From assembly GCF_004138135.1 (NCBI RefSeq), contig NZ_RYFD01000001.1, positions 186,001-250,000 of the forward strand: a stretch of 64,000 nt of DNA, written 5' to 3'. Below, in pieces: positions 1 to 64,000 of the stretch (within the stretch, counting starts at the first letter, position 1; every line of letters starts with the position of its first letter). Both the position numbers and the translations under genes were made by a program. Source of the DNA: Candidatus Oscillochloris fontis. GTDB taxonomy: Bacteria > Chloroflexota > Chloroflexia > Chloroflexales > Chloroflexaceae. Under the pieces are notes generated by a model. It was not told where the DNA came from. It made no database searches and saw only the letters and a program-made list of their open reading frames with translations.

Positions 1-200
1 GGGTGCAGTTCAAGGTGCAGTACTACCTCTACGCCCTGGCCTTCGTGATCTTCGATGTTGAGGTGGTCTTCCTCTATCCTTGGGCCGTGGCATTCCACAA
101 GGTTGGGCTGTATGGCTTCACCGCTGCGGCGGTCTTCCTGGCCATGCTCTTTGCGGGCTTGATTTATGAGTGGCGTAAGGGTGCATTGGAGTGGGTCTAG
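1..200 (+). CDS. nuoA: NADH-quinone oxidoreductase subunit A (3' part)
   Basis: C-terminal part of the small complex I membrane subunit NuoA; the 5' end lies outside the window and the reading frame enters at base 3. The visible 65 residues contain the family motif [12 protein letters not shown], with the conserved acidic pair in a membrane helix, followed by a second hydrophobic helix and a short cytoplasmic tail ending [10 protein letters not shown]. NuoA sits at the junction between the hydrophilic and membrane arms near the quinone site. It is the first visible gene of a 13.7 kb co-directional nuo operon; nuoB follows within about 45 bases. Confidence 0.95.
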
Positions 201-245
201 CCCTGCGCAAATGTGGCGATTCAGAACCTGCGATCTGCGAGCACT

Positions 246-1046
246 ATGACTGACACGAACAAAATCCAGCTAGATCTTGAGAAGCAGGGCGTCTTCATGT
301 CGACGGTCAACCGCTTCTACAATTGGGGGCGGCGCTCGTCGGTCTGGCCGATGTCGTTCGGTTTGGCCTGCTGTGCCATCGAGATGATGGCCTTCGGCCT
401 CAGCCGCTATGATGTGGCGCGCTTTGGGGCCGAACTCTTCCGCGCTTCACCCCGTCAGGCCGACCTCATGATTGTCGCCGGGACTGTCACCAAGAAGATG
501 TTGCCCCAGGTGGTGCGCCTCTATAACCAGATGGCTGAGCCGCGCTATGTGCTCTCCATGGGTGCCTGCGCAACGTCGGGTGGCCCCTTCCGCGATGGCT
601 ATAATGTGGTGCGCGGGGTTGACCTCTTCATTCCCGTGGATGTCTATATCCCCGGTTGCCCGCCCCGCCCAGAGGCACTCCTCCACGCCCTGATCACGCT
701 CCAAGAGCAGATTGATAACCAGAAGCTTGGCAAGGTGCGCTGGTATGGTGGTGGGGATCGCCCGCAGATGCAGGATTTCCCTATTCCTGAGTTTGGTGCT
801 AAGGGTTTGGAGATTGATGGTAAACTGGTTGACCCGGTGGGCGGTTTGCCTCTCGTCAGCCCCTATACCTCGCCAGATCGCGGAGAGCATAAGACCGGGA
901 TGCTTGAGCATCCAGAGATTACGCGCCGCTTCCCGATTATGGACCCCACGGTTGAACTCGAAAACGCGCTCAAGGCGCGTGGGGTCGCTCCTGAGATTGT
1001 TGCTAATGACCTGAAGCGCAGTGAGGTGCCTGATGCCACTGCTTAG
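246..1046 (+). CDS. nuoB: NADH-quinone oxidoreductase subunit B
   Basis: NuoB, the complex I subunit that binds iron-sulfur cluster N2, the last electron carrier before quinone. The cluster ligands are visible: the tandem pair in [10 protein letters not shown] (about residues 42-43), Cys in [10 protein letters not shown] (about 108) and Cys in IPGCPPRPE (about 138). The 266-residue product is longer than the usual 160-220, because of a C-terminal extension of roughly 90 residues after the conserved core. I chose ATG 246; the frame is open upstream to a GTG at 213, which would add 11 residues, and neither site has a strong ribosome binding site. The stop overlaps the start of nuoC. Confidence 0.95.
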
Positions 1047-1548
1047 TGCTGAAGAACTGCGCACCCGCTTGGGCCGCGATCTGCCAGGGGCCGTCCTTGA
1101 GGCCGCGCCGCTCCAGATTGTGCCGCCTGCCCACGGTTCTAAGGGGCCGTTTGTGACCACGGATGTGCTGGTTGAGCCAACCCGCCTCCTCGATGCCGCG
1201 CTCTATCTGCGCGATCAGGTTGGCTATACCTACCTCTCCGATATTGCTGTGGTGGATTACCTCACCGATAATCTGCTGGAGGTGGTCTACCGTTTCTACC
1301 ACCTCGATGGTGGCCCGTCCCTCGCACTTAAAGTACGTCTCCCCCGCGAGAACCCGGAGTTGGCCTCGCTCACGCCCCATTGGCCGGGGGCCAATTTCCA
1401 TGAGCGTGAAGCCTATGACCTCTATGGTGTTGTCTTTACTGGCCATCCCTTCCTGCGGCGCATCTATATGTGGGACGAGTTCGAGGGCTTTCCGATGCGC
1501 AAGGACTTTCCGAAGCAGGGTGATAAGTATATCGGTGCAGAAGAATAG
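1033..1548 (+). CDS. nuoC: NADH-quinone oxidoreductase subunit C
   Basis: NuoC (30 kDa subunit) of the peripheral arm of complex I, 171 residues. The family signature [17 protein letters not shown] is present, followed by [19 protein letters not shown], the typical end of the 30 kDa domain. The ATG at 1033 is preceded by GAGGTGCC at good spacing and overlaps the last codons of nuoB, which suggests translational coupling. It is separate from NuoD, unlike the NuoCD fusion of enterobacteria. A GTG at 1021 in the same frame is a weaker start. Confidence 0.95.
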
Positions 1549-1619
1549 CCAGCCCAATATGTCATGCTGGGCGCTTCGCCGCCCGTTGGGCATGTTGAAT
1601 TCTGAATGTTGTATTCATT

Positions 1620-2729
1620 ATGCTGAAGACCGAAGAGCTCCAGATTAATATCGGGCCGCAGCACCCCTCCACCCACGGCGTGTTCCGCATGATCGTGACG
1701 GTGGATGGCGAGACGATCACCGACCTGAAGCCGGTGTTCGGCTACCTGCACCGTAACCACGAACAGATCGCCGAGGTGAATACCTACCTCCAGAATATGC
1801 CCTATACCGACCGCCTCGATTACTTTAATTCGATGGCGAATAACCATGCCTATGCGTTGGCGGTCGAGAAGTTGGTCGGGATTGAGGTGCCCGAACGCGC
1901 TGAGTATCTGCGCGTGCTCATGGTTGAACTGACCCGTATCCTCAACCATGCCGGGGCGCTCGGTTTCTTGATCAACGACATGGGTGCCTGGCAGACTCAG
2001 TTGGCCTTCGGGATGCGCGAACGCGAAAAGATCCTCGATCTCTTCGAGTCCGCTTCCGGGGCGCGCCTGATGTGCAACTACTTCCGCTTTGGTGGCGTGG
2101 CCCGCGATCTGCCGCCCGATTTTATGCCCCGCCTCAAGGATCTGCTCATCGCCATGCCGGCCTTTGTGGACGAGATGGAGCGCTTGCTGCGCGAGAATGA
2201 GATCCTGCTCCAGCGCTCGGAGAATATCGGTGTGCTGCCCAAGGAGGTCGCGATCTCCTATAGCGTCACCGGGCCGATGCTGCGTGCCTCTGGGGTGCCC
2301 TACGATATCCGCAGGGCGGAACCCTATAGTATCTACGACCGCTTCGATTTTGATGTGCCCGTCGGAGCCGTCGGTGATGTCTATGACCGTATTCTGGTGC
2401 GGATCGAAGAGATGCGCCAGAGCAAGCGGATTATTGAACAGGTGATTGCGCAACTGCCCGATGCCCAGGGTGGCCACATTAACCCCAAGGCGCGCCAAAA
2501 TGTGCGCCCCCCGGCGGGTGATGTCTATGCACGGGTCGAGACCCCCAAGGGTGAATTGGGCTTCTATCTGGTCAGCGATGGCAGTCTCAAGCCCTATCGC
2601 TATAAGGTTCGCGCTCCCTCCTTCATCAATCTGACCCCGCTCGGCGATATGTGCCGTGGCTATAAGGTCGCCGATGTGGTGGTCATTCTGGGGAGTATTG
2701 ATATCGTCATGGGTGAGGTTGATCGTTAG
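1620..2729 (+). CDS. nuoD: NADH-quinone oxidoreductase subunit D
   Basis: NuoD (49 kDa subunit), 369 residues, which forms much of the quinone-binding chamber next to cluster N2. Recognisable segments are [14 protein letters not shown] near the N terminus (with the quinone-pocket histidine), [12 protein letters not shown], and the C-terminal [29 protein letters not shown]. Length is close to the usual 370-420. The 71-base gap after nuoC holds a GC-rich partial hairpin; no clear Shine-Dalgarno sequence precedes the ATG. Confidence 0.96.
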
Positions 2730-2773
2730 TTGGGGCGGATCTGAAGCCAGGTTCCTCCACGGTAAAGGTCAAG

Positions 2774-3847
2774 ATGGATATTCAGCGTGGCAACATTATC
2801 GTGATGGATCGGCGCAGGGGTACGCTGCGCGCCGGACAAGGTCTCCTTCAGGGCTTGAAGGTGGTCTGGGATCATTGGGTTGGCTCGTTCCGTAAGAACG
2901 ACAACTTCTCGCAGATCCACGGCACGTTCACGATTGAATACCCCGACGAGCGTATGAAACTGCCCCAGGCGTATCGCAATATGCCGGTCTTGCTCTATGA
3001 TGATGAGACTGGCCAGGAATTGTGTACCGCCTGTTACCAGTGTGCACGTGCGTGCCCTCCAGAGGTGATTCATATCACTCAGGCCAAAGACCCCAATACT
3101 GGTAAAATGGTACCAGCCTCGCTTGAGTTTATTATTGAATATGATGCCTGTATGAGTTGTGGCCTCTGTGCTGAGGCGTGCCCGTTTGATGCGATCAAGA
3201 TGGATCACTTCTATGAGTTGTCCACCGATAACCGTATGGGGCTGATGCAGCGCAAGGCCGATCTCAATCGCCCGGTCTCCTATTACACCTCGATTGCGCC
3301 CGATCTCTGGGATGAGGTAAAAGAGGGGGCGATGAAGAAGCTTCAGGGCAGCATCAAGCGCCGCCCCGATGTGATCGGGATTGCGGGCCACCTGAGCGAG
3401 AAGATCGCGGCGCGGCGGCGTCAGCTTGCGGCTGAAGCGGCGGCGTCACCGCCTGCCCCCGTCGCTGCGGCTCCGGCGGCTCCTGCCGGTAAGCTCTCGC
3501 CGGAAGAGAAGGCGGCCAAGCTCGCGGCGATGCGCGCCGCCAAGGCGGGTGGCGCGGAACCGGCGGCTGAGGCTCCGGCACCGGCGGCTGAGTTGAGTCC
3601 TGCCGATGCCAAGGCGGCGAAGCTCGCGGCAATCAAGGCGGCTAACGCGGCCAAGAAGGCAGCCGAGTCCCCCGCTGCTGAGGTGCCCGCTGCACCGTTG
3701 GACGAGAAGGCGGCCAAGCTGGCGGCCATCCGCGCTGCGAACGCGGCGAAGGCAGCAGCCGAGGCTCCGGCGGCACCGTTGGACGAGAAGGCGGCCAAGC
3801 TGGCGGCCATCCGCGCTGCGAACGCGGCGAAGAAGAAGTCTGAGTAG
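2774..3847 (+). CDS. nuoI: NADH-quinone oxidoreductase subunit I with long Ala/Lys-rich tail
   Basis: NuoI, the complex I subunit carrying two 4Fe-4S clusters (N6a, N6b) that pass electrons to N2. Two complete ferredoxin motifs are visible: CTACYQCARACP (Cys 84, 87, 90, 94) and CMSCGLCAEACP (Cys 126, 129, 132, 136). Typical NuoI is 150-230 residues, but this product is 357. From about residue 215 the protein is a low-complexity tail of Ala, Lys, Pro and Glu built from repeats of the type EKAAKLAAIRAANAAK, four to five copies. The gene lies directly after nuoD, where nuoE, F and G would be found in 14-gene operons. Confidence 0.95.
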   Translation: MDIQRGNIIVMDRRRGTLRAGQGLLQGLKVVWDHWVGSFRKNDNFSQIHGTFTIEYPDERMKLPQAYRNMPVLLYDDETGQELCTACYQCARACPPEVIHITQAKDPNTGKMVPASLEFIIEYDACMSCGLCAEACPFDAIKMDHFYELSTDNRMGLMQRKADLNRPVSYYTSIAPDLWDEVKEGAMKKLQGSIKRRPDVIGIAGHLSEKIAARRRQLAAEAAASPPAPVAAAPAAPAGKLSPEEKAAKLAAMRAAKAGGAEPAAEAPAPAAELSPADAKAAKLAAIKAANAAKKAAESPAAEVPAAPLDEKAAKLAAIRAANAAKAAAEAPAAPLDEKAAKLAAIRAANAAKKKSE

Positions 3848-3910
3848 TTTTCATCTGTCTATCTGGTTTCGAGAGGCACTCTCCTCACGCTGCCGAGGTA
3901 AAGACTCGCT

Positions 3911-5242
3911 ATGCACGATGTTATCAATCACCTGATCAACACCGTCTTTGGCCTGGGCTGGCCGGGTTGGGCCATCTCGTTGATCGCCTACCTGCTCATC
4001 GCCACGATCCTTTTCATGATCGTCCCGTTCCAGATGCTCTTCCTGACCTATTTTGAGCGTCGGGCGATTGCGCGCATGCAAGATCGCGTTGGCCCCAACC
4101 GCGTCGGCCCTGAGGGAATCTTCCAGCCGGTTGCCGATGGCGTGAAGATGTTCACGAAAGAGGACATCGTGCCCGATGCGGCTGATAAGTGGGTTCACCT
4201 GATCGGCCCCGGTATTGTGGTCGCGCCGACGATGTTTATGTTTGCGGTACTGCCCTGGGGGCCGGGCATGGTGCCGTTCGATATGAATATCGGCCTGCTC
4301 TTCTTCTTTGCGATCTCGTCGGTCAGTGCGGTGGGCCTGATGGCCTCCGGCTGGGCGAGTAACAATAAGTTCGCCCTCCTGGGTGCCATGCGTGCCGTGG
4401 CCCAGATGGTCAGTTATGAGATCCCGGCGGTGCTGAGTCTGCTGGCGATTGTGCTGGTGACCGGCAGCCTCTCGATTGTGGATCTGATCACTTTCCAGTC
4501 GGGCCTCTTCATCAGTAGCTCCGATGTTCCCGGTATTCCTGATTTCGGTCTGGGCTGGTTTGTCTTTACTCCGGTGGGTTTCCTGGCCTTCATCGCTTTC
4601 TTCATCGCCGCTCTCGCTGAAGGTGAGCGTACTCCCTTCGACATCCCCGAAGCCGATTCGGAGATTGTCGCGGGCTATATGACCGAGTATAGCGGCATGA
4701 AGTTCGGTCTCTTCTACCTAGCACAGTATGTGCTCAACTTCCTGCTGTGTGCCATCACCGCGATCATCTTCTTTGGTGGCTGGCAGGGGCCGGGCGTGGG
4801 TTGGCTCTATGCCCAGGCGATCACGCCCGCCAACCCGGCTGGTAATGGCCTCTTCAATGTGCTCGCGGGGGTGTTAGGGGTCTTCTACTTCCTCGCCAAG
4901 ACCTACTTCTTCTTCTTTGTGATGGTCTGGGTGCGTGGTGCGTATGCGCGTCTGCGGATTGACCAACTGATGGACTTCGGCTGGAAGCTCCTCATTCCGT
5001 TGACCCTGGTGAATGTGGTGAGCGCGGCGATCTGGGTTGGTCTGACCAAGTGGGGCGCTGCTGATGGCCTCGCCTTTGTGGAGGGCTGGGCGCCGCTGAT
5101 GCGCTGGGCTGTGGCCTTCGTGATCACCCTGGTGATGAATCTGGTTGCCTACTTCTTCCTGGTGCGGGTCTACTCGCAGTCCCAGGATGAGCGTGCCCGT
5201 CTTGATGATGAGGTGCTGGAGCGCCTGACCAATGTGGCCTAA
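3911..5242 (+). CDS. nuoH: NADH-quinone oxidoreductase subunit H
   Basis: NuoH, the membrane subunit that completes the quinone cavity and connects it to the proton-pumping arm. The 443-residue product has about eight to nine hydrophobic helices and the conserved cytoplasmic loop with ERRAIARMQDRVGPNRVGP near residues 50-70, and the acidic loop EGERTPFDIPEADSE near 235-250, which is the strongest signature of the family. It follows nuoI by 63 bases and ends immediately before an ATG that is probably not the start of nuoJ. Confidence 0.96.
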   Translation: MHDVINHLINTVFGLGWPGWAISLIAYLLIATILFMIVPFQMLFLTYFERRAIARMQDRVGPNRVGPEGIFQPVADGVKMFTKEDIVPDAADKWVHLIGPGIVVAPTMFMFAVLPWGPGMVPFDMNIGLLFFFAISSVSAVGLMASGWASNNKFALLGAMRAVAQMVSYEIPAVLSLLAIVLVTGSLSIVDLITFQSGLFISSSDVPGIPDFGLGWFVFTPVGFLAFIAFFIAALAEGERTPFDIPEADSEIVAGYMTEYSGMKFGLFYLAQYVLNFLLCAITAIIFFGGWQGPGVGWLYAQAITPANPAGNGLFNVLAGVLGVFYFLAKTYFFFFVMVWVRGAYARLRIDQLMDFGWKLLIPLTLVNVVSAAIWVGLTKWGAADGLAFVEGWAPLMRWAVAFVITLVMNLVAYFFLVRVYSQSQDERARLDDEVLERLTNVA

Positions 5243-5251
5243 ATGCGTAGC

Positions 5252-5282
5252 GATAGGGTCGGCGTGTTGCGCCTACCCTATC
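5252..5282. repeat. Hairpin between nuoH and nuoJ
   Basis: Inverted repeat with perfect outer arms GATAGGGT and ACCCTATC and an inner GGCG/CGCC pair. It occupies most of the 69-base spacer between the nuoH stop and the preferred nuoJ start. It is not followed by a T tract, so it is more likely an mRNA processing or stabilising structure, or a repeat remnant, than a terminator. Confidence 0.6.
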
Positions 5283-5311
5283 ACTATGCCCCGACAACCG
5301 GTGGGGAACTG

Positions 5312-5926
5312 ATGGATCTGCTGATACAAATCATCTTTGGGCTGATTTCGGCGCTGGTGATCGGCGCGGCAATGATGGTGGTGACGATGCGCAACGTCAT
5401 CCATTCGGCGCTTTGGCTGATCGCCTCCTTCTTTGGGGTCGCGGCCCTCTACCTGCTGATGGAAGCCGAGTTCATCGCTGTCGTTCAGGTGCTCGTCTAT
5501 GTCGGGGCAATCTCGATCTTGATCCTCTTTGCTATCATGCTGACGCGCTCCAATGAGGGTGACCGCCTCTTTACCACGTATTGGTGGACGAGCGGACTGA
5601 TTGCGCTTGGCCTCTTTGGGGCGGTACTGGTGCCAACGCTGGCCGGGACGATCTGGAACTTGCCCCAGCCGACTGGCCCCGCTGGAGCGCCGGAGGTGCT
5701 CTCTGGGGTTGAGGAGTTGGGGCGCGGGTTTGTGAGTGAGTTTGTGCTCCATTTTGAGATTGCAGGTGTGCTCTTGACGGTGGCGTTGATTGGGGCGATT
5801 GTGATTGCCTTTGAGGAACGCTCGCGTCGTCGCCGTGTCTTGACTTTGGCTGAAGAGTTGGAATTGCGCAAGCGCCAGCAGGCGAGCGAGCATAGTGCGG
5901 TTGCGGCGGCTGATTCTGTTGATTGA
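5312..5926 (+). CDS. nuoJ: NADH-quinone oxidoreductase subunit J
   Basis: NuoJ, a membrane subunit of complex I with a conserved pi-bulge helix, here seen in VLVYVGAISILILFAIML. The product is about 204 residues with five hydrophobic helices and a charged C-terminal tail. I place the start at ATG 5312, preceded by GGTGGGGAACTG, rather than at ATG 5243 directly after nuoH, because the latter has no ribosome binding site and would translate a hairpin as 23 residues unlike any NuoJ N terminus. An 84-base spacer separates it from nuoK. Confidence 0.93.
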   Translation: MDLLIQIIFGLISALVIGAAMMVVTMRNVIHSALWLIASFFGVAALYLLMEAEFIAVVQVLVYVGAISILILFAIMLTRSNEGDRLFTTYWWTSGLIALGLFGAVLVPTLAGTIWNLPQPTGPAGAPEVLSGVEELGRGFVSEFVLHFEIAGVLLTVALIGAIVIAFEERSRRRRVLTLAEELELRKRQQASEHSAVAAADSVD

Positions 5927-6010
5927 TCCCAATTGTGTGGACGTGGCCTGTCTGCGTCGGAACGATCTGTGGGGGGATACCCTCCACAGCCTCACCGGAG
6001 GTGACCTGCG

Positions 6011-6328
6011 ATGACCCGTGCGATTCCGCTGGAGGCGGTGTTAGTGGTGGCCGCCGCCCTGTTCTGCATTGGCCTCTTCGGTGCCCTCTCACGCCGTAAC
6101 TTGATCGGTGTGCTGATGGGGATCGAACTGATGCTCAACTCGGTTAATATTAATCTGGTGGCCTTCTGGCGCTACCTGGAGCCACGTTTCATCACTGGGC
6201 CGACCTTTGTCATCTTTGTGATTACGGTGGCGGCTGCCGAGGCTGCGGTTGGTCTGGCGATGATTATTACCATCTACCGTAGCTGGAATACGATCAACGC
6301 TGATAGTGTGGATAGCCTGAAGGGTTAA
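6011..6328 (+). CDS. nuoK: NADH-quinone oxidoreductase subunit K
   Basis: NuoK, 105 residues, three transmembrane helices, homologous to MrpC antiporter subunits. The conserved [16 protein letters not shown] segment with the key membrane glutamate is present, as is the second glutamate in [15 protein letters not shown] good ribosome binding site, CCGGAGGTGA, precedes the ATG. nuoL starts two bases after its stop. Confidence 0.96.
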
Positions 6329-6330
6329 CG

Positions 6331-8607
6331 ATGTCCTTCTTTTTGCAGTACGCATGGCTGATTCCGGCGCTGCCGCTGCTCGGCTTCGCGCTGATCACCT
6401 TCACGCCGCTGCGCCGCAACAAGTTGGCGAGTGGCTGGACGGCTACCGGGTTGATGGGCCTCTCAGTGGTGATGGCACTGGGGTTGCTCGTCGCTGTGGT
6501 GAGCGCCAACCCCGCTGAGTCCCACGGTGAGGCGACGACGACGACCGAGGCTCATGGTGAGGCGGTGGCGACCGAGGAGTCCCACGGCGAGGCGGCGGCG
6601 ACGACTGAGTCCCACGGCGAGGCGGCGGCGGAGCATGGGGCAGCCTTCACCTTCCCCGCGCCGGTGGTGGTGCAGCGTTTTGCCTGGGCACCAGCCGGTT
6701 CGACCAACTTTGCCATGGGGATCTATGTGGATACCCCCGTGGCGGTGATGTTGGCGATGGTGACGATTACCGCCACCTGTATTCATCTCTTCTCGATTGG
6801 CTATATGGCGGCCAATGCGCGCCAGAGCCGCTTCTTCAGCTTCATCTCGCTCTTCGCTTCGGCGATGTTGCTGATGGTGCTCTCCGATAATCTGCTGCTC
6901 TTCTTTATGGCCTGGGAGATCATGGGTCTCTGCTCATACCTCCTGATCGGCTTCCTCTATGAGCGGCCCCAAGCCTACCGTGCCGCGATCAAGGCGTTCA
7001 TCACCACCCGCATTGGTGATGTGCTGATGCTGCTCGGTCTGGTCTATCTGTGGACCCAGGCGGGGAGTCTGGCCTTCGGCACCGCCGTGGGCGAGATCTT
7101 CAACCCGGAGTTCCTACACCGAATCGGCACCGAAACCGGCTTCATGGGCTTGACCCACGCCACGCTGATTTCGCTGCTCATCTTCGCTGGGACGGTTGGC
7201 AAGTCGGCGCAGTTCCCGCTGCATGTCTGGTTGCCCGACGCGATGGAAGGCCCCACCCCGGTCTCGGCGCTCATCCACGCCGCCACCATGGTCTCGGCGG
7301 GTGTCTTTTTGGTGGCGCGTACCTTCCCGATCTTCGAGGCCGATGGCGGCATGGCGTTGCAGGTGGTGGCGATTATTGGCGCCTTCACGGCCCTCTTCGC
7401 GGCCACGATTGCAGTTGCGCAGTACGACATCAAGCGCATTCTGGCCTACAGTACGCTCAGCCAGCTCGGCTTTATGGTCGCGGCGATTGGTATCGGCGGA
7501 TGGGTAGCCGGGATGTTCCATCTGCTCACCCACGCCTTCTTCAAGGCGCTGCTCTTCCTCGGTTCGGGTGCGGTCATCCACGCGATGGAGGCGACCCCGG
7601 CGATTGAGAAGTTGCACCACCACGATGAGTATGCGGCCCAGCAGACGGCGCAGGATATTCGCAACATGGGTGGCCTGCGCACCAAGTTGCCCTGGACCTT
7701 CTGGACTTATACGATGGGCTATTTGGCTCTGGCCGGGATTGTGCCCTTTGCGGGTTTCTGGAGCAAGGACGAGATCCTGGCCCACGCGATGGATCACGGT
7801 CACCCGGTTGTCTATGCGGTGCTGACCGTGGCTGCCTTTCTGACCGCCTTCTACATGACCCGCCAGTGGCGGCTGGTCTTCTTCGGTGAGTTCCGGGGTG
7901 AACACCCGGTGGTCTTCGTCAACCCGGAGCATCAGGCGCAACACCACGGCCACGGCCATGCCGAGCACCATGACGATGACCACGGCCACATCCACTGGCA
8001 CGAGTCGCCGACCATGACCGCCGCGTTGGTGGTGTTGGCCAGCTTCGCCGTGACGGCTGGCGCCTTCAACTTGCCCTTCAGCATGCCCGGTGGCCACTGG
8101 TTGAGCCACATCTGGGGCCAGGAGGGTGTGGGTATCAACTGGATGGTGGCGGGCCTCTCGCTGCTGATCGCTTCGCTGGGGATCGCGGTGGGCTGGTTCT
8201 CCTACCGCAGCGCCTTTGCGAAGGCTCAGGATACCGATCCGCTCGATGCGCGTGTTCCCACCATCTTCGCGATGCTCAACGAGAAGTACCGGGTTGATGA
8301 GTTCTACAATGCCACCGTGGGGCGGCTGACCGCTCTCTTGGCGCTGCTCTGGTCGTTCCTCGACCGCGTGGTTCTGGATGGGATTGTCAATGGCGTTGGC
8401 CATCTGACCCTCTTCATTAGTCGGGTCAACTTCATCGTAGACGACACGCTGCTCAATGATGGCCCCGATGCAATTGCTGATGGCACCAACGCGGCTGGTC
8501 GCCAGACGCGCAAGATCCAGACGGGACGGGCGCAGGACTATGTGGCCTACGTCTTTGCCGGTACGCTCGCGTTGGCCATGTTCTATCTGTATGTGATTGG
8601 GAAATAA
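6331..8607 (+). CDS. nuoL: NADH-quinone oxidoreductase subunit L with His/Glu-rich insertions
   Basis: NuoL, the distal antiporter-like proton-pumping subunit with a long lateral helix, 758 residues. Pump residues can be read: MAWEIMGLCSYLLIGF (membrane Glu) and GTVGKSAQFPLHVWLPDAMEG (TM7 Lys and Asp). It is longer than typical NuoL (about 610-660). One insertion at residues 61-104 consists of four imperfect repeats of ESHGEA-type sequence between the first two helices. A second, around residues 534-558, is a His/Asp/Glu cluster containing HHGHGHAEHHDDDHGH. Both would lie in loops outside the helices and might bind metal, which is inference. Directly follows nuoK. Confidence 0.95.
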   Translation: MSFFLQYAWLIPALPLLGFALITFTPLRRNKLASGWTATGLMGLSVVMALGLLVAVVSANPAESHGEATTTTEAHGEAVATEESHGEAAATTESHGEAAAEHGAAFTFPAPVVVQRFAWAPAGSTNFAMGIYVDTPVAVMLAMVTITATCIHLFSIGYMAANARQSRFFSFISLFASAMLLMVLSDNLLLFFMAWEIMGLCSYLLIGFLYERPQAYRAAIKAFITTRIGDVLMLLGLVYLWTQAGSLAFGTAVGEIFNPEFLHRIGTETGFMGLTHATLISLLIFAGTVGKSAQFPLHVWLPDAMEGPTPVSALIHAATMVSAGVFLVARTFPIFEADGGMALQVVAIIGAFTALFAATIAVAQYDIKRILAYSTLSQLGFMVAAIGIGGWVAGMFHLLTHAFFKALLFLGSGAVIHAMEATPAIEKLHHHDEYAAQQTAQDIRNMGGLRTKLPWTFWTYTMGYLALAGIVPFAGFWSKDEILAHAMDHGHPVVYAVLTVAAFLTAFYMTRQWRLVFFGEFRGEHPVVFVNPEHQAQHHGHGHAEHHDDDHGHIHWHESPTMTAALVVLASFAVTAGAFNLPFSMPGGHWLSHIWGQEGVGINWMVAGLSLLIASLGIAVGWFSYRSAFAKAQDTDPLDARVPTIFAMLNEKYRVDEFYNATVGRLTALLALLWSFLDRVVLDGIVNGVGHLTLFISRVNFIVDDTLLNDGPDAIADGTNAAGRQTRKIQTGRAQDYVAYVFAGTLALAMFYLYVIGK

Positions 8608-8613
8608 TGTATT

Positions 8614-8658
8614 GTCGGGGCGCCCCTACGGGGGTGCCCACGAGGGGGCGCCCCTACA
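8614..8658. repeat. GGGGCGCCCCTAC inverted repeat between nuoL and nuoM
   Basis: The whole 51-base spacer between nuoL and the first nuoM is made of repeated GGGGCGCCCCTAC words in both orientations. It leaves no recognisable Shine-Dalgarno sequence before the nuoM ATG at 8659. The right arm CGCCCCTAC resembles the end of the dispersed GAAGCATCGCC element found elsewhere in the window. Confidence 0.6.
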
Positions 8659-10320
8659 ATGCCTGCGTATCTGATTCCTTCTGCCGATGGTTTGCCCTGG
8701 CTGACCCTGTTGCTCCTTACCCCATTGCTGGGTATGGCTCTGGTAGGGTTGGCGGGAGCGCTACGCCTTGATGATCGTATCGTGAAGCTGGGTGTACTCG
8801 CCTGGACGGGCCTGCCGATTGCGCTGGCTGCGGTGATCGCCGCAGGCTTCAATGCCACTGCCACTGCTGATGGTCAGGCGGCACTTCAGTTTGTCGAGAA
8901 GATCCCCTGGATTGATGCCATCCGCGTGGACTACTTCATGGGGGTGGATGGGCTGAGTTTGCCCATGGTGCTGCTCACCGTGGTGATGACCCCGCTGGCG
9001 GTGATCTCCTCGTGGGGTGTCACCTCGCGGGTGAAGACCCACTTTGCTATGCTGATGCTGCTTGAGGCGGCCATGCTGGGCTACTTTGTGGCGCTGAACT
9101 TCTTCTTCTTCTTTATCTTCTGGGAGTTCAGTCTGGTTCCGGCCTACTTCCTCATCCAGATCTGGGGCCGCGAGAATCGCCGCTATGCCGCCTTCAAGTT
9201 CTTCATCTATACGATGGCGGGTTCGGTGGGCATGTTGCTGCTCTTCCAGGTACTCTACTTGGCTACGCGCTACGCAGGGCTGCCGACGTTTGATCTGATT
9301 ACGCTGGGGCGGCTCGGCCAGGGTTTGCCGGTCGAGGGTGTGACTGGCACGCTGCGCGAGATCATCTTCAACTATATGCAGCATCTGGGGGTGGCCGATA
9401 GCCTGGGCCGTTACCCGCTGCTCTACACCAGCATCGCCTTCTGGGCGATCTTCGTCGCCTTCGCGATCAAGCTGGCAGTTTGGCCCTTCCACACCTGGTT
9501 GCCCGACGCCTATAGCGAAGCGCCGGTGGCGGGTTCGGTGTTGCTCTCGGCGGTGATGAGCAAGATGGGTGCCTACGGAATGCTGCGCATCATGCTGCCG
9601 CTGGTGCCCGATGCGGCGCAATACTTCGCCCCGGTGATGGGCGGGTTGGCGCTGGTGGGGATTGTGGCGGGTGCCTTCGGGGCATTGGCCAACATCAGTG
9701 GCGATGTGAAGCGGCTCATCGGGTATACCAGTATCAACCACATGGGCTACGTGATGCTGGCGATTGCGGCAGCGGCGGCGTTGCCGGGTGGCGCCAGCCA
9801 GGACTCGCGGGCGATTGCGATTAACGGAGCCATGATGCAGATGGTGGCCCACGGGCTGAGCACCGGGGCACTCTTCTACCTCGCTGGAGTGCTCCAGCAG
9901 CGCACGGGGAGTTGGGAACTCAACGGGCTGGGTGGGCTGCGCACGGTGGCCCCCACCTTCGCCGGGGTGATGGGTATGGCCATGTTTGCCAATCTCGGCC
10001 TGCCCGGTATGGCCGGGTTTGTGGGCGAGTTCTTCATCTTCCGGGGCGCATGGGCGACCCTGCCGCTCTTCACGGGGCTGGCGGTGATCGGCCTGATCAT
10101 CACCGCGCTGGCGCTGCTGATTATGTACCAGCGCATCTTCCTTGGCCCCACAGGCGAGGTCGCGCAGGGCTTTGCCGATATGCGCCCGATGGAGTTGTGG
10201 AGCACGGTGCCCTTCCTGGCGCTTCTGGTAGTGTTGGGCGTCTATCCGGCCCCGATCATGAACTTAGCCAATGCGGCAGCCACGCAGTTGGTGGCGGTCT
10301 TCTTGCAGGCATTGTCATAA
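8659..10320 (+). CDS. nuoM: NADH-quinone oxidoreductase subunit M, copy 1
   Basis: First of two adjacent NuoM-type antiporter-like subunits, 553 residues, about 14 helices. It retains the residues expected of a proton channel: FIFWEFSLVPAYFLI (TM5 Glu), AFAIKLAVWPFHTWLPDAYS (TM7 Lys 271) and SAVMSKMGAYGML (TM8 Lys). This is therefore the canonical NuoM of the operon. A tandem paralogue follows after a 59-base spacer containing a perfect hairpin. Confidence 0.95.
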   Translation: MPAYLIPSADGLPWLTLLLLTPLLGMALVGLAGALRLDDRIVKLGVLAWTGLPIALAAVIAAGFNATATADGQAALQFVEKIPWIDAIRVDYFMGVDGLSLPMVLLTVVMTPLAVISSWGVTSRVKTHFAMLMLLEAAMLGYFVALNFFFFFIFWEFSLVPAYFLIQIWGRENRRYAAFKFFIYTMAGSVGMLLLFQVLYLATRYAGLPTFDLITLGRLGQGLPVEGVTGTLREIIFNYMQHLGVADSLGRYPLLYTSIAFWAIFVAFAIKLAVWPFHTWLPDAYSEAPVAGSVLLSAVMSKMGAYGMLRIMLPLVPDAAQYFAPVMGGLALVGIVAGAFGALANISGDVKRLIGYTSINHMGYVMLAIAAAAALPGGASQDSRAIAINGAMMQMVAHGLSTGALFYLAGVLQQRTGSWELNGLGGLRTVAPTFAGVMGMAMFANLGLPGMAGFVGEFFIFRGAWATLPLFTGLAVIGLIITALALLIMYQRIFLGPTGEVAQGFADMRPMELWSTVPFLALLVVLGVYPAPIMNLANAAATQLVAVFLQALS

Positions 10321-10327
10321 TGAGTGC

Positions 10328-10358
10328 TGCGTGATGCTTGCTATGCAAGCATCACGCA
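10328..10358. repeat. Perfect hairpin between the two nuoM genes
   Basis: TGCGTGATGCTTGC, three bases, then its exact reverse complement GCAAGCATCACGCA. No T tract follows. It lies seven bases after the nuoM1 stop and about 20 before the nuoM2 start, so it could adjust relative expression of the two paralogues. Confidence 0.7.
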
Positions 10359-10379
10359 TGAAGAAACAAAAGAGAACCT

Positions 10380-11891
10380 ATGGGTCTGATAACCATCTCA
10401 ACTGACATTCCCTGGCTGAGTCTGATCTGGCTAAGCCTGCTCGTGCCGTCGGTGCTGATCGCCTTTATTCCAGAGACGCAGCAACAGTTGATGCGTCTTG
10501 TCGGTACTGGCTTTGCCTTCATCTCGCTGGTGCTCTCGTTGCTGATCTTCTTCGCCTACGATCCGCAGGTGGCGGGGTTCCAGTTTGTGGAACGGCTCGA
10601 TTGGATTCCGCAGATCGGGATCAACTATCTGCTCGGCGTGGATGGGATCAGCCTCGCCATGCTGGTGCTGAATGGTGTGGTGATCTTCACCGGATCGCTG
10701 ATGAGTTGGAACATCGAGAAGCGCGCCAAAGAGTATTGGATCTGGCTGCTCCTGCTCACCACCGGTGTCTATGGGGTCTTTGTTTCGCTCGATCTCTTCC
10801 TCTTCTTCGTCTTCTACGAACTGGCTGTGCTGCCGATGTACCTCTTGATCGGCATCTGGGGCAGCACACGCAAAGAGTATGGAGCGATGAAGTTGACCCT
10901 CTTCTTGATGGCTGGCAGTGCGATGGCGATTATCGCAATGTTGGGCATCTACTTCCAGAGTGGTCTGCGCACCTTCGACATGATGGTACTAGCCCGCAAC
11001 ATCACCATGTCGGCGGAGTACCAGCGGATCTTCTTCCCACTGCTCTTTCTGGGCTTTGCGGTGCTGTCGGGTATGTTCCCCTTCCACACCTGGAGCCCGA
11101 CTGGCCACGTAGCGGCCCCGACCGCAGTGAGTATGCTCCACGCCGGGGTGCTGATGAAACTCGGTGCGTATGGTTGTCTGCGGGCGGCGATGTGGCTGAT
11201 GCCCGAAGGGGCACGCGAATGGCTGCCGTTTATGGCGGTGCTGACCATCCTCAACGTAGTGTATGGGGCCACCATCGCTATGGCGCAGCGTGACGCCAAG
11301 TTCATCATCGGCTACTCCTCGGTGAGCCACATGGGCCTGGTGATGATGGCGCTGGCATCGGGGACGCAGATCGGTCTGGTGGGGGCAGTATTGCAGATGT
11401 TTGCCCATGGCATCATGACCGCGCTCTTCTTCTCGGTGGTTGGGCGTATGATCTACGAGCGCACCCACACCCGCCAATTGCCCGAACTGGGCGGCTTGGG
11501 TCGGGTGATGCCGTTTGCGGCGGTGATGTTCATTCTGGGTGGTCTCTCATCCATGGGCATGCCCGGTTTTGCCGGTTTCTGGGCTGAATTTGCGATCTTC
11601 ATTGGGGTGTGGGAGCGCTATCCGCTGATCGCGGTGATTGCGGCGGTCTCCATCCCGATCACGGGAGCCTACATCCTGCGCGCCGTCTACTCGGTCTTCT
11701 TTGATGAGGTGAAGAATCCTGAGTTCCTCACCCTACCCAAGTTGACGTGGCAGGAATATAGTGGGGCGCTCATTCTGGCCAGCATTCTCATCCTGGTTGG
11801 CATCTTCCCCGGCTTCCTGACCGACATCATCAACATGGGGGTAGCCCCGATTGCCCAGCAGTTGAACGATGTGATTGTTGCGGGTCGCTAA
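10380..11891 (+). CDS. nuoM: NADH-quinone oxidoreductase subunit M, copy 2 (divergent)
   Basis: Second NuoM-type subunit, 503 residues. It is clearly of the family (FVFYELAVLPMYLLIGIWG with the TM5 Glu; FHTWSP; LMKLGAYGCLR with the TM8 Lys), but the segment matching copy 1 AFAIKLAVWPFHTWLPDA reads GFAVLSGMFPFHTWSPTG. In this ungapped alignment the TM7 pumping lysine is Leu 229 and the following Asp is also lost. Operons with two nuoM genes (2M complex I) are known and have been proposed to hold an extra antiporter-like subunit. The loss here makes a normal channel through copy 2 uncertain. Confidence 0.93.
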   Translation: MGLITISTDIPWLSLIWLSLLVPSVLIAFIPETQQQLMRLVGTGFAFISLVLSLLIFFAYDPQVAGFQFVERLDWIPQIGINYLLGVDGISLAMLVLNGVVIFTGSLMSWNIEKRAKEYWIWLLLLTTGVYGVFVSLDLFLFFVFYELAVLPMYLLIGIWGSTRKEYGAMKLTLFLMAGSAMAIIAMLGIYFQSGLRTFDMMVLARNITMSAEYQRIFFPLLFLGFAVLSGMFPFHTWSPTGHVAAPTAVSMLHAGVLMKLGAYGCLRAAMWLMPEGAREWLPFMAVLTILNVVYGATIAMAQRDAKFIIGYSSVSHMGLVMMALASGTQIGLVGAVLQMFAHGIMTALFFSVVGRMIYERTHTRQLPELGGLGRVMPFAAVMFILGGLSSMGMPGFAGFWAEFAIFIGVWERYPLIAVIAAVSIPITGAYILRAVYSVFFDEVKNPEFLTLPKLTWQEYSGALILASILILVGIFPGFLTDIINMGVAPIAQQLNDVIVAGR

Positions 11892-11905
11892 GACGGTTGA
11901 GCAAA

Positions 11906-12064
11906 CTGTTCACGATGGGGTAAACGGGTTGCCTTCTCACGAGCGGAGCCTCTTTTTGACGCAAAGGCGCGAAGACGCAAAGGCAGTGATTCGTTATTAT
12001 GTTAAAAACTTTGCGCCTTTGCGTCTTTGCGTCAGAATCTGGGTTCTAGGAGAAGTGTGAATAG
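11906..12064. repeat. MITE-like CTGTTCAC element, copy A
   Basis: Non-coding palindromic element filling the nuoM2-nuoN spacer. It begins CTGTTCAC and ends in a degenerate GTGAATAG. The core is TTGACGCAAAGGCGCGAAGA and its complement GCGTCTTTGCGTCA separated by an AT-rich loop. Six other copies in this window share ends and core (18083, 21299, 25641, 26908, 32500, 49869). The right end carries CTAGGAG. Confidence 0.85.
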
Positions 12065-12084
12065 CTACTACTACGGAGTGAAGC

Positions 12085-13686
12085 GTGTTCCAAATTACTG
12101 ATATTCCACGCATCCTGCCAGAGATCCTGCTGCTCGTGCTGGCACTGCTGGTCCTCGGCTCGGACATCTTCGAGCGTTGGTCGTACACCGCTGCCTCGCG
12201 CTTGGAACGGGTGCGGGCTTCGGCGCAGCTCTCGACGATTGGGTTGGGCTTGATCTTCTTGATCACCTTGGTACAGAGTGGCTACCTCTACACCTTGCCG
12301 GTGGATGCACCGAGCAACTTCCTGACCAACATCCTACGCAACCTCCAGGCGGGTGGGCCGGGGCAGGGCGTGATCACCGGCTCGTTTGCGACCGATGATC
12401 TGACCATGATTGCCCGCTTGACCCTGATTGGGGCGGCCTTCCTGACCAGCATGCTGTGTCTGGATTATCACCCGGCGAGTAATCCCGCCGAGTTCTATGC
12501 GCTGATCATCTTCTCGACCATCGGCATGTGTCTGCTGGCCGGGGCCACCGAGTTGGTGATGATCTTCCTGGCGGTGGAGATGACCTCGATTCCGCTCTAC
12601 ATTCTGGCGGGCTATTTTGGCGATAAGCGCTCCTCGGAGGCGGGGATCAAGTACTTCCTCTTTGGCGCGATGTCCTCGGCGGTTATGTTGTATGGCATGA
12701 GCCTCGCCTATGGCTTCGCTGCCAACGCGCTAGGTGGCAACAGCACCGCCAACGACCTGACCCAATTGAGCAAGATTGCCGAACTGGCCGGTGAGGGCAA
12801 CAGCCTGCTCACGCTAAGCATGGTCATGCTGATCGCCGGGATCGGCTACAAGATCGCGGTCGTCCCCTTCCACGGCTGGTCGCCGGATGTGTACGAGGGT
12901 GCGCCGACGCCGGTGACGGCCTTCATCTCGACGGCCTCGAAGGCAGCGGGCTTTCTCGTGCTCTTCCGCCTGCTCACCGTGGCCTTCCCCAGCCTGAGCG
13001 GTTCGGCGGTCTTTGGCGAGGATCTGGGTGGCTGGACGAGCATAATGGCCTTCCTGGCGCTGTTGACTCTGATCGTCGGGAACTTGGCTGCGCTCCCTCA
13101 GCAGAACGCCAAGCGTATGCTGGCCTACTCCAGCATTGCCCAAGCGGGCTTCGTACTGCTCGGCTTGGTGGCCTGGGCCTCACCGCAGCAGTTTGACCGC
13201 GACCAGGGCACGATTGCACTCGTCTACTACCTCGTGGTCTACACACTGACCAACATCGGCGCATTCGGTGGCTTGGCGATTGTGGGTATGGCGGTGGGCG
13301 GCGATGATGTGCGCGACCTGAACGGGTTGGCGCAGCGCAACCTGCCATTGGCGGTGCTCTTAGCGGTGAGCGTGCTCTCGTTGGCAGGCATCCCGCCGTT
13401 GGCGGGCTTCTTCGCCAAGTTCTACGTCTTTATGGTGGGTTGGCAATCAGGCGCGTGGTGGCTCGTGATCATCGCTTTGATAACGACAATCATCAGCCTC
13501 TACTACTACCTGCGCCTACTGCGGGCCATGTTCATCGAAGCGCCGGTGAGTATGGAACCAGTGCATGCCCCGGTGGGTATGATGACCGCCGTTGGGGTGT
13601 CGGTGCTGGGGGTGCTGGTGATCGGCATCTTCCCGAACCTCGTGTTGGGCATCATCAATCGCGTGCAGATGGTGGCGGGGTTGTAG
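12085..13686 (+). CDS. nuoN: NADH-quinone oxidoreductase subunit N
   Basis: NuoN, antiporter-like subunit of the complex I membrane arm, 533 residues, about 14 helices. Visible channel residues include [17 protein letters not shown] (TM5 Glu), [21 protein letters not shown] (TM7 Lys) and STASKAAGF (TM8 Lys). The start is GTG 12085, preceded by ACGGAGTGAAG. A MITE-like element separates it from nuoM2, and it ends the operon; two strong hairpins follow. Confidence 0.95.
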
Positions 13687-13687
13687 C

Positions 13688-13726
13688 TTGGTGTTGCTTG
13701 GCGGCGAAGCCGCCAAGCAACACCAA
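13688..13726. terminator. GGCGGC-GCCGCC hairpin after nuoN
   Basis: Eighteen-base perfect arms, TTGGTGTTGCTTGGCGGC and its complement, three-base loop, beginning two bases after the nuoN stop and followed by an A-rich run. It belongs to a hairpin family with other copies at 15912 and 51324. The position suggests that it ends or protects the nuo transcript; the absence of a T tract makes classical termination on the plus strand uncertain. Confidence 0.55.
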
Positions 13727-13769
13727 AAAACGAGGTTTGGGGCGTAGCCCCAAGAACTTTGCCCATGCC

Positions 13770-13820
13770 CTCTAGCAAAAGACCTCTCAGCACTAGAAGC
13801 TGAGAGGTCTTTTGCTAGAG
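13770..13820. terminator. Bidirectional terminator between nuo operon and convergent gene
   Basis: Perfect 22-base inverted repeat: CTCTAGCAAAAGACCTCTCA(GC), loop ACTAGAA, then the exact complement. The arms contain AAAAG and CTTTTG, so each strand has a short T run near the stem base. It lies between the end of the plus-strand nuo operon and the stop of the minus-strand gene at 13833, as expected for a shared terminator. Confidence 0.8.
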
Positions 13821-13832
13821 GCGAACGCACAG

Positions 13833-14072
13833 TTAGATCGCATGTTCACCACCGTGCATTTCGTCAATCAGGTGCGATTTAGCCTCCACTTCGGCCAGAC
13901 GGGTCGAAGCGAACATCGAGGCTGCGCAGAGCAGATCGTGACGTTGGGCTTCTGGCAGTTCGTGGATATGATCGGGATCGCAGCCGACACCACGCAGATA
14001 CTGGGCGATATAGGCGCGTTCGAGATCAAGCTTGGGGGCAACCATTTGGGTTGGGTCGAGTTCGGTCATCAT
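13833..14072 (-). CDS. Small conserved-looking protein of unknown function
   Basis: 79-residue ORF beginning MMTELDPTQMVAPKLDLERA, acidic, with no membrane helix or signal peptide; the C-terminal half (LCAASMFASTRLAEVEAKSHL) looks helical. I do not recognise it. It is supported by a strong ribosome binding site, AGGAGGT, seven to ten bases before the ATG, and by the terminator directly after its stop. It is followed upstream by an independent hicBA pair on the same strand. Confidence 0.7.
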   Translation of the reverse strand: MMTELDPTQMVAPKLDLERAYIAQYLRGVGCDPDHIHELPEAQRHDLLCAASMFASTRLAEVEAKSHLIDEMHGGEHAI

Positions 14073-14184
14073 AGGGGGTACCTCCTGCTGCTGTTATGAG
14101 GGAGGAAGATCGTTAAAGTGGGACGATCACAGGCAGGTATTTTGATGTTCCCAGTATAGCACTGGCGTCAAGGTGGGGGGCGGC

Positions 14185-14370
14185 TTATGGTTCTGGAATT
14201 TCAAGATCGCGGCAGATCTTCTTCGCCAAGAGATCTGGTATCTCGCGGTGGCGAGGAATCGGGGTTTGCCACCCATTGTCGGGATTAATGTAGATGCTAT
14301 GGCGACCGCCCTCACGTCGGAGCAGGCAGCCGTAGCGCTCTAGGTGGCGAAGCAGGTCAGTGCGTTTCAT
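14185..14370 (-). CDS. hicA: HicA family toxin
   Basis: 61 residues: MKRTDLLRHLERYGCLLRRE followed by GGRHSIYINP. This is the HicA double-stranded-RNA-binding-like fold, with the catalytic histidine in GGRHSIY; family members are mRNA interferases. It overlaps the end of hicB by four bases (ATGA type), so the antitoxin is translated first. A run of IPRHREIPDLLAKKICRDL completes the domain, so the gene appears intact. Confidence 0.9.
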   Translation of the reverse strand: MKRTDLLRHLERYGCLLRREGGRHSIYINPDNGWQTPIPRHREIPDLLAKKICRDLEIPEP

Positions 14371-14579
14371 GCGGCCAGCGCTTCCCGTTTGAGGACGATC
14401 TTGCCTGCTAGTTCGCGTTCACTATCCTCGCGTTGTACATCAAGCATCAGTTCCAGCGCATCGCGTAGGTTTTCACGTGCCTCCTCAATCGTATGCCCTT
14501 GGGTATGAACGCGTGGCATTTCCACCAGCCAAGCAACAATCCACTCTCCATCCTGTACGTATACAGCATTGAGTTGCAT
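14367..14579 (-). CDS. hicB: HicB family antitoxin
   Basis: 70-residue HicB-type antitoxin: MQLNAVYVQDGEWIVAWLVE, then EMPRVHTQGHTIEEARENL and DALELML, the standard partial RNase H-like fold seen in HicB. The start at 14579 has GGAG at good spacing. The frame is open much further upstream into selD, but that extension is an antisense-like shadow. It lacks an obvious C-terminal DNA-binding domain, as in short HicB forms. Paired with hicA downstream. Confidence 0.9.
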   Translation of the reverse strand: MQLNAVYVQDGEWIVAWLVEMPRVHTQGHTIEEARENLRDALELMLDVQREDSERELAGKIVLKREALAA

Positions 14580-14613
14580 AGTTCTTACTCCTTTTTTGCC
14601 TGTTGATAATGAG

Positions 14614-15660
14614 CTACGCCACCACCTCAATCCCCGCACCGGAGCGCACCTCACCGACAACCCACCCACCCTGACCAACATCAGCGAAGTGGCGCAGCAA
14701 CTGAGTTGCGCAGGCTGGGGTGAGGGCGAAGAGCAACCCGCCGGATGTTTGGGGATCGCAGAGGATGAGTTGGTACGCCTCCTCGACATCGGGGGCGTAG
14801 CGCACATACTGATCGGTGGCGAGGAAATCACGGTTGCGGTCGAGGCCACCGGGGAAGATCCCGGCGCGGGCATAGTTGATGGCTCCGGGGAGCAGGGGCA
14901 GATCGCCGGTGCGGAAGCGCATCGCCACGCCACTAGCGCGAGCCATTTCGGCGGCGTGACCAAGGAGGCCAAAGCCAGTAATATCGGTGGCGGCGTGGAT
15001 GTTGACGAGGGCGGCAAGCTCGGCGGCGGTACGGTTAAGTTTGAGCATACTGGCAACAGCGGACGTGAGATCATCAGGATGCCCCTCGTCCCACTTCAGT
15101 GCGGTGGTGATCAGGCCCACGCCGAGGGGCTTGGTGAGCAGGAGCAGATCGCCGGGGCGTGCGCCACCCTTGGTGGTGATGCGTTGGGGATGCACGAGGC
15201 CGGTGACACTCAGGCCAAACTTGGGTTCACGGTCGCTAATCGTATGGCCTCCGGCCAGCACCGCTCCGGCCTCGGCCACCTTATCGGCGCCGCCCTGGAT
15301 GATCGCGGCGGCGATCTCTGGATCGAGGTCATCGGGGAAGGCCGCCACGGAGAGGGCCGTGATCGGACGCCCACCCATCGCATAGACATCGCTGAGTGCA
15401 TTCGCCGCCGCGATAGCCCCGAAGGTGTAGGGGTCATCAACAATTGGCGGGAAGAAGTCGAGTGTCTGGACGAGAGCGGTTGTGGCATTGATCTGATAGA
15501 CCGCAGCGTCATCGCTGCTTTCTAGCCCGACCAACAATTGGGGATGGTTGGGCAGATGCAGCTTACTCAGGATGGCGGATAGGGCACCCGGCCCCGTCTT
15601 TGATCCTCAGCCAGCGCAGGCGGCCATTTTGGTGAGCTGGATTCGTTGGCGCTCATCCAT
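14614..15660 (-). CDS. selD: Selenide, water dikinase (SelD), selenocysteine-containing
   Basis: SelD makes selenophosphate from selenide and ATP for selenocysteine and selenouridine synthesis. The open frame normally called would begin only near 15537, leaving out the catalytic N terminus. Reading through a UGA at 15607-15609 gives MAACAG-U-GSKTGPG: U takes the place of the catalytic Cys (Cys17 of E. coli SelD, GAGCGCK) and the Lys three residues later is kept. With start ATG 15660 (AAGGGG upstream) the product is 348 residues, normal for the family. ESSDDAAVY, GGRPITAL and AGGHTISD mark the ATP-binding region. A small hairpin follows the UGA. No other sel gene is in the window. Confidence 0.92.
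15582..15609 (-). promoter_or_regulatory. UGA codon and putative bacterial SECIS hairpin in selD
   Basis: Read on the minus strand, the UGA (15609-15607) is followed by a stem GGGC (15594-15591), loop CGGGU, and stem GCCC (15585-15582); a G-U pair can extend it. The loop lies 17-21 bases after the UGA and contains G residues, consistent in position with bacterial SECIS elements bound by SelB. The stem is short, so the structure itself is tentative while the Sec assignment rests on the protein alignment. Confidence 0.6.
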
Positions 15661-15742
15661 TGCAAGCATCCCCTTCGTGAAGTGTATCGCGTAGAGGTAT
15701 TCTACCAGATCCCGCCTTTGGTGGGGGGATGGTATGGGTAAA

Positions 15743-15911
15743 GTTCTTGGGGTTGAAGCTCCAAACCCCAATGTTTGGCGGCGCAGCCGCCCCGAACAGG
15801 GCATGTGCAACGTTCTTGGGGCTGAAGCTCCAAACCCCAATGTTTGGCGGCGCAGCCGCCCCGAACAGGGCATGTGCAACGTTCTTGGGGTTGAAGCCCT
15901 AAACCCCAATG
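15743..15911. repeat. Tandem 69-base repeat, about 2.4 copies
   Basis: Units starting at 15743, 15812 and 15881, each beginning GTTCTTGGGG, then a palindrome GGGGTTGAAGCTCCAAACCCC, TTTGGCGGCGCAGCCGCC and CCCGAACAGGGCATGTGCAA. Units differ by only a few bases. Each unit contains two small palindromes, and parts recur near 13740 (GGCGTAGCCCCAAGAACTTT) and 51370. Confidence 0.85.
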
Positions 15912-15952
15912 TTTGGTGTTGTTTGGCGGCGCAGCCGCCAAACAACACCAAA
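15912..15952. repeat. GGCGGC-GCA-GCCGCC hairpin
   Basis: Nineteen-base perfect arms TTTGGTGTTGTTTGGCGGC and complement around GCA. Same family as 13688-13726 and 51324-51364; here it forms the end of the tandem 69-base array. Confidence 0.8.
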
Positions 15953-16082
15953 TAAAGATCTTCGGGGGCGGCTATGCCGCCCCGAACCCACCGGAGGTGG
16001 ACGTTGCATAAGCCATGGTACAATGGGAACCAAGACACAATCCTCTTTACAATCTGGACATGTGCGATTTTGGGAGGTTGAT

Positions 16083-16253
16083 ATGAAGCAGGTCGTGAGT
16101 GCGATTACGTTCCTCTTCGGGCTGGTTGTGGGCCTGATCAGTGGTGCAGCGTTGCTTGCCTATGCGTATCAGATGGCGGGACTCTACCCACCGGATGACG
16201 CAACGATCAAGTTTATTGCCCGTGAGCGCGGTTGGCTGCGCGATGACGTCTAA
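16083..16253 (+). CDS. Small single-pass membrane protein
   Basis: 56 residues, MKQVVSAITFLFGLVVGLIS followed by GAALLAYAYQ, giving one N-terminal transmembrane helix with GxxxG-like spacing, then a short polar tail PPDDATIKFIARERGWLRDD. Function unknown. GGGAGGTT lies five to eight bases before the ATG, which supports translation. It is followed closely by the acyl-CoA ligase gene on the same strand (66 bases). Confidence 0.65.
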   Translation: MKQVVSAITFLFGLVVGLISGAALLAYAYQMAGLYPPDDATIKFIARERGWLRDDV

Positions 16254-16319
16254 GTGAGATGGCTGGGGGTGAACCCTCCAGCCATTTTGAAGCAACCTAG
16301 CAGCACAAGGAGGTGCCGG

Positions 16320-18041
16320 ATGGACAAACCCTGGTTCGCATTCTATGAGAAGGGCGTACCGCAAACAATCAGCTATCAGAGTGTGACAATCAGTGATGTG
16401 TTAGCTGAGACCGCCCGTGCATTCCCGGAAACCATCGCGACCAACTTCGTCCTGCGTTATATGCTGGGCGGGCGTTTTACGGTTGGTGGCAAGGTGACGT
16501 ATCGCAAGCTGAATGAGCAGGTAGATCGCATGGCAACTGCGCTCTACCAACTCGGTGTGCGCAAGGGTGATCGGGTAGCGGTGATGTTACCAAATTCGCC
16601 GCACTATATCATTTCCTTCTTTGCTGCGATGCGTCTGGGTGCGATTGTGGTGAATGTCAATCCGACCTACACCAGTCGTGAGTTGCAACACCAACTTGAA
16701 GATTGTGGAGCGGAGACGATTATTCTGCTCAACCTCTTCTGGCCGCGTTTGCGTGAGATTCGCCCAGAGACCAAAGTCAAGCGAGTCATTGTCGCGCATG
16801 TCTTCGATACCCTTGGTTTTCCTTCCAAACTGTTGGTGAAGATTACCCAGAAGAAGACACCTGAGTGGGTTGATGTGAACCCTGAGCAGGACATCTTCTT
16901 CTTTGAGACGCTGCTGAACCAGTATGGGCCGACACCTCCCAAGGTGAATATTGATGTCCATGATGTGGCACTTTTCCAGTATACGGGAGGGACGACGGGC
17001 TTACCCAAGGCGGCGATGCTGACCCATTACAACCTGATGGCGAATGTGCAGCAGGTTGGTGCATGGTTGGTGAGTGGGCATCGCGGCCATGAGAAGATGA
17101 TGGCCGCGATTCCCTTCTTTCATGTCTATGGCATGACGGTGGCCATGCTCTACAGTGTCTATATGGCCGCCGAGATCATCATCGTGCCCAACCCGCGCCC
17201 GATTGATAATGTGATGACGATCATGCAGAAGGAGCGCGCTACGCTCTTTCCGGGTGTGCCGGCCATGTATATCGGCATCATCAACCACCCCAAGGTCGCC
17301 GAGTATGATCTGCGTAGCATCAAGGCGTGTATCTCCGGCTCAGCACCCTTGCCGATGGAGGTGCAGGAGCGCTTTGGTGAGGTGACGGGTGGGCGACTCG
17401 TTGAGGGCTTTGGGATGACCGAATGTAGCCCGGTGGCGCTGGTCAACCCGGTCTATGGCACGCGCAAGGCGGGCAGTATTGGCATCCCGGCACCAGACAC
17501 TGACGCCAAAATCATTAATTTGGAGACGGGGGTAGAGATCCCACTGGGGAGCGAGGAACAGGGCGAGTTGTGCGTGCGTGGCCCGCAGGTGATGAAGGGC
17601 TACTGGAATCGCCCCGATGAGACGGCGCTGACGGTGGATGCTGATGGCTGGTTGCACACTGGCGACATCTGTAAGTCGGACAGCGACGGCTACTTCTATG
17701 TTGTGGATCGCAAGAAGGACATGATCATCGCCAGTGGTTTCAAGGTGCTACCGCGTGATGTGGAAGAGGTACTCTTCATGCATCCCAAGGTGATGGAGGC
17801 GGTAGTCGTGGGGGTGCCGAATCCGGCCCGTGGCGACGATACCGTCAAGGCGTTTGTGGTCGTGAAGCCGGGCGAAAACCCGACGGTGGAAGAGATCCGC
17901 GAGTTCTGCAAGTTGCACTTGGCGCCCTACAAGGTGCCCCGCGAGATCGAATTCCGCGCCGAGTTGCCCAAGACGATGGTGGGCAAGGTGTTGCGGCGGG
18001 TTCTGCTGGATGAGGAGAAGGCCAAGCAGAAGGCGAAATAG
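16320..18041 (+). CDS. fadD: Long-chain fatty acid--CoA ligase (AMP-forming)
   Basis: 573-residue member of the ANL superfamily, activating a carboxylic acid, probably a long-chain fatty acid, to its CoA thioester. P-loop-like motif YTGGTTGLPKAAMLTHYNL (about residues 220-238), the A5 motif VEGFGMTECSPV, the A7/A8 region GWLHTGDICKSD and DGYFYVVDRKKDMIIASGFK, and the C-terminal catalytic Lys in LPKTMVGKVLRR are all present. ATG 16320 follows AAGGAGGTGCC, a near-perfect ribosome binding site; the longer frame from GTG 16254 is not preferred. Substrate is inferred from overall similarity to FadD. Confidence 0.9.
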   Translation: MDKPWFAFYEKGVPQTISYQSVTISDVLAETARAFPETIATNFVLRYMLGGRFTVGGKVTYRKLNEQVDRMATALYQLGVRKGDRVAVMLPNSPHYIISFFAAMRLGAIVVNVNPTYTSRELQHQLEDCGAETIILLNLFWPRLREIRPETKVKRVIVAHVFDTLGFPSKLLVKITQKKTPEWVDVNPEQDIFFFETLLNQYGPTPPKVNIDVHDVALFQYTGGTTGLPKAAMLTHYNLMANVQQVGAWLVSGHRGHEKMMAAIPFFHVYGMTVAMLYSVYMAAEIIIVPNPRPIDNVMTIMQKERATLFPGVPAMYIGIINHPKVAEYDLRSIKACISGSAPLPMEVQERFGEVTGGRLVEGFGMTECSPVALVNPVYGTRKAGSIGIPAPDTDAKIINLETGVEIPLGSEEQGELCVRGPQVMKGYWNRPDETALTVDADGWLHTGDICKSDSDGYFYVVDRKKDMIIASGFKVLPRDVEEVLFMHPKVMEAVVVGVPNPARGDDTVKAFVVVKPGENPTVEEIREFCKLHLAPYKVPREIEFRAELPKTMVGKVLRRVLLDEEKAKQKAK

Positions 18042-18082
18042 GCTTATTGGGGCGGGGCGCGCTATAATGCGCCACCTACGTA

Positions 18083-18206
18083 ATGTTCACGCTTGGGGTA
18101 CACAAAGTTCTCGTATTGACGCTAAGGCGCCAAGACGCAAAGGTTATATTGAAGGCTTTGCGTCTTGGCGTTTTGGCGTCAAACTTTAGATGCTAGGAAC
18201 AGTGCA
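18083..18206. repeat. MITE-like CTGTTCAC element, copy B
   Basis: Left end ATGTTCACGC, core TTGACGCTAAGGCGCCAAGA against TTGGCGTTTTGGCGTCAA, right end AGGAACAGTGCAG. Sits between two convergent genes. Ends are more degenerate than in copies C and E. Confidence 0.8.
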
Positions 18207-18215
18207 GCTACGCCC

Positions 18216-18653
18216 CTACTCCTTCACATGCACCACTTGGATCTGGGTGTCGCCCGCGAGCATACTGAGCGTGGTGGTGACGATGGAGATGACGAGACCA
18301 CCAAAAAAGGCGGGCCAGAAGCCATAAACGTGGAAGGCGATGTTGAGCTGATCGGCGAGCGCCGAGGTCATGCCGAGCATCACCGCGTTGATGACCAGCC
18401 CGAACATGCCCAGGGTCAGGATGACCAACGGGCAGGTGAGCATATAGATCAGCGGGCGCAGTAGGGCATTGAGCAGCCCAAAGACGAGTGCCACCACGCC
18501 GATCTGCCAGCCGGGGCCACTAAACTCAATGCCGGGAACAATCCAGACCGCCGCGAAGATGGCGAGGCTGCTGATCAGCCAACGCAGGGTGAGGCGCTGC
18601 CATGGGGGGCGCGGGTTGGTTGGGGGGATTGGCGGTATGGGTGGGTATTGCAT
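18216..18653 (-). CDS. Phage-holin-4-like membrane protein
   Basis: 145 residues with a proline-rich N terminus (PPIPPIPPTNPRPP) and four hydrophobic helices. LRWLISSLAIFAAVWIVPGI and VFGLLNALLRPLIYMLTCPL with LGMFGLVINAVMLGMTSALA match the four-helix family PF04020 (phage_holin_4_2), widespread in bacterial chromosomes and not necessarily phage-related. Role unknown; the name reflects fold only. It is convergent with the ligase gene. Confidence 0.8.
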   Translation of the reverse strand: MQYPPIPPIPPTNPRPPWQRLTLRWLISSLAIFAAVWIVPGIEFSGPGWQIGVVALVFGLLNALLRPLIYMLTCPLVILTLGMFGLVINAVMLGMTSALADQLNIAFHVYGFWPAFFGGLVISIVTTTLSMLAGDTQIQVVHVKE

Positions 18654-18810
18654 AGGTGTCTCCGTCTCTATGATACTATATGTGGCAATGACTTGTCTGC
18701 CTCCGGCGGGTGGGGAGCGGCGCGGTGGCTGAGCTTGTCGAAGCCACCGTGCCCTATTTCAGTACTTTGGGGCTTGTCCCCAATACAATTGGGTAGGATA
18801 GGATACACCG

Positions 18811-19587
18811 ATGACCACACAGACGCAAACCATCTTCGCCCAGGTAGCGCGGAGCGCCGAAGCGGATGGTAAGGCGGCATATTTTCGGTTACATCGCCAC
18901 CGTTTTGCGGCGATGTTGCAGGCGATCAAGGCTGCGCCGGGGGCGCAGGTGTTAGAGGTGGGGGTGACTCCCGGCCACTTCACCGAGTTGCTGGTGCAGT
19001 CGGGTTACCGGGTGAGTGGTGCCGATCTTGATCCCTTTACGCGCAAGGCGCTCTGGGATCGCTTGGGGGTGGAGGTGCGCCAGGTACACTTGGAGCGTGA
19101 GGCATTGCCCTTCCCCGACAATAGTTTTGATCAGGTGGTCTTCTCCGAGGTGATCGAGCATCTGGTCTACTCGCCGCTGCCGGTGCTGCGCGAGTTTCGG
19201 CGCGTGCTGCGTCCGGGTGGGCGCGTGCTGATCACCACCCCGAATGAACTCTACTTCAAGAGCCGGATGCGCGGGATTCTGCGCATGCTGCTCTGGCAGA
19301 GCCTGCTCACCCGCGAGGAGTTCCGCCACCAGATGTTGTTGGAGGGTGAGCAGCGCTACACCACCCACAGCCGCACCTATACGATGGGTGAACTGACCTG
19401 GTTGGTGGAGCAGGCAGGCTTTCGGGTGGTGCGCCACCAGTACGAAGCACCTTGGGAGAAGGTGGGCTTGGAGGCGGGGCGCGTGCGGCGGCATCCGCTG
19501 CGGGTGCTGGTGAAGGGGGCGTTCTATGTGTTGACGACTCTGATTCCGCCGACGCGATCTATGCTGCTGGTTGTTGGCGAGAAGTAG
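18811..19587 (+). CDS. Class I SAM-dependent methyltransferase
   Basis: 258 residues. Motif I is VLEVGVTPGHFTELL (about residues 50-64; a variant of the usual ExGxGxG), motif II VSGADLD, and the post-motif region FDQVVFSEVIEHLVYSPLPV is the type-11 methyltransferase pattern (Methyltransf_11) with the EVIEHL signature. RRVLRPGGRVLITTPNE follows. Substrate cannot be read from the sequence. It precedes a tRNA gene and is not obviously in an operon. Confidence 0.85.
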   Translation: MTTQTQTIFAQVARSAEADGKAAYFRLHRHRFAAMLQAIKAAPGAQVLEVGVTPGHFTELLVQSGYRVSGADLDPFTRKALWDRLGVEVRQVHLEREALPFPDNSFDQVVFSEVIEHLVYSPLPVLREFRRVLRPGGRVLITTPNELYFKSRMRGILRMLLWQSLLTREEFRHQMLLEGEQRYTTHSRTYTMGELTWLVEQAGFRVVRHQYEAPWEKVGLEAGRVRRHPLRVLVKGAFYVLTTLIPPTRSMLLVVGEK

Positions 19588-19601
19588 CAGTATGGTATAA
19601 T
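19574..19601 (+). promoter_or_regulatory. Promoter of the tRNA gene
   Basis: TTGGCG (-35-like, 19574) and a perfect TATAAT (19596-19601) with a 16-base spacer; the tRNA begins nine bases after the -10 box. The -35 element overlaps the end of the methyltransferase gene. Confidence 0.6.
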
Positions 19602-19610
19602 TCTGGGTGG

Positions 19611-19685
19611 GGGCCGCTAGCTCAACGGCAGAGCACTCGGCTCATAACCGACGGGTTCTGGGTTCGAATCCCGGGCGGCCCACCA
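19611..19685 (+). tRNA. tRNA with CAU anticodon (Met or Ile2)
   Basis: Cloverleaf read by eye: acceptor GGGCCGC/GCGGCCC, D arm GCTC-AACGGCA-GAGC, anticodon loop CTCATAA with anticodon CAT, T arm CTGGG-TTCGAAT-CCCGG, then A and encoded CCA. The base pair 27-43 is a C-C mismatch. The first acceptor pair is G-C, so it is not a typical initiator. CAU is shared by elongator Met and lysidine-modified Ile2 tRNAs, and I cannot separate these with confidence. Confidence 0.9.
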
Positions 19686-19691
19686 GGAGTT

Positions 19692-19740
19692 TGCAAGATG
19701 CGCGATGCAAAATTGAACATTTTGCATCGCGCATCTTGCA
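19692..19740 (+). terminator. Terminator after the tRNA gene
   Basis: Perfect 20-base arms GCAAGATGCGCGATGCAAAA and complement around TTGAACA, followed by TGTTGTTTTG. It starts six bases after the encoded CCA and ends about 20 bases before the next gene. Confidence 0.75.
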
Positions 19741-19760
19741 TGTTGTTTTGAAGGGAATGT

Positions 19761-21293
19761 ATGGCACAACCAGATGTGATCGTGATCGGCGGCGGGTTGG
19801 CGGGGCTGACGGCGGCATTGCATCTGGCAGAGGCGGGGGTGCGCCCGCTGCTGCTCGAGTCGGATGTGCGTGTGGGTGGACGGCTGGCGGGGGCCGAGAC
19901 GGAGACGCTGGAGATGGGCGGGCGCAGTTGGGAGTTCCCCGCTGAGCATGGTATCCATGCGCTGTGGGGGCAGTACCACAATGTGCGCGCCATGTTGGAT
20001 CGCCACGGGATTGCGGCGGCACGCACGTATGCGCGCTACGAAGAGTGGGCGCACGCGAAGGGGAGTCGGGTGCTGCGCGCCGAGGCGGGTAGCGCGGTGC
20101 GGCGCAGTTTTATCCCGGCTCCGTTCCACTATATTGGGCTGCTCTTTCGCCCGACCTTCCTGCGTATGCTGACCCTGGCCGATCTGATCGGGTTGCCACG
20201 GGTGACCGGCAGCATCTATCTGGCGCTGGCCTATGATCCGCTGTGCGAGGAGATTGATTTTGGCGCGCGCACGGTGGCGGGGTTGTTCGACGGCTGGCCG
20301 CCGAGTCTGCGCGCCTTCATCACCGCGCTGATGCGCAGTGGTTTGGCGGCGCAGCCCGAAGAGGTGCCGCTGGCGGGCTTTCTGGCCTTCCTACGTTTTT
20401 ACACCCTGCTGCGGCGCGATGCCTGGGCGTTCGAGTATCTGCCCGATGATTCGGCGGCGGCGGTGATCGATCCGTTGGCGGCGGCGATTCAGACACGTGG
20501 AGGCGAAATACGCCTGAATACCGCAGCCACTAAGTTGGAGCGCACACCCACGGGTTGGCGGGTGCGCTGGACGTGTGGGGAGGAACAGGGCGAGAGCGAG
20601 GCATCCCAGATTATCGTGGCGCTCGATGCAGCGGCGGCGAAGGGGCTACTCACCGGCAGCCCGGCCACCGCACCGGCAGCGGAGCAACTCATCTGGCCGA
20701 CATGTCTGGATACCGGCGTGGTGCGGCTCTGGTTCTCGCGGGCACCCAACACCACGGCGGAGTCGGGGGTGTGTAGTGGCGACATGACGATTGATAACTA
20801 CTTCTGGCTGCACCGCTTCCAGCGTGGGGTGGCCGAGTGGCACGCGGCCACCGGGGCAACCGTGGTCGAGATGCACATCTACGGCCCGCCCGACGTGCTG
20901 GCCCAGCCCGATGCGGCGCTGATTGCCCAGGCCGCCAACGACATCCAGCGCATCTACCCGGAGTTGCGCGGCCACCTGATCCACCAGACGATGCGCCGCA
21001 ACCCGCCCAGCCACACCCGCTTTGGGGCGGCGAGCGGCCCCAAGCATCTGGGGGTGGCGAGTTTGTGGCCGGGGATCTCGTGCTGTGGCGATTGGGTGGG
21101 CTACCAGCACCCCTCGCTCTTCCTGGAGCGGGCATGTGTCACCGGGATTGCCGCAGCGGCGCGGGTACTGGACGCGATGGATCGCCCGACCCCGCAGGTG
21201 CTGGCGGCAACCCCGGCGGAGGCTCCGGCGCGGGCGGTGGAGTGGGCGTTGCGCCAGGTGCGCAAGGCGGTGGCACGGCGTCATACCACATAA
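19761..21293 (+). CDS. FAD-dependent amine-oxidase-type oxidoreductase
   Basis: 510 residues. N-terminal dinucleotide-binding motif VIVIGGGLAGLTAALHLAEAG and GGRLAGAE, then EMGGRSWEFPAEHGIHALWG and QYHNVRAML; the C terminus has the FAD-binding pattern (CCGDWVGYQHPSLFLERACV, TGIAAA). The overall pattern resembles carotenoid desaturase and aromatic-ring carotene enzymes (CrtI/CrtU/CruE-like), plausible in a carotenoid-rich phototroph, but other FAD oxidoreductases share these motifs. AAGGGA precedes the ATG. It has no obvious pathway neighbours. Confidence 0.8.
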   Translation: MAQPDVIVIGGGLAGLTAALHLAEAGVRPLLLESDVRVGGRLAGAETETLEMGGRSWEFPAEHGIHALWGQYHNVRAMLDRHGIAAARTYARYEEWAHAKGSRVLRAEAGSAVRRSFIPAPFHYIGLLFRPTFLRMLTLADLIGLPRVTGSIYLALAYDPLCEEIDFGARTVAGLFDGWPPSLRAFITALMRSGLAAQPEEVPLAGFLAFLRFYTLLRRDAWAFEYLPDDSAAAVIDPLAAAIQTRGGEIRLNTAATKLERTPTGWRVRWTCGEEQGESEASQIIVALDAAAAKGLLTGSPATAPAAEQLIWPTCLDTGVVRLWFSRAPNTTAESGVCSGDMTIDNYFWLHRFQRGVAEWHAATGATVVEMHIYGPPDVLAQPDAALIAQAANDIQRIYPELRGHLIHQTMRRNPPSHTRFGAASGPKHLGVASLWPGISCCGDWVGYQHPSLFLERACVTGIAAAARVLDAMDRPTPQVLAATPAEAPARAVEWALRQVRKAVARRHTT

Positions 21294-21298
21294 TGTAA

Positions 21299-21436
21299 CC
21301 GTTCACGATGGGGGTAAACGGATTATCATTCCTACGCAAAACGACAGCTTGACGCAAAGGCGCGAAGACGCAAAGGTTTTATTGAAGGCTTTGCGCCTTT
21401 GCGTCAAAATCTTGATGTTCGGGGCAGTGTGAACAG
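21299..21436. repeat. MITE-like CTGTTCAC element, copy C
   Basis: Left end CCGTTCACGATGGGG, core TTGACGCAAAGGCGCGAAGA against GCGCCTTTGCGTCAA, right end GTGTGAACAGC. Very close to copy A in the left flank (ATGGGG-TAAACGG). Confidence 0.85.
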
Positions 21437-21589
21437 CTACGTTAGACTATCGAGAGGATGGGGGATATGCAAATTGGGGGATAAAGAGGTTCCCGTGAAA
21501 TAGTGATGACGGGTTCAACGTACTCGCTGAAGATGCCAATGACACCGATCTTTCGACCACCCGCTTAGTCGTATTATACCACAAACTGT

Positions 21590-21796
21590 TTACTCAACAC
21601 GACTTGTGCTTGACTCCGCTAAAATGAGATCAGGTGGAAGTATTGGGTATGCATGTGCCTCGTAGACCTCAATCAGAGTTACCAACATATCAAGAATATC
21701 ACCTTCAAGAGTGTTTGGTTGTGCATTGAATAAATAATCTACGAGATTAAGAGCATTCTGATAATCTACATCGTTTCTGATTGGTCGGATATTCAT
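21590..21796 (-). pseudogene. Truncated HigA-like antitoxin
   Basis: 68 residues: MNIRPIRNDVDYQNALNLVD, then NTLEGDILDMLVTLIEVYEA and HAYPILPPD. This matches the N-terminal region of HigA-type antitoxins, which normally continue through a helix-turn-helix domain to about 120 residues. Here the frame ends as DLILAESSTSRVE at a TAA and I find no HTH remnant in the following 150 bases. No HigB toxin is adjacent. AAGGGT precedes the ATG, so a short product may still be made; it may be a remnant. Confidence 0.6.
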
Positions 21797-21865
21797 AGTT
21801 AGTGACCCTTATTGCATTCCTATAACCCCTACCAGTATAAGATGTTCACTCTCTGGGATCAAGAC

Positions 21866-22864
21866 ATGACACGCCCCCCCATCTCTGCGGTGATCCCGAC
21901 ATGGAACGGGCTGCGCTACCTTCCGGCATGCCTGATGGCTCTGCGTGCCCAATTGGGGCCGCAGGATGAGATTGTGTTGGTGGATAACGCCTCGCGGGAT
22001 GGGGCGGGGGCGTGGGCGCGGCGCTATGCGCCGGATGTGCGCGTGGTGGCGTTGCCGACGAACCTGGGGTTTGCGGGCGGTACCAACGCGGGCATCCGGG
22101 CGGCACGCGGTGAACTGCTGCTGCTGATCAACGACGATGCGCTGGCTGAGCCGGGGTGTGTCGCGGCGCTATGGGCGGCGCTGCGCGAGTCGCCCTCGGC
22201 GGGCGCGGCAGCCGGGGCGCTCGTCTTCAGCCGCCGCCCGGATCGGGTGGCCTCGGCGGGGATTCGCTTCCAGGCGGATGGTGTGGCCACCGACATGCAT
22301 ATCGGGCTCCCCGTGGCGGAATTGCCACAGGAACCCCAGCCCATTTTCGGCGCGAGTGGCGGGTTGGCGTTGCTGCGGCGGCGCATGCTGGATGATGTGG
22401 GCCTGTTTGCCGAAGAGTTCTTTAGTTATTTGGAAGATGTGGATCTGGCGTGGCGGGCGCGGCTACGCGGCTGGGATGCGGTGTTGGCGGGTGGGGCACG
22501 CGCACGCCATGTCTACTCGGCCACAGGTGGACAGGGTAGCCCGTTCAAGCAGGCGCTGCTGGGGCGCAACCGGGTGCGGGTGTTGGTGCGCGTCTTGCCA
22601 ACCCCGATCTTGCGCGATCTGTTGCCCGCCATCCTGCGCTATGATCTGCTCGCGGTGGGGTATGCGCTGCTGCGCGGGCAGGCGGCGATGGTGCGCGGGC
22701 GAGTGGCGGGGCTACGCGAGATGCCGCGTCTGTTGGCGCAGCGGCGGGTCATCCAGGCGGGGCGTAGCGTGCCAGTGGGGGAGTTGGTGCGCTGGATCGA
22801 GCCAGCCCCTTCGCCCGTGGAGGCGCTGCGGTTGCAGCGCAGGTTGCAGGCGTTGTTGGCGTAG
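21866..22864 (+). CDS. Glycosyltransferase family 2
   Basis: 332 residues. GT-A fold of the rhamnosyltransferase/WbbL type: SAVIPTWNGLRYLPACLMAL at the N terminus, nucleotide-sugar region DEIVLVDNASRDG, NLGFAGGTNAGIRAARGELL with LINDDA (DxD-like metal site), and FGASGGLALLRRRMLDDVGL then DVDLAWRARLRGW. It probably adds a sugar to a surface polysaccharide or lipid. ATG 21866 is preferred over an upstream ATG at 21812 because conserved sequence begins there. Confidence 0.85.
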   Translation: MTRPPISAVIPTWNGLRYLPACLMALRAQLGPQDEIVLVDNASRDGAGAWARRYAPDVRVVALPTNLGFAGGTNAGIRAARGELLLLINDDALAEPGCVAALWAALRESPSAGAAAGALVFSRRPDRVASAGIRFQADGVATDMHIGLPVAELPQEPQPIFGASGGLALLRRRMLDDVGLFAEEFFSYLEDVDLAWRARLRGWDAVLAGGARARHVYSATGGQGSPFKQALLGRNRVRVLVRVLPTPILRDLLPAILRYDLLAVGYALLRGQAAMVRGRVAGLREMPRLLAQRRVIQAGRSVPVGELVRWIEPAPSPVEALRLQRRLQALLA

Positions 22865-22909
22865 CTAAGGTGCTATACTGGCAGTATCTCAACGCACAGG
22901 AGACAGCCC

Positions 22910-23497
22910 ATGACCATGCAACCCATACGCATCTGGTCATCAGAGGAGTATCTGGCCTTTGAGCGTACCAGTGAGGTCAAACATACCTTTTTTGATGGTG
23001 TTATTGTCGCTATGGCAGGCGCAAGTGCGGCCCACAATATTATTACGGCCAATATTGTTGCCAGCCTGCATTTTCAAGTTCGGCAGCGCAACTGTACTGT
23101 CTTCCCAAGCGATATGCGGCTAAAAATAGAAACGACTCGCACCTACACCTACCCCGATATTATGGTTGTCTGTGGCGATATTCAATATGCCCACGAAGCG
23201 CAAGATACGCTAGAAAATCCTACGGTTATTATCGAAGTACTCTCGCCTTCAACCGAAATCTATGATCGGGGGAAGAAGGCTCAAATCTATCGGACTATTC
23301 CTTCACTGCAAGAATATCTCCTCGTTGCCCAAGATGGCCAGCATGTTGAACATTTTGTCCGCTATGCTGAGCATCAGTGGCTGTTTACCGAATGTGCCGA
23401 TGCTCAAACCCCGATCATGCTTCCATCAATTGAGTGTACACTGCTGTTTGAGGATATTTACGCCAAAGTTCCCCCATCTTCTCCGGCGCAAGGCTGA
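22910..23497 (+). CDS. Uma2 family protein (PD-(D/E)XK fold)
   Basis: 195 residues of the Uma2/DUF820 family, a putative nuclease fold very abundant in Chloroflexota and cyanobacteria. Visible: EEYLAFERTSEVKHTFFDGV, SDMRLKIETTRTYTYPDIMV (catalytic PD), and NPTVIIEVLSPSTEIYDRGK (the E-x-L/K strand) with KAQIYRTIPSLQEYLLV. Cellular role unknown. TATACT at about 22874 and AGGAGA before the ATG support independent expression. Lower GC than neighbours. Confidence 0.9.
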   Translation: MTMQPIRIWSSEEYLAFERTSEVKHTFFDGVIVAMAGASAAHNIITANIVASLHFQVRQRNCTVFPSDMRLKIETTRTYTYPDIMVVCGDIQYAHEAQDTLENPTVIIEVLSPSTEIYDRGKKAQIYRTIPSLQEYLLVAQDGQHVEHFVRYAEHQWLFTECADAQTPIMLPSIECTLLFEDIYAKVPPSSPAQG

Positions 23498-23531
23498 TCC
23501 CGCCTCCTACAGATAGAATGTGCTATACTTG

Positions 23532-23550
23532 TGTAGATATTTTATCTACA
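23532..23550. promoter_or_regulatory. Operator-like palindrome before the mazEF-type pair
   Basis: Perfect inverted repeat TGTAGATA-TTT-TATCTACA overlapping the start of the transcript, just after a TATACT -10-like box at 23524. It lies 19 bases before the antitoxin ATG. Likely the antitoxin-toxin autoregulatory site, by analogy with MazE/MazF systems. Confidence 0.7.
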
Positions 23551-23568
23551 GCACTGAGGAGGTGGTAT

Positions 23569-23835
23569 ATGACGACAACAACCATCCGTGTTTCTGTAGA
23601 GATGCGTGATCTGTTACATGATTTGGCTCGTCAGACGGGCACATCTATGCAGCAGGTGCTTGAAGATGCCCTCACGCACTATCGCCGTCGCCAATTTTTG
23701 GTTGCACTCAATACGGCCTATCTTGCTGCACAAAGCGATTCAGTAACCCAGAAGGTAGAGACTGCGGAACGTGATGCATGGGATGCGACTCTCCTGGATG
23801 GCTTAGATGCACAGGAGACGTGGCATGAATCGTGA
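23569..23835 (+). CDS. Ribbon-helix-helix-like antitoxin
   Basis: 88 residues: MTTTTIRVSVEMRDLLHDLA then RQTGTSMQQVLEDAL. The N-terminal half fits a ribbon-helix-helix DNA-binding fold (alternating strand TTTTIRVSV followed by two helices) and the C-terminal half is acidic and probably binds the toxin. GAGGAGGTGG precedes the ATG at 23569. It overlaps the toxin gene by 11 bases. I would call it MazE-like by position, not by sequence identity. Confidence 0.85.
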   Translation: MTTTTIRVSVEMRDLLHDLARQTGTSMQQVLEDALTHYRRRQFLVALNTAYLAAQSDSVTQKVETAERDAWDATLLDGLDAQETWHES

Positions 23836-24172
23836 GCCATCGCGGGGAGAGATCTGGTTAGCTGATCTTAATCCTATTCGTGGGCACGAACAAACTGGAA
23901 CACGACCTGTCCTTATTGTCTCAACGGACATGTTTAATCATGGGCCTGCTGGATTGATATTCGTCTTACCTTTAACTCGAACAGATAGACATATTCCAGC
24001 GCATATTCCGATTGATCCGCCCGAAGGCGGAGTGAGCAGTCGGAGTCTGATTTTGTGTGATGGTTTGCGATCTATTTCAAAAGATCGTTTGAAGGGGAGC
24101 GCGTGGGGACGAGTTTCATTGGCAACGATGCAGCGTGTGGATGAAATACTACGCATCCTGCTCGATTTATAG
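23825..24172 (+). CDS. mazF: MazF/PemK family toxin
   Basis: 115 residues. Signature RGEIWLADLNPIRGHEQTGT, RPVLIVSTDMFN, the LPLTRTDR loop and SLILCDGLRSISKDRLKG are all typical of MazF/PemK mRNA interferases, which cleave single-stranded RNA at short sequences. The gene starts inside the antitoxin gene, the usual arrangement. It appears complete. Confidence 0.93.
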   Translation: MNREPSRGEIWLADLNPIRGHEQTGTRPVLIVSTDMFNHGPAGLIFVLPLTRTDRHIPAHIPIDPPEGGVSSRSLILCDGLRSISKDRLKGSAWGRVSLATMQRVDEILRILLDL

Positions 24173-24216
24173 ATCAACCTCCGCCCCAAGGCTGATCCCG
24201 CTCCTTCTCGCGCCCC

Positions 24217-24246
24217 TTGAGATCTGCCTGTTATAAGTGCTAGAAT
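24217..24246 (+). promoter_or_regulatory. Promoter upstream of hflX
   Basis: TTGAGA (24217-24222), 18-base spacer, TAGAAT (24241-24246). Transcription would start near 24253, downstream of the TTG at 24249, which is the only standard in-frame start before the ribosome binding site. It therefore argues against that TTG as the hflX start. Confidence 0.55.
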
Positions 24247-24287
24247 AGTTGTACCCTATTTCACACAAAGTCAAAGGAGACACGGTT

Positions 24288-25628
24288 ATAAACGATATTC
24301 ATACCCATGATGGCAAGCGGTTACATCCAACCACACCGCCACGCACGCGCGCCCTGTTGGTCGGGGCGGAGGTGGAGAGTTTCAACAGTGCCTGGAGTGC
24401 TGAGGATTCACTGCGTGAGTTGGCGTTGTTGGCAGATACTGCGGGCCTGGAGGTGGTTGGCAACATCTATCAGCGGATTGACCAGCCCTTCCCCAAGTAT
24501 TTCATCGGCCCCGGTAAGGTGCGTGAGGTGGCTGAGTTGCGCGAGCAGTGCGGGGCGGGGTTGGTCATTTTTGATGACGAGCTAAGTCCGGCGCAGACGC
24601 GCAATCTGGAGGAGGCGTTGCAGGTCGGCGTGCTGGATCGCACCGCGCTCATCCTCGACATCTTCGCCCAGCATGCGCGTACCCACGAGGGCCGTTTGCA
24701 GGTTGAGTTGGCCCAGTATAACTACATGTTGCCGCGTCTGCGCCGCCAGTGGTCGCACTTGGAACGCCAAGCCGGTACGGGTGGTGGGACATCGGCGGGT
24801 GGGGTGGTTGGTCTGCGTGGGCCGGGTGAGACCCAGTTGGAGATTGACCGGCGTTTGATTGATCAGCGCATCGCGTTGTTGAAGGAGCAACTGACCGATG
24901 TGCATCGTCATCGCGAACTCTATCGGCAGCGCCGCAAGAATAGTGGGGTGCCGGTGGTGGCGCTGGTGGGTTACACCAACGCGGGCAAGAGTACCTTGCT
25001 GAATGCGCTTTCTGGGGCGGATGTGTTGACCCAGGATCAGCTCTTTGCGACGCTCGATCCGACGACGCGCCAGGTGACGCTGCCCGGTAATCATCATGTG
25101 CTTTTGACCGATACGGTCGGGTTTATTCAGAAACTGCCGACCCAACTGGTGGCCGCGTTCCGCGCCACACTTGAGGAGATCAATGAAGCGGATCTGTTGT
25201 TGCATGTGGTCGATCTGACCCACCCGAATGCCCAGGAACACGCCCAGACGGTTGAGAAGACCTTGGAGGAGCTAGGCGTGAGCCGCAAGGCGACGCTGAC
25301 GGTGCTGAACAAGGTGGATAAGCTGGAGGGGGTTGCGTCGGGTGAGGTGGAGGATCTGGTGCGCGAGATGGGGCTGCCCAGCGATGTGATCGCGGTCTCG
25401 GCACAGCGCGGCTGGGGTCTCGATCTGCTTGGTGAGCGTATTGTTGCGGCGCTCTCGGAGGGGATGGTGGCACTCAAGGTGCTGATTCCCTACCAGCGCA
25501 ACGATCTGGTCTCGTTGTGGCACCGGCGGGGTGTGATTGATCGTGAGGAGTATATTGGCGAGGGGACACATATTCAGGGGCGTATTCCGCGCACTCTGGC
25601 TTCGCAATTCAGCCAATATGTGGATTAG
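24288..25628 (+). CDS. hflX: GTPase HflX
   Basis: HflX, a ribosome-associated GTPase that splits stalled ribosomes. About 446 residues: N-terminal HflX domain (FPKYFIGPGKVREVAELREQ, IFDDELSPAQTRNLEEAL, LDRTALILDIFAQHA), the GLRGPGETQLEIDRRLI segment, and a G domain with G1 GYTNAGKSTLLNALSG, G3 DTVGFIQKLP and G4 NKVD. The start is uncertain: AAAGGAGA at 24275-24282 is followed at the right spacing by ATA at 24288, not by a standard start codon. I use that position. The nearest alternatives are TTG 24249 (no binding site, before the promoter start) or an internal TTG near 24357. Confidence 0.93.
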   Translation: MNDIHTHDGKRLHPTTPPRTRALLVGAEVESFNSAWSAEDSLRELALLADTAGLEVVGNIYQRIDQPFPKYFIGPGKVREVAELREQCGAGLVIFDDELSPAQTRNLEEALQVGVLDRTALILDIFAQHARTHEGRLQVELAQYNYMLPRLRRQWSHLERQAGTGGGTSAGGVVGLRGPGETQLEIDRRLIDQRIALLKEQLTDVHRHRELYRQRRKNSGVPVVALVGYTNAGKSTLLNALSGADVLTQDQLFATLDPTTRQVTLPGNHHVLLTDTVGFIQKLPTQLVAAFRATLEEINEADLLLHVVDLTHPNAQEHAQTVEKTLEELGVSRKATLTVLNKVDKLEGVASGEVEDLVREMGLPSDVIAVSAQRGWGLDLLGERIVAALSEGMVALKVLIPYQRNDLVSLWHRRGVIDREEYIGEGTHIQGRIPRTLASQFSQYVD

Positions 25629-25640
25629 TGTGGCTCGTAA

Positions 25641-25776
25641 CTGTTCACATTTCTCCTAGCTTCCAGGTTTTGACGCAAAGACGCAAAGGCGCAAAGCCTG
25701 CAAGATACACCCCAATCAAATCCTTTGCGTCTCTGCGCCTTTGCGTCTAAATTCTGGATTTCGGAGTAGTAAACAG
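25641..25776. repeat. MITE-like CTGTTCAC element, copy D
   Basis: Left end CTGTTCACATTTCTCCTAGC, core TTGACGCAAAGACGCAAAGG against GCCTTTGCGTCTAAA, right end TCGGAGTAGTAAACAG. Lies 15 bases before menC, so its right end forms part of that leader. Confidence 0.85.
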
Positions 25777-25790
25777 ATATAAGGAGAGCT

Positions 25791-26897
25791 ATGCGTATCG
25801 AGCAGATTGAACTGCGCCGGATCGAATTGCCGTTTGTGGCCCCGTTTGAGACGAGTGGTTGGCGCGAAGAGGCGAACCACTCGGTATTGGTGCGTCTGTT
25901 TGCCCAGGGGGCTGAGGGGTGGGGCGAGGCTCCGGTGGGGATTGGCCCGTGGTACAACGAGGAGACGAGCGCCACCGCCTGGGTGATGCTGCGCGAAATT
26001 CTGGCCCCGCTCATTCTTCAGGTGGATCTGGATGGGCCGGAGGGGGTGGAGGCGGCCTTTGCGCGCGTGCGCGCCAACCGTATGGCGCGTTCGGGGATTG
26101 AGTTTGCGGCCTGGGATCTCTTTGGGCACCTGCGCGGCCAGAGCCTGACGAGTATGCTCGGCGGGACGCGCAGTAGTGTGGATGTCGGCGTGAGTGTGGG
26201 GGTGCAGTCCAGTATCGAGGCGCTGCTAGAGGTGGTGGGTGCGTATGTGGCGGCGGGCTACCAGCGCGTGAAGTTGAAGATTAAGCCCGGTTGGGACATC
26301 GAGCCGACGCGGGCGATCCGCGAGCGCTGGCCCGATCTGCGGCTTCAGGTTGATGCGAATAGTATCTACACCCTGGCCGATGCGGCGCATCTGGCGCAGC
26401 TCGACGCCTTCAATTTGCTACTGATTGAGCAGCCCCTAGCCCACGATGATATTTTTGATCATGCCAAGCTCCAGCCGCAACTGCGCACGCCGATCTGTCT
26501 GGATGAGAGTATTGTCTCACCGGAGCATGCGCGCTGGGCGTTGGAGATGGGCGCGTGTGGGGTGATCAACATCAAACCTAGCCGGGTGGGTGGACTGACC
26601 GCCGCACGCCAGATCCACAACATGGCCCAAGCAGCGGGTGTGCCGGTCTGGTGTGGTGGGATGTTGGAGACCGGGATTGGGCGAGCGGCGAATGTCGCGC
26701 TGGCCAGCCTGCCCAACTTTAGCCTGCCGGGTGACATTAGTGCCAGCGAGCGCTACTTCAAGCGCGATATTGTCACCAATCCGTTCCGGCTCAGCCCGGA
26801 CAGTACCCTCAGTGTGCCGACAGAACCGGGGAGTGGGGCCGAGGTGGATATGGAGTACCTAGAGCATGTGACCGTGGAGAAGATCGTAATTGGGTAG
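25791..26897 (+). CDS. menC: o-Succinylbenzoate synthase
   Basis: 368-residue enolase-superfamily enzyme. The N-terminal capping domain begins MRIEQIELRRIELPFVAPFE; the barrel carries the acid/base motif VKLKIKPGWD (KxK, about residues 163-165), metal ligands in LQVDANSIY, LIEQPLAHDD and CLDESI, and the second lysine in INIKPSRVGG. This combination and the GGMLETGIGRAANVALASLP ending are typical of the OSBS/N-acylamino acid racemase branch. In a menaquinone-using phototroph dehydration to o-succinylbenzoate is the likely reaction; racemase activity is an alternative. AAGGAG precedes the ATG. No other men genes are adjacent. Confidence 0.88.
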   Translation: MRIEQIELRRIELPFVAPFETSGWREEANHSVLVRLFAQGAEGWGEAPVGIGPWYNEETSATAWVMLREILAPLILQVDLDGPEGVEAAFARVRANRMARSGIEFAAWDLFGHLRGQSLTSMLGGTRSSVDVGVSVGVQSSIEALLEVVGAYVAAGYQRVKLKIKPGWDIEPTRAIRERWPDLRLQVDANSIYTLADAAHLAQLDAFNLLLIEQPLAHDDIFDHAKLQPQLRTPICLDESIVSPEHARWALEMGACGVINIKPSRVGGLTAARQIHNMAQAAGVPVWCGGMLETGIGRAANVALASLPNFSLPGDISASERYFKRDIVTNPFRLSPDSTLSVPTEPGSGAEVDMEYLEHVTVEKIVIG

Positions 26898-26907
26898 GTT
26901 CGTGCAA

Positions 26908-27050
26908 CTGTTCACACTTGGGTTAAACCGAAGCCTTGTGTTGACGCCAAGGCGCAAAGACGCAAAGATTTTGATTGGAACTTCTATTGAAGACTTTGCG
27001 CCTTGGCGTCTTTGCGTCAAAACCTGGATGTTAGGAGATATAGTGAACAG
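26908..27050. repeat. MITE-like CTGTTCAC element, copy E
   Basis: The best-preserved copy: perfect terminal CTGTTCAC and GTGAACAG, core TTGACGCCAAGGCGCAAAGA against GCGTCTTTGCGTCAA. Sits between convergent menC and the 27096 gene. Confidence 0.9.
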
Positions 27051-27095
27051 TCACAGTTTTCTAGGGGATTCACCGCGATGCGCCCCACACGTGTG

Positions 27096-27878
27096 TTATG
27101 GGGTTGGTGTGGGGCTAGGGTTTGGTACCTGACACACCAACTCCTGCACGATCTTGCGGGTAGCGCGATCCTCGACCACCACCGGGTAGCGACCGGGGCG
27201 CTCATGGCCAATGCGTAAGGCAATACTATACGCGCCATCAGCGCGGCTAAACCCACCACCCACAGGACGTGCCCCAAAGGTGACGATCAGTGCGGTGCGT
27301 GGGTTTGTTGTGCCCTCGATGGTGATCGTTTCACCAGGGATACAGTGTAGGGTTGGTGGCCCCTCTGGGGTGGGCGTAGGGCTGTTGGTGGGGCTGGCAG
27401 TAGGGGCGCTGGTGACGGGTGCCTGGATTGGTGTGCTTGTAGGTTGGCTGCCACTGCTGGTGGTACTGGTCGCGGTTGTCGTCCTCGTCGGGGTTACGGT
27501 GATCGTCCCGGTGGGCTTGGTGAGCGTACTTGTAGGGGTGGATGGCGTCACCGTACCCTTCTGGGTTGTCTGTTGCAGTAGAGCGGTGCGCGTGAGGAGG
27601 CACTGCTCATAGGGCGGGTAGGGTGGAATATTGTTGGGGCCAAGGGTTGGGCAGCCGCTTATGATCTTACTTTGGTCGAAGGTCGCGGTTGGTGCCTCGG
27701 CGGTTTGGGTTTGGATACAGTAGGGGTAGAAGGGATCGTTGGGATCAGAGGGGCAGAGGGTTGCTGCGGAGACGTGGGTTGATTGGAACTGGGTATTGGC
27801 AGTTATCAAGAGCAGCATGAAGGTCATGCCGACGATAGTGATCAGGCTGATCGGCCAGAAGAGGTTGCGGTGCGACAT
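27096..27878 (-). CDS. Secreted or anchored Thr/Pro-rich protein
   Basis: 260 residues. An N-terminal hydrophobic helix (FWPISLITIVGMTFMLLLIT, about 8-27) suggests a signal anchor. A middle low-complexity region of Thr, Pro and Ser (about 105-175) looks like an extended wall-spanning stalk. The C-terminal about 80 residues (GETITIEGTTNPRTALIVTF, then GRYPVVVEDRATRKIVQEL) suggest a small beta-sandwich domain. Several cysteines are present. Function unknown. It forms a minus-strand pair with the membrane protein gene upstream. Confidence 0.7.
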   Translation of the reverse strand: MSHRNLFWPISLITIVGMTFMLLLITANTQFQSTHVSAATLCPSDPNDPFYPYCIQTQTAEAPTATFDQSKIISGCPTLGPNNIPPYPPYEQCLLTRTALLQQTTQKGTVTPSTPTSTLTKPTGTITVTPTRTTTATSTTSSGSQPTSTPIQAPVTSAPTASPTNSPTPTPEGPPTLHCIPGETITIEGTTNPRTALIVTFGARPVGGGFSRADGAYSIALRIGHERPGRYPVVVEDRATRKIVQELVCQVPNPSPTPTP

Positions 27879-27896
27879 AGAATGCCTCGCTGGCTG

Positions 27897-28256
27897 CTAT
27901 GCGGCAGCGCGATGACGTGGGCGACTCATCCACCACCAGCGTAGGCGGCGATGTTGGCGTGAGACTTGGCGGGCTGCATTGAGGGCGATCCTGCCAAGTG
28001 TGCCAATCAGTGGGGTGGGAAGTGCGGCCCAACGATAGAGGAAGAGTTTCAGATGCACCCGGCTCCAGCGGATGATGCGGTTGCGTGGCCCAACGAGGGC
28101 GATGCCGAGCATCAAAAAGATCAGGCCATTTACGATGGGCATGGGTATGCCGATCAGCCCGATGATGATCAGGAACCAGCCGAGAACCGGCTTGCATGCA
28201 AGCCAGATCCAGATCAAGATTGAGCGCACAATGGCGAGGAGCAGGGTCATCCACAT
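27897..28256 (-). CDS. Small membrane protein (PGPGW/DUF454-like)
   Basis: 119 residues with two or three hydrophobic helices: TLLLAIVRSILIWIWLACKP and LGWFLIIIGLIGIPMPIVNG then LIFLMLGIALVGPR. The pattern of a first helix, GIPMP turn and LMLGI...GPRN resembles the PGPGW family of putative membrane proteins. The last 45 residues are very basic (RLRWWWMSRPRHR), probably cytoplasmic. GAGGAAC precedes the ATG. Eighteen bases separate it from the downstream gene. Confidence 0.65.
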   Translation of the reverse strand: MWMTLLLAIVRSILIWIWLACKPVLGWFLIIIGLIGIPMPIVNGLIFLMLGIALVGPRNRIIRWSRVHLKLFLYRWAALPTPLIGTLGRIALNAARQVSRQHRRLRWWWMSRPRHRAAA

Positions 28257-28328
28257 ATGCGTGTGTTCCTCGTCGGGCTAGGTCGGGTGTACATCTCAAA
28301 GCTAGTATACCATATTGCCTCTTCACCT

Positions 28329-30341
28329 TCACTCTACAAAGAACTTTTTATGCTCCAATAGATAGGTCGGATCGAGGGGCTGAAACGAATTGAGTATGGC
28401 GATCACCTCCGGGTAGCTGAAGCCGTAGACATCGAGTGCCATGGGGGGATGGGTGTAGAGAGTAGGATTCAGATTGATCTGATACCTGCGCGGGCGGCTG
28501 GCCTGGAGTTGGATGTTGGCATAGTCGGTGGTGATGGTCTCATCCGGGTTGAGGGTGAGTGGGGCATCGAAATGGATAATGATGTGGCGGTCTTGGCCGA
28601 GGTAGATGATCGCCTGGGGCATTGCGGTACTGCTTGGCCAGATCAGGAGGGCACGTTCGCTGCCCGTGGGCAGTGGGCTGGGCAGGTAGATCTGCCAGCG
28701 CAGATTGAGGAGCGTGCTGGGATTTCTCAGGTCACGGCGGCTGAAGAGGAGCATGGCGGGGTCGGCACGCGGGTTGTCGCTGGCAGCCGGGAAGCTGCCG
28801 CGCCCGTTCCAGGCCAACACGAGGTTGAAGGGCGATCCGGCTTCCTCACTGGTGTTGAAGCTACGCTCTTCGATGATGCGCCAAGTGACTCGGCTACTCT
28901 GGGTGGTGTCGCTGGTGCTACTCAGTTCGGTGGCGCTGCGCAGTTGCCCGCTTTCGGTGTCGAGGCTCAGCAGGATGGTGATGGGTTCGCTGGCGCGGCC
29001 AGGGGTTTGGCTGGGGTAGCCTATGGGGCTGAACCCCCGGAAACTGAGGATGTAGACACTGTGCGTGCTATCGCGTTGACGACCAAGAAGACGCAGATCT
29101 GCGGCCTGCTGCGCTTGTTGGAGGTAGAAGCGCGGAATATTCCAGATGCCGTAGCTGAGGCGCTGCGCTAAGGCGCGGGCTTGGTCACTCGGATCGGCGA
29201 TCTGGTTGATCAGGCTGGGGCTTTCTGCGTTGTCATGTTCTGCGAGATTGGCATATAGGCTGGGGCGGTAGAGTGGATCAACCGCGTAGGCGAGTTGATC
29301 TATACCGTTGGCGATCTGAAACTCATACGGTGCGCCGCCGGAGGTGTGGCTGATTTGGAGCCGGTGACGGGCGGGGTTGCTGCGATCCAGCCAGAGTTCG
29401 GCGCGGATGGGGGCGTAGGTGGCATCGTTAAAGTACCAGAGCGTCTCGTAGCGGCTGTACCAGATCGTGCTGCTCGTCGCAGGGATGCGGGCATGGTTGG
29501 CTAACGCCGTCTCGATCAGTGCGGCGACATCCACATCCTCGCGGGTGTTCCGGTTGATCACCGTTACTGGCTCGCGGTTCATGCCGGGGAGCACGAGGCT
29601 GGCGATGATGACCAGGATGATCAGTGGAGGAACCGCGAAGATGATCGGGATCTGCGGGCGTTGGCGTGGCGCACCGAGGCTGATAAGCTGGGCTTCGAGG
29701 CGGGCGGGCATGTCGCGTTCACGCAGGATGGTGCGTAGGGCGGCTTCGATGGTCTGGCTCAACGCGCCCCATGTCTGGTCGAAGCTGCGGCACTCGGCAC
29801 AGGTGGCGAGGTGACCCCGAATGGCGGGGGTGTGGCGCAGTCGCCCGCCCGGATCGACTAGGGCTATGCGCACCTCCTGGCATGTCTCGCTACTGTTCTG
29901 CTCGGTGAGGCTCAGCATCGCACTGGGGGCCAGGTTGCGCATGGCGCTGAAGAGGGTGGCACGGCTGGCCGCTGCATCCATGTTCAGGATCGTGGCCAGA
30001 TGGGCCAGATCGTAGCCGAAGAGCAGGTAGAGGGCCAGAGCATAGCGCTGCTCGCTGGGCAAATGCAGCAAACTCTGGTGGAGTGTCGGTTGGTCGGTGC
30101 GGGACCGGGGTGGATGGGTGTGGCGCGGGGGCGGTTGGGTCTGCGCGACGGTGAAGAGGAGGCGCAGCAGATCGGGTTCACTTGGTGGGTTAGCTGGATC
30201 GGCGCGCACCAGTTCGGTCATCAGCAGGCGCAAGAGACGTTCGGCCCCGCGTGCTTCGCGCCCAAGGATCAAGGCGGCACGGTAGAGCGTGCCGCTGTGA
30301 TGATCAAGAATCGTTTCGATGAGGTTATTGGGGGTGGACAT
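28329..30341 (-). CDS. Sigma-factor-like/zinc-finger anti-sigma-like membrane fusion
   Basis: About 670 residues. Residues 1-70 resemble ECF sigma region 2 (NLIETILDHHSGTLYRAALI); 100-150 resemble region 4 (LPSEQRYALALYLLFGYDLA, then HLATILNMDAAASRATLF). A zinc-binding anti-sigma motif HLATCAEC follows near 190, then one transmembrane helix (IFAVPPLIILVIIASLVLPG, about 245-265) and an outer region of roughly 400 residues that I do not recognise. The longer frame from 30383 translates a palindromic repeat, so MSTPNNLIETIL at 30341 is the likely start. Whether the sigma part still binds polymerase is unknown. Confidence 0.7.
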   Translation of the reverse strand: MSTPNNLIETILDHHSGTLYRAALILGREARGAERLLRLLMTELVRADPANPPSEPDLLRLLFTVAQTQPPPRHTHPPRSRTDQPTLHQSLLHLPSEQRYALALYLLFGYDLAHLATILNMDAAASRATLFSAMRNLAPSAMLSLTEQNSSETCQEVRIALVDPGGRLRHTPAIRGHLATCAECRSFDQTWGALSQTIEAALRTILRERDMPARLEAQLISLGAPRQRPQIPIIFAVPPLIILVIIASLVLPGMNREPVTVINRNTREDVDVAALIETALANHARIPATSSTIWYSRYETLWYFNDATYAPIRAELWLDRSNPARHRLQISHTSGGAPYEFQIANGIDQLAYAVDPLYRPSLYANLAEHDNAESPSLINQIADPSDQARALAQRLSYGIWNIPRFYLQQAQQAADLRLLGRQRDSTHSVYILSFRGFSPIGYPSQTPGRASEPITILLSLDTESGQLRSATELSSTSDTTQSSRVTWRIIEERSFNTSEEAGSPFNLVLAWNGRGSFPAASDNPRADPAMLLFSRRDLRNPSTLLNLRWQIYLPSPLPTGSERALLIWPSSTAMPQAIIYLGQDRHIIIHFDAPLTLNPDETITTDYANIQLQASRPRRYQINLNPTLYTHPPMALDVYGFSYPEVIAILNSFQPLDPTYLLEHKKFFVE

Positions 30342-30350
30342 GATGTAAAC

Positions 30351-30422
30351 GTAGGGGCGAAGCATCGCCCCCAATATTGTCACGCTTCCCCGACCACTTG
30401 GAGGGCGATGCTTCGCCCCTAC
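30351..30422. repeat. GAAGCATCGCC palindromic element, copy 1
   Basis: Arms GTAGGGGCGAAGCATCGCCC and GGGCGATGCTTCGCCCCTAC enclose about 30 unrelated bases. Lies between the biotin-carrier gene and the fusion gene on the minus strand. Confidence 0.85.
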
Positions 30423-30447
30423 TCTGCGGGATCGGACATAGGCATCC

Positions 30448-30942
30448 TCAGACGATCTCAGCCAATAGCGTTCCTAATTGTACGGCACGTCCGGGGGTGG
30501 CGTTGAGGCTGGCGATGCGTCCGGCACGTGTGGCGCGGATCTCGTTCTCCATCTTCATTGCTTCCAGCACCAGCAAGGGTTGATCAAGCTCTACCTCTTG
30601 GCCCACGTCCACCAGGACGCGCACGACTATCCCAGGGATGGGGGCCTTGATGCGCCCATCGTGGCTACGCGGGTGGTAGATGCGCGAGTCTTGGTCGCGG
30701 ACTTGGACGTTGTGGCGGCCATGGCGCGACTGAATCCAGCGCAGTTCATGATCGATCTGGAGTTCGTAGGGATGGGTATCAACCATCGCCCATTCGAGAA
30801 CCTCGGAATCGGCTAAGGATGAGAGCGCGGCACGCATGGGTTGCTCATTCACGACGATGGTATAGAAGCCATCGGCATCGGGTGTTTCGGGAACCTGGAC
30901 ATGGAACTCGGTGCCATCAATGGTGACGAGGAGTTTGCGCAT
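30448..30942 (-). CDS. accB: Biotin carboxyl carrier protein of acyl-CoA carboxylase
   Basis: 164 residues. The C-terminal biotinyl domain carries the canonical VLEAMKMENEIRATRAGRI with the biotinylated Lys in EAMKM, and IKAPIPGIVVRVLVDVGQEV before it. The N-terminal 85 residues form a separate, less conserved segment. Expected to ferry carboxybiotin between the carboxylase (30995) and the carboxyltransferase (32693), both just upstream on the same strand. GAGGTA precedes the ATG. Confidence 0.92.
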   Translation of the reverse strand: MRKLLVTIDGTEFHVQVPETPDADGFYTIVVNEQPMRAALSSLADSEVLEWAMVDTHPYELQIDHELRWIQSRHGRHNVQVRDQDSRIYHPRSHDGRIKAPIPGIVVRVLVDVGQEVELDQPLLVLEAMKMENEIRATRAGRIASLNATPGRAVQLGTLLAEIV

Positions 30943-30994
30943 AGGGTACCTCGGTGTAAGGAATTTATGGCTTTACGATGGGCTGTATTGGCCC

Positions 30995-32476
30995 TCACCC
31001 CCCCAACCGGCGGCTATCGTGATACCAGCCACTGGTAAAGGCGGGTGGAGTGACTGGGCTGGCCTCGCGATTGAGGGCGAGGAACGCAAGGGCGGCGATA
31101 GCGGCCAGATCGGCGAGGTTATCATCGGCGGGCGGCGCTTCCATCAGATGGTGCTGGCTTGAGTCGGTGGTGTAGGTACCGGCCACAAACTCCGGGTCGT
31201 TGACGATCAGCCGCAGCAGCCCCAGGTTGGTACGCACGCCTTCGATCTGAAATTCTTGCAAAGCGCGGTGAACGCGGTTGAGGCACTCACTCCGTGTCGC
31301 GCCCCAGACGGCCAGTTTGGCCAGCAGCGAGTCGTAGTGAACGGGGACATCGGTTCCGGCGTAGGCGTAGGTGTCCACGCGCACATTGGGGCCGCCGGGG
31401 AGGCGGAAGCTGTTAATATGGCCGGGGCTGGGCATGTAGCCGTGCCAGGGATCTTCGGCGTTGATGCGGCAGAAGATCGCCACCCCACTCAAGCGTACCT
31501 GCTCCTGGGTGTAGCCGAGCGGTTCACCAGCGGCGATGCGCAACTGTTCGCGCACCGTATCAATGCGGGTGACCATCTCGGTGGCCAGGTGTTCAACCTG
31601 AATGCGCGGCTTGATCTCGGTGAAGTAGTGCTGCCCGGCCTGGTCTACCACAAACTCAACCGTGGCGACACCGTGGATGCTGAAGAGCCGTGCCACCTTG
31701 AGCGCACAGTTCCAGATCGCCTCGCGCTGCTCCTGGCTCAGCCCCGGCGCGGGCGATTCGCCGATCACCTTACGGGTGTTGCGCTGGATCGAGCCGTCGC
31801 GCTCGCCGAGGTGAACGATGGTACCGTGGGTGTCGCCCAGCACGGGGACTTCGATATAGCGCGAGGCGGGCATAGCCGCTTCTAAGTAGACGTGCGCGTC
31901 ACCATAGAAGGCTTGGGCCGCCCCGGATGAGCGCTGGACTACATTCATGAGCATGTCGCGGTTGTAGACCAGATGCGTGCCGCGCCCGTGGCCTCCGGCG
32001 TGGGCCTTGACCACCAGCGGAAAGCCGATGGCCTCGGCTTCGGCGAGCATGGCCTCGCTCTCGTTGGGGCTAAAGGCGCGTGACGAGGGGTGGGTAGTGG
32101 GAATGCCCGCTGCGCGTACCTTTTCGAGCGTGTCAATCTTGTTACGCACCTGCTCCAAGGCAGCGCTACCCGGCCCGATCACGGTGATGCCGATCTCCTC
32201 GCAGGCACGCACAAAACCGGGGTGCTCGGAGATGATACCGTACCCCGGATGTACCGCGTCCACCCCGATCTGGCGCGCGATACTCAGCATAGCGTCGGGG
32301 TTACGGTAATCGCCCTGGCGCGGCAGTGGGTGGGCCTCGTCGGCGAGGCGCACATGGAGTGCGCCCATGTCATCGGGTTCGTAGACCGCCACGGCGCGGA
32401 TGCCCATGTCGCGGCAGGCGCGCACAACGCGGACGGCAATTTCGCCCCGGTTGGCTACTAACACTTTATTGAACAT
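30995..32476 (-). CDS. accC: Acetyl/propionyl-CoA carboxylase biotin carboxylase subunit
   Basis: 493-residue ATP-grasp biotin carboxylase: MFNKVLVANRGEIAVRVVRA at the start, VHPGYGIISEHPGFV, the glycine-rich loop HAGGHGRGTHLV (here GGHGRG rather than the common GGGGRG), and active-site TVEFVVDQAGQHYFTEIKPR with IQVEHLATEM. It carboxylates biotin with bicarbonate and ATP. The C terminus is followed by a separate BCCP gene, so this is not an alpha fusion. The TEIKPRIQVEH reads K-P in place of the common N-P/NPRxQVEH Asn, worth noting for activity. Confidence 0.9.
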   Translation of the reverse strand: MFNKVLVANRGEIAVRVVRACRDMGIRAVAVYEPDDMGALHVRLADEAHPLPRQGDYRNPDAMLSIARQIGVDAVHPGYGIISEHPGFVRACEEIGITVIGPGSAALEQVRNKIDTLEKVRAAGIPTTHPSSRAFSPNESEAMLAEAEAIGFPLVVKAHAGGHGRGTHLVYNRDMLMNVVQRSSGAAQAFYGDAHVYLEAAMPASRYIEVPVLGDTHGTIVHLGERDGSIQRNTRKVIGESPAPGLSQEQREAIWNCALKVARLFSIHGVATVEFVVDQAGQHYFTEIKPRIQVEHLATEMVTRIDTVREQLRIAAGEPLGYTQEQVRLSGVAIFCRINAEDPWHGYMPSPGHINSFRLPGGPNVRVDTYAYAGTDVPVHYDSLLAKLAVWGATRSECLNRVHRALQEFQIEGVRTNLGLLRLIVNDPEFVAGTYTTDSSQHHLMEAPPADDNLADLAAIAALAFLALNREASPVTPPAFTSGWYHDSRRLGG

Positions 32477-32499
32477 ACTGCGTTCCTTCTTGAACGTAA

Positions 32500-32680
32500 C
32501 TGTTCACGCTTCTGATAGAACAGTAGCGGTTGCGATTTTGACGCAAAGCCGCCAAGGCGCAAAGTTTCAGCATGCACTATATCTTTCAGCAGAGCCGTTC
32601 AACATGGCTAACTACAAACCTTTGCGTCTTCGCGCCTTTGCGCCAAAAAACGGTTATATCTTCACTCCAAATGGAAACAG
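32500..32680. repeat. MITE-like CTGTTCAC element, copy F
   Basis: Left end GTAACTGTTCACGC and right end GGAAACAGTTACC form terminal repeats; core TTGACGCAAAGCCGCCAAGG against CGCGCCTTTGCGCCAAA with a long loop. The most divergent and longest copy; it splits the carboxylase genes. Confidence 0.7.
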
Positions 32681-32692
32681 TTACCTTTGCGC

Positions 32693-34228
32693 CTACATCG
32701 GTGAGATGCCGTGTTTACGCGGAATATGGCGATCCCGCTTGCTGAGCGTGACATGCAGAGCGCGAATGAGGATGCGGCGGCTATCGCGGGGTTCGATCAC
32801 ATCATCAATCAGGCCGCGTGCGGCGGCAACGTAGGGGTTGTTGAACTTCTCCTGGTATTCGGAGACCAGTTCGGCCCCGCGTGCCTGCGGGTCGGGTGCG
32901 GACTTCACCTCGTTGCGGAAGAGGATATTGACCGCGCCCGCCGCCCCCATAACTGCCAGTTCGGCATTTGGCCAGGCATAGAGCAGGTCGCCGCGCAGCC
33001 CCTTGCTGCTCATCACGCAGTAGGCACCGCCGTAGCTCTTGCGCAGGATGAGCATCAGCTTGGGCACGGTGGCCTCGGAGTAGGCGTAGATCAGGCGCGC
33101 TCCGTTGCGGATGATGCCGCCATACTCCTGGCTGGTGCCGGGGAGGAAGCCGGGGACATCTTGCAGCGTGATCACCGGGATGTGGTAGGCGTCGCAGATG
33201 CGGATGAAGTGGGTGGCCTTGATGCTGGCCTTGATGTCAATCGTGCCAGCCAGAACCATCGGCTGGTTGGCGATCAGACCGACTACAAAGCCATCCAGAC
33301 GCGCAAACCCGACCACCATGTTCTCAGCCCAGAGTTCATGAACCTCGAAGAAGCGCCCATCATCCACGATGCTGCTGATCACCTGGCGCACATCGTAGGG
33401 CTTGTGCGGGTCTACCGGGACGATCTGTTCCAGTTCGGGGCAACGTCGCTCCGGGTCGTCACGCGGGGGGATGTAGGGTGGATCGCTCAGGTTGTTCGAG
33501 GGCAGGTAACTGAGCAACTCGCGCACCTTCAGCAGACACTCGCGGTCGTCGCTGGCGAGGAAGTGGGCCACGCCACTCTCCGAGGCGTGGATGCGGCCAC
33601 CGCCCAGATCCTCCTGGCTGACGTTCTCCTGCATCACCGACTTGACCACCTCCGGGCCGGTGATGAACATGTAGCTATTCTCGGTCATGAAGATGAAGTC
33701 GGTGAGGCCGGGCGAATAGACCGCGCCACCCGCGCAGGGGCCGAGGATGACCGAGATCTGGGGGATGACGCCGGAGGCTTCGCAGTTGGCATCGAAGATG
33801 CGCGCATAGCCACCCAGGCTATCCACCCCCTCCTGAATGCGTGCGCCACCCGAATCGTTCAGTGCGACAAAGGGGCAGCCATAACTGAGCGCCATCCGCA
33901 TGGCCTTGACGATCTTGTTGGCGTGCATCTCGCCCAGCGAGCCGCCCATCACCGTCGCATCTTGGGCAGCGGCAAAGACCTGCCGCCCCTGCACCATGCC
34001 GAACCCCGTGATCACGCCATCGCCCAGGCGTGAGGACTTGCCGCCCATATAGCTCTCGTAGCGGGGTGTCACCAGCGTATCAATCTCATTGAACGTACCA
34101 GGATCGAAGAGCAGATCGATCCGCTCCTGGGCCGTCAGGCGGCCACGCTTATGTTGCGCCTCCACATCCTTCGCCGACCCAGCGGCCTCGGCTTTGAGGG
34201 CGCGCAGTTTGTCAATATATTCTTGCAT
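32693..34228 (-). CDS. pccB: Acyl-CoA carboxylase carboxyltransferase subunit
   Basis: 511-residue carboxyltransferase (crotonase-like, two halves). MQEYIDKLRALKAEAAGSAK begins the N domain; GGSLGEMHANKIVKAM, NDSGGARIQEGVDSL, ILGPCAGGAVYSPGLTDF and the C-half LQDVPGFLPGTSQEYGGIIR with RKSYGGAYCVMSSKGLRGD match PccB/AccD5. Whether acetyl- or propionyl-CoA is preferred is not fixed by the motifs I can see; NAELAVMGAAGAVNILFR is in the specificity region. Together with accC and accB it forms a full carboxylase. Confidence 0.93.
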   Translation of the reverse strand: MQEYIDKLRALKAEAAGSAKDVEAQHKRGRLTAQERIDLLFDPGTFNEIDTLVTPRYESYMGGKSSRLGDGVITGFGMVQGRQVFAAAQDATVMGGSLGEMHANKIVKAMRMALSYGCPFVALNDSGGARIQEGVDSLGGYARIFDANCEASGVIPQISVILGPCAGGAVYSPGLTDFIFMTENSYMFITGPEVVKSVMQENVSQEDLGGGRIHASESGVAHFLASDDRECLLKVRELLSYLPSNNLSDPPYIPPRDDPERRCPELEQIVPVDPHKPYDVRQVISSIVDDGRFFEVHELWAENMVVGFARLDGFVVGLIANQPMVLAGTIDIKASIKATHFIRICDAYHIPVITLQDVPGFLPGTSQEYGGIIRNGARLIYAYSEATVPKLMLILRKSYGGAYCVMSSKGLRGDLLYAWPNAELAVMGAAGAVNILFRNEVKSAPDPQARGAELVSEYQEKFNNPYVAAARGLIDDVIEPRDSRRILIRALHVTLSKRDRHIPRKHGISPM

Positions 34229-34249
34229 AGACCTTCCTCGGTAATCGTC

Positions 34250-35071
34250 TCAGGCTTCGGTAACGATGGTGATTACGATGCCGTTGCTGGTGCGCCACCA
34301 ACCGTGTAGCGCAACGGGGCTGAGCGCGGTTCTGATGGTGATGCTGCTCCACATGGGGCATGTGCAAAGCCCCTGACCCAGCCCGTAAACGGGCGGGCGA
34401 GGTTTGCAAAGCCCGCCTACGCGGGCTGATGCTAGGCCGCGTAGGCGGCCTTCGCCGTGATAGCCCGCCCGTTTACGGGCTGGGCGACTAGGCAGACACG
34501 TCACACTGCGCGTATCCACGCGCAAGCCGTGGCGGGTCACCTTGAGCGTAGCCTCTTTGGCGCTCCAGATTGCCGTGGCCAGGGTGTCATACAGATCGGG
34601 TGGAGTGCTGGTCAACAGATCCAACTCGGCGCGGGTGTAGTAGCTCTGGGCGAAGGCGGCTCCACGCGGCGCGATCTGTTCGAGGTCAATCCCCAGCCGG
34701 GTGTGACCAAGATGTAAGGCACAGGCGGCATGTTCACCACTATGGCTCAGGCTGATCTGCATAGTGTCCAGGGTGCGCTGGATGGTGGGGTCAGTTGACG
34801 TAAGGTAGGGCGCACCATCAGCATCACTCAGCACCATAATCGCCGTGAGCGGTAGATCGGCCCCGCATGTGGCATGCACCAGCCGCTTGGCCGTCCAGCG
34901 CCCGTGGAGCCAATCGGCTTGGCGTCGGGCGTGCGTGAACTGGGCGTAGACGGCCTGCTCGGCGGGGGCCAAGAAGTGATCGGGGGCGGGCATGGCGCTG
35001 CGTTGGGTGACGAGCCAGGTGAACATAGGTTGCATGGTGTGGGGGGCAAATCTGCTTGACCGTTGCGTCAT
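34250..35071 (-). CDS. Sfp-type 4'-phosphopantetheinyl transferase with in-frame palindrome insertion
   Basis: Sfp/Gsp-type enzyme that converts apo carrier proteins to the holo form. LHGRWTAKRLVHATCG near the N terminus, HTRLGIDLEQI (first metal site) and the signature WSAKEATLKVTRHGLRVDTR are complete. After DTRSV the family pattern is broken by about 50 residues (CLPSRPARKRAGYHGEG to GLGQGLCTCPM) translated from a palindromic element at 34351-34490, then resumes as WSSITIRTALSPVALHGWWR to the end. The insertion lies C-terminal of the catalytic motif. It sits next to the megasynthase it would serve. Starts at 35080 (GTG) and 35035 are alternatives. Confidence 0.85.
   Translation of the reverse strand: MTQRSSRFAPHTMQPMFTWLVTQRSAMPAPDHFLAPAEQAVYAQFTHARRQADWLHGRWTAKRLVHATCGADLPLTAIMVLSDADGAPYLTSTDPTIQRTLDTMQISLSHSGEHAACALHLGHTRLGIDLEQIAPRGAAFAQSYYTRAELDLLTSTPPDLYDTLATAIWSAKEATLKVTRHGLRVDTRSVTCLPSRPARKRAGYHGEGRLRGLASARVGGLCKPRPPVYGLGQGLCTCPMWSSITIRTALSPVALHGWWRTSNGIVITIVTEA
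34377..34484. repeat. 108-base palindromic element inside the PPTase gene
   Basis: Perfect 22-base terminal arms (CCCAGCCCGTAAACGGGCGG(GC) and complement) flank inner palindromes GCCCGCCTACGCGGGC and GCCGCGTAGGCGGC. Total length 108 = 36 codons, so the reading frame is preserved. A smaller GGGGC/GCCCC stem flanks it at 34355-34374. Confidence 0.85.
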
Positions 35072-35207
35072 GACCCTCACCCCCCTAGCCCCCCTCTCCC
35101 GTTCGCTGCGCGAACAGGCGAGGGGGGGATACGCTCCGGAATACCCCAGCCATGTGCCCCCCTCTCCTGTGGGCGAAGCCCACGGGAGAGGGGCTGGGGG
35201 TGAGGGC
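35072..35207. repeat. Large inverted repeat between megasynthase and PPTase genes
   Basis: GACCCTCACCCCCCTAGCCC on the left matches GGGGCTGGGGGTGAGGGCC on the right, enclosing smaller hairpins GTTCGCTGCGCGAAC and CTGTGGGCGAAGCCCACGGG. The region forms the PPTase leader on the minus strand. Confidence 0.75.
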
Positions 35208-35237
35208 CATTCGGCAGCGAACCGAACCTTGCCTTAC

Positions 35238-38200
35238 TTACAACTCCACCGTTCCGGGCAGCGCGATGGTGTGGTAGCCACGCATCGCGACATAGACGTT
35301 GCCCGCTTCATCGCGCACCTGGGCATCGAAGAGACCTTCGGATACCGGGGTGACAATGGCGTAGAGTTGCGGATCGCCGGGGGGCGGCGTGGCGCGGAAG
35401 ACCGAGACCGAATCGATCTCGGCGGGTAGGGCCAGCACGCCATCGTGCGACGCCTGCCAGATCCCGGCGGTCTGGAAGCAGAACTCGATCAGCAGCGGGT
35501 CTATCAGCGTGGCCGCGTCGGGCGGCTCAATCGCCGGGGGGCGATCATTGGACATCACGCCAATCGCTCGGCCCTCGTCTATCAGCACCCGATCCAAGAC
35601 CTGGTAGGCCGGGCCGTGGAAGTAGACACCATAGATGTCGGCGGTGGTATAGACGCGCACCTCGTCCGAGACCGGCCAGAGCGGGGCCGGTTCGGGTGGC
35701 TCGACGGGGGTGCGGCTGAGTAGCACGTCGGCGCTGAAGTGGAGCGTGATCTGTTCGGGTAGCCCCTCCTTGGGTGGCTTGAGCACCGAGCGCAATTCCG
35801 TATGCGCGATCAGGTCGCCGTTGGGCTGCGGGCGCACACTGGCACGCAGGTAGAGTGTGCGCGGCTGGTCGCGGTAGAACTTGAAGGGACTAGCGAAGCG
35901 GTCGTGGTCAATCTCGGCGATCTGGTAGCCCGGTGCCAGCAGGCTGGCAATCTCGGCGAAGGCTTCGGTACCCATCACGCCGGGGAGGACGGCGGTACCC
36001 TCGATGCGGTGATCATCGAGGAAGGGTTGCTGCTGCGGGTTCTCCAGCGTCTCGGCCTCGATCCCGCCGTAGAGACAGGCCGAGGTGAGGGTGCCGATCA
36101 TCGCTAGGGGCGGCTCGCGGGTGGCGAGTAGCGCCTTGACCCGCTCAGGATCGAGGCCACCCTGGGGAGCCAGTTCAGCGGTGAGGATGCCCAGATCCAT
36201 CCCCACCAGGATCTCGCCGCGTGTCCCACCAGCGGTCAGTTCGCGGCGGATGGTGGGAATACCAACTTCGGGCGGCAGCATGGTGATACCCGCCGCCTCC
36301 ATGATCTTGGGAATGGAGCCACGGGTGGCCATCCCGATGCCGCCCCACGCAGTCCAGTCAATCACGATGCCGCGTGTCTGCGGGCGGGTGCGGCGCAGCG
36401 AACTGGTGATCTTGCAGAGCAGATCGTTGGCCGCGCTGTAGTCGGGTTGGCCGCTGTTGCCGAAGCGTCCGGCCACCGAACTGAAGGCGACGGTCGCGCC
36501 GATGGGGATGGCCTTGGCCGCGTTGAGCAGGCTGAAGAAGCCGTCAGCCTTGATGTCGAAGACCATGTCGAACTCACGCGGCTCCTTGGAGGGCATGCTC
36601 TTACTGATCTCGATGCCACCCGCGTGGAGCAGCACATCAATGCGCCCGTGGCGTTCGGCCACTTCGGCCACCACTGCGGCGACTGCCGGGCCATCGAGCA
36701 GGTTGAGGCTGCGGTAGTGGGCCGTGCCACCCGCCGCCTGCACCGCCTCAATCGCCCGCAGCGCCGCATCACTGCGCTCGATCTGGGCTAGACGACGCTC
36801 GATCTGCACCGGCGTCGGGCGCTCACCGGCGGCCTTCAGCTCCTCGATCAGACTCAGCTTGAGCGCCTCACGGTCGCTGCGGAACTGCGCGATCTGCGGA
36901 TCGTTCGCCTCTGGGGTCGGTGTCAGGTCGAGCAGGTAGAAGATGCCACCGCTGGCCCCGGCGAGGTCGGCGACGATGGCGTTGGTGATGCCCCCCGCCG
37001 CCCCGGTGACAACGAAGACGCTCTCCTGCCCCAGCACCATGCCGGGGTTGCCGTCGGCGGCGGGGAGTTCCTGGAAGTTGATGCTGAAGCGCAGCCCTTC
37101 GTGGTAGCCCACCTCGATCACCCCAGGGTCATAGAGCGTCTCAGCGATCAGCGCCTCCGCCGGATCGGCGGTCTTGCGGTTCAACTCAAAGTCCACCGCC
37201 TTAACCGTCAACTCGATACGTTCGCGCTTGAACGACTTGGTGAGACCCGTCACACCACCACCCAGCGGGGCACTCGCGCCCGCCTCTTCGTAGCCGTGCA
37301 GACCACCCAGCCGCGTTGCGGAGACGAGGAAGTGTTGCGGGCCGCTGAAGTGCGCGTAGAGCGTGCGCAGGGTCAGGAAGAGGTTCTTCACTCGCCCGCG
37401 AGTCGCCTCGCGGAAGGTGGCGAGATCCATCTCGTCCAGGTCGGGTTCAACATCGAGCGCGGGCAGCCAGTAGATGCCCTGGATCGGCCCTTCGGCCATC
37501 CATGCGCTCAGGCGCTCTTCGAGTTCGGTCGTGCTAGGTGGCTCCTCGAAGGTGAGCGCGACAACGCCGCGCTTCTGGAGGCGACCCACCAACGCCTTGC
37601 CAACGCCGCTGCGATCCATCATCACGATTACCCGGCTACCGCTGTCGAGCAGCGCGCCGGTGGGTTGGCACATCTCAAGTGCGGGGCGCAACACAGGCGT
37701 GGGCACCCGCCGGGGCGCACGGTCGGCCTCGGCAACATCGTAACTGACGCTGGGTGTCGGGGCGCTGCTGACCAGCGGCGCGGCGCTAGGGGCCGGAGCG
37801 CTGGCCGCCGCAGGTGCGGCCCCACCCGCCCGCAGTTCGGGGCGGTACTCATAGACAAACTCGATCACCCGCCGCAATGTCGGGTAGTCGCGCAGCGCCA
37901 AATTTTCGGGACGTGGGATGTTGAAGGCACCGCGCACGGCCTCGAAGGTCTCGGCCTGCTTGACCGTATCCACGCCCAGGTCGGCCTCCAGATCCAGATC
38001 GAGATCGAGCATCTCGGTGGGGTAGCCGGTCTTGTCGGCGACCAGCGCTAACACTTGGGCGGCGACCGGGTCGCTGGCGGGGGCTGCGTCACTGGTGGGG
38101 GCCGGAGCCATCACCGGCGCGGGCGCACTGCTCGGCTTCAGATCGGGGCGGTACTCATAGACAAACTCGATCACCCGCCGCAGCGTCGGGTAGTCGCGCA

Positions 38201-41200
38201 GCGCCAGATTTTCGGGACGGGGGATGTTGAAGGCACCGCGCACGGCCTCGAAGGTCTCGGCCTGCTTGACCGTGTCCACCCCCAAGTCGGCCTCTAAATC
38301 CAGGTCGAGATCGAGCATCTCGGTGGGGTAGCCGGTCTTGTCGGCGACGAGCGCCAACACCTGCTCGGCGACCGGGTCGCTGGTGGGGGCCGGGGTACTC
38401 ACCGGCGCGGCACTGACCGGGGTCGGCAGGCTTATCGGGGCTACGCTGACCGGGGCCGCGCTCACCGGCGCGGCACTGACCGGCGCGGGCGCACTGCTCG
38501 GCTTCAGATCGGGGCGGAACTGGTAGACAAACTCGATCACCCGCCGTAGGGTCGGGTAGTCGCGTAGCGCCAGATTCTCCGGGCGGGGAATGTTGAAGGC
38601 ACCCCGCACGGCCTCGAAGGTTTCAGCCTGCTTGACCGTGTCCACCCCCAGGTCGGCCTCTAGATCCAGATCGAGATCGAGCATCTCGGTGGGGTAGCCG
38701 GTCTTATCGGCGACGAGCGCCAACACCTGCTCGGCGACTGCATCGTAGACCGGAGCCGGGCTACTCACCGGGGCAGGCGCGGCGACCGGAGTGGGTGCGG
38801 GCGCACTCACCGGGGTCGGGGCGGCTACTGGGGCGGGCGCAGCCTTCAGATCGGGGCGGGACTCGTAGACAAACTCGATCACCCGCCGCAGCGTCGGGTA
38901 GTCACGCAGCGCCAGGTTCTCCGGGCGGGGAATGTTGAAGGCACCCCGCACGGCCTCGAAGGTCTCGGCCTGTTTGACCGTGTCCACCCCCAAGTCGGCC
39001 TCAAGGTCGAGGTCGAGATCGAGCATATCCGAGGGGTAGCCGGTCTTATCGGCGACGAGCGCCAGCACCTGCGCCTCCACCGGATTGACCGTCGGGGCGG
39101 CTGGAGCGACTGGGGCGGGCGGCGGCGCAACGGGCGCGGGCGCACTGACCTGCTTGAGTTCAGGCCGCGACTCGTAGACAAACTCGATCACCCGCCGCAG
39201 CGTCGGGTAGTCACGCAGCGCCAGATTCTCCGGGCGCGGGATGTTGAAGGCACCCCGCACGGCCTCGAAGGTCTCGGCCTGTTTGACCGTGTCCACCCCC
39301 AAATCGGCCTCAAGGTCCAGATCCAGATCGAGCATATCCGAGGGGTAGCCGGTCTTATCGGCCACCAGCGCCAGCACCTGCGCCTCCACCGGATTGACCG
39401 TCGGGGCGGCTGGGGCGACTGGGGCGGGCGGCGGCGCGACCGGGGCGGGCGCACTGACCTGCTTGAGTTCGGGCCGCGACTCGTAGACAAACTCGATCAC
39501 CCGCCGCAGCGTCGGGTAGTCGCGTAGCGCCAAGTTCTCCGGGCGCGGGATGTTGAAGGCACCCCGGACGGCCTCGAAGGTCTCGGCCTGCTTGACCGTA
39601 TCCACGCCCAAATCAGCCTCAAGGTCGAGGTCGAGATCGAGCATATCCGAGGGGTAGCCGGTCTTTTCGGCCACAAGTGTCAGCACCTGCGCCTCCACCG
39701 GATTGACCGTTGGGGCGGGCGGCGGCGCAACCGGGGCAGGAGCCGGAGCTACGGCGACGGGCGGCGGCGCAACCGGGGCGGGAGCCGGAGCCACGGCAAC
39801 GGGTGGCGGCGCAACCGGGGCGGGAGCCGGAGCCACGGCAACGGGTGGCGGCGCAACCGGGGCGGGAGCCGAAGCCACCGCGACGGGCGGCGGCGCAACC
39901 GGGGCGGCGTAGCTGCGCTGTGTCGGCTGCGGGAGATCCGCAACCTGCTGGGGGCTACCGGGGGTGGCGGCGCGCACCATCGGGCCGGTGCCGTAGCGCC
40001 ACGGGCTAGGCGCGGGAGTACGGGCGGGGGCGCTCGTGCTCTTCACCCGTAATACACGCTGCACCACCTCAGTCTCAGCGCGGTCATAGCCGGTGATCTG
40101 ATCGAGCCAGAAGCGGTAATGCGCGGGCGAGTCGACGCGATCCAAGCCGCCCGGCACGCGGCGCAGCAGGGTCAACGCCAACTGCGACCCGAAGCCAGCC
40201 GCAAGGTGGATGGCGTATTGCACCGGGTAACGCCCACCCCGGCTGAGGTTGAGCAGCCCTAGTTCGGGGTCAATCTCACGGAAGTTGGGTACCGGCGGCA
40301 CCACCCCGTGCTCCAGGATCTTCACCGCGATGACATCTTCCACCCCCACACCCATGGCGTGGCCGGTAAAGCCCTTGGTGTTAGCGATAATGATCGAGTC
40401 GGCGGCGGGGCCGAAGTTGTGGCGCAGCGCGGCTACTTCGGCGGCGGCACTGCCTCCACGCGCCGGGGTGAAGGTCTCGTGGGAGACAAAGACCGTCTGC
40501 GGGGCGATGGCGAGGCGGTTGATGCCGAAGCGCCGCTCGGCACTGACGATCAGCCGATCCATCACCTGGGAGATGTGGTCTACATTCAGGCGCGTACCGT
40601 GGAAGGCGCTGTTGGCAGTCTCGCTGGCCAGCACCTCGACAATCCCGCGCATACCGCGCTCGCGCACGGCATCTTCACTCTCGACGACCAGGGCGCAGGC
40701 TCCCATCCCAAGGATCGTGCCGTGGCGGCGCTTATCGAAGGGCAGCGCGGCCTCAGCCACCGCATCATCGGTGGCGGCAGCGCCGGTAGCCAAGAAGCCC
40801 GCCCCGACCCACTCCATCAGCCGGTCGCTGGTCACATCATCGCTGGCGATCACCAGCACGCGGCGGCAGCGCCCGTTGCGGATCCAGTCTTCGGCCAGCG
40901 CGATGGCCTGGGTGGTACTGGCACAGGCGGCATTGACCGAGGTATTCGGGCCGCGTGCGCCGATATATTCAGCAAACTGGCTGTGGCCCATGGCCAGCAC
41001 GCGGAAGATGAAGCGCCGGTCGAAGGTGTAGGGTTCGCGCGCCAGATCCTCACGCAGCGCCGCGATCATACGGTTGATCTCGCCCAAGGCGCTCGGATCA
41101 CTCACCGCACTGCGCAACTTCTCAAGCTGCTCGACCTGGGTTTGACGGCTCTCGTAGGTGAAGTAGCGCATCAAATCATCGGCCATGCGATCCATACCGG

Positions 41201-44200
41201 GGAAGGCCGACGCAAAGATCACGCCGGTCTCATCGCGCAGCGGTTCGGGCAACATCCAGCGATCCGGCAGATGCGTACCTCTGCTGGTCAGGCGGTAGGT
41301 CTGCACCAGCGGCAACCCGGCCTCACGCAGCGCATCCAGACCAGCGGCCATGGCCAGTTGGGTGGTGCGATCCAGCGCCTCGATCAGCGCGTCGGGCACC
41401 CCATACTCCGCGTGCAGATCGAAAGAACCGGCGCGTCCGGCGAGGCGCACAACATCATCGGGGTTATCAATCGCCACAAACTGGCCGCCGCCATCTTCGC
41501 CCTTGACCAAGCGAATGATATTCTTGCGCAGCATCATCGCCCGGAAGCGTTCGGGGATGAGATCAATAAACTGCTCGCCACGCAGAATCCGCAGCGCATT
41601 CTCCGGGTCCATCAGCGACTTGGCCGGGCCGGGCAGACCCAGGCCAGTGCCGGAGATGACCACCGAACCGCTCGGCACCTCATCACGATCATAGACCTGC
41701 GGGCCACGCGCCTGCGCCTGGGGCTGGGCGGCCTGCAATGCCTGAGCCAGCAGCGACCCTAGCGCTTCGAGGCCCGCCGGAGCCAGTGGCGCACTTGGCT
41801 GGGGGCCACTTCCATTGGGTGAGGTCACAGTTGTCTCCTCTAGGATGGCGCGGGGAAGTTCGGCGGGCGGCGCAACGTGGGCGACGGGTGCTTCAGATTG
41901 CACCAACCCCGCCGCATAGAGGCCGCACAACGCCTGGTTGAAACTCGCCAACTCGCCATTCTTGGGATGGTTGGTAAAGAGCGACACCAGATCGGGCTTA
42001 CTGCCCAGCACATCATCAACAAAGCCCTTGAGCGCCCGCTTCGGCCCGCACTCGACAAAGACGCGGCAGCCTTCGGCGTAGAGCGTCTCCAGGCCGCGTA
42101 CCCACTGCACCGGCGAGGCGATCTGCTGTTCGAGGATGTCCTTGATCGCCTCAACATCGGTTGGGTAGATGCCACCAGTGACATTCGCCACCAGCGGGAG
42201 GCGCGGGGGCGCAATATGCAGCCGGTTGAGCAGTTTACGCAACGGGGCCGCCGCCGGAGCGACGATGCGGGTGTGGAAGGCGTGGCTCACCGGGATGCGC
42301 AGGGCTTGGTAGCCCTTGGCGACGAAGCGGCCAATGGCTTGCTCAACTGCCTTGCTCTCCCCGCCGATGACGGCTTGGCCGTAGCTATTGATGTTCGCCG
42401 CCACCACATAGCCCTCACACTCGGCGAGAGTCTGGGTGATCACATCGAGCGGTGCCATCACCGCCGCCATCCAGCCGTTATCATCCACACTCACGCGGGT
42501 CATCTCGGCGCCACGGGCGGCGGCAGCCTCCAGAGACTCGGCGAAGGGCATAATGCCGGCACTCACCAGTGCGGCATATTCACCCAAGGAGTGGCCCATC
42601 ACCATATCCGGGCGGATGCCGTAGCTCTCTAGCAGCTTCATCATCGCAATATCGAGCGTGAGCATGGCGGGCTGGGTGATCGCCGTCTGCATCAACTCGC
42701 GCTCGGCCTTCTTGAGTACTGCCGGGTCATCCCCTTCGACAAAGAGATAACTGGTGAGCGAACGCCCCAGGATGGGCGTCATCACCGCATCAGCCTCGGC
42801 AAAGACCTGCGCCACCACGGGCGAGATCGTGGCCAACTCGCGGCCCATGTTGAGGTACTGGCTGCCCTGGCCGGGGAAGAGGAAGGCCACTTTGCCAGCG
42901 GGCTTGCCACTACCACGGAAGACACCCTGGCCTTGCAGGGCGCGCCACGCCGCCGGGCTGTGCATCGCAGCGGCCTTGCTCGCCTTGGCCAACTTCTCGC
43001 CCAGATCAACCGCATCGGCAAAATCAATCACCAAGCGCTCCGGCTGGGCCAGGATCGCCTTGTCGGGCAACGCCAGCGGCGGCGTCCAACCCGTAGCCAC
43101 CCGTGCCACCACGGACTGCAACTCGGCCAGCAGCGCGGCCTCGGTGGCCGCCCCCAGCGCCAAGATACCGCGCACCGGCGCTGGCGTGGCCGCCCGGCCA
43201 TCCCCCGATCCGGCTCCATCACCCTGGGGCAGACTCACGCCACTATAGCGCTGCGGCTCAGTGCGGATCATCCCCGGCACATACTCCTCCAACACCAGAT
43301 GGAAGTTGGTACCCCCGAAGCCATAGGCACTCACCGCCGCCCGCCGGGGCAGATTGCCACGGCGTTCCCACGCCTCTGGGTTATGTTGGAGGCGGAAGGG
43401 GCTATGCGCAAAATCGGCCTTCGGATTGGGGCGCTCGGCATTCAGCGTCGGCGGCAACACCTTCGCGTGCAGCGCCATCACCGCCTTGAGCAACCCGGCT
43501 GCGCCCGCACCCGCCTTCAGGTGGCCAATGTTGCTCTTGGCCGAACCCAGCCCAATGCTGCCCTGCTCGGCATGCGCAAAGACCTTGGTCAGGCTCTCCA
43601 ACTCAGCCACATCACCCACGCGGGTACTCGTGCCGTGGGCCTCGACAAGGTTACATGTCGCTGGGTCAAGCCCGGCATTGCGCCAAGCACGCTCAATTGC
43701 AAAGATCTGCCCAACCGGGTTGGGAGCAGTGATGCCCTTGCCCTTACCATCGGACGAAGCGCCCACGCCCCGGATCACCGCATAGATACGGTCGCCATCG
43801 CGCTCGGCATCTTCGAGCCGCTTGAGCAGGAAGACTGCGCCGCCCTCACCCATCACAAAGCCATCGGCCCCATCGCCAAACGGGCGCGTGCCAGTGGCAC
43901 TGAGCGCCCCAATCTTACAGAACTTGACGAAGGTAGACGGCCCCATATTGCGGTCAATCCCGCCGGTGAGTACCGCATCCACACGCCCATCGGAGAGCAA
44001 CTCCACCGCCGCATCCACTGCCGCAAAGGTCGAGGCGCATGCCGCATCGGTAATAAAGTTGGGGCCACGCAGATTGAGCAGATTGGCCACTCGCCCAGCC
44101 ACAATATTGGGCAACTCACCGGGCATCGAGTCCTCAGTGATCGAGGGCAAGGTACGATCCATCTGTGCGTGGAACTGGGCTACCAACTCAGCCTGCACCG

Positions 44201-44681
44201 CCGGAGCCAAACTGTGGAACATCGGCGTAGCACGCAACATATTGGCAAATTCGGGGAAGACAACCCGCTGGTGGGTGTGGTAATGCAACTCACCCCCCAT
44301 CGCCGTGCCCAGAATCACCCCGGTATTCTCCGTATTCAGCGGTCGGTCGGGGTAGCCATAATCAGCCAGCGCCTCAGCGGCACAGGTCGCGGCCCACTGC
44401 TGCCCCTGATCCATCGCCTGAGCAACTTTAGGAGGAATACGAAACCGCTGCCAATCAAAGCGAAAATCACGAACCCAACCCCCAATTTTGGTGTAACTCT
44501 TATCGGGCGCACTAGGGTCGGGGTCATAATAATCAGCGACACTCCAGCGGTCGGCAGGAGTCTCGCTGATACTGTAGCGCTTCCCAACAACATTGGCCCA
44601 GAAAGCCTGGGCGCTGGGTGCATCGGGCAAGACAGCCCCCACACCCACAACGGCAATAGCACGACGTGCGACCTGATCCAT
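35238..44681 (-). CDS. PUFA-synthase-like megasynthase KS-AT-KS-ACPx6-KR-DH
   Basis: 3147 residues, an iterative-type polyketide/fatty acid synthase. Order: KS1 (about 8-480; [37 protein letters not shown]), AT (600-900; [22 protein letters not shown]), KS2 (1010-1510; [14 protein letters not shown] but [12 protein letters not shown]), a Pro/Ala linker of 16-residue repeats, six carrier domains (1660-2280), KR (2540-2830; [28 protein letters not shown]) and a hotdog DH (2870-end; [20 protein letters not shown]). Tandem carriers are a hallmark of PUFA synthases. Every carrier reads [10 protein letters not shown]: Thr where Ser normally takes phosphopantetheine. I see no enoylreductase or thioesterase. 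ATG 44681 follows AGGAGC. Product unknown. Confidence 0.9.
37800..39700. repeat. Six near-identical carrier-domain repeats in the megasynthase gene
   Basis: Carrier copies are centred on Thr codons at 37965, 38271, 38637, 38979, 39288 and 39597; spacings 306, 366, 342, 309 and 309 bases, all multiples of three. The DNA of about 200 bases per copy is nearly identical, more so than the linkers, which suggests homogenisation by recombination. Confidence 0.9.
39715..39905. repeat. 48-base tandem repeat encoding Pro/Ala/Val linker
   Basis: About four copies of a 48-base unit coding for [14 protein letters not shown]-type sequence between KS2 and the first carrier domain. It would form a flexible arm and may vary in length between strains. 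Confidence 0.85.
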
Positions 44682-44744
44682 TGGTCGGCTCCTATTCGAT
44701 AGCCCCCGCGCAGGCCGAAGCCGCAGCGCGGGGGCAGTCACTAC

Positions 44745-46379
44745 TTATTCGGCAGGGAACGCCGCCACAAGATCGGCGGCAACCCGGTTCATATCCTCAA
44801 TCTGACCAGCCTGCGCGGCATAGATCGCGGGCAGACCGAGCGAATTAGCGAGGTTGGGGTCAGTCTGACCGGCCCCAATCGCCCAACTCAGCCCCTCACT
44901 CGCAATCTTGAGCGCGGCGTTACGAGCGTGGATGCGCGCCATGGCCAAGCGGGTTTCGGCACCCAGCGGGATGGCCGGGGTGGGGGTGGCGGCGCGTTCC
45001 GCAAAGATGGCAGCGGTTTCAGCCCACGCCACCATCTCACCGAGGCGGAAGAGGATGTGCTGATTGCGGGTGAGGCGGTCGAGGCGACAGCGCTCCATGA
45101 TCGTCGCCATCGCCCGGATGGCGAGCGCCGCAGTTGCTGCACCCGAGGCCGGATTGGTGGCAGCCAGCGCATCAAGCCGGGTCGCCCAATCCATAAAATA
45201 GGCCCCACGCGACTTCAGGTGGAGCTGCCAGCGGTCGCGGGCAATCGTCCACTCCAAAATCTCCGAGGTACCCTCATAGATACAGGTGATGCGCACATCA
45301 CGCTTAATCTTCTCGACCATGTACTCCTTGGTGTAGCCATAGCCACCCAGCGCCTGGATCGCATCTTCAGCGGCCTTATTGCCACCCTCGGTGGCCATAT
45401 ACTTGGCAATCGCGCCTTCCGTCTGAAGATCAGGCTCACCGGCATCAATCCGAGCGGCGGTCCACTCGATATAGGCACGAGCAGCCTCCAAGCGGATCGC
45501 ATTTGGCACCAGCAACCGATGGGTATACGCCTGCTTGGTCGAGAGCAAGCCACCACCCTGGATGCGGGTCTGGCTATAGCGGATAGCGCGTTCCAGCGCG
45601 GCCCAGCCGCCACCCAACCCAAACGCCGCCACCATCAGACGGGTATAACCGAAGACCGCCTGGGCCTGAGCCAAGCCCTGGCCCTCCACCCCACCAACGA
45701 GGCGGTCAGCATCAACATAGACATCATCAAGGAAGAGCGCGGCGGTATTGGAAGCGCGAATACCGTGCTTATCCTCGTGCTTGCCCTTGACAAAGCCGGG
45801 CGTCTCGCGATCCACCACAAACCAGGAGGGGCCACCGGGGGTATTGGCGAGGATGGTATAGATCACCGCCACGCCACCATTACTGATCCACTGCTTGCGG
45901 CCACTGATCTTATAGCCGACCACCCGGCCATCCTCCACCACCGGCTCAGCCTTGGTCGTCAGCGTACCCAAGTCACTCCCGGCCTGCGGCTCAGTCGCGC
46001 CATAGGCCACCAACATCCCCTCATCGGCGATGCGGCCCATCCAGTGGGCCTTCTGCTCCTCCGTGCCACCCACCGTAATCGGGTCAGTCCCCAAGAACGT
46101 CGCCAACACGCCGGTTGCGATCCCCAGATCAATCCGCGCCATCTGCTCCGACACACGATAGATGTCATACGCCCCGCCACCTAAACCGCCATACTCCTCC
46201 GGGATGAAGAGCAGATGCAACCCGATCTTATTCGGGTCATACAGCTCCTTCAGCACCTCAACCGGAAACTCATCACGCGCATCCAGATCGCGCAAGAACT
46301 CATCGGTGAGTTGTTTCGCGGCGTACTCGCGCAGGGTTGCCAACACCATGTCCAGCGTATCGGTGTCCAGCGTCGTCAT
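44745..46379 (-). CDS. Acyl-CoA dehydrogenase
   Basis: 544 residues. [20 protein letters not shown] opens the N domain; the FAD and substrate region is seen in [20 protein letters not shown] and [40 protein letters not shown], then [18 protein letters not shown] and [18 protein letters not shown], the C-terminal signature. The last 130 residues extend beyond a classic 380-residue enzyme. It is upstream of, and co-directional with, the megasynthase (63 bases), so it may act on the same acyl chain; fatty acid beta-oxidation is the alternative. GGAGGGC precedes ATG 46379. Confidence 0.9.
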
Positions 46380-46800
46380 GGGCGCCCTCCATAATCGGTG
46401 ATGCTTGATGCCTGAGGTCTGAATGCCTGAACCCAACTCTGGCAGCCTCAAGACCCATGCTTCAAGCCTCACTCCTCAAGCATCAATTATCCCGTCGTTG
46501 TCTGCAATCATAATAGCGCATCTACAGCCAGAAAGAAAAGAGTAATTATATTTTGATGCCAGATACTCATTTTGTTGTCGAGTGTCACCTCTTTTGGTAG
46601 TGATAGAATAACAATTGAGCATCATAAAAGGGTGATGGGTACGAAAAGACTTAACGCACTGCGTATACACAGTGCGTTAATGCAGTGCGTTATGTTGGCA
46701 AGTGGGTTGGTGGGGGGGTGAGGTATGTCTCTTGACAAACTCAAAATAGTATGGCACATTTGTTTGTATTAACCAAGGGTGTGTTAGGAGGAAGAAGAAT
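46380..46800. other. 421-base divergent intergenic region
   Basis: Left 100 bases have a long imperfect inverted repeat of GATGCTTGA and CAAGCATC words (46399-46490). The rest is AT-richer and holds the inverted repeat at 46651. A 64-codon minus-strand ORF (46476-46670) has no ribosome binding site and no recognisable protein pattern, so I do not call it. Confidence 0.6.
46651..46692. promoter_or_regulatory. TTAACGCACTG inverted repeat plus third half-site
   Basis: TTAACGCACTG-CGTATACA-CAGTGCGTTAA: perfect 11-base arms, 8-base spacer, followed after two bases by a third half-site CAGTGCGTTA. It lies 109 bases before the methyltransferase start, with TTGACA at 46732. Likely a binding site for a transcription regulator; which one is unknown. 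Confidence 0.6.
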
Positions 46801-47751
46801 ATGGTTGCAAATATTGATTTTGCACTAGATTATCGTTCTGCTACTTTTAAGAATTCGATTGTTATTCATGCGGACTGCTTTGAATGGATGGGGCGCATCC
46901 AGAAAGATTCTGTTCATGCCATCGTAACTGATCCACCCTATGGTGTAAAAGAGTATGATTTTGATCAAATAGAAAAACGTGCGAATGGGAATGGCGGAAT
47001 ATGGCGTATACCTCCTTCCTTCGATGGAAGTAATCGCGCACCGCTTCCCAGATTTACCGCACTCAATCAGAAGGAACGTGCATCGCTCCAGCGTTTCTTT
47101 GTTGAGTGGGGAAAGCTCGCAATGCATGTTCTTTTGCCGGGAGGTCATATCTTTATTGCGACAAATGCCTTTTTATCGCAGATCGTATTTTCATCGCTGG
47201 TGAATAGTGGACTAGAGTTTCGAGGAGAGCTTATTCGTCTTATTCGTACTTTTCGTGGCGGAGATCGACCAAAAAATGCGGAGAATGTATTTCCTGAGGT
47301 ATGCTCTCTTCCAAGGAGCGCCTATGAACCTTGGGGTATTTTTCGGAAACCCTTACCCAAAGGGATGAAAGTAAGTGATTGCCTTCATACATACGGAACA
47401 GGAGGATTACGGCGAATTAGTATGGATCAGCCCTTTACTGATGTCATTGTCAGTGAGCGAACCTCGCATACTGAACGATTAATAGCCGATCATCCTAGTA
47501 TTAAACCCCAATCATTTTTGCGCCAAGTAGTGCATGCTGCTTTACCATTAGGCAAAGGGATTATTCTTGACCCATTTATGGGATCAGGCTCTACCATTGC
47601 AGCATCAGAATCTCAGGGATTACAGAGTATTGGAGTGGAACGGTATATGGATTATTTTAATATGGGGCTGCAAGCTATTCCGAAATTAACAAATTTGTCT
47701 GTAAAAACTGATATTCGACAACTGGATCTACAGGAATTTGCAGAAGATTAA
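46801..47751 (+). CDS. DNA methyltransferase (N6-adenine or N4-cytosine, beta-class order)
   Basis: 316 residues. Catalytic motif IV TDPPYGVKEY near residues 43-52 precedes the SAM-binding motif I ILDPFMGSGSTIAASESQG near 256-274, with QSIGVERY after it, the order of beta-class enzymes such as those of type II systems. DPPY favours adenine-N6. GGAGGAAG precedes the ATG. Base composition and codon use are visibly more AT-rich than in flanking genes, implying acquisition. Paired tail-to-tail with a probable endonuclease (four-base overlap). Confidence 0.92.
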   Translation: MVANIDFALDYRSATFKNSIVIHADCFEWMGRIQKDSVHAIVTDPPYGVKEYDFDQIEKRANGNGGIWRIPPSFDGSNRAPLPRFTALNQKERASLQRFFVEWGKLAMHVLLPGGHIFIATNAFLSQIVFSSLVNSGLEFRGELIRLIRTFRGGDRPKNAENVFPEVCSLPRSAYEPWGIFRKPLPKGMKVSDCLHTYGTGGLRRISMDQPFTDVIVSERTSHTERLIADHPSIKPQSFLRQVVHAALPLGKGIILDPFMGSGSTIAASESQGLQSIGVERYMDYFNMGLQAIPKLTNLSVKTDIRQLDLQEFAED

Positions 47752-48368
47752 TCAGAATAAATCCAGTTCGCAGACATTTTTGAAAATCCAGATGGCATGA
47801 CGCTTGCCGTAATTGTTCGACGGCTATTAGCAGATCTTCCTGAAAAACTCCAATCCTCCTTATGTAATTGCGCTCCTGAAACTGATATGAACTTAAATTT
47901 TTTAGGATCGGTATCTTTAGCTCGATTACTATCAAAGACGAAGACCATCAGCCATACATCTTCTGGGTTATGACCTTGCCAGCCTCGTGTGTATCGTGAC
48001 GCTTTGATCTCAATCCCTTCAGTGCCATGAAGTATATCGTTATCTGTGTAATATCCCACCGGGACGAGATCAGGATGTCCATTATGATGGCGATTTTTAG
48101 TTAGTGTTGGACAATATTTCGGAATAGAAGCGGACATGAATTCGCCCACCATACTACTGAAATTTACTGACATCAGCATTGACTCAAGTCTGAGTATATT
48201 TTTCGTATAAAGCTGATTATTTACAAAACTCAAGAAATCAATAAATTCTTGCATTGTGGATTGTATATGTGCGATTTGAAGGTTGTATGGTAATACTGCG
48301 CTGAGGTTAAATCCGTTTGGGTTTAATGGTGTTGGCGTACATGCTTCCTGCTCTGTCATACTCGGCAT
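47748..48368 (-). CDS. Probable type II restriction endonuclease (PD-(D/E)XK)
   Basis: 206 residues. A plausible active site reads HPDLVPVG then EGIEIKASRYTRGWQGHN (PD...ExK), with GHNPEDVWLMVFVFD as the next strand. Upstream ILRLESMLMSVNFSSMVGEF resembles the start of such enzymes. I recognise no specificity. Convergent with the methyltransferase, AT-rich like it, with GGAG before the ATG at 48368. Being next to a methyltransferase is the main support for its role. Confidence 0.75.
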   Translation of the reverse strand: MPSMTEQEACTPTPLNPNGFNLSAVLPYNLQIAHIQSTMQEFIDFLSFVNNQLYTKNILRLESMLMSVNFSSMVGEFMSASIPKYCPTLTKNRHHNGHPDLVPVGYYTDNDILHGTEGIEIKASRYTRGWQGHNPEDVWLMVFVFDSNRAKDTDPKKFKFISVSGAQLHKEDWSFSGRSANSRRTITASVMPSGFSKMSANWIYSD

Positions 48369-48449
48369 ATAATGACTCCTTACTCAACCTTACCTAACAC
48401 CGCTGGCATGCCCTGATCTCCCAGCATGCCAGCGCTATGTACCACTTTT

Positions 48450-48866
48450 CTACTCCACCCGTGGATCATGCCCCGCCGGGGTGAGCGGCGCAGCTTGGCG
48501 CTGGGTGAAGAGTCGCCAGAGGAGCCACGCTAATAGCCCCAAGCCGGCCAACTTGGCCAGATCGAGCAGCATCCCCACGAGGCCAGCGATCATCCCGAAG
48601 AGTCCCCAGCCCTCATGGGCGCGTGGCATCGCGTGGGGGTTGCCGCGCCCCGGCATCATCTGAGCATCATCGTTCTGGTCGTGCTTCTCTTTGGTGTTCC
48701 CGCGACCTGGATGTTGATCGCTGCGCTCTATCACCATCTGGTTAGTGGTGTTCTCCACCATCTGGCGCACGCCCCGCCAAGAGATGAAATCGTTCAGGCT
48801 AATCAGTAATGCAAGGCAGGAGATTGCTATTGCCAGCCAGCCCTGCCAGTTCCAGTTGCGGTTCAT
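48450..48866 (-). CDS. Two-helix membrane protein of unknown function
   Basis: 138 residues: an N-terminal helix (WQGWLAIAISCLALLISLND), a polar middle rich in His, Asp, Asn and Gly (HPGRGNTKEKHDQNDD), and a second helix pair FGMIAGLVGMLLDLAKLAGL and GLLAWLLWRLF. Not recognised. The start region lies beside a palindromic repeat. Confidence 0.6.
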   Translation of the reverse strand: MNRNWNWQGWLAIAISCLALLISLNDFISWRGVRQMVENTTNQMVIERSDQHPGRGNTKEKHDQNDDAQMMPGRGNPHAMPRAHEGWGLFGMIAGLVGMLLDLAKLAGLGLLAWLLWRLFTQRQAAPLTPAGHDPRVE

Positions 48867-48955
48867 AGGTAGTTCCTATCATTCATGTGGGGGGGCGTGA
48901 TGCCCGCATGCTTGTACACCCATGGTATGGGCAAAATCTTTGCGCATTCGGTTAC

Positions 48956-49026
48956 GTAGGGGCGAAGCATCGCCTGCGGATGTCCCACGGGGGTTGGAAC
49001 CCATGGTGGGCGATGCTTCGCCCCTA
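48956..49026. repeat. GAAGCATCGCC palindromic element, copy 2
   Basis: Arms GTAGGGGCGAAGCATCGCC and GGGCGATGCTTCGCCCCTAC with a GC-rich spacer. In the 257-base gap between two minus-strand genes, which otherwise contains nothing I can identify. Confidence 0.85.
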
Positions 49027-49123
49027 CATGTTCCTGCGCCGCACCCGAACCCCCACCGGAGGTTATATAACCACTCTACCCCTCGGATGTGAAAAGTTGA
49101 TGAAGATCCGGGGTAGGTATGCC

Positions 49124-49858
49124 TTACACGGGCGGCCAGGGCACGTTTGGCCCCGGCCCTAATGGCGGGAAGCAACCCTGGGTGATCAGATCCTCCAGGC
49201 GCTGCTGGAGCGCCCGTACCTCATCGGGGGCGAGGAGGTGGCCCAGGCTGCGCGTTATCTGGGTGTCGCTGGTGAGGTGCTGTTGGAGTAGCCCAAATGA
49301 CTCCAGCACCTCGGCGGGCAGCGGCTCACCGATGAAGTCCCAGAGCACGGTGCGCAACTTGGGTTCGTCATGAAAACAGATGCCGTGGTCAATTGCCCAC
49401 AGGTGGCCATCCAAGCCCTTGAGGGCATGGCCACTCTTGCGGTCGGCGTTGTTGATCAGGGCGTCGAAGGCGCAAAGTTGGCGAATCACCGCCTCATAGC
49501 TACCCTCTTTGAGCATCGTGAAGAGATGCGCCTCTTCGTCATGTTCAATGAAGAGTTGCAGCATCCCCACCCCATACGGCCCCTCGCGCAGCACGGTGGG
49601 CGGCACGAATCCCAAACCGAGCGCCTCGCTCAGTAGGTAGGCCGCTACTTCACGCTGGTAGAGCGTGCCAGAGGGGAAGTCCCACAGCGGCCGCTCGCCC
49701 CGTTGCGGCTTGTAGATGCCGAGCACCTGCATTCCGGCATGTTCCACCACACACAGCAGCGTATAGTTACTGCTGTAGGGCATCGCGGCAACAACTTCCA
49801 TCTCCCCGTGGGTGAGGATGGCGCAGGCATCGCGGGGGTCGAGGAGATGTTCGTCCAT
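49124..49858 (-). CDS. SCO1664 family protein (PI3/PI4-kinase-like fold)
   Basis: 244 residues. NYTLLCVVEHAGMQVLGIYK and PQRGERPLWDFPSGTLYQRE lead to a kinase-like catalytic stretch FDALINNADRKSGHAL and LWAIDHGICFHDEPKLRTVL (DHG in place of DFG), the pattern of the SCO1664 family. Biochemical role unknown. With DUF3090 and a histidine-phosphatase-like protein it forms a trio also conserved in Actinobacteria. GGAG precedes the ATG. Confidence 0.88.
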   Translation of the reverse strand: MDEHLLDPRDACAILTHGEMEVVAAMPYSSNYTLLCVVEHAGMQVLGIYKPQRGERPLWDFPSGTLYQREVAAYLLSEALGLGFVPPTVLREGPYGVGMLQLFIEHDEEAHLFTMLKEGSYEAVIRQLCAFDALINNADRKSGHALKGLDGHLWAIDHGICFHDEPKLRTVLWDFIGEPLPAEVLESFGLLQQHLTSDTQITRSLGHLLAPDEVRALQQRLEDLITQGCFPPLGPGPNVPWPPV

Positions 49859-49868
49859 CCCAGAACTC

Positions 49869-49984
49869 CGTGTAACTTGGGGGAAATAGAAGTCTCATGT
49901 TGACGCCAAGGAGCAAAGGTTCTGACTGGAGTCTATCTTGAAGGCTTGGCGTCAAAACCTGGATGTGAGGAGACGTGTGAACAG
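49869..49984. repeat. MITE-like CTGTTCAC element, copy G
   Basis: Right end GGAGACGTGTGAACAGGTAC is well kept; the left end is degenerate (TGTAACTTGGGGG). Core TTGACGCCAAGGAGCAAAGG against GGCTTGGCGTCAAAA. Inserted within the SCO1664/DUF3090 trio. Confidence 0.75.
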
Positions 49985-50016
49985 GTACAACTCTGTGGCG
50001 CTAAGCTTAAGCTGGG

Positions 50017-50544
50017 CTAGGAACTGAAGATCGGCCCGTGACCGTTGCGTTGGGGGCAGAAGTGGCCACTTGGATCTATCGGGCGGCCACAGTTACCACA
50101 GATCGGGCGGCCCGCCGCTACCACCTGGGCCGCGTGGCTGCTCAGGGCGCGCATCTGCGGGCGCGAGGCGGCGATGCGGGCGCGTAGGGGTTCCTCGTCT
50201 TCTTCGGCAACGCTTTGGAGGAGCAGGATCACCATATCGCGTTCGGTGTCGTAGCCGAGGCCCATCTGCCCGATGCGGAATTCCGGCTCTAGCGGCTCCT
50301 CCAGGCTCATATCGGTGATCAGCATGTCATCGGCGGTGATCAGGCGCGGATTCTTCTCGGCCAAGTTGTCGAGTAACCGCGCTACCGCATCGGCCAACGC
50401 CCGTACCTGTTCCTTCTCGGCCAGCATGGTGATCAGGCGGCTCCCGCGCCGAATCTGCATGTAGAAGAATCGCTGCCCACGGGGGCCGACTGCTCCGGTA
50501 GTAAGCCGCTGTACCGCATCCAAATCAATATGGAAGTCTGACAT
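50017..50544 (-). CDS. DUF3090 family protein
   Basis: 175 residues. RFFYMQIRRGSRLITMLAEK and EKEQVRALADAVARLLDNL, EPEFRIGQMGLGYD and a C-terminal treble-clef-like CGNCGRPIDPSGHFCPQRNG, probably metal-binding. This is the DUF3090 pattern, in actinobacteria linked with the same two partners as here. Two bases separate its start from the phosphatase stop. Function unknown. Confidence 0.9.
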   Translation of the reverse strand: MSDFHIDLDAVQRLTTGAVGPRGQRFFYMQIRRGSRLITMLAEKEQVRALADAVARLLDNLAEKNPRLITADDMLITDMSLEEPLEPEFRIGQMGLGYDTERDMVILLLQSVAEEDEEPLRARIAASRPQMRALSSHAAQVVAAGRPICGNCGRPIDPSGHFCPQRNGHGPIFSS

Positions 50545-50546
50545 AA

Positions 50547-51245
50547 CTACTCTGATTTCTCCGACGTTGGGCCATCTTCAGCGGTGGCCTCGGTTCCGGT
50601 TGTTCCTGGCTCAACGGCATCCGGCACTGCGGGGCGTGGTCGTAGGTGGCCTAGTGAGCCGGTGTCGTTGAAGGCGAGGAGGCGCGGCCCCATCCGCCCA
50701 AACTGGAGGGCGGTAAGCGAGCACGGCTCGATCACTAACCGCTGGAAGAGATCAATATGGATTCCAATGTAGTAGGCAACCGCGAGTTTGATCAGATCGG
50801 CATGTGAGCAGATGCCGATGATCGTTTCAGGATGTTGACTGCGTAGACCATCAATCGCCTGCACCACCCGCATTTGCGCTTCGCCGAGGGTTTCGCCGTT
50901 GGGGAAGCGCGTTCCGCTGGGGTAGAACTGCACCCCTGGCCACAGTTCGTGACGGGCGAGTTCCTTCAGTTCGCCCCCTTGCCATTCACCATAGCGCACT
51001 TCGCCAAGTTGCTCAACCAACCGTAATGGCAGGCTGCGCGGATGCGCTAGGGCACTGGCGGTCTCAACACAGCGCTCCAACGGACTCGTGTAGATCGCGG
51101 CAATCGGTAGATCGCCCAGCCGCTCACTCAGTGCCAACGCCTGTTGCTGGCCCTCGGTATTCAGATGCACTCCGGGCGTCCACCCGGCTAGTCGCCCATG
51201 AACCCAGTCGTTTGTCCCATGCCGTATCAGCAGTACTTGGGTCAC
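50547..51245 (-). CDS. Histidine phosphatase family protein (MSMEG_4193-type)
   Basis: 232 residues. MTQVLLIRHGTNDWVHGRLA carries the RHG catalytic motif with the phosphorylated histidine; a second His lies in GICSHADLIKLAVAYYIGIH, and SPLERCVETA is the usual arginine segment. It is a phosphomutase/phosphatase with no assigned substrate. First gene of the trio, with about 40 extra C-terminal residues rich in Glu, Thr and Pro. Confidence 0.9.
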   Translation of the reverse strand: MTQVLLIRHGTNDWVHGRLAGWTPGVHLNTEGQQQALALSERLGDLPIAAIYTSPLERCVETASALAHPRSLPLRLVEQLGEVRYGEWQGGELKELARHELWPGVQFYPSGTRFPNGETLGEAQMRVVQAIDGLRSQHPETIIGICSHADLIKLAVAYYIGIHIDLFQRLVIEPCSLTALQFGRMGPRLLAFNDTGSLGHLRPRPAVPDAVEPGTTGTEATAEDGPTSEKSE

Positions 51246-51323
51246 GGTTGGCTCCTTCGCTCCCGAACATCTCTATTTTGGCAATACCGCATACGTAACG
51301 CTGTGATCTGCTCTACTGCCTAT

Positions 51324-51364
51324 TTTGTTATGGTTTGGCGGCAAAGCCGCCAAACCATAACAAA
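51324..51364. repeat. GGCGGC-AAA-GCCGCC hairpin, copy 3
   Basis: Nineteen-base arms TTTGTTATGGTTTGGCGGC and complement around AAA, followed by GGTTCGGGGCTGCACCCCAA, a second small hairpin as at 13735. In the divergent spacer between 51245 and 51466. Confidence 0.8.
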
Positions 51365-51465
51365 GATCAAGGTTCGGGGCTGCACCCCAAAGTTGGTACC
51401 CTTATGCTTCCATTCAGATCCATGATACCATATTTGTTGGGCGATTTTTGATATAATGGAGACCT

Positions 51466-52437
51466 ATGCTCCACAGCCCTGATCACCACGATATCCATTT
51501 CTCCTTCCCCCACGGGCTGATTCGCCGCCTGCGTCGCTTACGCTTTGGCTCCAATTGGTTGTGGGCGGGTGGGCTGGCTGCGTTGTTCGCCGTTCTCACC
51601 ATTCTGTATGGCGGATGGCGTGCGTTACTGGCGCTATTTGCAGCCGCAGGTGCGACGATCCTCTATGCGTTGCATATCGAGCCGACCTGTCCGCATTTGG
51701 AGCGCCGTGATCTCTTCTTCCCCAACTTGCCGCCGGGTTTAGAGGGTTTGCGGATTGGCCACCTGAGCGATCTCCATATTGGCCACCGTTTTGCCGCGCA
51801 GAATACGCGCTGGGCGGTGGCCCAGATGCTCCGCGAGCAGCCCGATCTGCTGGTGATCACCGGCGATCTGGTGAGTTATGCGCGTAATATCGTCGATCTG
51901 CCCGATCTGCTGCGCCCGCTTCACGCTCCCCTAGGCGTCTTTGCGGTGCCCGGCAACCATGATCGCTGGGAGGGGTTGGAGGAGATCGTCGCTGCCATCC
52001 AGCCCCTGGGGATCGAGTTTCTGATCAACCAGCAGCGCCGCCTTACGTGGCGCGGAACCGAACTGACCCTGGCGGGGGTTGATGATGCCTGGAATGGTCA
52101 GATGGATCTCGTGGCGGCGCTGGCGGATACCCCGCAGAATCAGTTCAGCATCCTGCTCTGCCACCTGCCCGATATGCTCGAAGCAGCATCGGCGCGGGGT
52201 GTCGATCTGCAACTCTCCGGGCATACCCACGGTGGCCACGTCCATCTTCCCTGGCTCGGCTCGCTGGTGCTGCCGCGCCACGGCTGGCGCTACCCCATCG
52301 GCCATGCCCGCTATGCCCACACCCAGATCTATGTCAGTCGCGGGCTGGGTGGCCTCCCCTTGCGTTTTGGGTGCCGCCCGGAGGCGACGATCCTGACCTT
52401 GCGGCGTCAGCCGTTCACCTCTTCGCGCACCACATAG
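51466..52437 (+). CDS. Metallophosphoesterase, membrane-anchored
   Basis: 323 residues. Two hydrophobic stretches near residues 30-65 anchor it. The phosphoesterase motifs are complete: RIGHLSDLHIGH (D-x-H), VITGDLV (GD), VPGNHDRW (GNHD), LLCHLPDM, and SGHTHGGHVHLPW. Family members hydrolyse phosphomonoesters or nucleotides (YkuE-like lipid-associated UDP-diacylglucosamine hydrolase is one possibility). TATAAT and GGAG lie close before the ATG. Its 3' end overlaps the convergent glycosyltransferase by 31 bases. Confidence 0.9.
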   Translation: MLHSPDHHDIHFSFPHGLIRRLRRLRFGSNWLWAGGLAALFAVLTILYGGWRALLALFAAAGATILYALHIEPTCPHLERRDLFFPNLPPGLEGLRIGHLSDLHIGHRFAAQNTRWAVAQMLREQPDLLVITGDLVSYARNIVDLPDLLRPLHAPLGVFAVPGNHDRWEGLEEIVAAIQPLGIEFLINQQRRLTWRGTELTLAGVDDAWNGQMDLVAALADTPQNQFSILLCHLPDMLEAASARGVDLQLSGHTHGGHVHLPWLGSLVLPRHGWRYPIGHARYAHTQIYVSRGLGGLPLRFGCRPEATILTLRRQPFTSSRTT

Positions 52438-53390
52438 ATCGGCTTTTTCTGGGTCTCGTAATAGGTGCGCATGATCAATTCGCCCATGAGCCCGATCCCA
52501 ATGAACTGCACGCCCAGGATGATCAGCAGGACACCCAGGAGCAGCAGTGGCCGCGAACCAATATCGGCATCATAGAGCAGCTTGATGAAGGTCAGATAGA
52601 AGCTGATCGCGAAGCCGATGAGGATGGAGAGCAAACCCCACAGCCCGAAGATCTGCATGGGGCGGGTGGAGTAGGAGAGTAGGAAGCGCACCGTGATCAG
52701 ATCGAGCAGTACGCGGATGGTGCGGCTGATCCCATACTTGGACGTGCCATAGCGGCGCGCTTCGTGATGCACCGGCATTTCGGTCACGGCCACACCCTGC
52801 CACGAGGCGACAGCGGGGATGAAGCGGTGCAATTCACCGTAGAGGTTGATGTTCTTGACGACCTCGCTACGGTAGACCTTGAGCGAGCATCCGTAGTCGT
52901 GGAGGTAGACCCCCGTCACCCACGAGATGAGCCGGTTGGCGATCATCGAGGGCAGTTTGCGGTTGATGAAGGCATCTTGGCGGCGTGCCCGCCATCCACT
53001 GACCACATCAAAGCCCTCTTCGGCGCGCGCCATCAGTTGCGGGATGTCACGCGGGTCGTTTTGCAGATCAGCATCAATGGTGACAATGTACTCGCCCTGG
53101 GCGCGGTCGAAACCGGCGGCAAAGGCGGCGGTTTGGCCGAAGTTGCGCCGGAAGCGTACCACGCGCAGGCGCGGGTCGCTGCTGGCCAGATCGCGCAGCA
53201 GGGCGAAGCTCTGATCGCGTGACCCATCATCCACCGCGATGATCTCGTAGGGTTGGTTGTAGGCTGTCAGCACCTCGCTCAAACGGGTGTAGAGGTACGG
53301 AATGCTCTCTTCTTCGTTGTAGATCGGGACGACAATCGAGAGCAATAGATGCTCGGTGGTGTGGGCGATATTTGTTGTAGCAACAGGCAT
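52407..53390 (-). CDS. Glycosyltransferase family 2, DPM1/GtrB-like
   Basis: 327 residues. LSIVVPIYNEEESIPYLYTR, IIAVDDGSRDQSFALLRDLA, FGQTAAFAAGFDRAQGEYIV and TIDADLQNDP (DxD) are the GT2 core; two C-terminal helices (IFGLWGLLSILIGFAISFYL, LLLLGVLLIILGVQFIGIGL) are typical of polyprenyl-phosphate glycosyltransferases such as GtrB. It would make a polyprenyl-phosphate sugar for envelope glycosylation. MPVATTN (53390, AGGAAC upstream) is preferred over the upstream ATG at 53453. Confidence 0.88.
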   Translation of the reverse strand: MPVATTNIAHTTEHLLLSIVVPIYNEEESIPYLYTRLSEVLTAYNQPYEIIAVDDGSRDQSFALLRDLASSDPRLRVVRFRRNFGQTAAFAAGFDRAQGEYIVTIDADLQNDPRDIPQLMARAEEGFDVVSGWRARRQDAFINRKLPSMIANRLISWVTGVYLHDYGCSLKVYRSEVVKNINLYGELHRFIPAVASWQGVAVTEMPVHHEARRYGTSKYGISRTIRVLLDLITVRFLLSYSTRPMQIFGLWGLLSILIGFAISFYLTFIKLLYDADIGSRPLLLLGVLLIILGVQFIGIGLMGELIMRTYYETQKKPIYVVREEVNG

Positions 53391-53449
53391 GAATGTTCCT
53401 GTATAGGTCTGATTGACTTGGGCTATTGTACGCAAAAGGTGGATGGTTG

Positions 53450-54550
53450 TCATATTGCGTGCTCATACACCGCCAGCGTCTGTTCGGCTGTGCGTTGCCA
53501 ACTAAACTGGGCGGCCCGCGCTAACCCGCGTCTGCGCAGATCCTCGCGCAAGGCGGACTGATCGAGCAGATCGGTTAGCCCCCGCGTCATCGCGCCCACA
53601 TCCCACGGGTTGACGAGCAGTGCCGCATTGCCGACGACTTCGGGCATGCTGCTGGTATTGCTACACAGTACGGGTGTCCCGCAGGCCAGCGCCTCTAGCG
53701 GTGGCAACCCGAAGCCTTCATAGGTAGAGACAAAGGCGAAGCATGTGGCGGCGCTGTAGAGTGCGGGCAGATCAGCGTCGGCGACGTTGGGTACACGCAG
53801 TATACGGGTGGCTTGCGCGGCCAGTAGCCGATCCAGTTCGGGGTGGTGGGGATCGTGATGACCGGCGAGGACGAGGGTGGATGCAGGATGATCCACGGCA
53901 GCCCAGGCACGCACGAGTCGCTCTAGGTTCTTGTGCGGTTTGTTGGAACCCAGGTAGAGCACATATTGATCGGGCAGGTTGTAGCGTCTGCGCACCTCCG
54001 CACACACCTCTGCTGGTTGTGGGCAGAAGCGTGATCCGGCGGCCAAGGGTGTCACCGCGATGCGCTCAGGGGCGATGCGGTAGTGTTGGTGCAGATCGTA
54101 TCGGGTGGCCTCAGAGATGCTGATCAGCATGGTCGAGTGCTGCACTGCTAAGCCCAATAGCACCCGGTAGAGCAGCCGCCCGCGCCAGGTGAGTTGGTGT
54201 GGGAAGTGTCGCCCCAGCAGATCATAGATGGTGGTGACACTGGGGCATATTTGGCCCAGGTAGGGGCGGACGAAGTAGGGGGCGTGGAAGAGATCGAGGC
54301 CCAACTGACGGATGCGCAGGGGCAGTTCGATCTGTTGGCGAGGCGAAAAGGGGCTGGAACGGAGCGCTACGAACGTCACCCCCGGCAAGGTTGTAAGGTG
54401 GTAGCGCATTGCCGGGGGCAGTGGATTGTAGAAGATCGCCAACTGGTGGCCGTGATCGAGGTGGCCCAAAGTGTGGATCAGGCTGGTGATATAGCGCCCA
54501 ATCCCAGGAAAATGATCCCCGATACAGCGGGCATCAATACCGATACGCAT
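53450..54550 (-). CDS. Glycosyltransferase family 4
   Basis: 366 residues, GT-B fold. MRIGIDARCIGDHFPGIGRY begins the N domain; ERIAVTPLAAGSRF, YVLYLGSNKPHKNLERLVRA and the C-terminal ESTYEGFGLPPLEALACGTP (here VSTYEGFGLPP), with NTSSMPEVVGNAALLVNP, identify GT4. Probably works in surface glycan assembly with the GT2 downstream on the same strand. Confidence 0.9.
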   Translation of the reverse strand: MRIGIDARCIGDHFPGIGRYITSLIHTLGHLDHGHQLAIFYNPLPPAMRYHLTTLPGVTFVALRSSPFSPRQQIELPLRIRQLGLDLFHAPYFVRPYLGQICPSVTTIYDLLGRHFPHQLTWRGRLLYRVLLGLAVQHSTMLISISEATRYDLHQHYRIAPERIAVTPLAAGSRFCPQPAEVCAEVRRRYNLPDQYVLYLGSNKPHKNLERLVRAWAAVDHPASTLVLAGHHDPHHPELDRLLAAQATRILRVPNVADADLPALYSAATCFAFVSTYEGFGLPPLEALACGTPVLCSNTSSMPEVVGNAALLVNPWDVGAMTRGLTDLLDQSALREDLRRRGLARAAQFSWQRTAEQTLAVYEHAI

Positions 54551-54558
54551 CGTAGCGG

Positions 54559-55221
54559 CTACTGATCAGGATTCTCGGCCTGCTGCACGATCTCGCTGGC
54601 GCGGGAAAACTCCGCACCATGGTCGGGGCTACTTAAAGAGTTATCTAGCTCGGCAATTGCCCGCAGCGCACTTTCACTGACCGCCGCGCCCCAGGTGGTG
54701 ACGCCGGTATCATTCTCGGCCACGTCACGCAGCGCCATCACCGCATCGGGAACATGCAGATCGATAATCGCCCGACACGCCTCATAGCGCACATCTGGTT
54801 CGGGGTGGCGCATGGCCGTGACGAGCGGGTGGTAGGCGCGTGGATCGCCGATCTTGCCGAGGGCCCGCGCCGCCCGCGCCGCCACATGGGCATCTCGGTC
54901 AGTCAGGCCGACGAGTAACTGGGTGAGCGCCCGTGCCTCCCCGACGACTCCGAGTACCCGGATGGCTTCGATACGCATGGCGATGTCATCACCTTCGACC
55001 ATATGCAGCAGCGAGGGCAGTGCTGGTGCGCCAATAACACCCAGTACCCAGGCGGCACGCTTGCGCAGTTCCTGTTCGGGCGAAGCAAGCAGATCGATCA
55101 GCGGATCTACTGCCAGTTCACCCAGTACTCCTAGTCCAAAGGCGGCCTGAATACGCCGGAACTCATCATCCGCACAGAGATCGTTGATCAGTCCGCTGAT
55201 TGCCTCTGGTACTTGGTTCAT
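54559..55221 (-). CDS. HEAT-repeat protein
   Basis: 220 residues made mainly of helical HEAT repeats: AVDPLIDLLASPEQELRKRA, AWVLGVIGAPALPSLLHMV, AIRVLGVVGEARALTQLL, ARALGKIGDPRAYHPLVTAM and EACRAIIDLHVPDAVMALRD. A scaffold or lyase-like role is typical; the function is not defined by sequence. Eight bases separate it from the GT4 gene, suggesting co-transcription. Confidence 0.85.
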   Translation of the reverse strand: MNQVPEAISGLINDLCADDEFRRIQAAFGLGVLGELAVDPLIDLLASPEQELRKRAAWVLGVIGAPALPSLLHMVEGDDIAMRIEAIRVLGVVGEARALTQLLVGLTDRDAHVAARAARALGKIGDPRAYHPLVTAMRHPEPDVRYEACRAIIDLHVPDAVMALRDVAENDTGVTTWGAAVSESALRAIAELDNSLSSPDHGAEFSRASEIVQQAENPDQ

Positions 55222-55249
55222 ATCATGCTCACTTGCTTAACATACGCGA

Positions 55250-55325
55250 GGTAGGGGTAAAGCATCGCCTACCATATTGATCTGGGGAACACGAATTCGT
55301 TTGGTGGGCGATGCTTCGCCTTTAC
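55250..55325. repeat. GAAGCATCGCC palindromic element, copy 3
   Basis: GTAGGGGTAAAGCATCGCC and GGGCGATGCTTCGCCTTTAC; both arms carry matching substitutions (GTAAAG/CTTTAC), so the hairpin is preserved. It abuts the stop of the reductase gene and lies 28 bases before the HEAT gene. Confidence 0.85.
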
Positions 55326-56207
55326 TTATTTCGTTATCGTATCAGTATGACTGATCCTGAGCGGCTGTGCAAGTACTTCGCGTACCCCGCGCAGGCGGGC
55401 CTGCAACAATGCCTGGGCACGTGCGATGTCGAGGGTGCAGTTACGTGGGCGGCGAACGGGCAGATCGGCACTCCGGCCAGATGGGATCTGATCGGGGTTA
55501 GCGCCTAGTGCCTGGGCCAACAGACACCCCAGTTCATAACGGCTCACCCGGTCGGCTCCGGCGATATTGAGTACCCCGGCATGTTCCGTATTGAGCAACT
55601 CGATTAGTGCGCTGGCTAGGTCATCCACGAAGATCGGGCAGCGATACTCATCACTAAAGAGGCGGTCGCTACTCTGACCCGCCGCGATCTCAAGTGTGAA
55701 GCGGGTCTGGCGATCAAGTGGCTGAAAACCATAGATGAGCGAGGTTCGCACGATGGTCGCCGCCGGATAGGCGCCACGCACCAGGGTTTCCGCCAGCGCC
55801 TTGGCTTCGCCATAGGCACTGATCGGGTTGGGCGGATCGTCTTCGGTGTAGGGGCCAGGCTGTTCGCCATCAAAAATGACATCACTCGACATGTGGATGA
55901 GGCGTGCGCTCAATGTGGCGGCCACCTCTGCGACAATGCCACTGCCATAGCCGGTGATTGCCAGTAGATCGGGTTCATACTGCACAAAGGCGGTATGGAT
56001 GATCGCCGTAGGTTGAAAGGCATCCAGGATCGCCCGCACCGCATCGGGGTCGCGCAGATCCATCCGTGCCCACGCCACCTGCGGGAAGGCACTCGGTGGC
56101 TGGTGTAGGTAACTCGCACCCACATGGGCACCACGTGGCACAAGCAGGCGCAGCAGCGCCGTGCCCAAATAACCCGTCCCGCCGGTTATGAAGATCCGCT
56201 CAGCCAT
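55326..56207 (-). CDS. NAD(P)-dependent epimerase/reductase (RmlD-like SDR)
   Basis: 293 residues. MAERIFITGGTGYLGTALLR carries the Rossmann glycine motif; HTAFVQYEPDLLAITGYG, HMSSDVIFDGEQPGPYTEDD and NPISAYGEAKALAE (YxxxK) match dTDP-4-dehydrorhamnose reductase and related extended SDRs. ATG 56207 follows the repeat; the open frame above it is repeat-derived. It may act on a sugar nucleotide for the neighbouring glycosyltransferases. Confidence 0.85.
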   Translation of the reverse strand: MAERIFITGGTGYLGTALLRLLVPRGAHVGASYLHQPPSAFPQVAWARMDLRDPDAVRAILDAFQPTAIIHTAFVQYEPDLLAITGYGSGIVAEVAATLSARLIHMSSDVIFDGEQPGPYTEDDPPNPISAYGEAKALAETLVRGAYPAATIVRTSLIYGFQPLDRQTRFTLEIAAGQSSDRLFSDEYRCPIFVDDLASALIELLNTEHAGVLNIAGADRVSRYELGCLLAQALGANPDQIPSGRSADLPVRRPRNCTLDIARAQALLQARLRGVREVLAQPLRISHTDTITK

Positions 56208-56218
56208 AACATCCCCAA

Positions 56219-56292
56219 GTAGGGGCGAAGCATCGCCCTTCAACAGATTTCGTGTTGTCCATGCCACATGCTGGGTAATGCTTCGCCCCTAC
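56219..56292. repeat. GAAGCATCGCC palindromic element, copy 4
   Basis: GTAGGGGCGAAGCATCGCCC and AATGCTTCGCCCCTAC; one arm end is substituted. Between the reductase start and the RNase III stop. Confidence 0.8.
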
Positions 56293-56310
56293 ATGACATA
56301 TCCATCAACG

Positions 56311-57054
56311 CTATTTGCTCACCGTTTCGGCAGGGGATTCGAGGCGATTCAGCGCCTCACGCGCAGCGGCCTGAGCGGCAGCCTGCTTACTCGTCCCAAC
56401 CCCAACCCCATAGCGCACCTCATCAATCACCACCTCCATGGTGAATTCACGCTGGTGATCGGGGCCAGAGACATCCACCATGCGGTAAGTTGGGGTACGA
56501 TTGAAGCGGGCCTGGGCCTGTTCTTGCAGCCGGGTACGGTAATCCATCTCATCGCTACCACTTAGCACGATCAGGATCTGGTGTTCAAAGAAGGGCGTAA
56601 TGAAAACCCGCACCGCATCAAGCCCCTGATCAAGATAGATCGCACCGAGCAGGGCTTCAAAGACATCGGCGAGCAGCGCCGGGCGATTGCGTGCGGTGGG
56701 GGTATCCTCCCCCCGGCTAATCTTAATATGCCGCCCCAGATCGAGGTTGCGTGCAAACCCGGCCAGCGTATTGGTCTTGACCAGTGCTGCCCGCAGGTAG
56801 GTCAACTCACCCTCGGTACGGTCGGGGAAGTTGGCATACAGCCATGCGGCGCTCAGGAAATTGAGCACCGCATCGCCGAGAAACTCCAGCCGCTCATTCG
56901 ATTCCTTGGGGCGATTGCGCTCTGGGTGTTCGTGAATGAACGAACGATGCACAAAGGCGCGGGTAAAGAGTTCTTCGTCGTTAAAGCGGATACCAAGTTG
57001 TTGCTGTAGTTCGTCCAAGGTTGCACATTGCCGTATAGTGTAGGGGCGAAGCAT
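56311..57054 (-). CDS. rnc: Ribonuclease III
   Basis: About 247 residues. RNase III domain with ESNERLEFLGDAVLNFLSAA (the ERLEFLGDAVL catalytic signature) and ADVFEALLGAIYLDQG, followed by a double-stranded RNA-binding domain (YRTRLQEQAQARFNRTPTYR to SKQAAAQAAAREALNRL). It processes rRNA and structured RNA. The start is unclear: an ATG at 57054 lies in the palindromic repeat, a TTG at 57018 begins the conserved part (LDELQQQLGIRF). Neither has a strong ribosome binding site. Confidence 0.95.
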   Translation of the reverse strand: MLRPYTIRQCATLDELQQQLGIRFNDEELFTRAFVHRSFIHEHPERNRPKESNERLEFLGDAVLNFLSAAWLYANFPDRTEGELTYLRAALVKTNTLAGFARNLDLGRHIKISRGEDTPTARNRPALLADVFEALLGAIYLDQGLDAVRVFITPFFEHQILIVLSGSDEMDYRTRLQEQAQARFNRTPTYRMVDVSGPDHQREFTMEVVIDEVRYGVGVGTSKQAAAQAAAREALNRLESPAETVSK

Positions 57055-57110
57055 CGCCCTCATAGAGCCAGAGAATGATGGTTTGCTTGGTAGCGATGCT
57101 TCGCCCTTAC
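57040..57110. repeat. GAAGCATCGCC palindromic element, copy 5
   Basis: GTAGGGGCGAAGCATCGCC and GCGATGCTTCGCCCTTAC. The left arm supplies a possible ATG start for rnc and the right arm includes the TAA stop of fabF, so the element touches both coding regions. Confidence 0.85.
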
Positions 57111-58339
57111 GGAATCTGACGGAAAATCAGCGAGACATTATGCCCACCAAAGCCAAATGAGTTGCTCATTGCGGCGCGGATCGTGGCCGGGCGGGGCGTA
57201 TTGGGCACGTAATCGAGATCGCAGGCGGGGTCGGGTTGCTGGAGGTTGATGGTGGCGGGCAACAGGCCATGCTGCATCGCCAAAATACAGACCAACGACT
57301 CCATCGCGCCTGCGGCACCGAGCAGGTGACCAAACTGCGACTTGCTCGAACTGACGGGCGGAGCCTGCTCGCGCCCGCCAAAGACCGTGCGAACCGCAGC
57401 GGACTCAACCGGGTCGCCAGCGGAGGTGGAGGTTGCGTGGGCGTTAATATAGTCAATCTCGTCGGGCTGCATAGTGGCGTGGCGCATGGCGAGGCGCAGC
57501 GCACGGGCAACGCCACCCTCATCCACGCTGGTGATATGCACCGCATCGGAGGAGGAGCCATAGCCCACCATCTCGGCGAGGATCGTCGCACCCCGGCTGA
57601 CGGCATACTCATAGTCTTCGAGGATCAGGATCGCGCCACCCTCACCCATCACAAAGCCATCGCGGCTCACATCGAAGGGCCGCGAGGCGGTTGCGGGGGA
57701 GTCGTTGCGGGTGGAGAGCGCCTTCATAGAGTTGAAGCCGGCGATCCCAATCGGGGTGATCGAGGCTTCGGCACCGCCCACGATCATCGCCTTGGCCCAC
57801 CCGCGCCGGATCGTCTCAGCCGCCTCACCAATCGCGTGGGCGGAACTGGCACATGCCGAGGTGGTGCAGAGGCTGGGGCCGCGTGCCCCACTGAGGATCG
57901 AGACATGCCCAGCGGCGAGGTTAGTGATCATGGCCGGGATGAGGAACGGGCTGACCCGCCCTGGCCCACGGGCACGCAGAATATCCAACTGCTCGCTCAG
58001 GGTGGCGATGCCACCGATGCCACTCGCCAAAAAGACACCGATCTCATCGCGGTTACTCGCATCAATCACCAAGCCTGACGAGCGCAACGCCTCTTGGGCA
58101 GCCGCAACCGCAAAATGGACAAAGCGGTCGGTGCGGCGAGCCTCCTTGCGATCCATATAGTTCGTCGGATCGAAGTTGCGCACCTCACCCGCAAACTGGG
58201 TATCGAAGCCAGCGCTGTCAAAGAGCGTGATCGGCCCAATGCCGTTACGAGCCTCGACGATGCCCTGCCAAAGCGTTGGCACATCGTGCCCTAGCGGGCT
58301 GATCGCGCCCATCCCCGTAACAACTACGCGCCGCTCCAT
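57107..58339 (-). CDS. fabF: Beta-ketoacyl-ACP synthase II
   Basis: 410 residues. RRVVVTGMGAISPLGHDVPT at the start; active-site Cys in LCTTSACASSAHAIGEAAET, His in INAHATSTSAGDPVE and His in SKSQFGHLLGAAGAMES, giving the Cys-His-His triad. It elongates fatty acids with malonyl-ACP. AGTAGGAGG precedes the ATG. A 78-codon ORF lies 15 bases upstream on the same strand. No acpP, fabD or fabG is adjacent. Confidence 0.95.
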   Translation of the reverse strand: MERRVVVTGMGAISPLGHDVPTLWQGIVEARNGIGPITLFDSAGFDTQFAGEVRNFDPTNYMDRKEARRTDRFVHFAVAAAQEALRSSGLVIDASNRDEIGVFLASGIGGIATLSEQLDILRARGPGRVSPFLIPAMITNLAAGHVSILSGARGPSLCTTSACASSAHAIGEAAETIRRGWAKAMIVGGAEASITPIGIAGFNSMKALSTRNDSPATASRPFDVSRDGFVMGEGGAILILEDYEYAVSRGATILAEMVGYGSSSDAVHITSVDEGGVARALRLAMRHATMQPDEIDYINAHATSTSAGDPVESAAVRTVFGGREQAPPVSSSKSQFGHLLGAAGAMESLVCILAMQHGLLPATINLQQPDPACDLDYVPNTPRPATIRAAMSNSFGFGGHNVSLIFRQIP

Positions 58340-58354
58340 ACCCTCTGCCTCCTA

Positions 58355-58591
58355 CTAAGATCTGGCGGTTGAATCGTCGGGCATTATACCATGAGGCGTT
58401 GTTGCGCCTTCATCCTTCGCATCCTGTTCCGGTATCTCCTGCCCAGCCTGAAAGATCTGCGCCCAGACGGCAGCCGCTCGCAGATGATCGGCCATGGAGG
58501 CACGCGGGCGCGTTGTTTGGGCCTGGGTCACACAACAGATGCGGCGCATGGTCGGTTTGGGGGGGGCAGGATCGTGGTTGGGGGTATCCAT
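58355..58591 (-). CDS. Small protein of unknown function upstream of fabF
   Basis: 78 residues, MDTPNHDPAPPKPTMRRICC onward, then MADHLRAAAVWAQIFQ and an acidic C terminus. Not recognised. A GAGG box lies before the ATG at 58591, and the stop is 15 bases before fabF, consistent with an operon. The frame is open to 58963 upstream, but that part is translated minisatellite and antisense comF. Confidence 0.5.
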   Translation of the reverse strand: MDTPNHDPAPPKPTMRRICCVTQAQTTRPRASMADHLRAAAVWAQIFQAGQEIPEQDAKDEGATTPHGIMPDDSTARS

Positions 58592-58640
58592 TATGGCCTC
58601 GCTTTCATTGTGGGGTATCTGGGGTGCATGATACCACGGG

Positions 58641-58677
58641 CCCGTAGTAGAGACGCAAGATATTGCGTCTCTACGGG
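58641..58677. repeat. GTAGAGACGCAAGAT palindrome
   Basis: CCCGTAG-TAGAGACGCAA-GATA-TTGCGTCTCTA-CGGG. The same core recurs at 63896-63924, so it is a dispersed hairpin element. Confidence 0.8.
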
Positions 58678-58683
58678 CCACCC

Positions 58684-58815
58684 GTGCGCCGTGCGCCGTG
58701 CGCCGTGCGCCGTGCGCCGTGCGCCGTGCGCCGTGCGCCGTGCGCCGTGCGCCGTGCCGTGCCGTGCCGTGCCGTGTCGTGCGCCGCGATGTGCGCCGCG
58801 ATGTGCGACGCGACA
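58684..58815. repeat. GTGCGCC minisatellite upstream of comF
   Basis: Ten perfect tandem GTGCGCC units (58684-58753), then four GTGCC units and a GTGTC, one more GTGCGCC, and two 12-base GCGATGTGCGCC-like units. It ends about 50 bases before comF. The ORFs that cross it are repetitive (RRAPCAV-type) and not believable genes. Confidence 0.95.
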
Positions 58816-58868
58816 CCCGCCCCAAACGGTATATCCCATGCACGATCCTACCACCATGGAGGTACCGC

Positions 58869-59525
58869 ATGACCTTCTCGTCGCTCATGGATGCCCTGCT
58901 CGGCTTCCTCTTCCCTGATCGCTGTGTGGGTTGTAGGCGTAGCGGGGCGCTCTTCTGCCCCACCTGCCGCGCCGCGCTGCGCCCCTACCCGCTTGATGAT
59001 CCCCCGCCGGGCTTGGATGCGATGCTCGTTCCTTGGCTCTACGAAGGGGCGTTGCGTCAGGCCATCCACCGCATGAAGTACCGCTCCCAACGCCGCATGG
59101 CCGCCCCGCTGGGTGATCTGCTCGCCGCGCAACTGCGCCACCACCCCCAGCCCGCCGATGCGATCATCCCCGTGCCGCTCCACACCACCCGGCTGGCTGA
59201 ACGCGGCTTCAACCAGAGCACTGAACTTGCCGCTCGGATTGCCCGCGCCACCGGCATCCCGCTCGTCTCCGGCCTGGAGCGCTGCCGCGATACTGGACAC
59301 CAAGCCCAATTGGGCCGCCGTGAACGCCAGCAGAATATCGCCGCCGCCTTTGTCTGGACCGTCTATGCCCCGCCACCTGCCCGTGTCCTGCTCGTGGATG
59401 ATGTGCTTACCACCGGCGCAACCCTGGTTGCCTGCGCCGATGCGCTGCGCGCCGTGGGAACCCAGGAGGTGCGGGCGGTCGCACTGGCACGTTCACTAGC
59501 CCCGGCACAGAAGATGATACAATGA
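58869..59525 (+). CDS. comF: ComF family protein (phosphoribosyltransferase-like)
   Basis: 218 residues. N-terminal zinc-ribbon-like DRCVGCRRSGALFCPTCRAA, middle IPVPLHTTRLAERGFNQSTE and the PRPP-binding loop VLLVDDVLTTGATLVACADA are the ComF/GntX pattern. Linked in some bacteria to DNA uptake; biochemical activity is unproven. GGAGGT precedes ATG 58869. The upstream open frame to 58698 is the minisatellite. Confidence 0.92.
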   Translation: MTFSSLMDALLGFLFPDRCVGCRRSGALFCPTCRAALRPYPLDDPPPGLDAMLVPWLYEGALRQAIHRMKYRSQRRMAAPLGDLLAAQLRHHPQPADAIIPVPLHTTRLAERGFNQSTELAARIARATGIPLVSGLERCRDTGHQAQLGRRERQQNIAAAFVWTVYAPPPARVLLVDDVLTTGATLVACADALRAVGTQEVRAVALARSLAPAQKMIQ

Positions 59526-59578
59526 TCATATCTACCAACAGGTACTGTTGAAGTATCCCCACATAATGAGGAGGGACA

Positions 59579-61255
<1,677 letters not shown>

Positions 61256-61392
61256 CGAAGGGGTAGGGGTTCTATCTCGAATGCCACGCTGAGCGCACGA
61301 GCCGAAGCCCTGAGCGTAGCGAAGGGGAAGCGTCCCGGACGGGATTCCTCGCTACGCTCGGAATGACAAACCATTTTTTCAACTCCTCGCCT
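61256..61392. repeat. GAGCGTAGCGAAGG repeat between convergent genes
   Basis: A 137-base spacer with GAGCGTAGCGAAGGGGAAGC and its partial complement TTCCTCGCTACGCTC. The arms can pair (GAGCGTAGCGA/TCGCTACGCTC), forming a likely shared terminator or REP-like hairpin near 61310-61360. Confidence 0.6.
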
Positions 61393-63012
61393 TTAGCCCC
61401 GCCCGATCACCCGCTGCACCAGCGCCCGCTCTTCGGCCCCGATCCCGCCCAGCAGCCAGAGCACCACGGCGTAGCTGGGTGGGGCGATCAGGATGGCGGT
61501 GAGGCTGCCCCAGGGCGCACCGAAGGGCAGGCGCAGACCAAGCATACATCCGCCCATCACCAGCGCGGCCAGCAGCGGACGCCAGGAGAGGTGCAGCAAG
61601 CGCGGGGCGACGCTCTCACCAATGAGCAGCGGGCGGAAGACGAGGTAGAGCACCGCTTCGGAGATGATGGTGATCACGGCGGCGGCGTAGAGTCCCCAGG
61701 TGGGTTGACCGAAGAAGAGTGTGGCCACGGGTATCGCCACCAGGTTCATGCTCAGGTTGGCCACTGCCCCGATCACAAAGGCGCGGGTGATCGCGGTTTG
61801 GCGGTTGAGCGCGATCAGGACGTACTGCAACAGGCCATTAACGAACGAGAGCGGCAGGAACCAGGCCAGAATCGCCAGCACATGCACCGAGGGTTGGTAG
61901 GCGTCGAAGTTGCGGCGTGCGAAGATCCAGACCAGATCGCTGGCGAGAACGGCCATACCCATCGCCAGCGGAAAGGCGATGATCAGCAGCAAGCCCAAGG
62001 TACGCCGCTGCGCATCGGCCATGGCGCTGCGTTCGCCCGCCGCACGCCGCGCCAGCAGTGGGAAGACCGCGAAGGTGACGGCGGGCGGCAGCACCAGCGC
62101 GATGTTGAGCAACTGGTAGGGTAGTGCATATTGTTGCACCAGCGTATCGGCGTTGCTGCCCCCAAAGCCCCGGATGATGAAGAGGTCGAAGCGGAAGAAG
62201 ATCGCGCTCAGCAGGTTGTTGAGCATAAGCGGGAAGGCGCTCGGCACCAGCGCCATGATCGGCTGACGGGCCAAGCTGAGGCTGGGCGCGAAGAAGTCCT
62301 TCTGTTGCAAGAAGAAGAAGACCACTGCGGTGAGGCTGCTCACCGCCACCGCCGACCATGCCAACCCCAAGACACCCCAGCCGAGCAGCAGGACGCTGAT
62401 CCGCGCCAGGAAACTGATCGCCGCCGTGACCACCTCGATCATGGCGGGCACCTCCATGCGTTCGGCGGCGTTGTAGAGCGCCGTCACCGCCCCGGAGTAG
62501 GCGCTGGGCACCAGGGTCAGAATAAGCACCCAGATCGCCTGCTGGCCACTCGGCGTGATCGGATCACCTAGACCGACGTGCGCAAGCAGCGCATAGGCCC
62601 CGATCACCACGAGCGAGATCGGGACCGCCCCGATCATCACCAGCAGCAGACGGAGGCTCAGTGTCGCCCCAAAGAGACGCGGGGCGGCTTGGGGGTCGCG
62701 GGCCACCTCGCGGGTGAGCAGGATTCCCAGGCCAAATTCACTAAACGTGCCCAGGTATTGCGCCACCAGTAGCGCGGCGAGGCTGTAGGTACCCACTTCG
62801 GCTGGCGCTAACGAACCGACCAACACAAACAGCACCACGGTATCCAGGCCACGCACGAGCAGGCGCAGCCCAAAGGTGATCGCGCTATTCTTGAAGATGC
62901 GGCGGGCGGCATTGCTGGGATCATCGCGGTAGAAACGCCGCCAGAGCAGTGCGCCGAGGCCAGTGGCAATCAGCACGGCGATCAGGATGACAATGACAAA
63001 TGGAAGTTGCAT
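61393..63012 (-). CDS. Lipopolysaccharide/oligosaccharide flippase (MOP family)
   Basis: 539 residues, about 14 hydrophobic helices. Family features: IFKNSAITFGLRLLVRGLDT near the first helix, SFPLMLNNLLSAIFF-type second repeat (VPSAFPLMLNNLLSAIFFRF), ALPYQLLNIALVLPPAVTFA and a conserved middle. It probably flips a lipid-linked sugar across the membrane. MQLPFVIV at 63012 is preferred to the upstream ATG at 63054. Convergent with the mutase gene. Confidence 0.88.
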   Translation of the reverse strand: MQLPFVIVILIAVLIATGLGALLWRRFYRDDPSNAARRIFKNSAITFGLRLLVRGLDTVVLFVLVGSLAPAEVGTYSLAALLVAQYLGTFSEFGLGILLTREVARDPQAAPRLFGATLSLRLLLVMIGAVPISLVVIGAYALLAHVGLGDPITPSGQQAIWVLILTLVPSAYSGAVTALYNAAERMEVPAMIEVVTAAISFLARISVLLLGWGVLGLAWSAVAVSSLTAVVFFFLQQKDFFAPSLSLARQPIMALVPSAFPLMLNNLLSAIFFRFDLFIIRGFGGSNADTLVQQYALPYQLLNIALVLPPAVTFAVFPLLARRAAGERSAMADAQRRTLGLLLIIAFPLAMGMAVLASDLVWIFARRNFDAYQPSVHVLAILAWFLPLSFVNGLLQYVLIALNRQTAITRAFVIGAVANLSMNLVAIPVATLFFGQPTWGLYAAAVITIISEAVLYLVFRPLLIGESVAPRLLHLSWRPLLAALVMGGCMLGLRLPFGAPWGSLTAILIAPPSYAVVLWLLGGIGAEERALVQRVIGRG

Positions 63013-63016
63013 AGGG

Positions 63017-63829
63017 CTAGGGTGTCGTCTCGATCCAGGCCCGCCGTCCATCACTGATCAGTTCGACGGTGCCATCATTCTTCTCGTGGTAGAGCGCCGG
63101 ACTATAGCGGCGGCGCTCAGTATAACTGAGGAGTACCGGTTCATCATCTGCGTAGCGGCTACTGAAGAGGATCGCCTGGGGGCGGAGGTGGGCGATCAGC
63201 GGCGTAGCCAACTCGCGCTGCCATGGGTAGATCAGCAGCGTTACCGGGGGCACCACCTGCGCGGCTGCGCTATCGCCAGTGGGGCCGCCGCTATGCACGA
63301 GCAGTTGCGTGGCTCCGTAGCGGATCAGCAGCACTGCACCACCCGCTTCACCGGGATTGAGTGCCAACACCTGCAAGGCGACCCCAGCCCCCAGATTGAG
63401 CCGTGTACCAGCCTGGAGCGCCCGTGCCGGCACGCGCAGATCGCGCACCAAGCGCCGCCACTCGCCACCCCGCCCCGAATCGGATAGATCGGTGGGGGCC
63501 AGCACCAGATCGGGGCGGTAGCGGGCCAGCGCCGCCACCTGACCGGGGAGATCGCTGGACTCAGGGTCGGTGAGGATCAACGCGGCCAGCCCGCGCTGCC
63601 AGAAGGGTAACAGACGCCCCAGTTCAGTCGCCAGCAACGTCGGGTCACTCCCTCCATCAATCAGCACCCAACGCCCACTGGGAGTCTGGATGAGCAACGC
63701 CTCACCGGGAGTATTGAGGGCATAGAGGTGCAAGCGACCATCGGGGCGTTGCGCCCAAGCCAGCGCGAGCAGAGTCGTGAAGAGCGCAGCGCCCCAGGTG
63801 AGCCAACGGCAGTAGGGTGGGTGTTCCAC
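63017..63829 (-). CDS. ComEC-like metallo-beta-lactamase-fold protein, metal motif lost
   Basis: 270 residues: a signal anchor (WLTWGAALFTTLLALAWA), then DGRLHLYALNTPGEALLIQT and WVLIDGGSDPTLLATELGRL, the pattern of the extracellular domain of ComEC/Rec2. The usual HxHxDH loop is replaced by LTDPESSDLPGQVAALARY, so the metal-binding histidines are absent. The stop overlaps nothing; the flippase starts four bases on. Activity as a hydrolase is doubtful, a scaffold role is possible. Confidence 0.75.
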   Translation of the reverse strand: MEHPPYCRWLTWGAALFTTLLALAWAQRPDGRLHLYALNTPGEALLIQTPSGRWVLIDGGSDPTLLATELGRLLPFWQRGLAALILTDPESSDLPGQVAALARYRPDLVLAPTDLSDSGRGGEWRRLVRDLRVPARALQAGTRLNLGAGVALQVLALNPGEAGGAVLLIRYGATQLLVHSGGPTGDSAAAQVVPPVTLLIYPWQRELATPLIAHLRPQAILFSSRYADDEPVLLSYTERRRYSPALYHEKNDGTVELISDGRRAWIETTP

Positions 63830-63833
63830 AAAT

Positions 63834-63875
63834 GGCCTCCCTCATTCGGTATATCTATACCGAATGAGGGAGGCC
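63834..63875. terminator. Perfect hairpin between RidA-like gene and ComEC-like gene
   Basis: Twenty-base arms GGCCTCCCTCATTCGGTATA and complement around TC. Starts five bases upstream of the ComEC-like ATG. Together with the next hairpin it probably ends the ridA transcript and shapes the leader of the next gene. Confidence 0.7.
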
Positions 63876-63880
63876 AGAGG

Positions 63881-63938
63881 TTGCGTTGGCATAGAGTAGA
63901 GATGCAAGATCTTGCGTCTCTACTCTATGCCAACGCAA
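63881..63938. terminator. 29-base inverted repeat overlapping the ridA-like stop
   Basis: TTGCGTTGGCATAGAGTAGA and onward, with one mismatch, mirrors TCTTGCGTCTCTACTCTATGCCAACGCAA on the other side with no loop. The right arm contains the last codons and stop of the minus-strand gene (63925). Shares the GTAGAG-GCAAGA core with 58641. Confidence 0.75.
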
Positions 63939-64000
63939 TCACCTCAATCTCGATTCGCGCATCGCGGGGCAGGCGGGCCACCTGGATGGTCGAGCGAGCG
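63925..64000 (-). CDS. RidA family protein (3' end only)
   Basis: Only the last 24 codons are in the window: ARSTIQVARLPRDARIEIEV then IALA and stop. The R-S-T/x-I-x-V-x-x-L-P-x-x-A-x-I-E-I-E pattern is the C-terminal signature of RidA/YjgF enamine deaminases, with the conserved arginine. Assignment rests on this short segment. It overlaps the large palindrome at its stop. Confidence 0.8.
   Translation of the reverse strand, partial: ARSTIQVARLPRDARIEIEVIALA

Follow-up and report, generated by a model that had tools for sequence, protein, structure and literature searches.

An old palindromic MITE very probably inserted in frame into a phosphopantetheinyl transferase gene of Candidatus Oscillochloris fontis

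The window, i.e. the whole 64-kb stretch of DNA that was analysed, encodes on its minus strand an Sfp-type 4'-phosphopantetheinyl transferase (PPTase; 34250..35035) that carries an insert. The open reading frame spans 35080..34250 and matches PF01648 (ACPS) with an E value of 6e-18. Its probable start is located at 35035, from whose Met the PPTases of relatives align, and an extension to the GTG at 35080 is possible. The adjoining gene on the same strand (35238-44741) encodes a large polyketide/PUFA-like synthase, a likely substrate of the PPTase, in which about six nearly identical ACP domains are arranged in tandem.

The insert is a minus-strand hairpin of 108 nt (34377-34484) that contributes 36 sense codons and corresponds approximately to residues 199-235 of the 276-aa ORF. 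Its outer arms of 22 nt each, 34463..34484 (5' in gene sense) and 34377..34398 (3' in gene sense), are perfect reverse complements of each other and enclose an inner stem-loop (GGCCGCCTACGCGGCC / GCCCGCGTAGGCGGGC; about 34406..34455), the part of the element most common to other copies. An earlier note on this DNA had described a 108-base element with perfect 22-base arms and 36 codons in the PPTase frame, which our analysis confirmed; the interval proposed for it (34351-34490) contains the element, but is slightly wider than the core. The folding energy of the hairpin is -93 kcal/mol (z = -12 in comparison with dinucleotide shuffles), and the 22-nt arm, with 0 chance occurrences in shuffles, is present within the window solely at its two known places. 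A comparison with Rfam yielded no family at the gathering score, and weak matches to miRNAs and CRISPR repeats were dismissed as palindrome artefacts. The element is located in frame and 3' of the WSAKEA motif; it encodes the peptide PARKRAGYHGEGRLRGLASARVGGLCKPRPPVYGLG, and the insert includes the GLASAR / VGGLCKPRPPVYGLG region. The adjacent minus-strand stretch CAGGGGCTTTGCACATGCCCC (34354..34376), whose boundary is uncertain, is similar to the 3' flanks of the copies C46 and C118 elsewhere in the genome and probably represents an eroded right-end remnant of the element and/or host loop. Host PPTase codons restart behind it at TGG AGC AGC ATC, and the boundaries of the window copy as a whole are accurate to about 10-20 nt.

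The earlier note had proposed to look for an empty site in relatives, and the PARKRAGYHGEGRLRGLASARVGGLCKPRPPVYGLG stretch is missing from each of the 15 Chloroflexales PPTases in the comparison, five of which belong to the same genus. On either side of the insertion, the alignment proceeds without a break. The claim that the stretch is unlike Sfp proteins and that the family pattern resumes after it thus stands, with the pattern restarting as W..ITI....LHGWWR....ITIV. Between V-T-C-L-P and the W that follows, the relatives have seven loop codons and the window has 46 codons. The net gain amounts to 39 aa or 117 nt, namely the 108-nt core and 9 nt that may be remnant ends, a duplication or host loop. 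The AlphaFold2 model of the PPTase reaches a pLDDT of at least 90 at 203 of 261 residues, and its top Foldseek match is Sfp (4mrt; E = 3.9e-14). The insert (192-226) is modelled as a loop joining the strands 178-182 and 230-236 with a pLDDT below 50, a low value that is expected regardless for a stretch without homologues and alignment depth. In this prediction, it resembles a disordered loop attached to an Sfp fold that is otherwise intact.

At the threshold used, searches of the genome with two DNA queries retrieved seven members of the family, i.e. the window copy and six others, as well as a few short fragments. The copies elsewhere in the genome that the earlier note had suggested looking for are thus present, three of them in frame in other genes. 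Altogether, four of the seven copies are located in frame in conserved genes and three are intergenic (C118:25705, C60, C118:18938). The open frame over the last of these lies upstream of the gene's probable start, for which reason this copy is classed as intergenic. A TnpB-like gene (PF07282; L002 1789-2901, G000:C118) adjoins an intergenic copy.

The C46 copy is inserted in frame into a hydrogenase maturation protease next to a hydrogenase large-subunit gene; a Pfam search with the whole protease ORF gave no match, and NCBIfam TIGR00072 identified it. This insert is missing in 20 relatives and represents a net gain of about 55 residues. The C22 copy is located in the CobM/CbiG linker of a CobM-CbiG-CobJ fusion, a linker that is short or contains other repeats in alignable relatives; the repeat-derived linkers SPTTWERGLGGEGH and SPAQGEGGRGGEG were found in G016 (L279/L286) and G001 (L275). 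The C132 copy resides in a DUF2298 membrane protein (PF10060; E = 1.6e-214) and is missing in relatives from 13 genomes. All four genic copies (PPTase, protease, CobM fusion, DUF2298) share the strand and frame of the element and the peptide xRLRGLxxARVGGL. The copies within the genome differ from one another by about 9-12%, and one or two of the six frames of the element cores are open. If insertion ignored the frame, four readable copies out of four would correspond to p of about 4e-5, a value that refers to the copies retrieved at the search threshold and presupposes that they are genic.

The DUF2298 protein (L224; G000:C132:29500-35000, minus-strand frame) harbors five in-frame inserts that are missing from relatives, namely one palindromic element, three TTGACGCAAAGACGCAAAG hairpin repeats and one CGCAGAGGATACAGAGGAACGCAGAGG hairpin. 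In some relatives the same loops contain other repeats, and linkers derived from repeats may be a general feature of this lineage. The TTGACGCAAAGACGCAAAG repeat is also present in at least seven copies in the 64-kb window (11947-12069, 18080-18204, 21338-21438, 25634-25758, 26903-27049, 32533-32685, 49875-49983), none of which lies clearly within a conserved protein frame.

A class-wide search covering 158 genomes detected the element in 35 of them, mostly from the green filamentous Chloroflexales, with more than 100 first-look candidate copies each in some sister species. The alignment of about 30 copies from the sister species G005 documents the anatomy of a MITE with the terminal inverted repeat (TIR) GCAATACCGCAAAAGTCAC. 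Full-length copies of the sister species mostly measure 178-181 nt, have GCAATACCGCAAAAG terminal repeats and leave no room for a transposase ORF. In G005, the TIR occurs about 390 times versus once for the reversed control pattern, and target duplications of 8 bp comprise three perfect cases (CAAACATC/CAAACATC, GTTTCAGG/GTTTCAGG, GGCAATTG/GGCAATTG) and two with one mismatch. In the same genome, two inverted TIR pairs with a spacing of 1.8-2.0 kb flank transposase genes (L219 658-2481, G005:C40; L218 about 481-2501, G005:C76). The transposases are Mutator/IS256-like, with weak but significant matches to Transposase_mut (E = 1e-5), and the transposase ORF of L219 begins shortly before the left repeat and continues across it. 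Since this IS carries the same ends as the MITE, it is probably the element that moves it.

The family accordingly has the properties of a MITE: it is short and without transposase, and in the sister species it exhibits TIR, 8-bp duplications and a same-ended IS, which supports the suggestion of a mobile hairpin. In the window copy no recognisable TIR remains, the repeat being eroded or lost there, and a clean 8-bp duplication was sought at the window, C46 and C118 copies and found at none of them; it is hence the relatives that point to transposition of the window copy itself. The core structure shows compensatory base changes at 14 of 33 consensus pairs (16 copies), and the arms look modular. 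G005 also contains a shorter, highly repeated element (e.g. C1:29868-29990, C24:89226-89348, C40:13857-13979), which measures about 114-123 nt, carries the variant repeat GCAATACCGCAGAAGTAAC and apparently constitutes a second MITE subfamily.

Two in-frame insertions in sister species add to the four genes of the window's genome, and most sister-species copies are intergenic. The sister-species counts stem from a screen for open frames crossing the element, and among genic copies they cover those that are in frame. Long open frames over other sister-species copies (e.g. L162, L166, L168, L206) were judged by eye to be unlike real proteins and were not counted. In a ParA-type ATPase of G005, a 181-nt MITE and its perfect 8-bp duplication add a net 189 nt that are read in another frame; the function of this protein is doubtful, because the C-terminus of the ORF looks abnormal. 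The second case is an Eco57I-like methylase (L221/L222; G002:C198, G004:C5) with the element at the methylase/specificity boundary, in the same frame as the four genic copies of the window's genome. The insertion site corresponds to a clean gap in four distant homologues. Within the 300 codons before the insert, the G002 and G004 genes differ at 5, 2 and 24 sites of codon positions 1, 2 and 3, and within the insert by one synonymous change. This pattern of substitutions argues for purifying selection on the methylase that carries the insert and provides the best evidence of a gene that works with the element. The N-terminal two thirds of the two methylases are nearly identical and the C-terminal specificity part is strongly diverged from about 25 codons past the MITE, a pattern suggestive of a specificity-domain swap near the element.

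The most convincing explanation, which we consider very probable, is that the window feature represents an old and trimmed palindromic MITE of Chloroflexales in the PPTase gene that is translated as a surface loop of about 39 residues. The MITE would have been inserted into the gene with the probable help of the Mutator/IS256-like transposase of the same-ended IS. One or two of the six frames are stop-free, and a full-length copy with its duplication often has a length divisible by three, so that a minority of the insertions would leave the gene readable, and those in flexible loops or linkers would survive. We infer that such a survival bias explains why more than half of the copies remaining in the genome are in frame. 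The insert is presumably translated and the PPTase has probably retained its activity, and the intact frames, the predicted fold and the purifying selection suggest that the element is tolerated in proteins.

The PPTase might alternatively be a dying gene that was inactivated by the element and whose frame is open by luck. The species is represented by a single genome and the loop next to the insert has also changed, both of which count in favor of this reading, but there is neither a stop nor a frameshift even though element copies differ by about 9-12%. Conserved catalytic-core residues and C-terminal strands are moreover retained in a confidently predicted fold, three other unrelated genes of the genome also keep their frame, and the codon differences to relatives upstream of the insert favor third positions, albeit most of this divergence may predate the insertion. 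We thus regard decay of the gene as unlikely. Recruitment is the opposite scenario, in which the loop, or an mRNA hairpin regulating the PPTase or the neighboring polyketide/fatty-acid synthase, was positively selected. The conserved pairing among copies with its compensatory changes could be read in this way, but pairing is conserved in mobile copies generally, be they genic or not, and thus reflects the element; given that the other copies reside in unrelated genes and that no relative has the loop, a recruited function is quite unlikely.

A hairpin of this stability could also be transcribed and yet escape translation, either by ribosome hopping or by excision from the mRNA, and the bypassing of palindromic elements in the mitochondria of the yeast Magnusiomyces capitatus (cited in PMC6649704) provides a precedent. 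Such a mechanism would need neither stop-free frames nor lengths that are multiples of three, but all in-gene copies examined in this genome have both, which makes it very improbable. An assembly or binning artefact is hardly credible: the genome is a draft of 139 contigs and repeats can mislead an assembly, but the copy at issue is far from the ends of its 273-kb contig, it has a diverged sequence of its own, and the unique flanks on either side of it match the PPTase of relatives.

The old MITE in the PPTase gene may exemplify a wider process. We tentatively propose that frame-friendly MITEs of Chloroflexales, whose full-length copies with their duplication mostly amount to 186 or 189 nt, and other hairpins recurrently give rise to loops and linkers in conserved proteins, a generalization that we consider possible rather than probable. 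If it is true, a free-living phylum would continually gain protein loops from mobile hairpins, and the phenomenon would not be restricted to Rickettsiales. In-frame coding palindromes have so far been treated as largely a Rickettsiales trait with an unknown mode of mobility. Here, several conserved enzymes of a free-living group are affected, many relatives show the empty sites, and both target duplications and a candidate transposase are at hand, which makes the entry of selfish hairpins into proteins, and the question of which sites tolerate it, directly testable. Caution is also advisable in annotation, as such protein stretches derive from transposons.

The palindromic elements of Rickettsia (RPE) were reportedly described by Ogata and co-workers in 2000 and 2002, and among the papers searched we found no earlier report of such elements in Chloroflexota. 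Several other repeat families invite comparison. The coding palindromes of nematomorph mitochondria (PMC6649704) are likewise long inverted repeats within genes, but they are perfect, seem to be actively maintained and do not form a dispersed mobile family. REP/BIME sequences (GTAG/CGTC types; PMC3733652) resemble the element in their tandem GC-rich hairpin modules. REPs, however, measure 20-40 bp and are mostly extragenic, in contrast to a 108-nt core with TIRs and 8-bp duplications in genes, and they are mobilised by RAYT (Y1), whereas the same-ended IS found here encodes a Mutator/IS256-like protein. Closer equivalents are bacterial MITEs known from in-frame gene fusions, i.e. ERIC/RU-1, the 107-bp form of Correia, and QMITE1/2 of Coxiella (PMC2229807, PMC5896051), which are also non-autonomous, have TIR and target-site duplications, an internal stop-free frame and some in-gene copies. 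Some of the Coxiella MITEs are in frame, and several of the fusions affect hypothetical genes or the ends of genes (PMC5896051), whereas the insertions presented here are internal to conserved enzymes and account for four of the seven copies in one genome.

The resemblance to RPE that had been proposed for the window element holds as an analogy of behavior, i.e. in-frame insertion, several genes and a shared peptide. RPE are palindromes of 105-146 bp that are fused in frame in many genes, and gmk is active with its insert (PMC2229807). RPE are reviewed in PMC2229807 and PMC10969869, and their target-site duplication is listed as unknown; a review of 2024 considers them the outstanding case and a similar process in other prokaryotes conceivable (PMC10969869). 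Common to both families are palindromes of about 105-150 nt in frame in several unrelated conserved genes per genome, a peptide shared between insertions, some intergenic copies, and copies that are old and eroding. RPE also enter RNA genes, whereas protein genes were considered here. The host of the present element is a free-living member of Chloroflexota, with Oscillochloris and other Chloroflexales as the nearest named genomes, and not of Rickettsiales, and terminal repeats, 8-bp duplications and a same-ended IS are visible in its sister species. Because of this different host group and the visible mobility signature we do not call the element a member of the RPE family, and regard it, by analogy, as RPE-like in its behavior.
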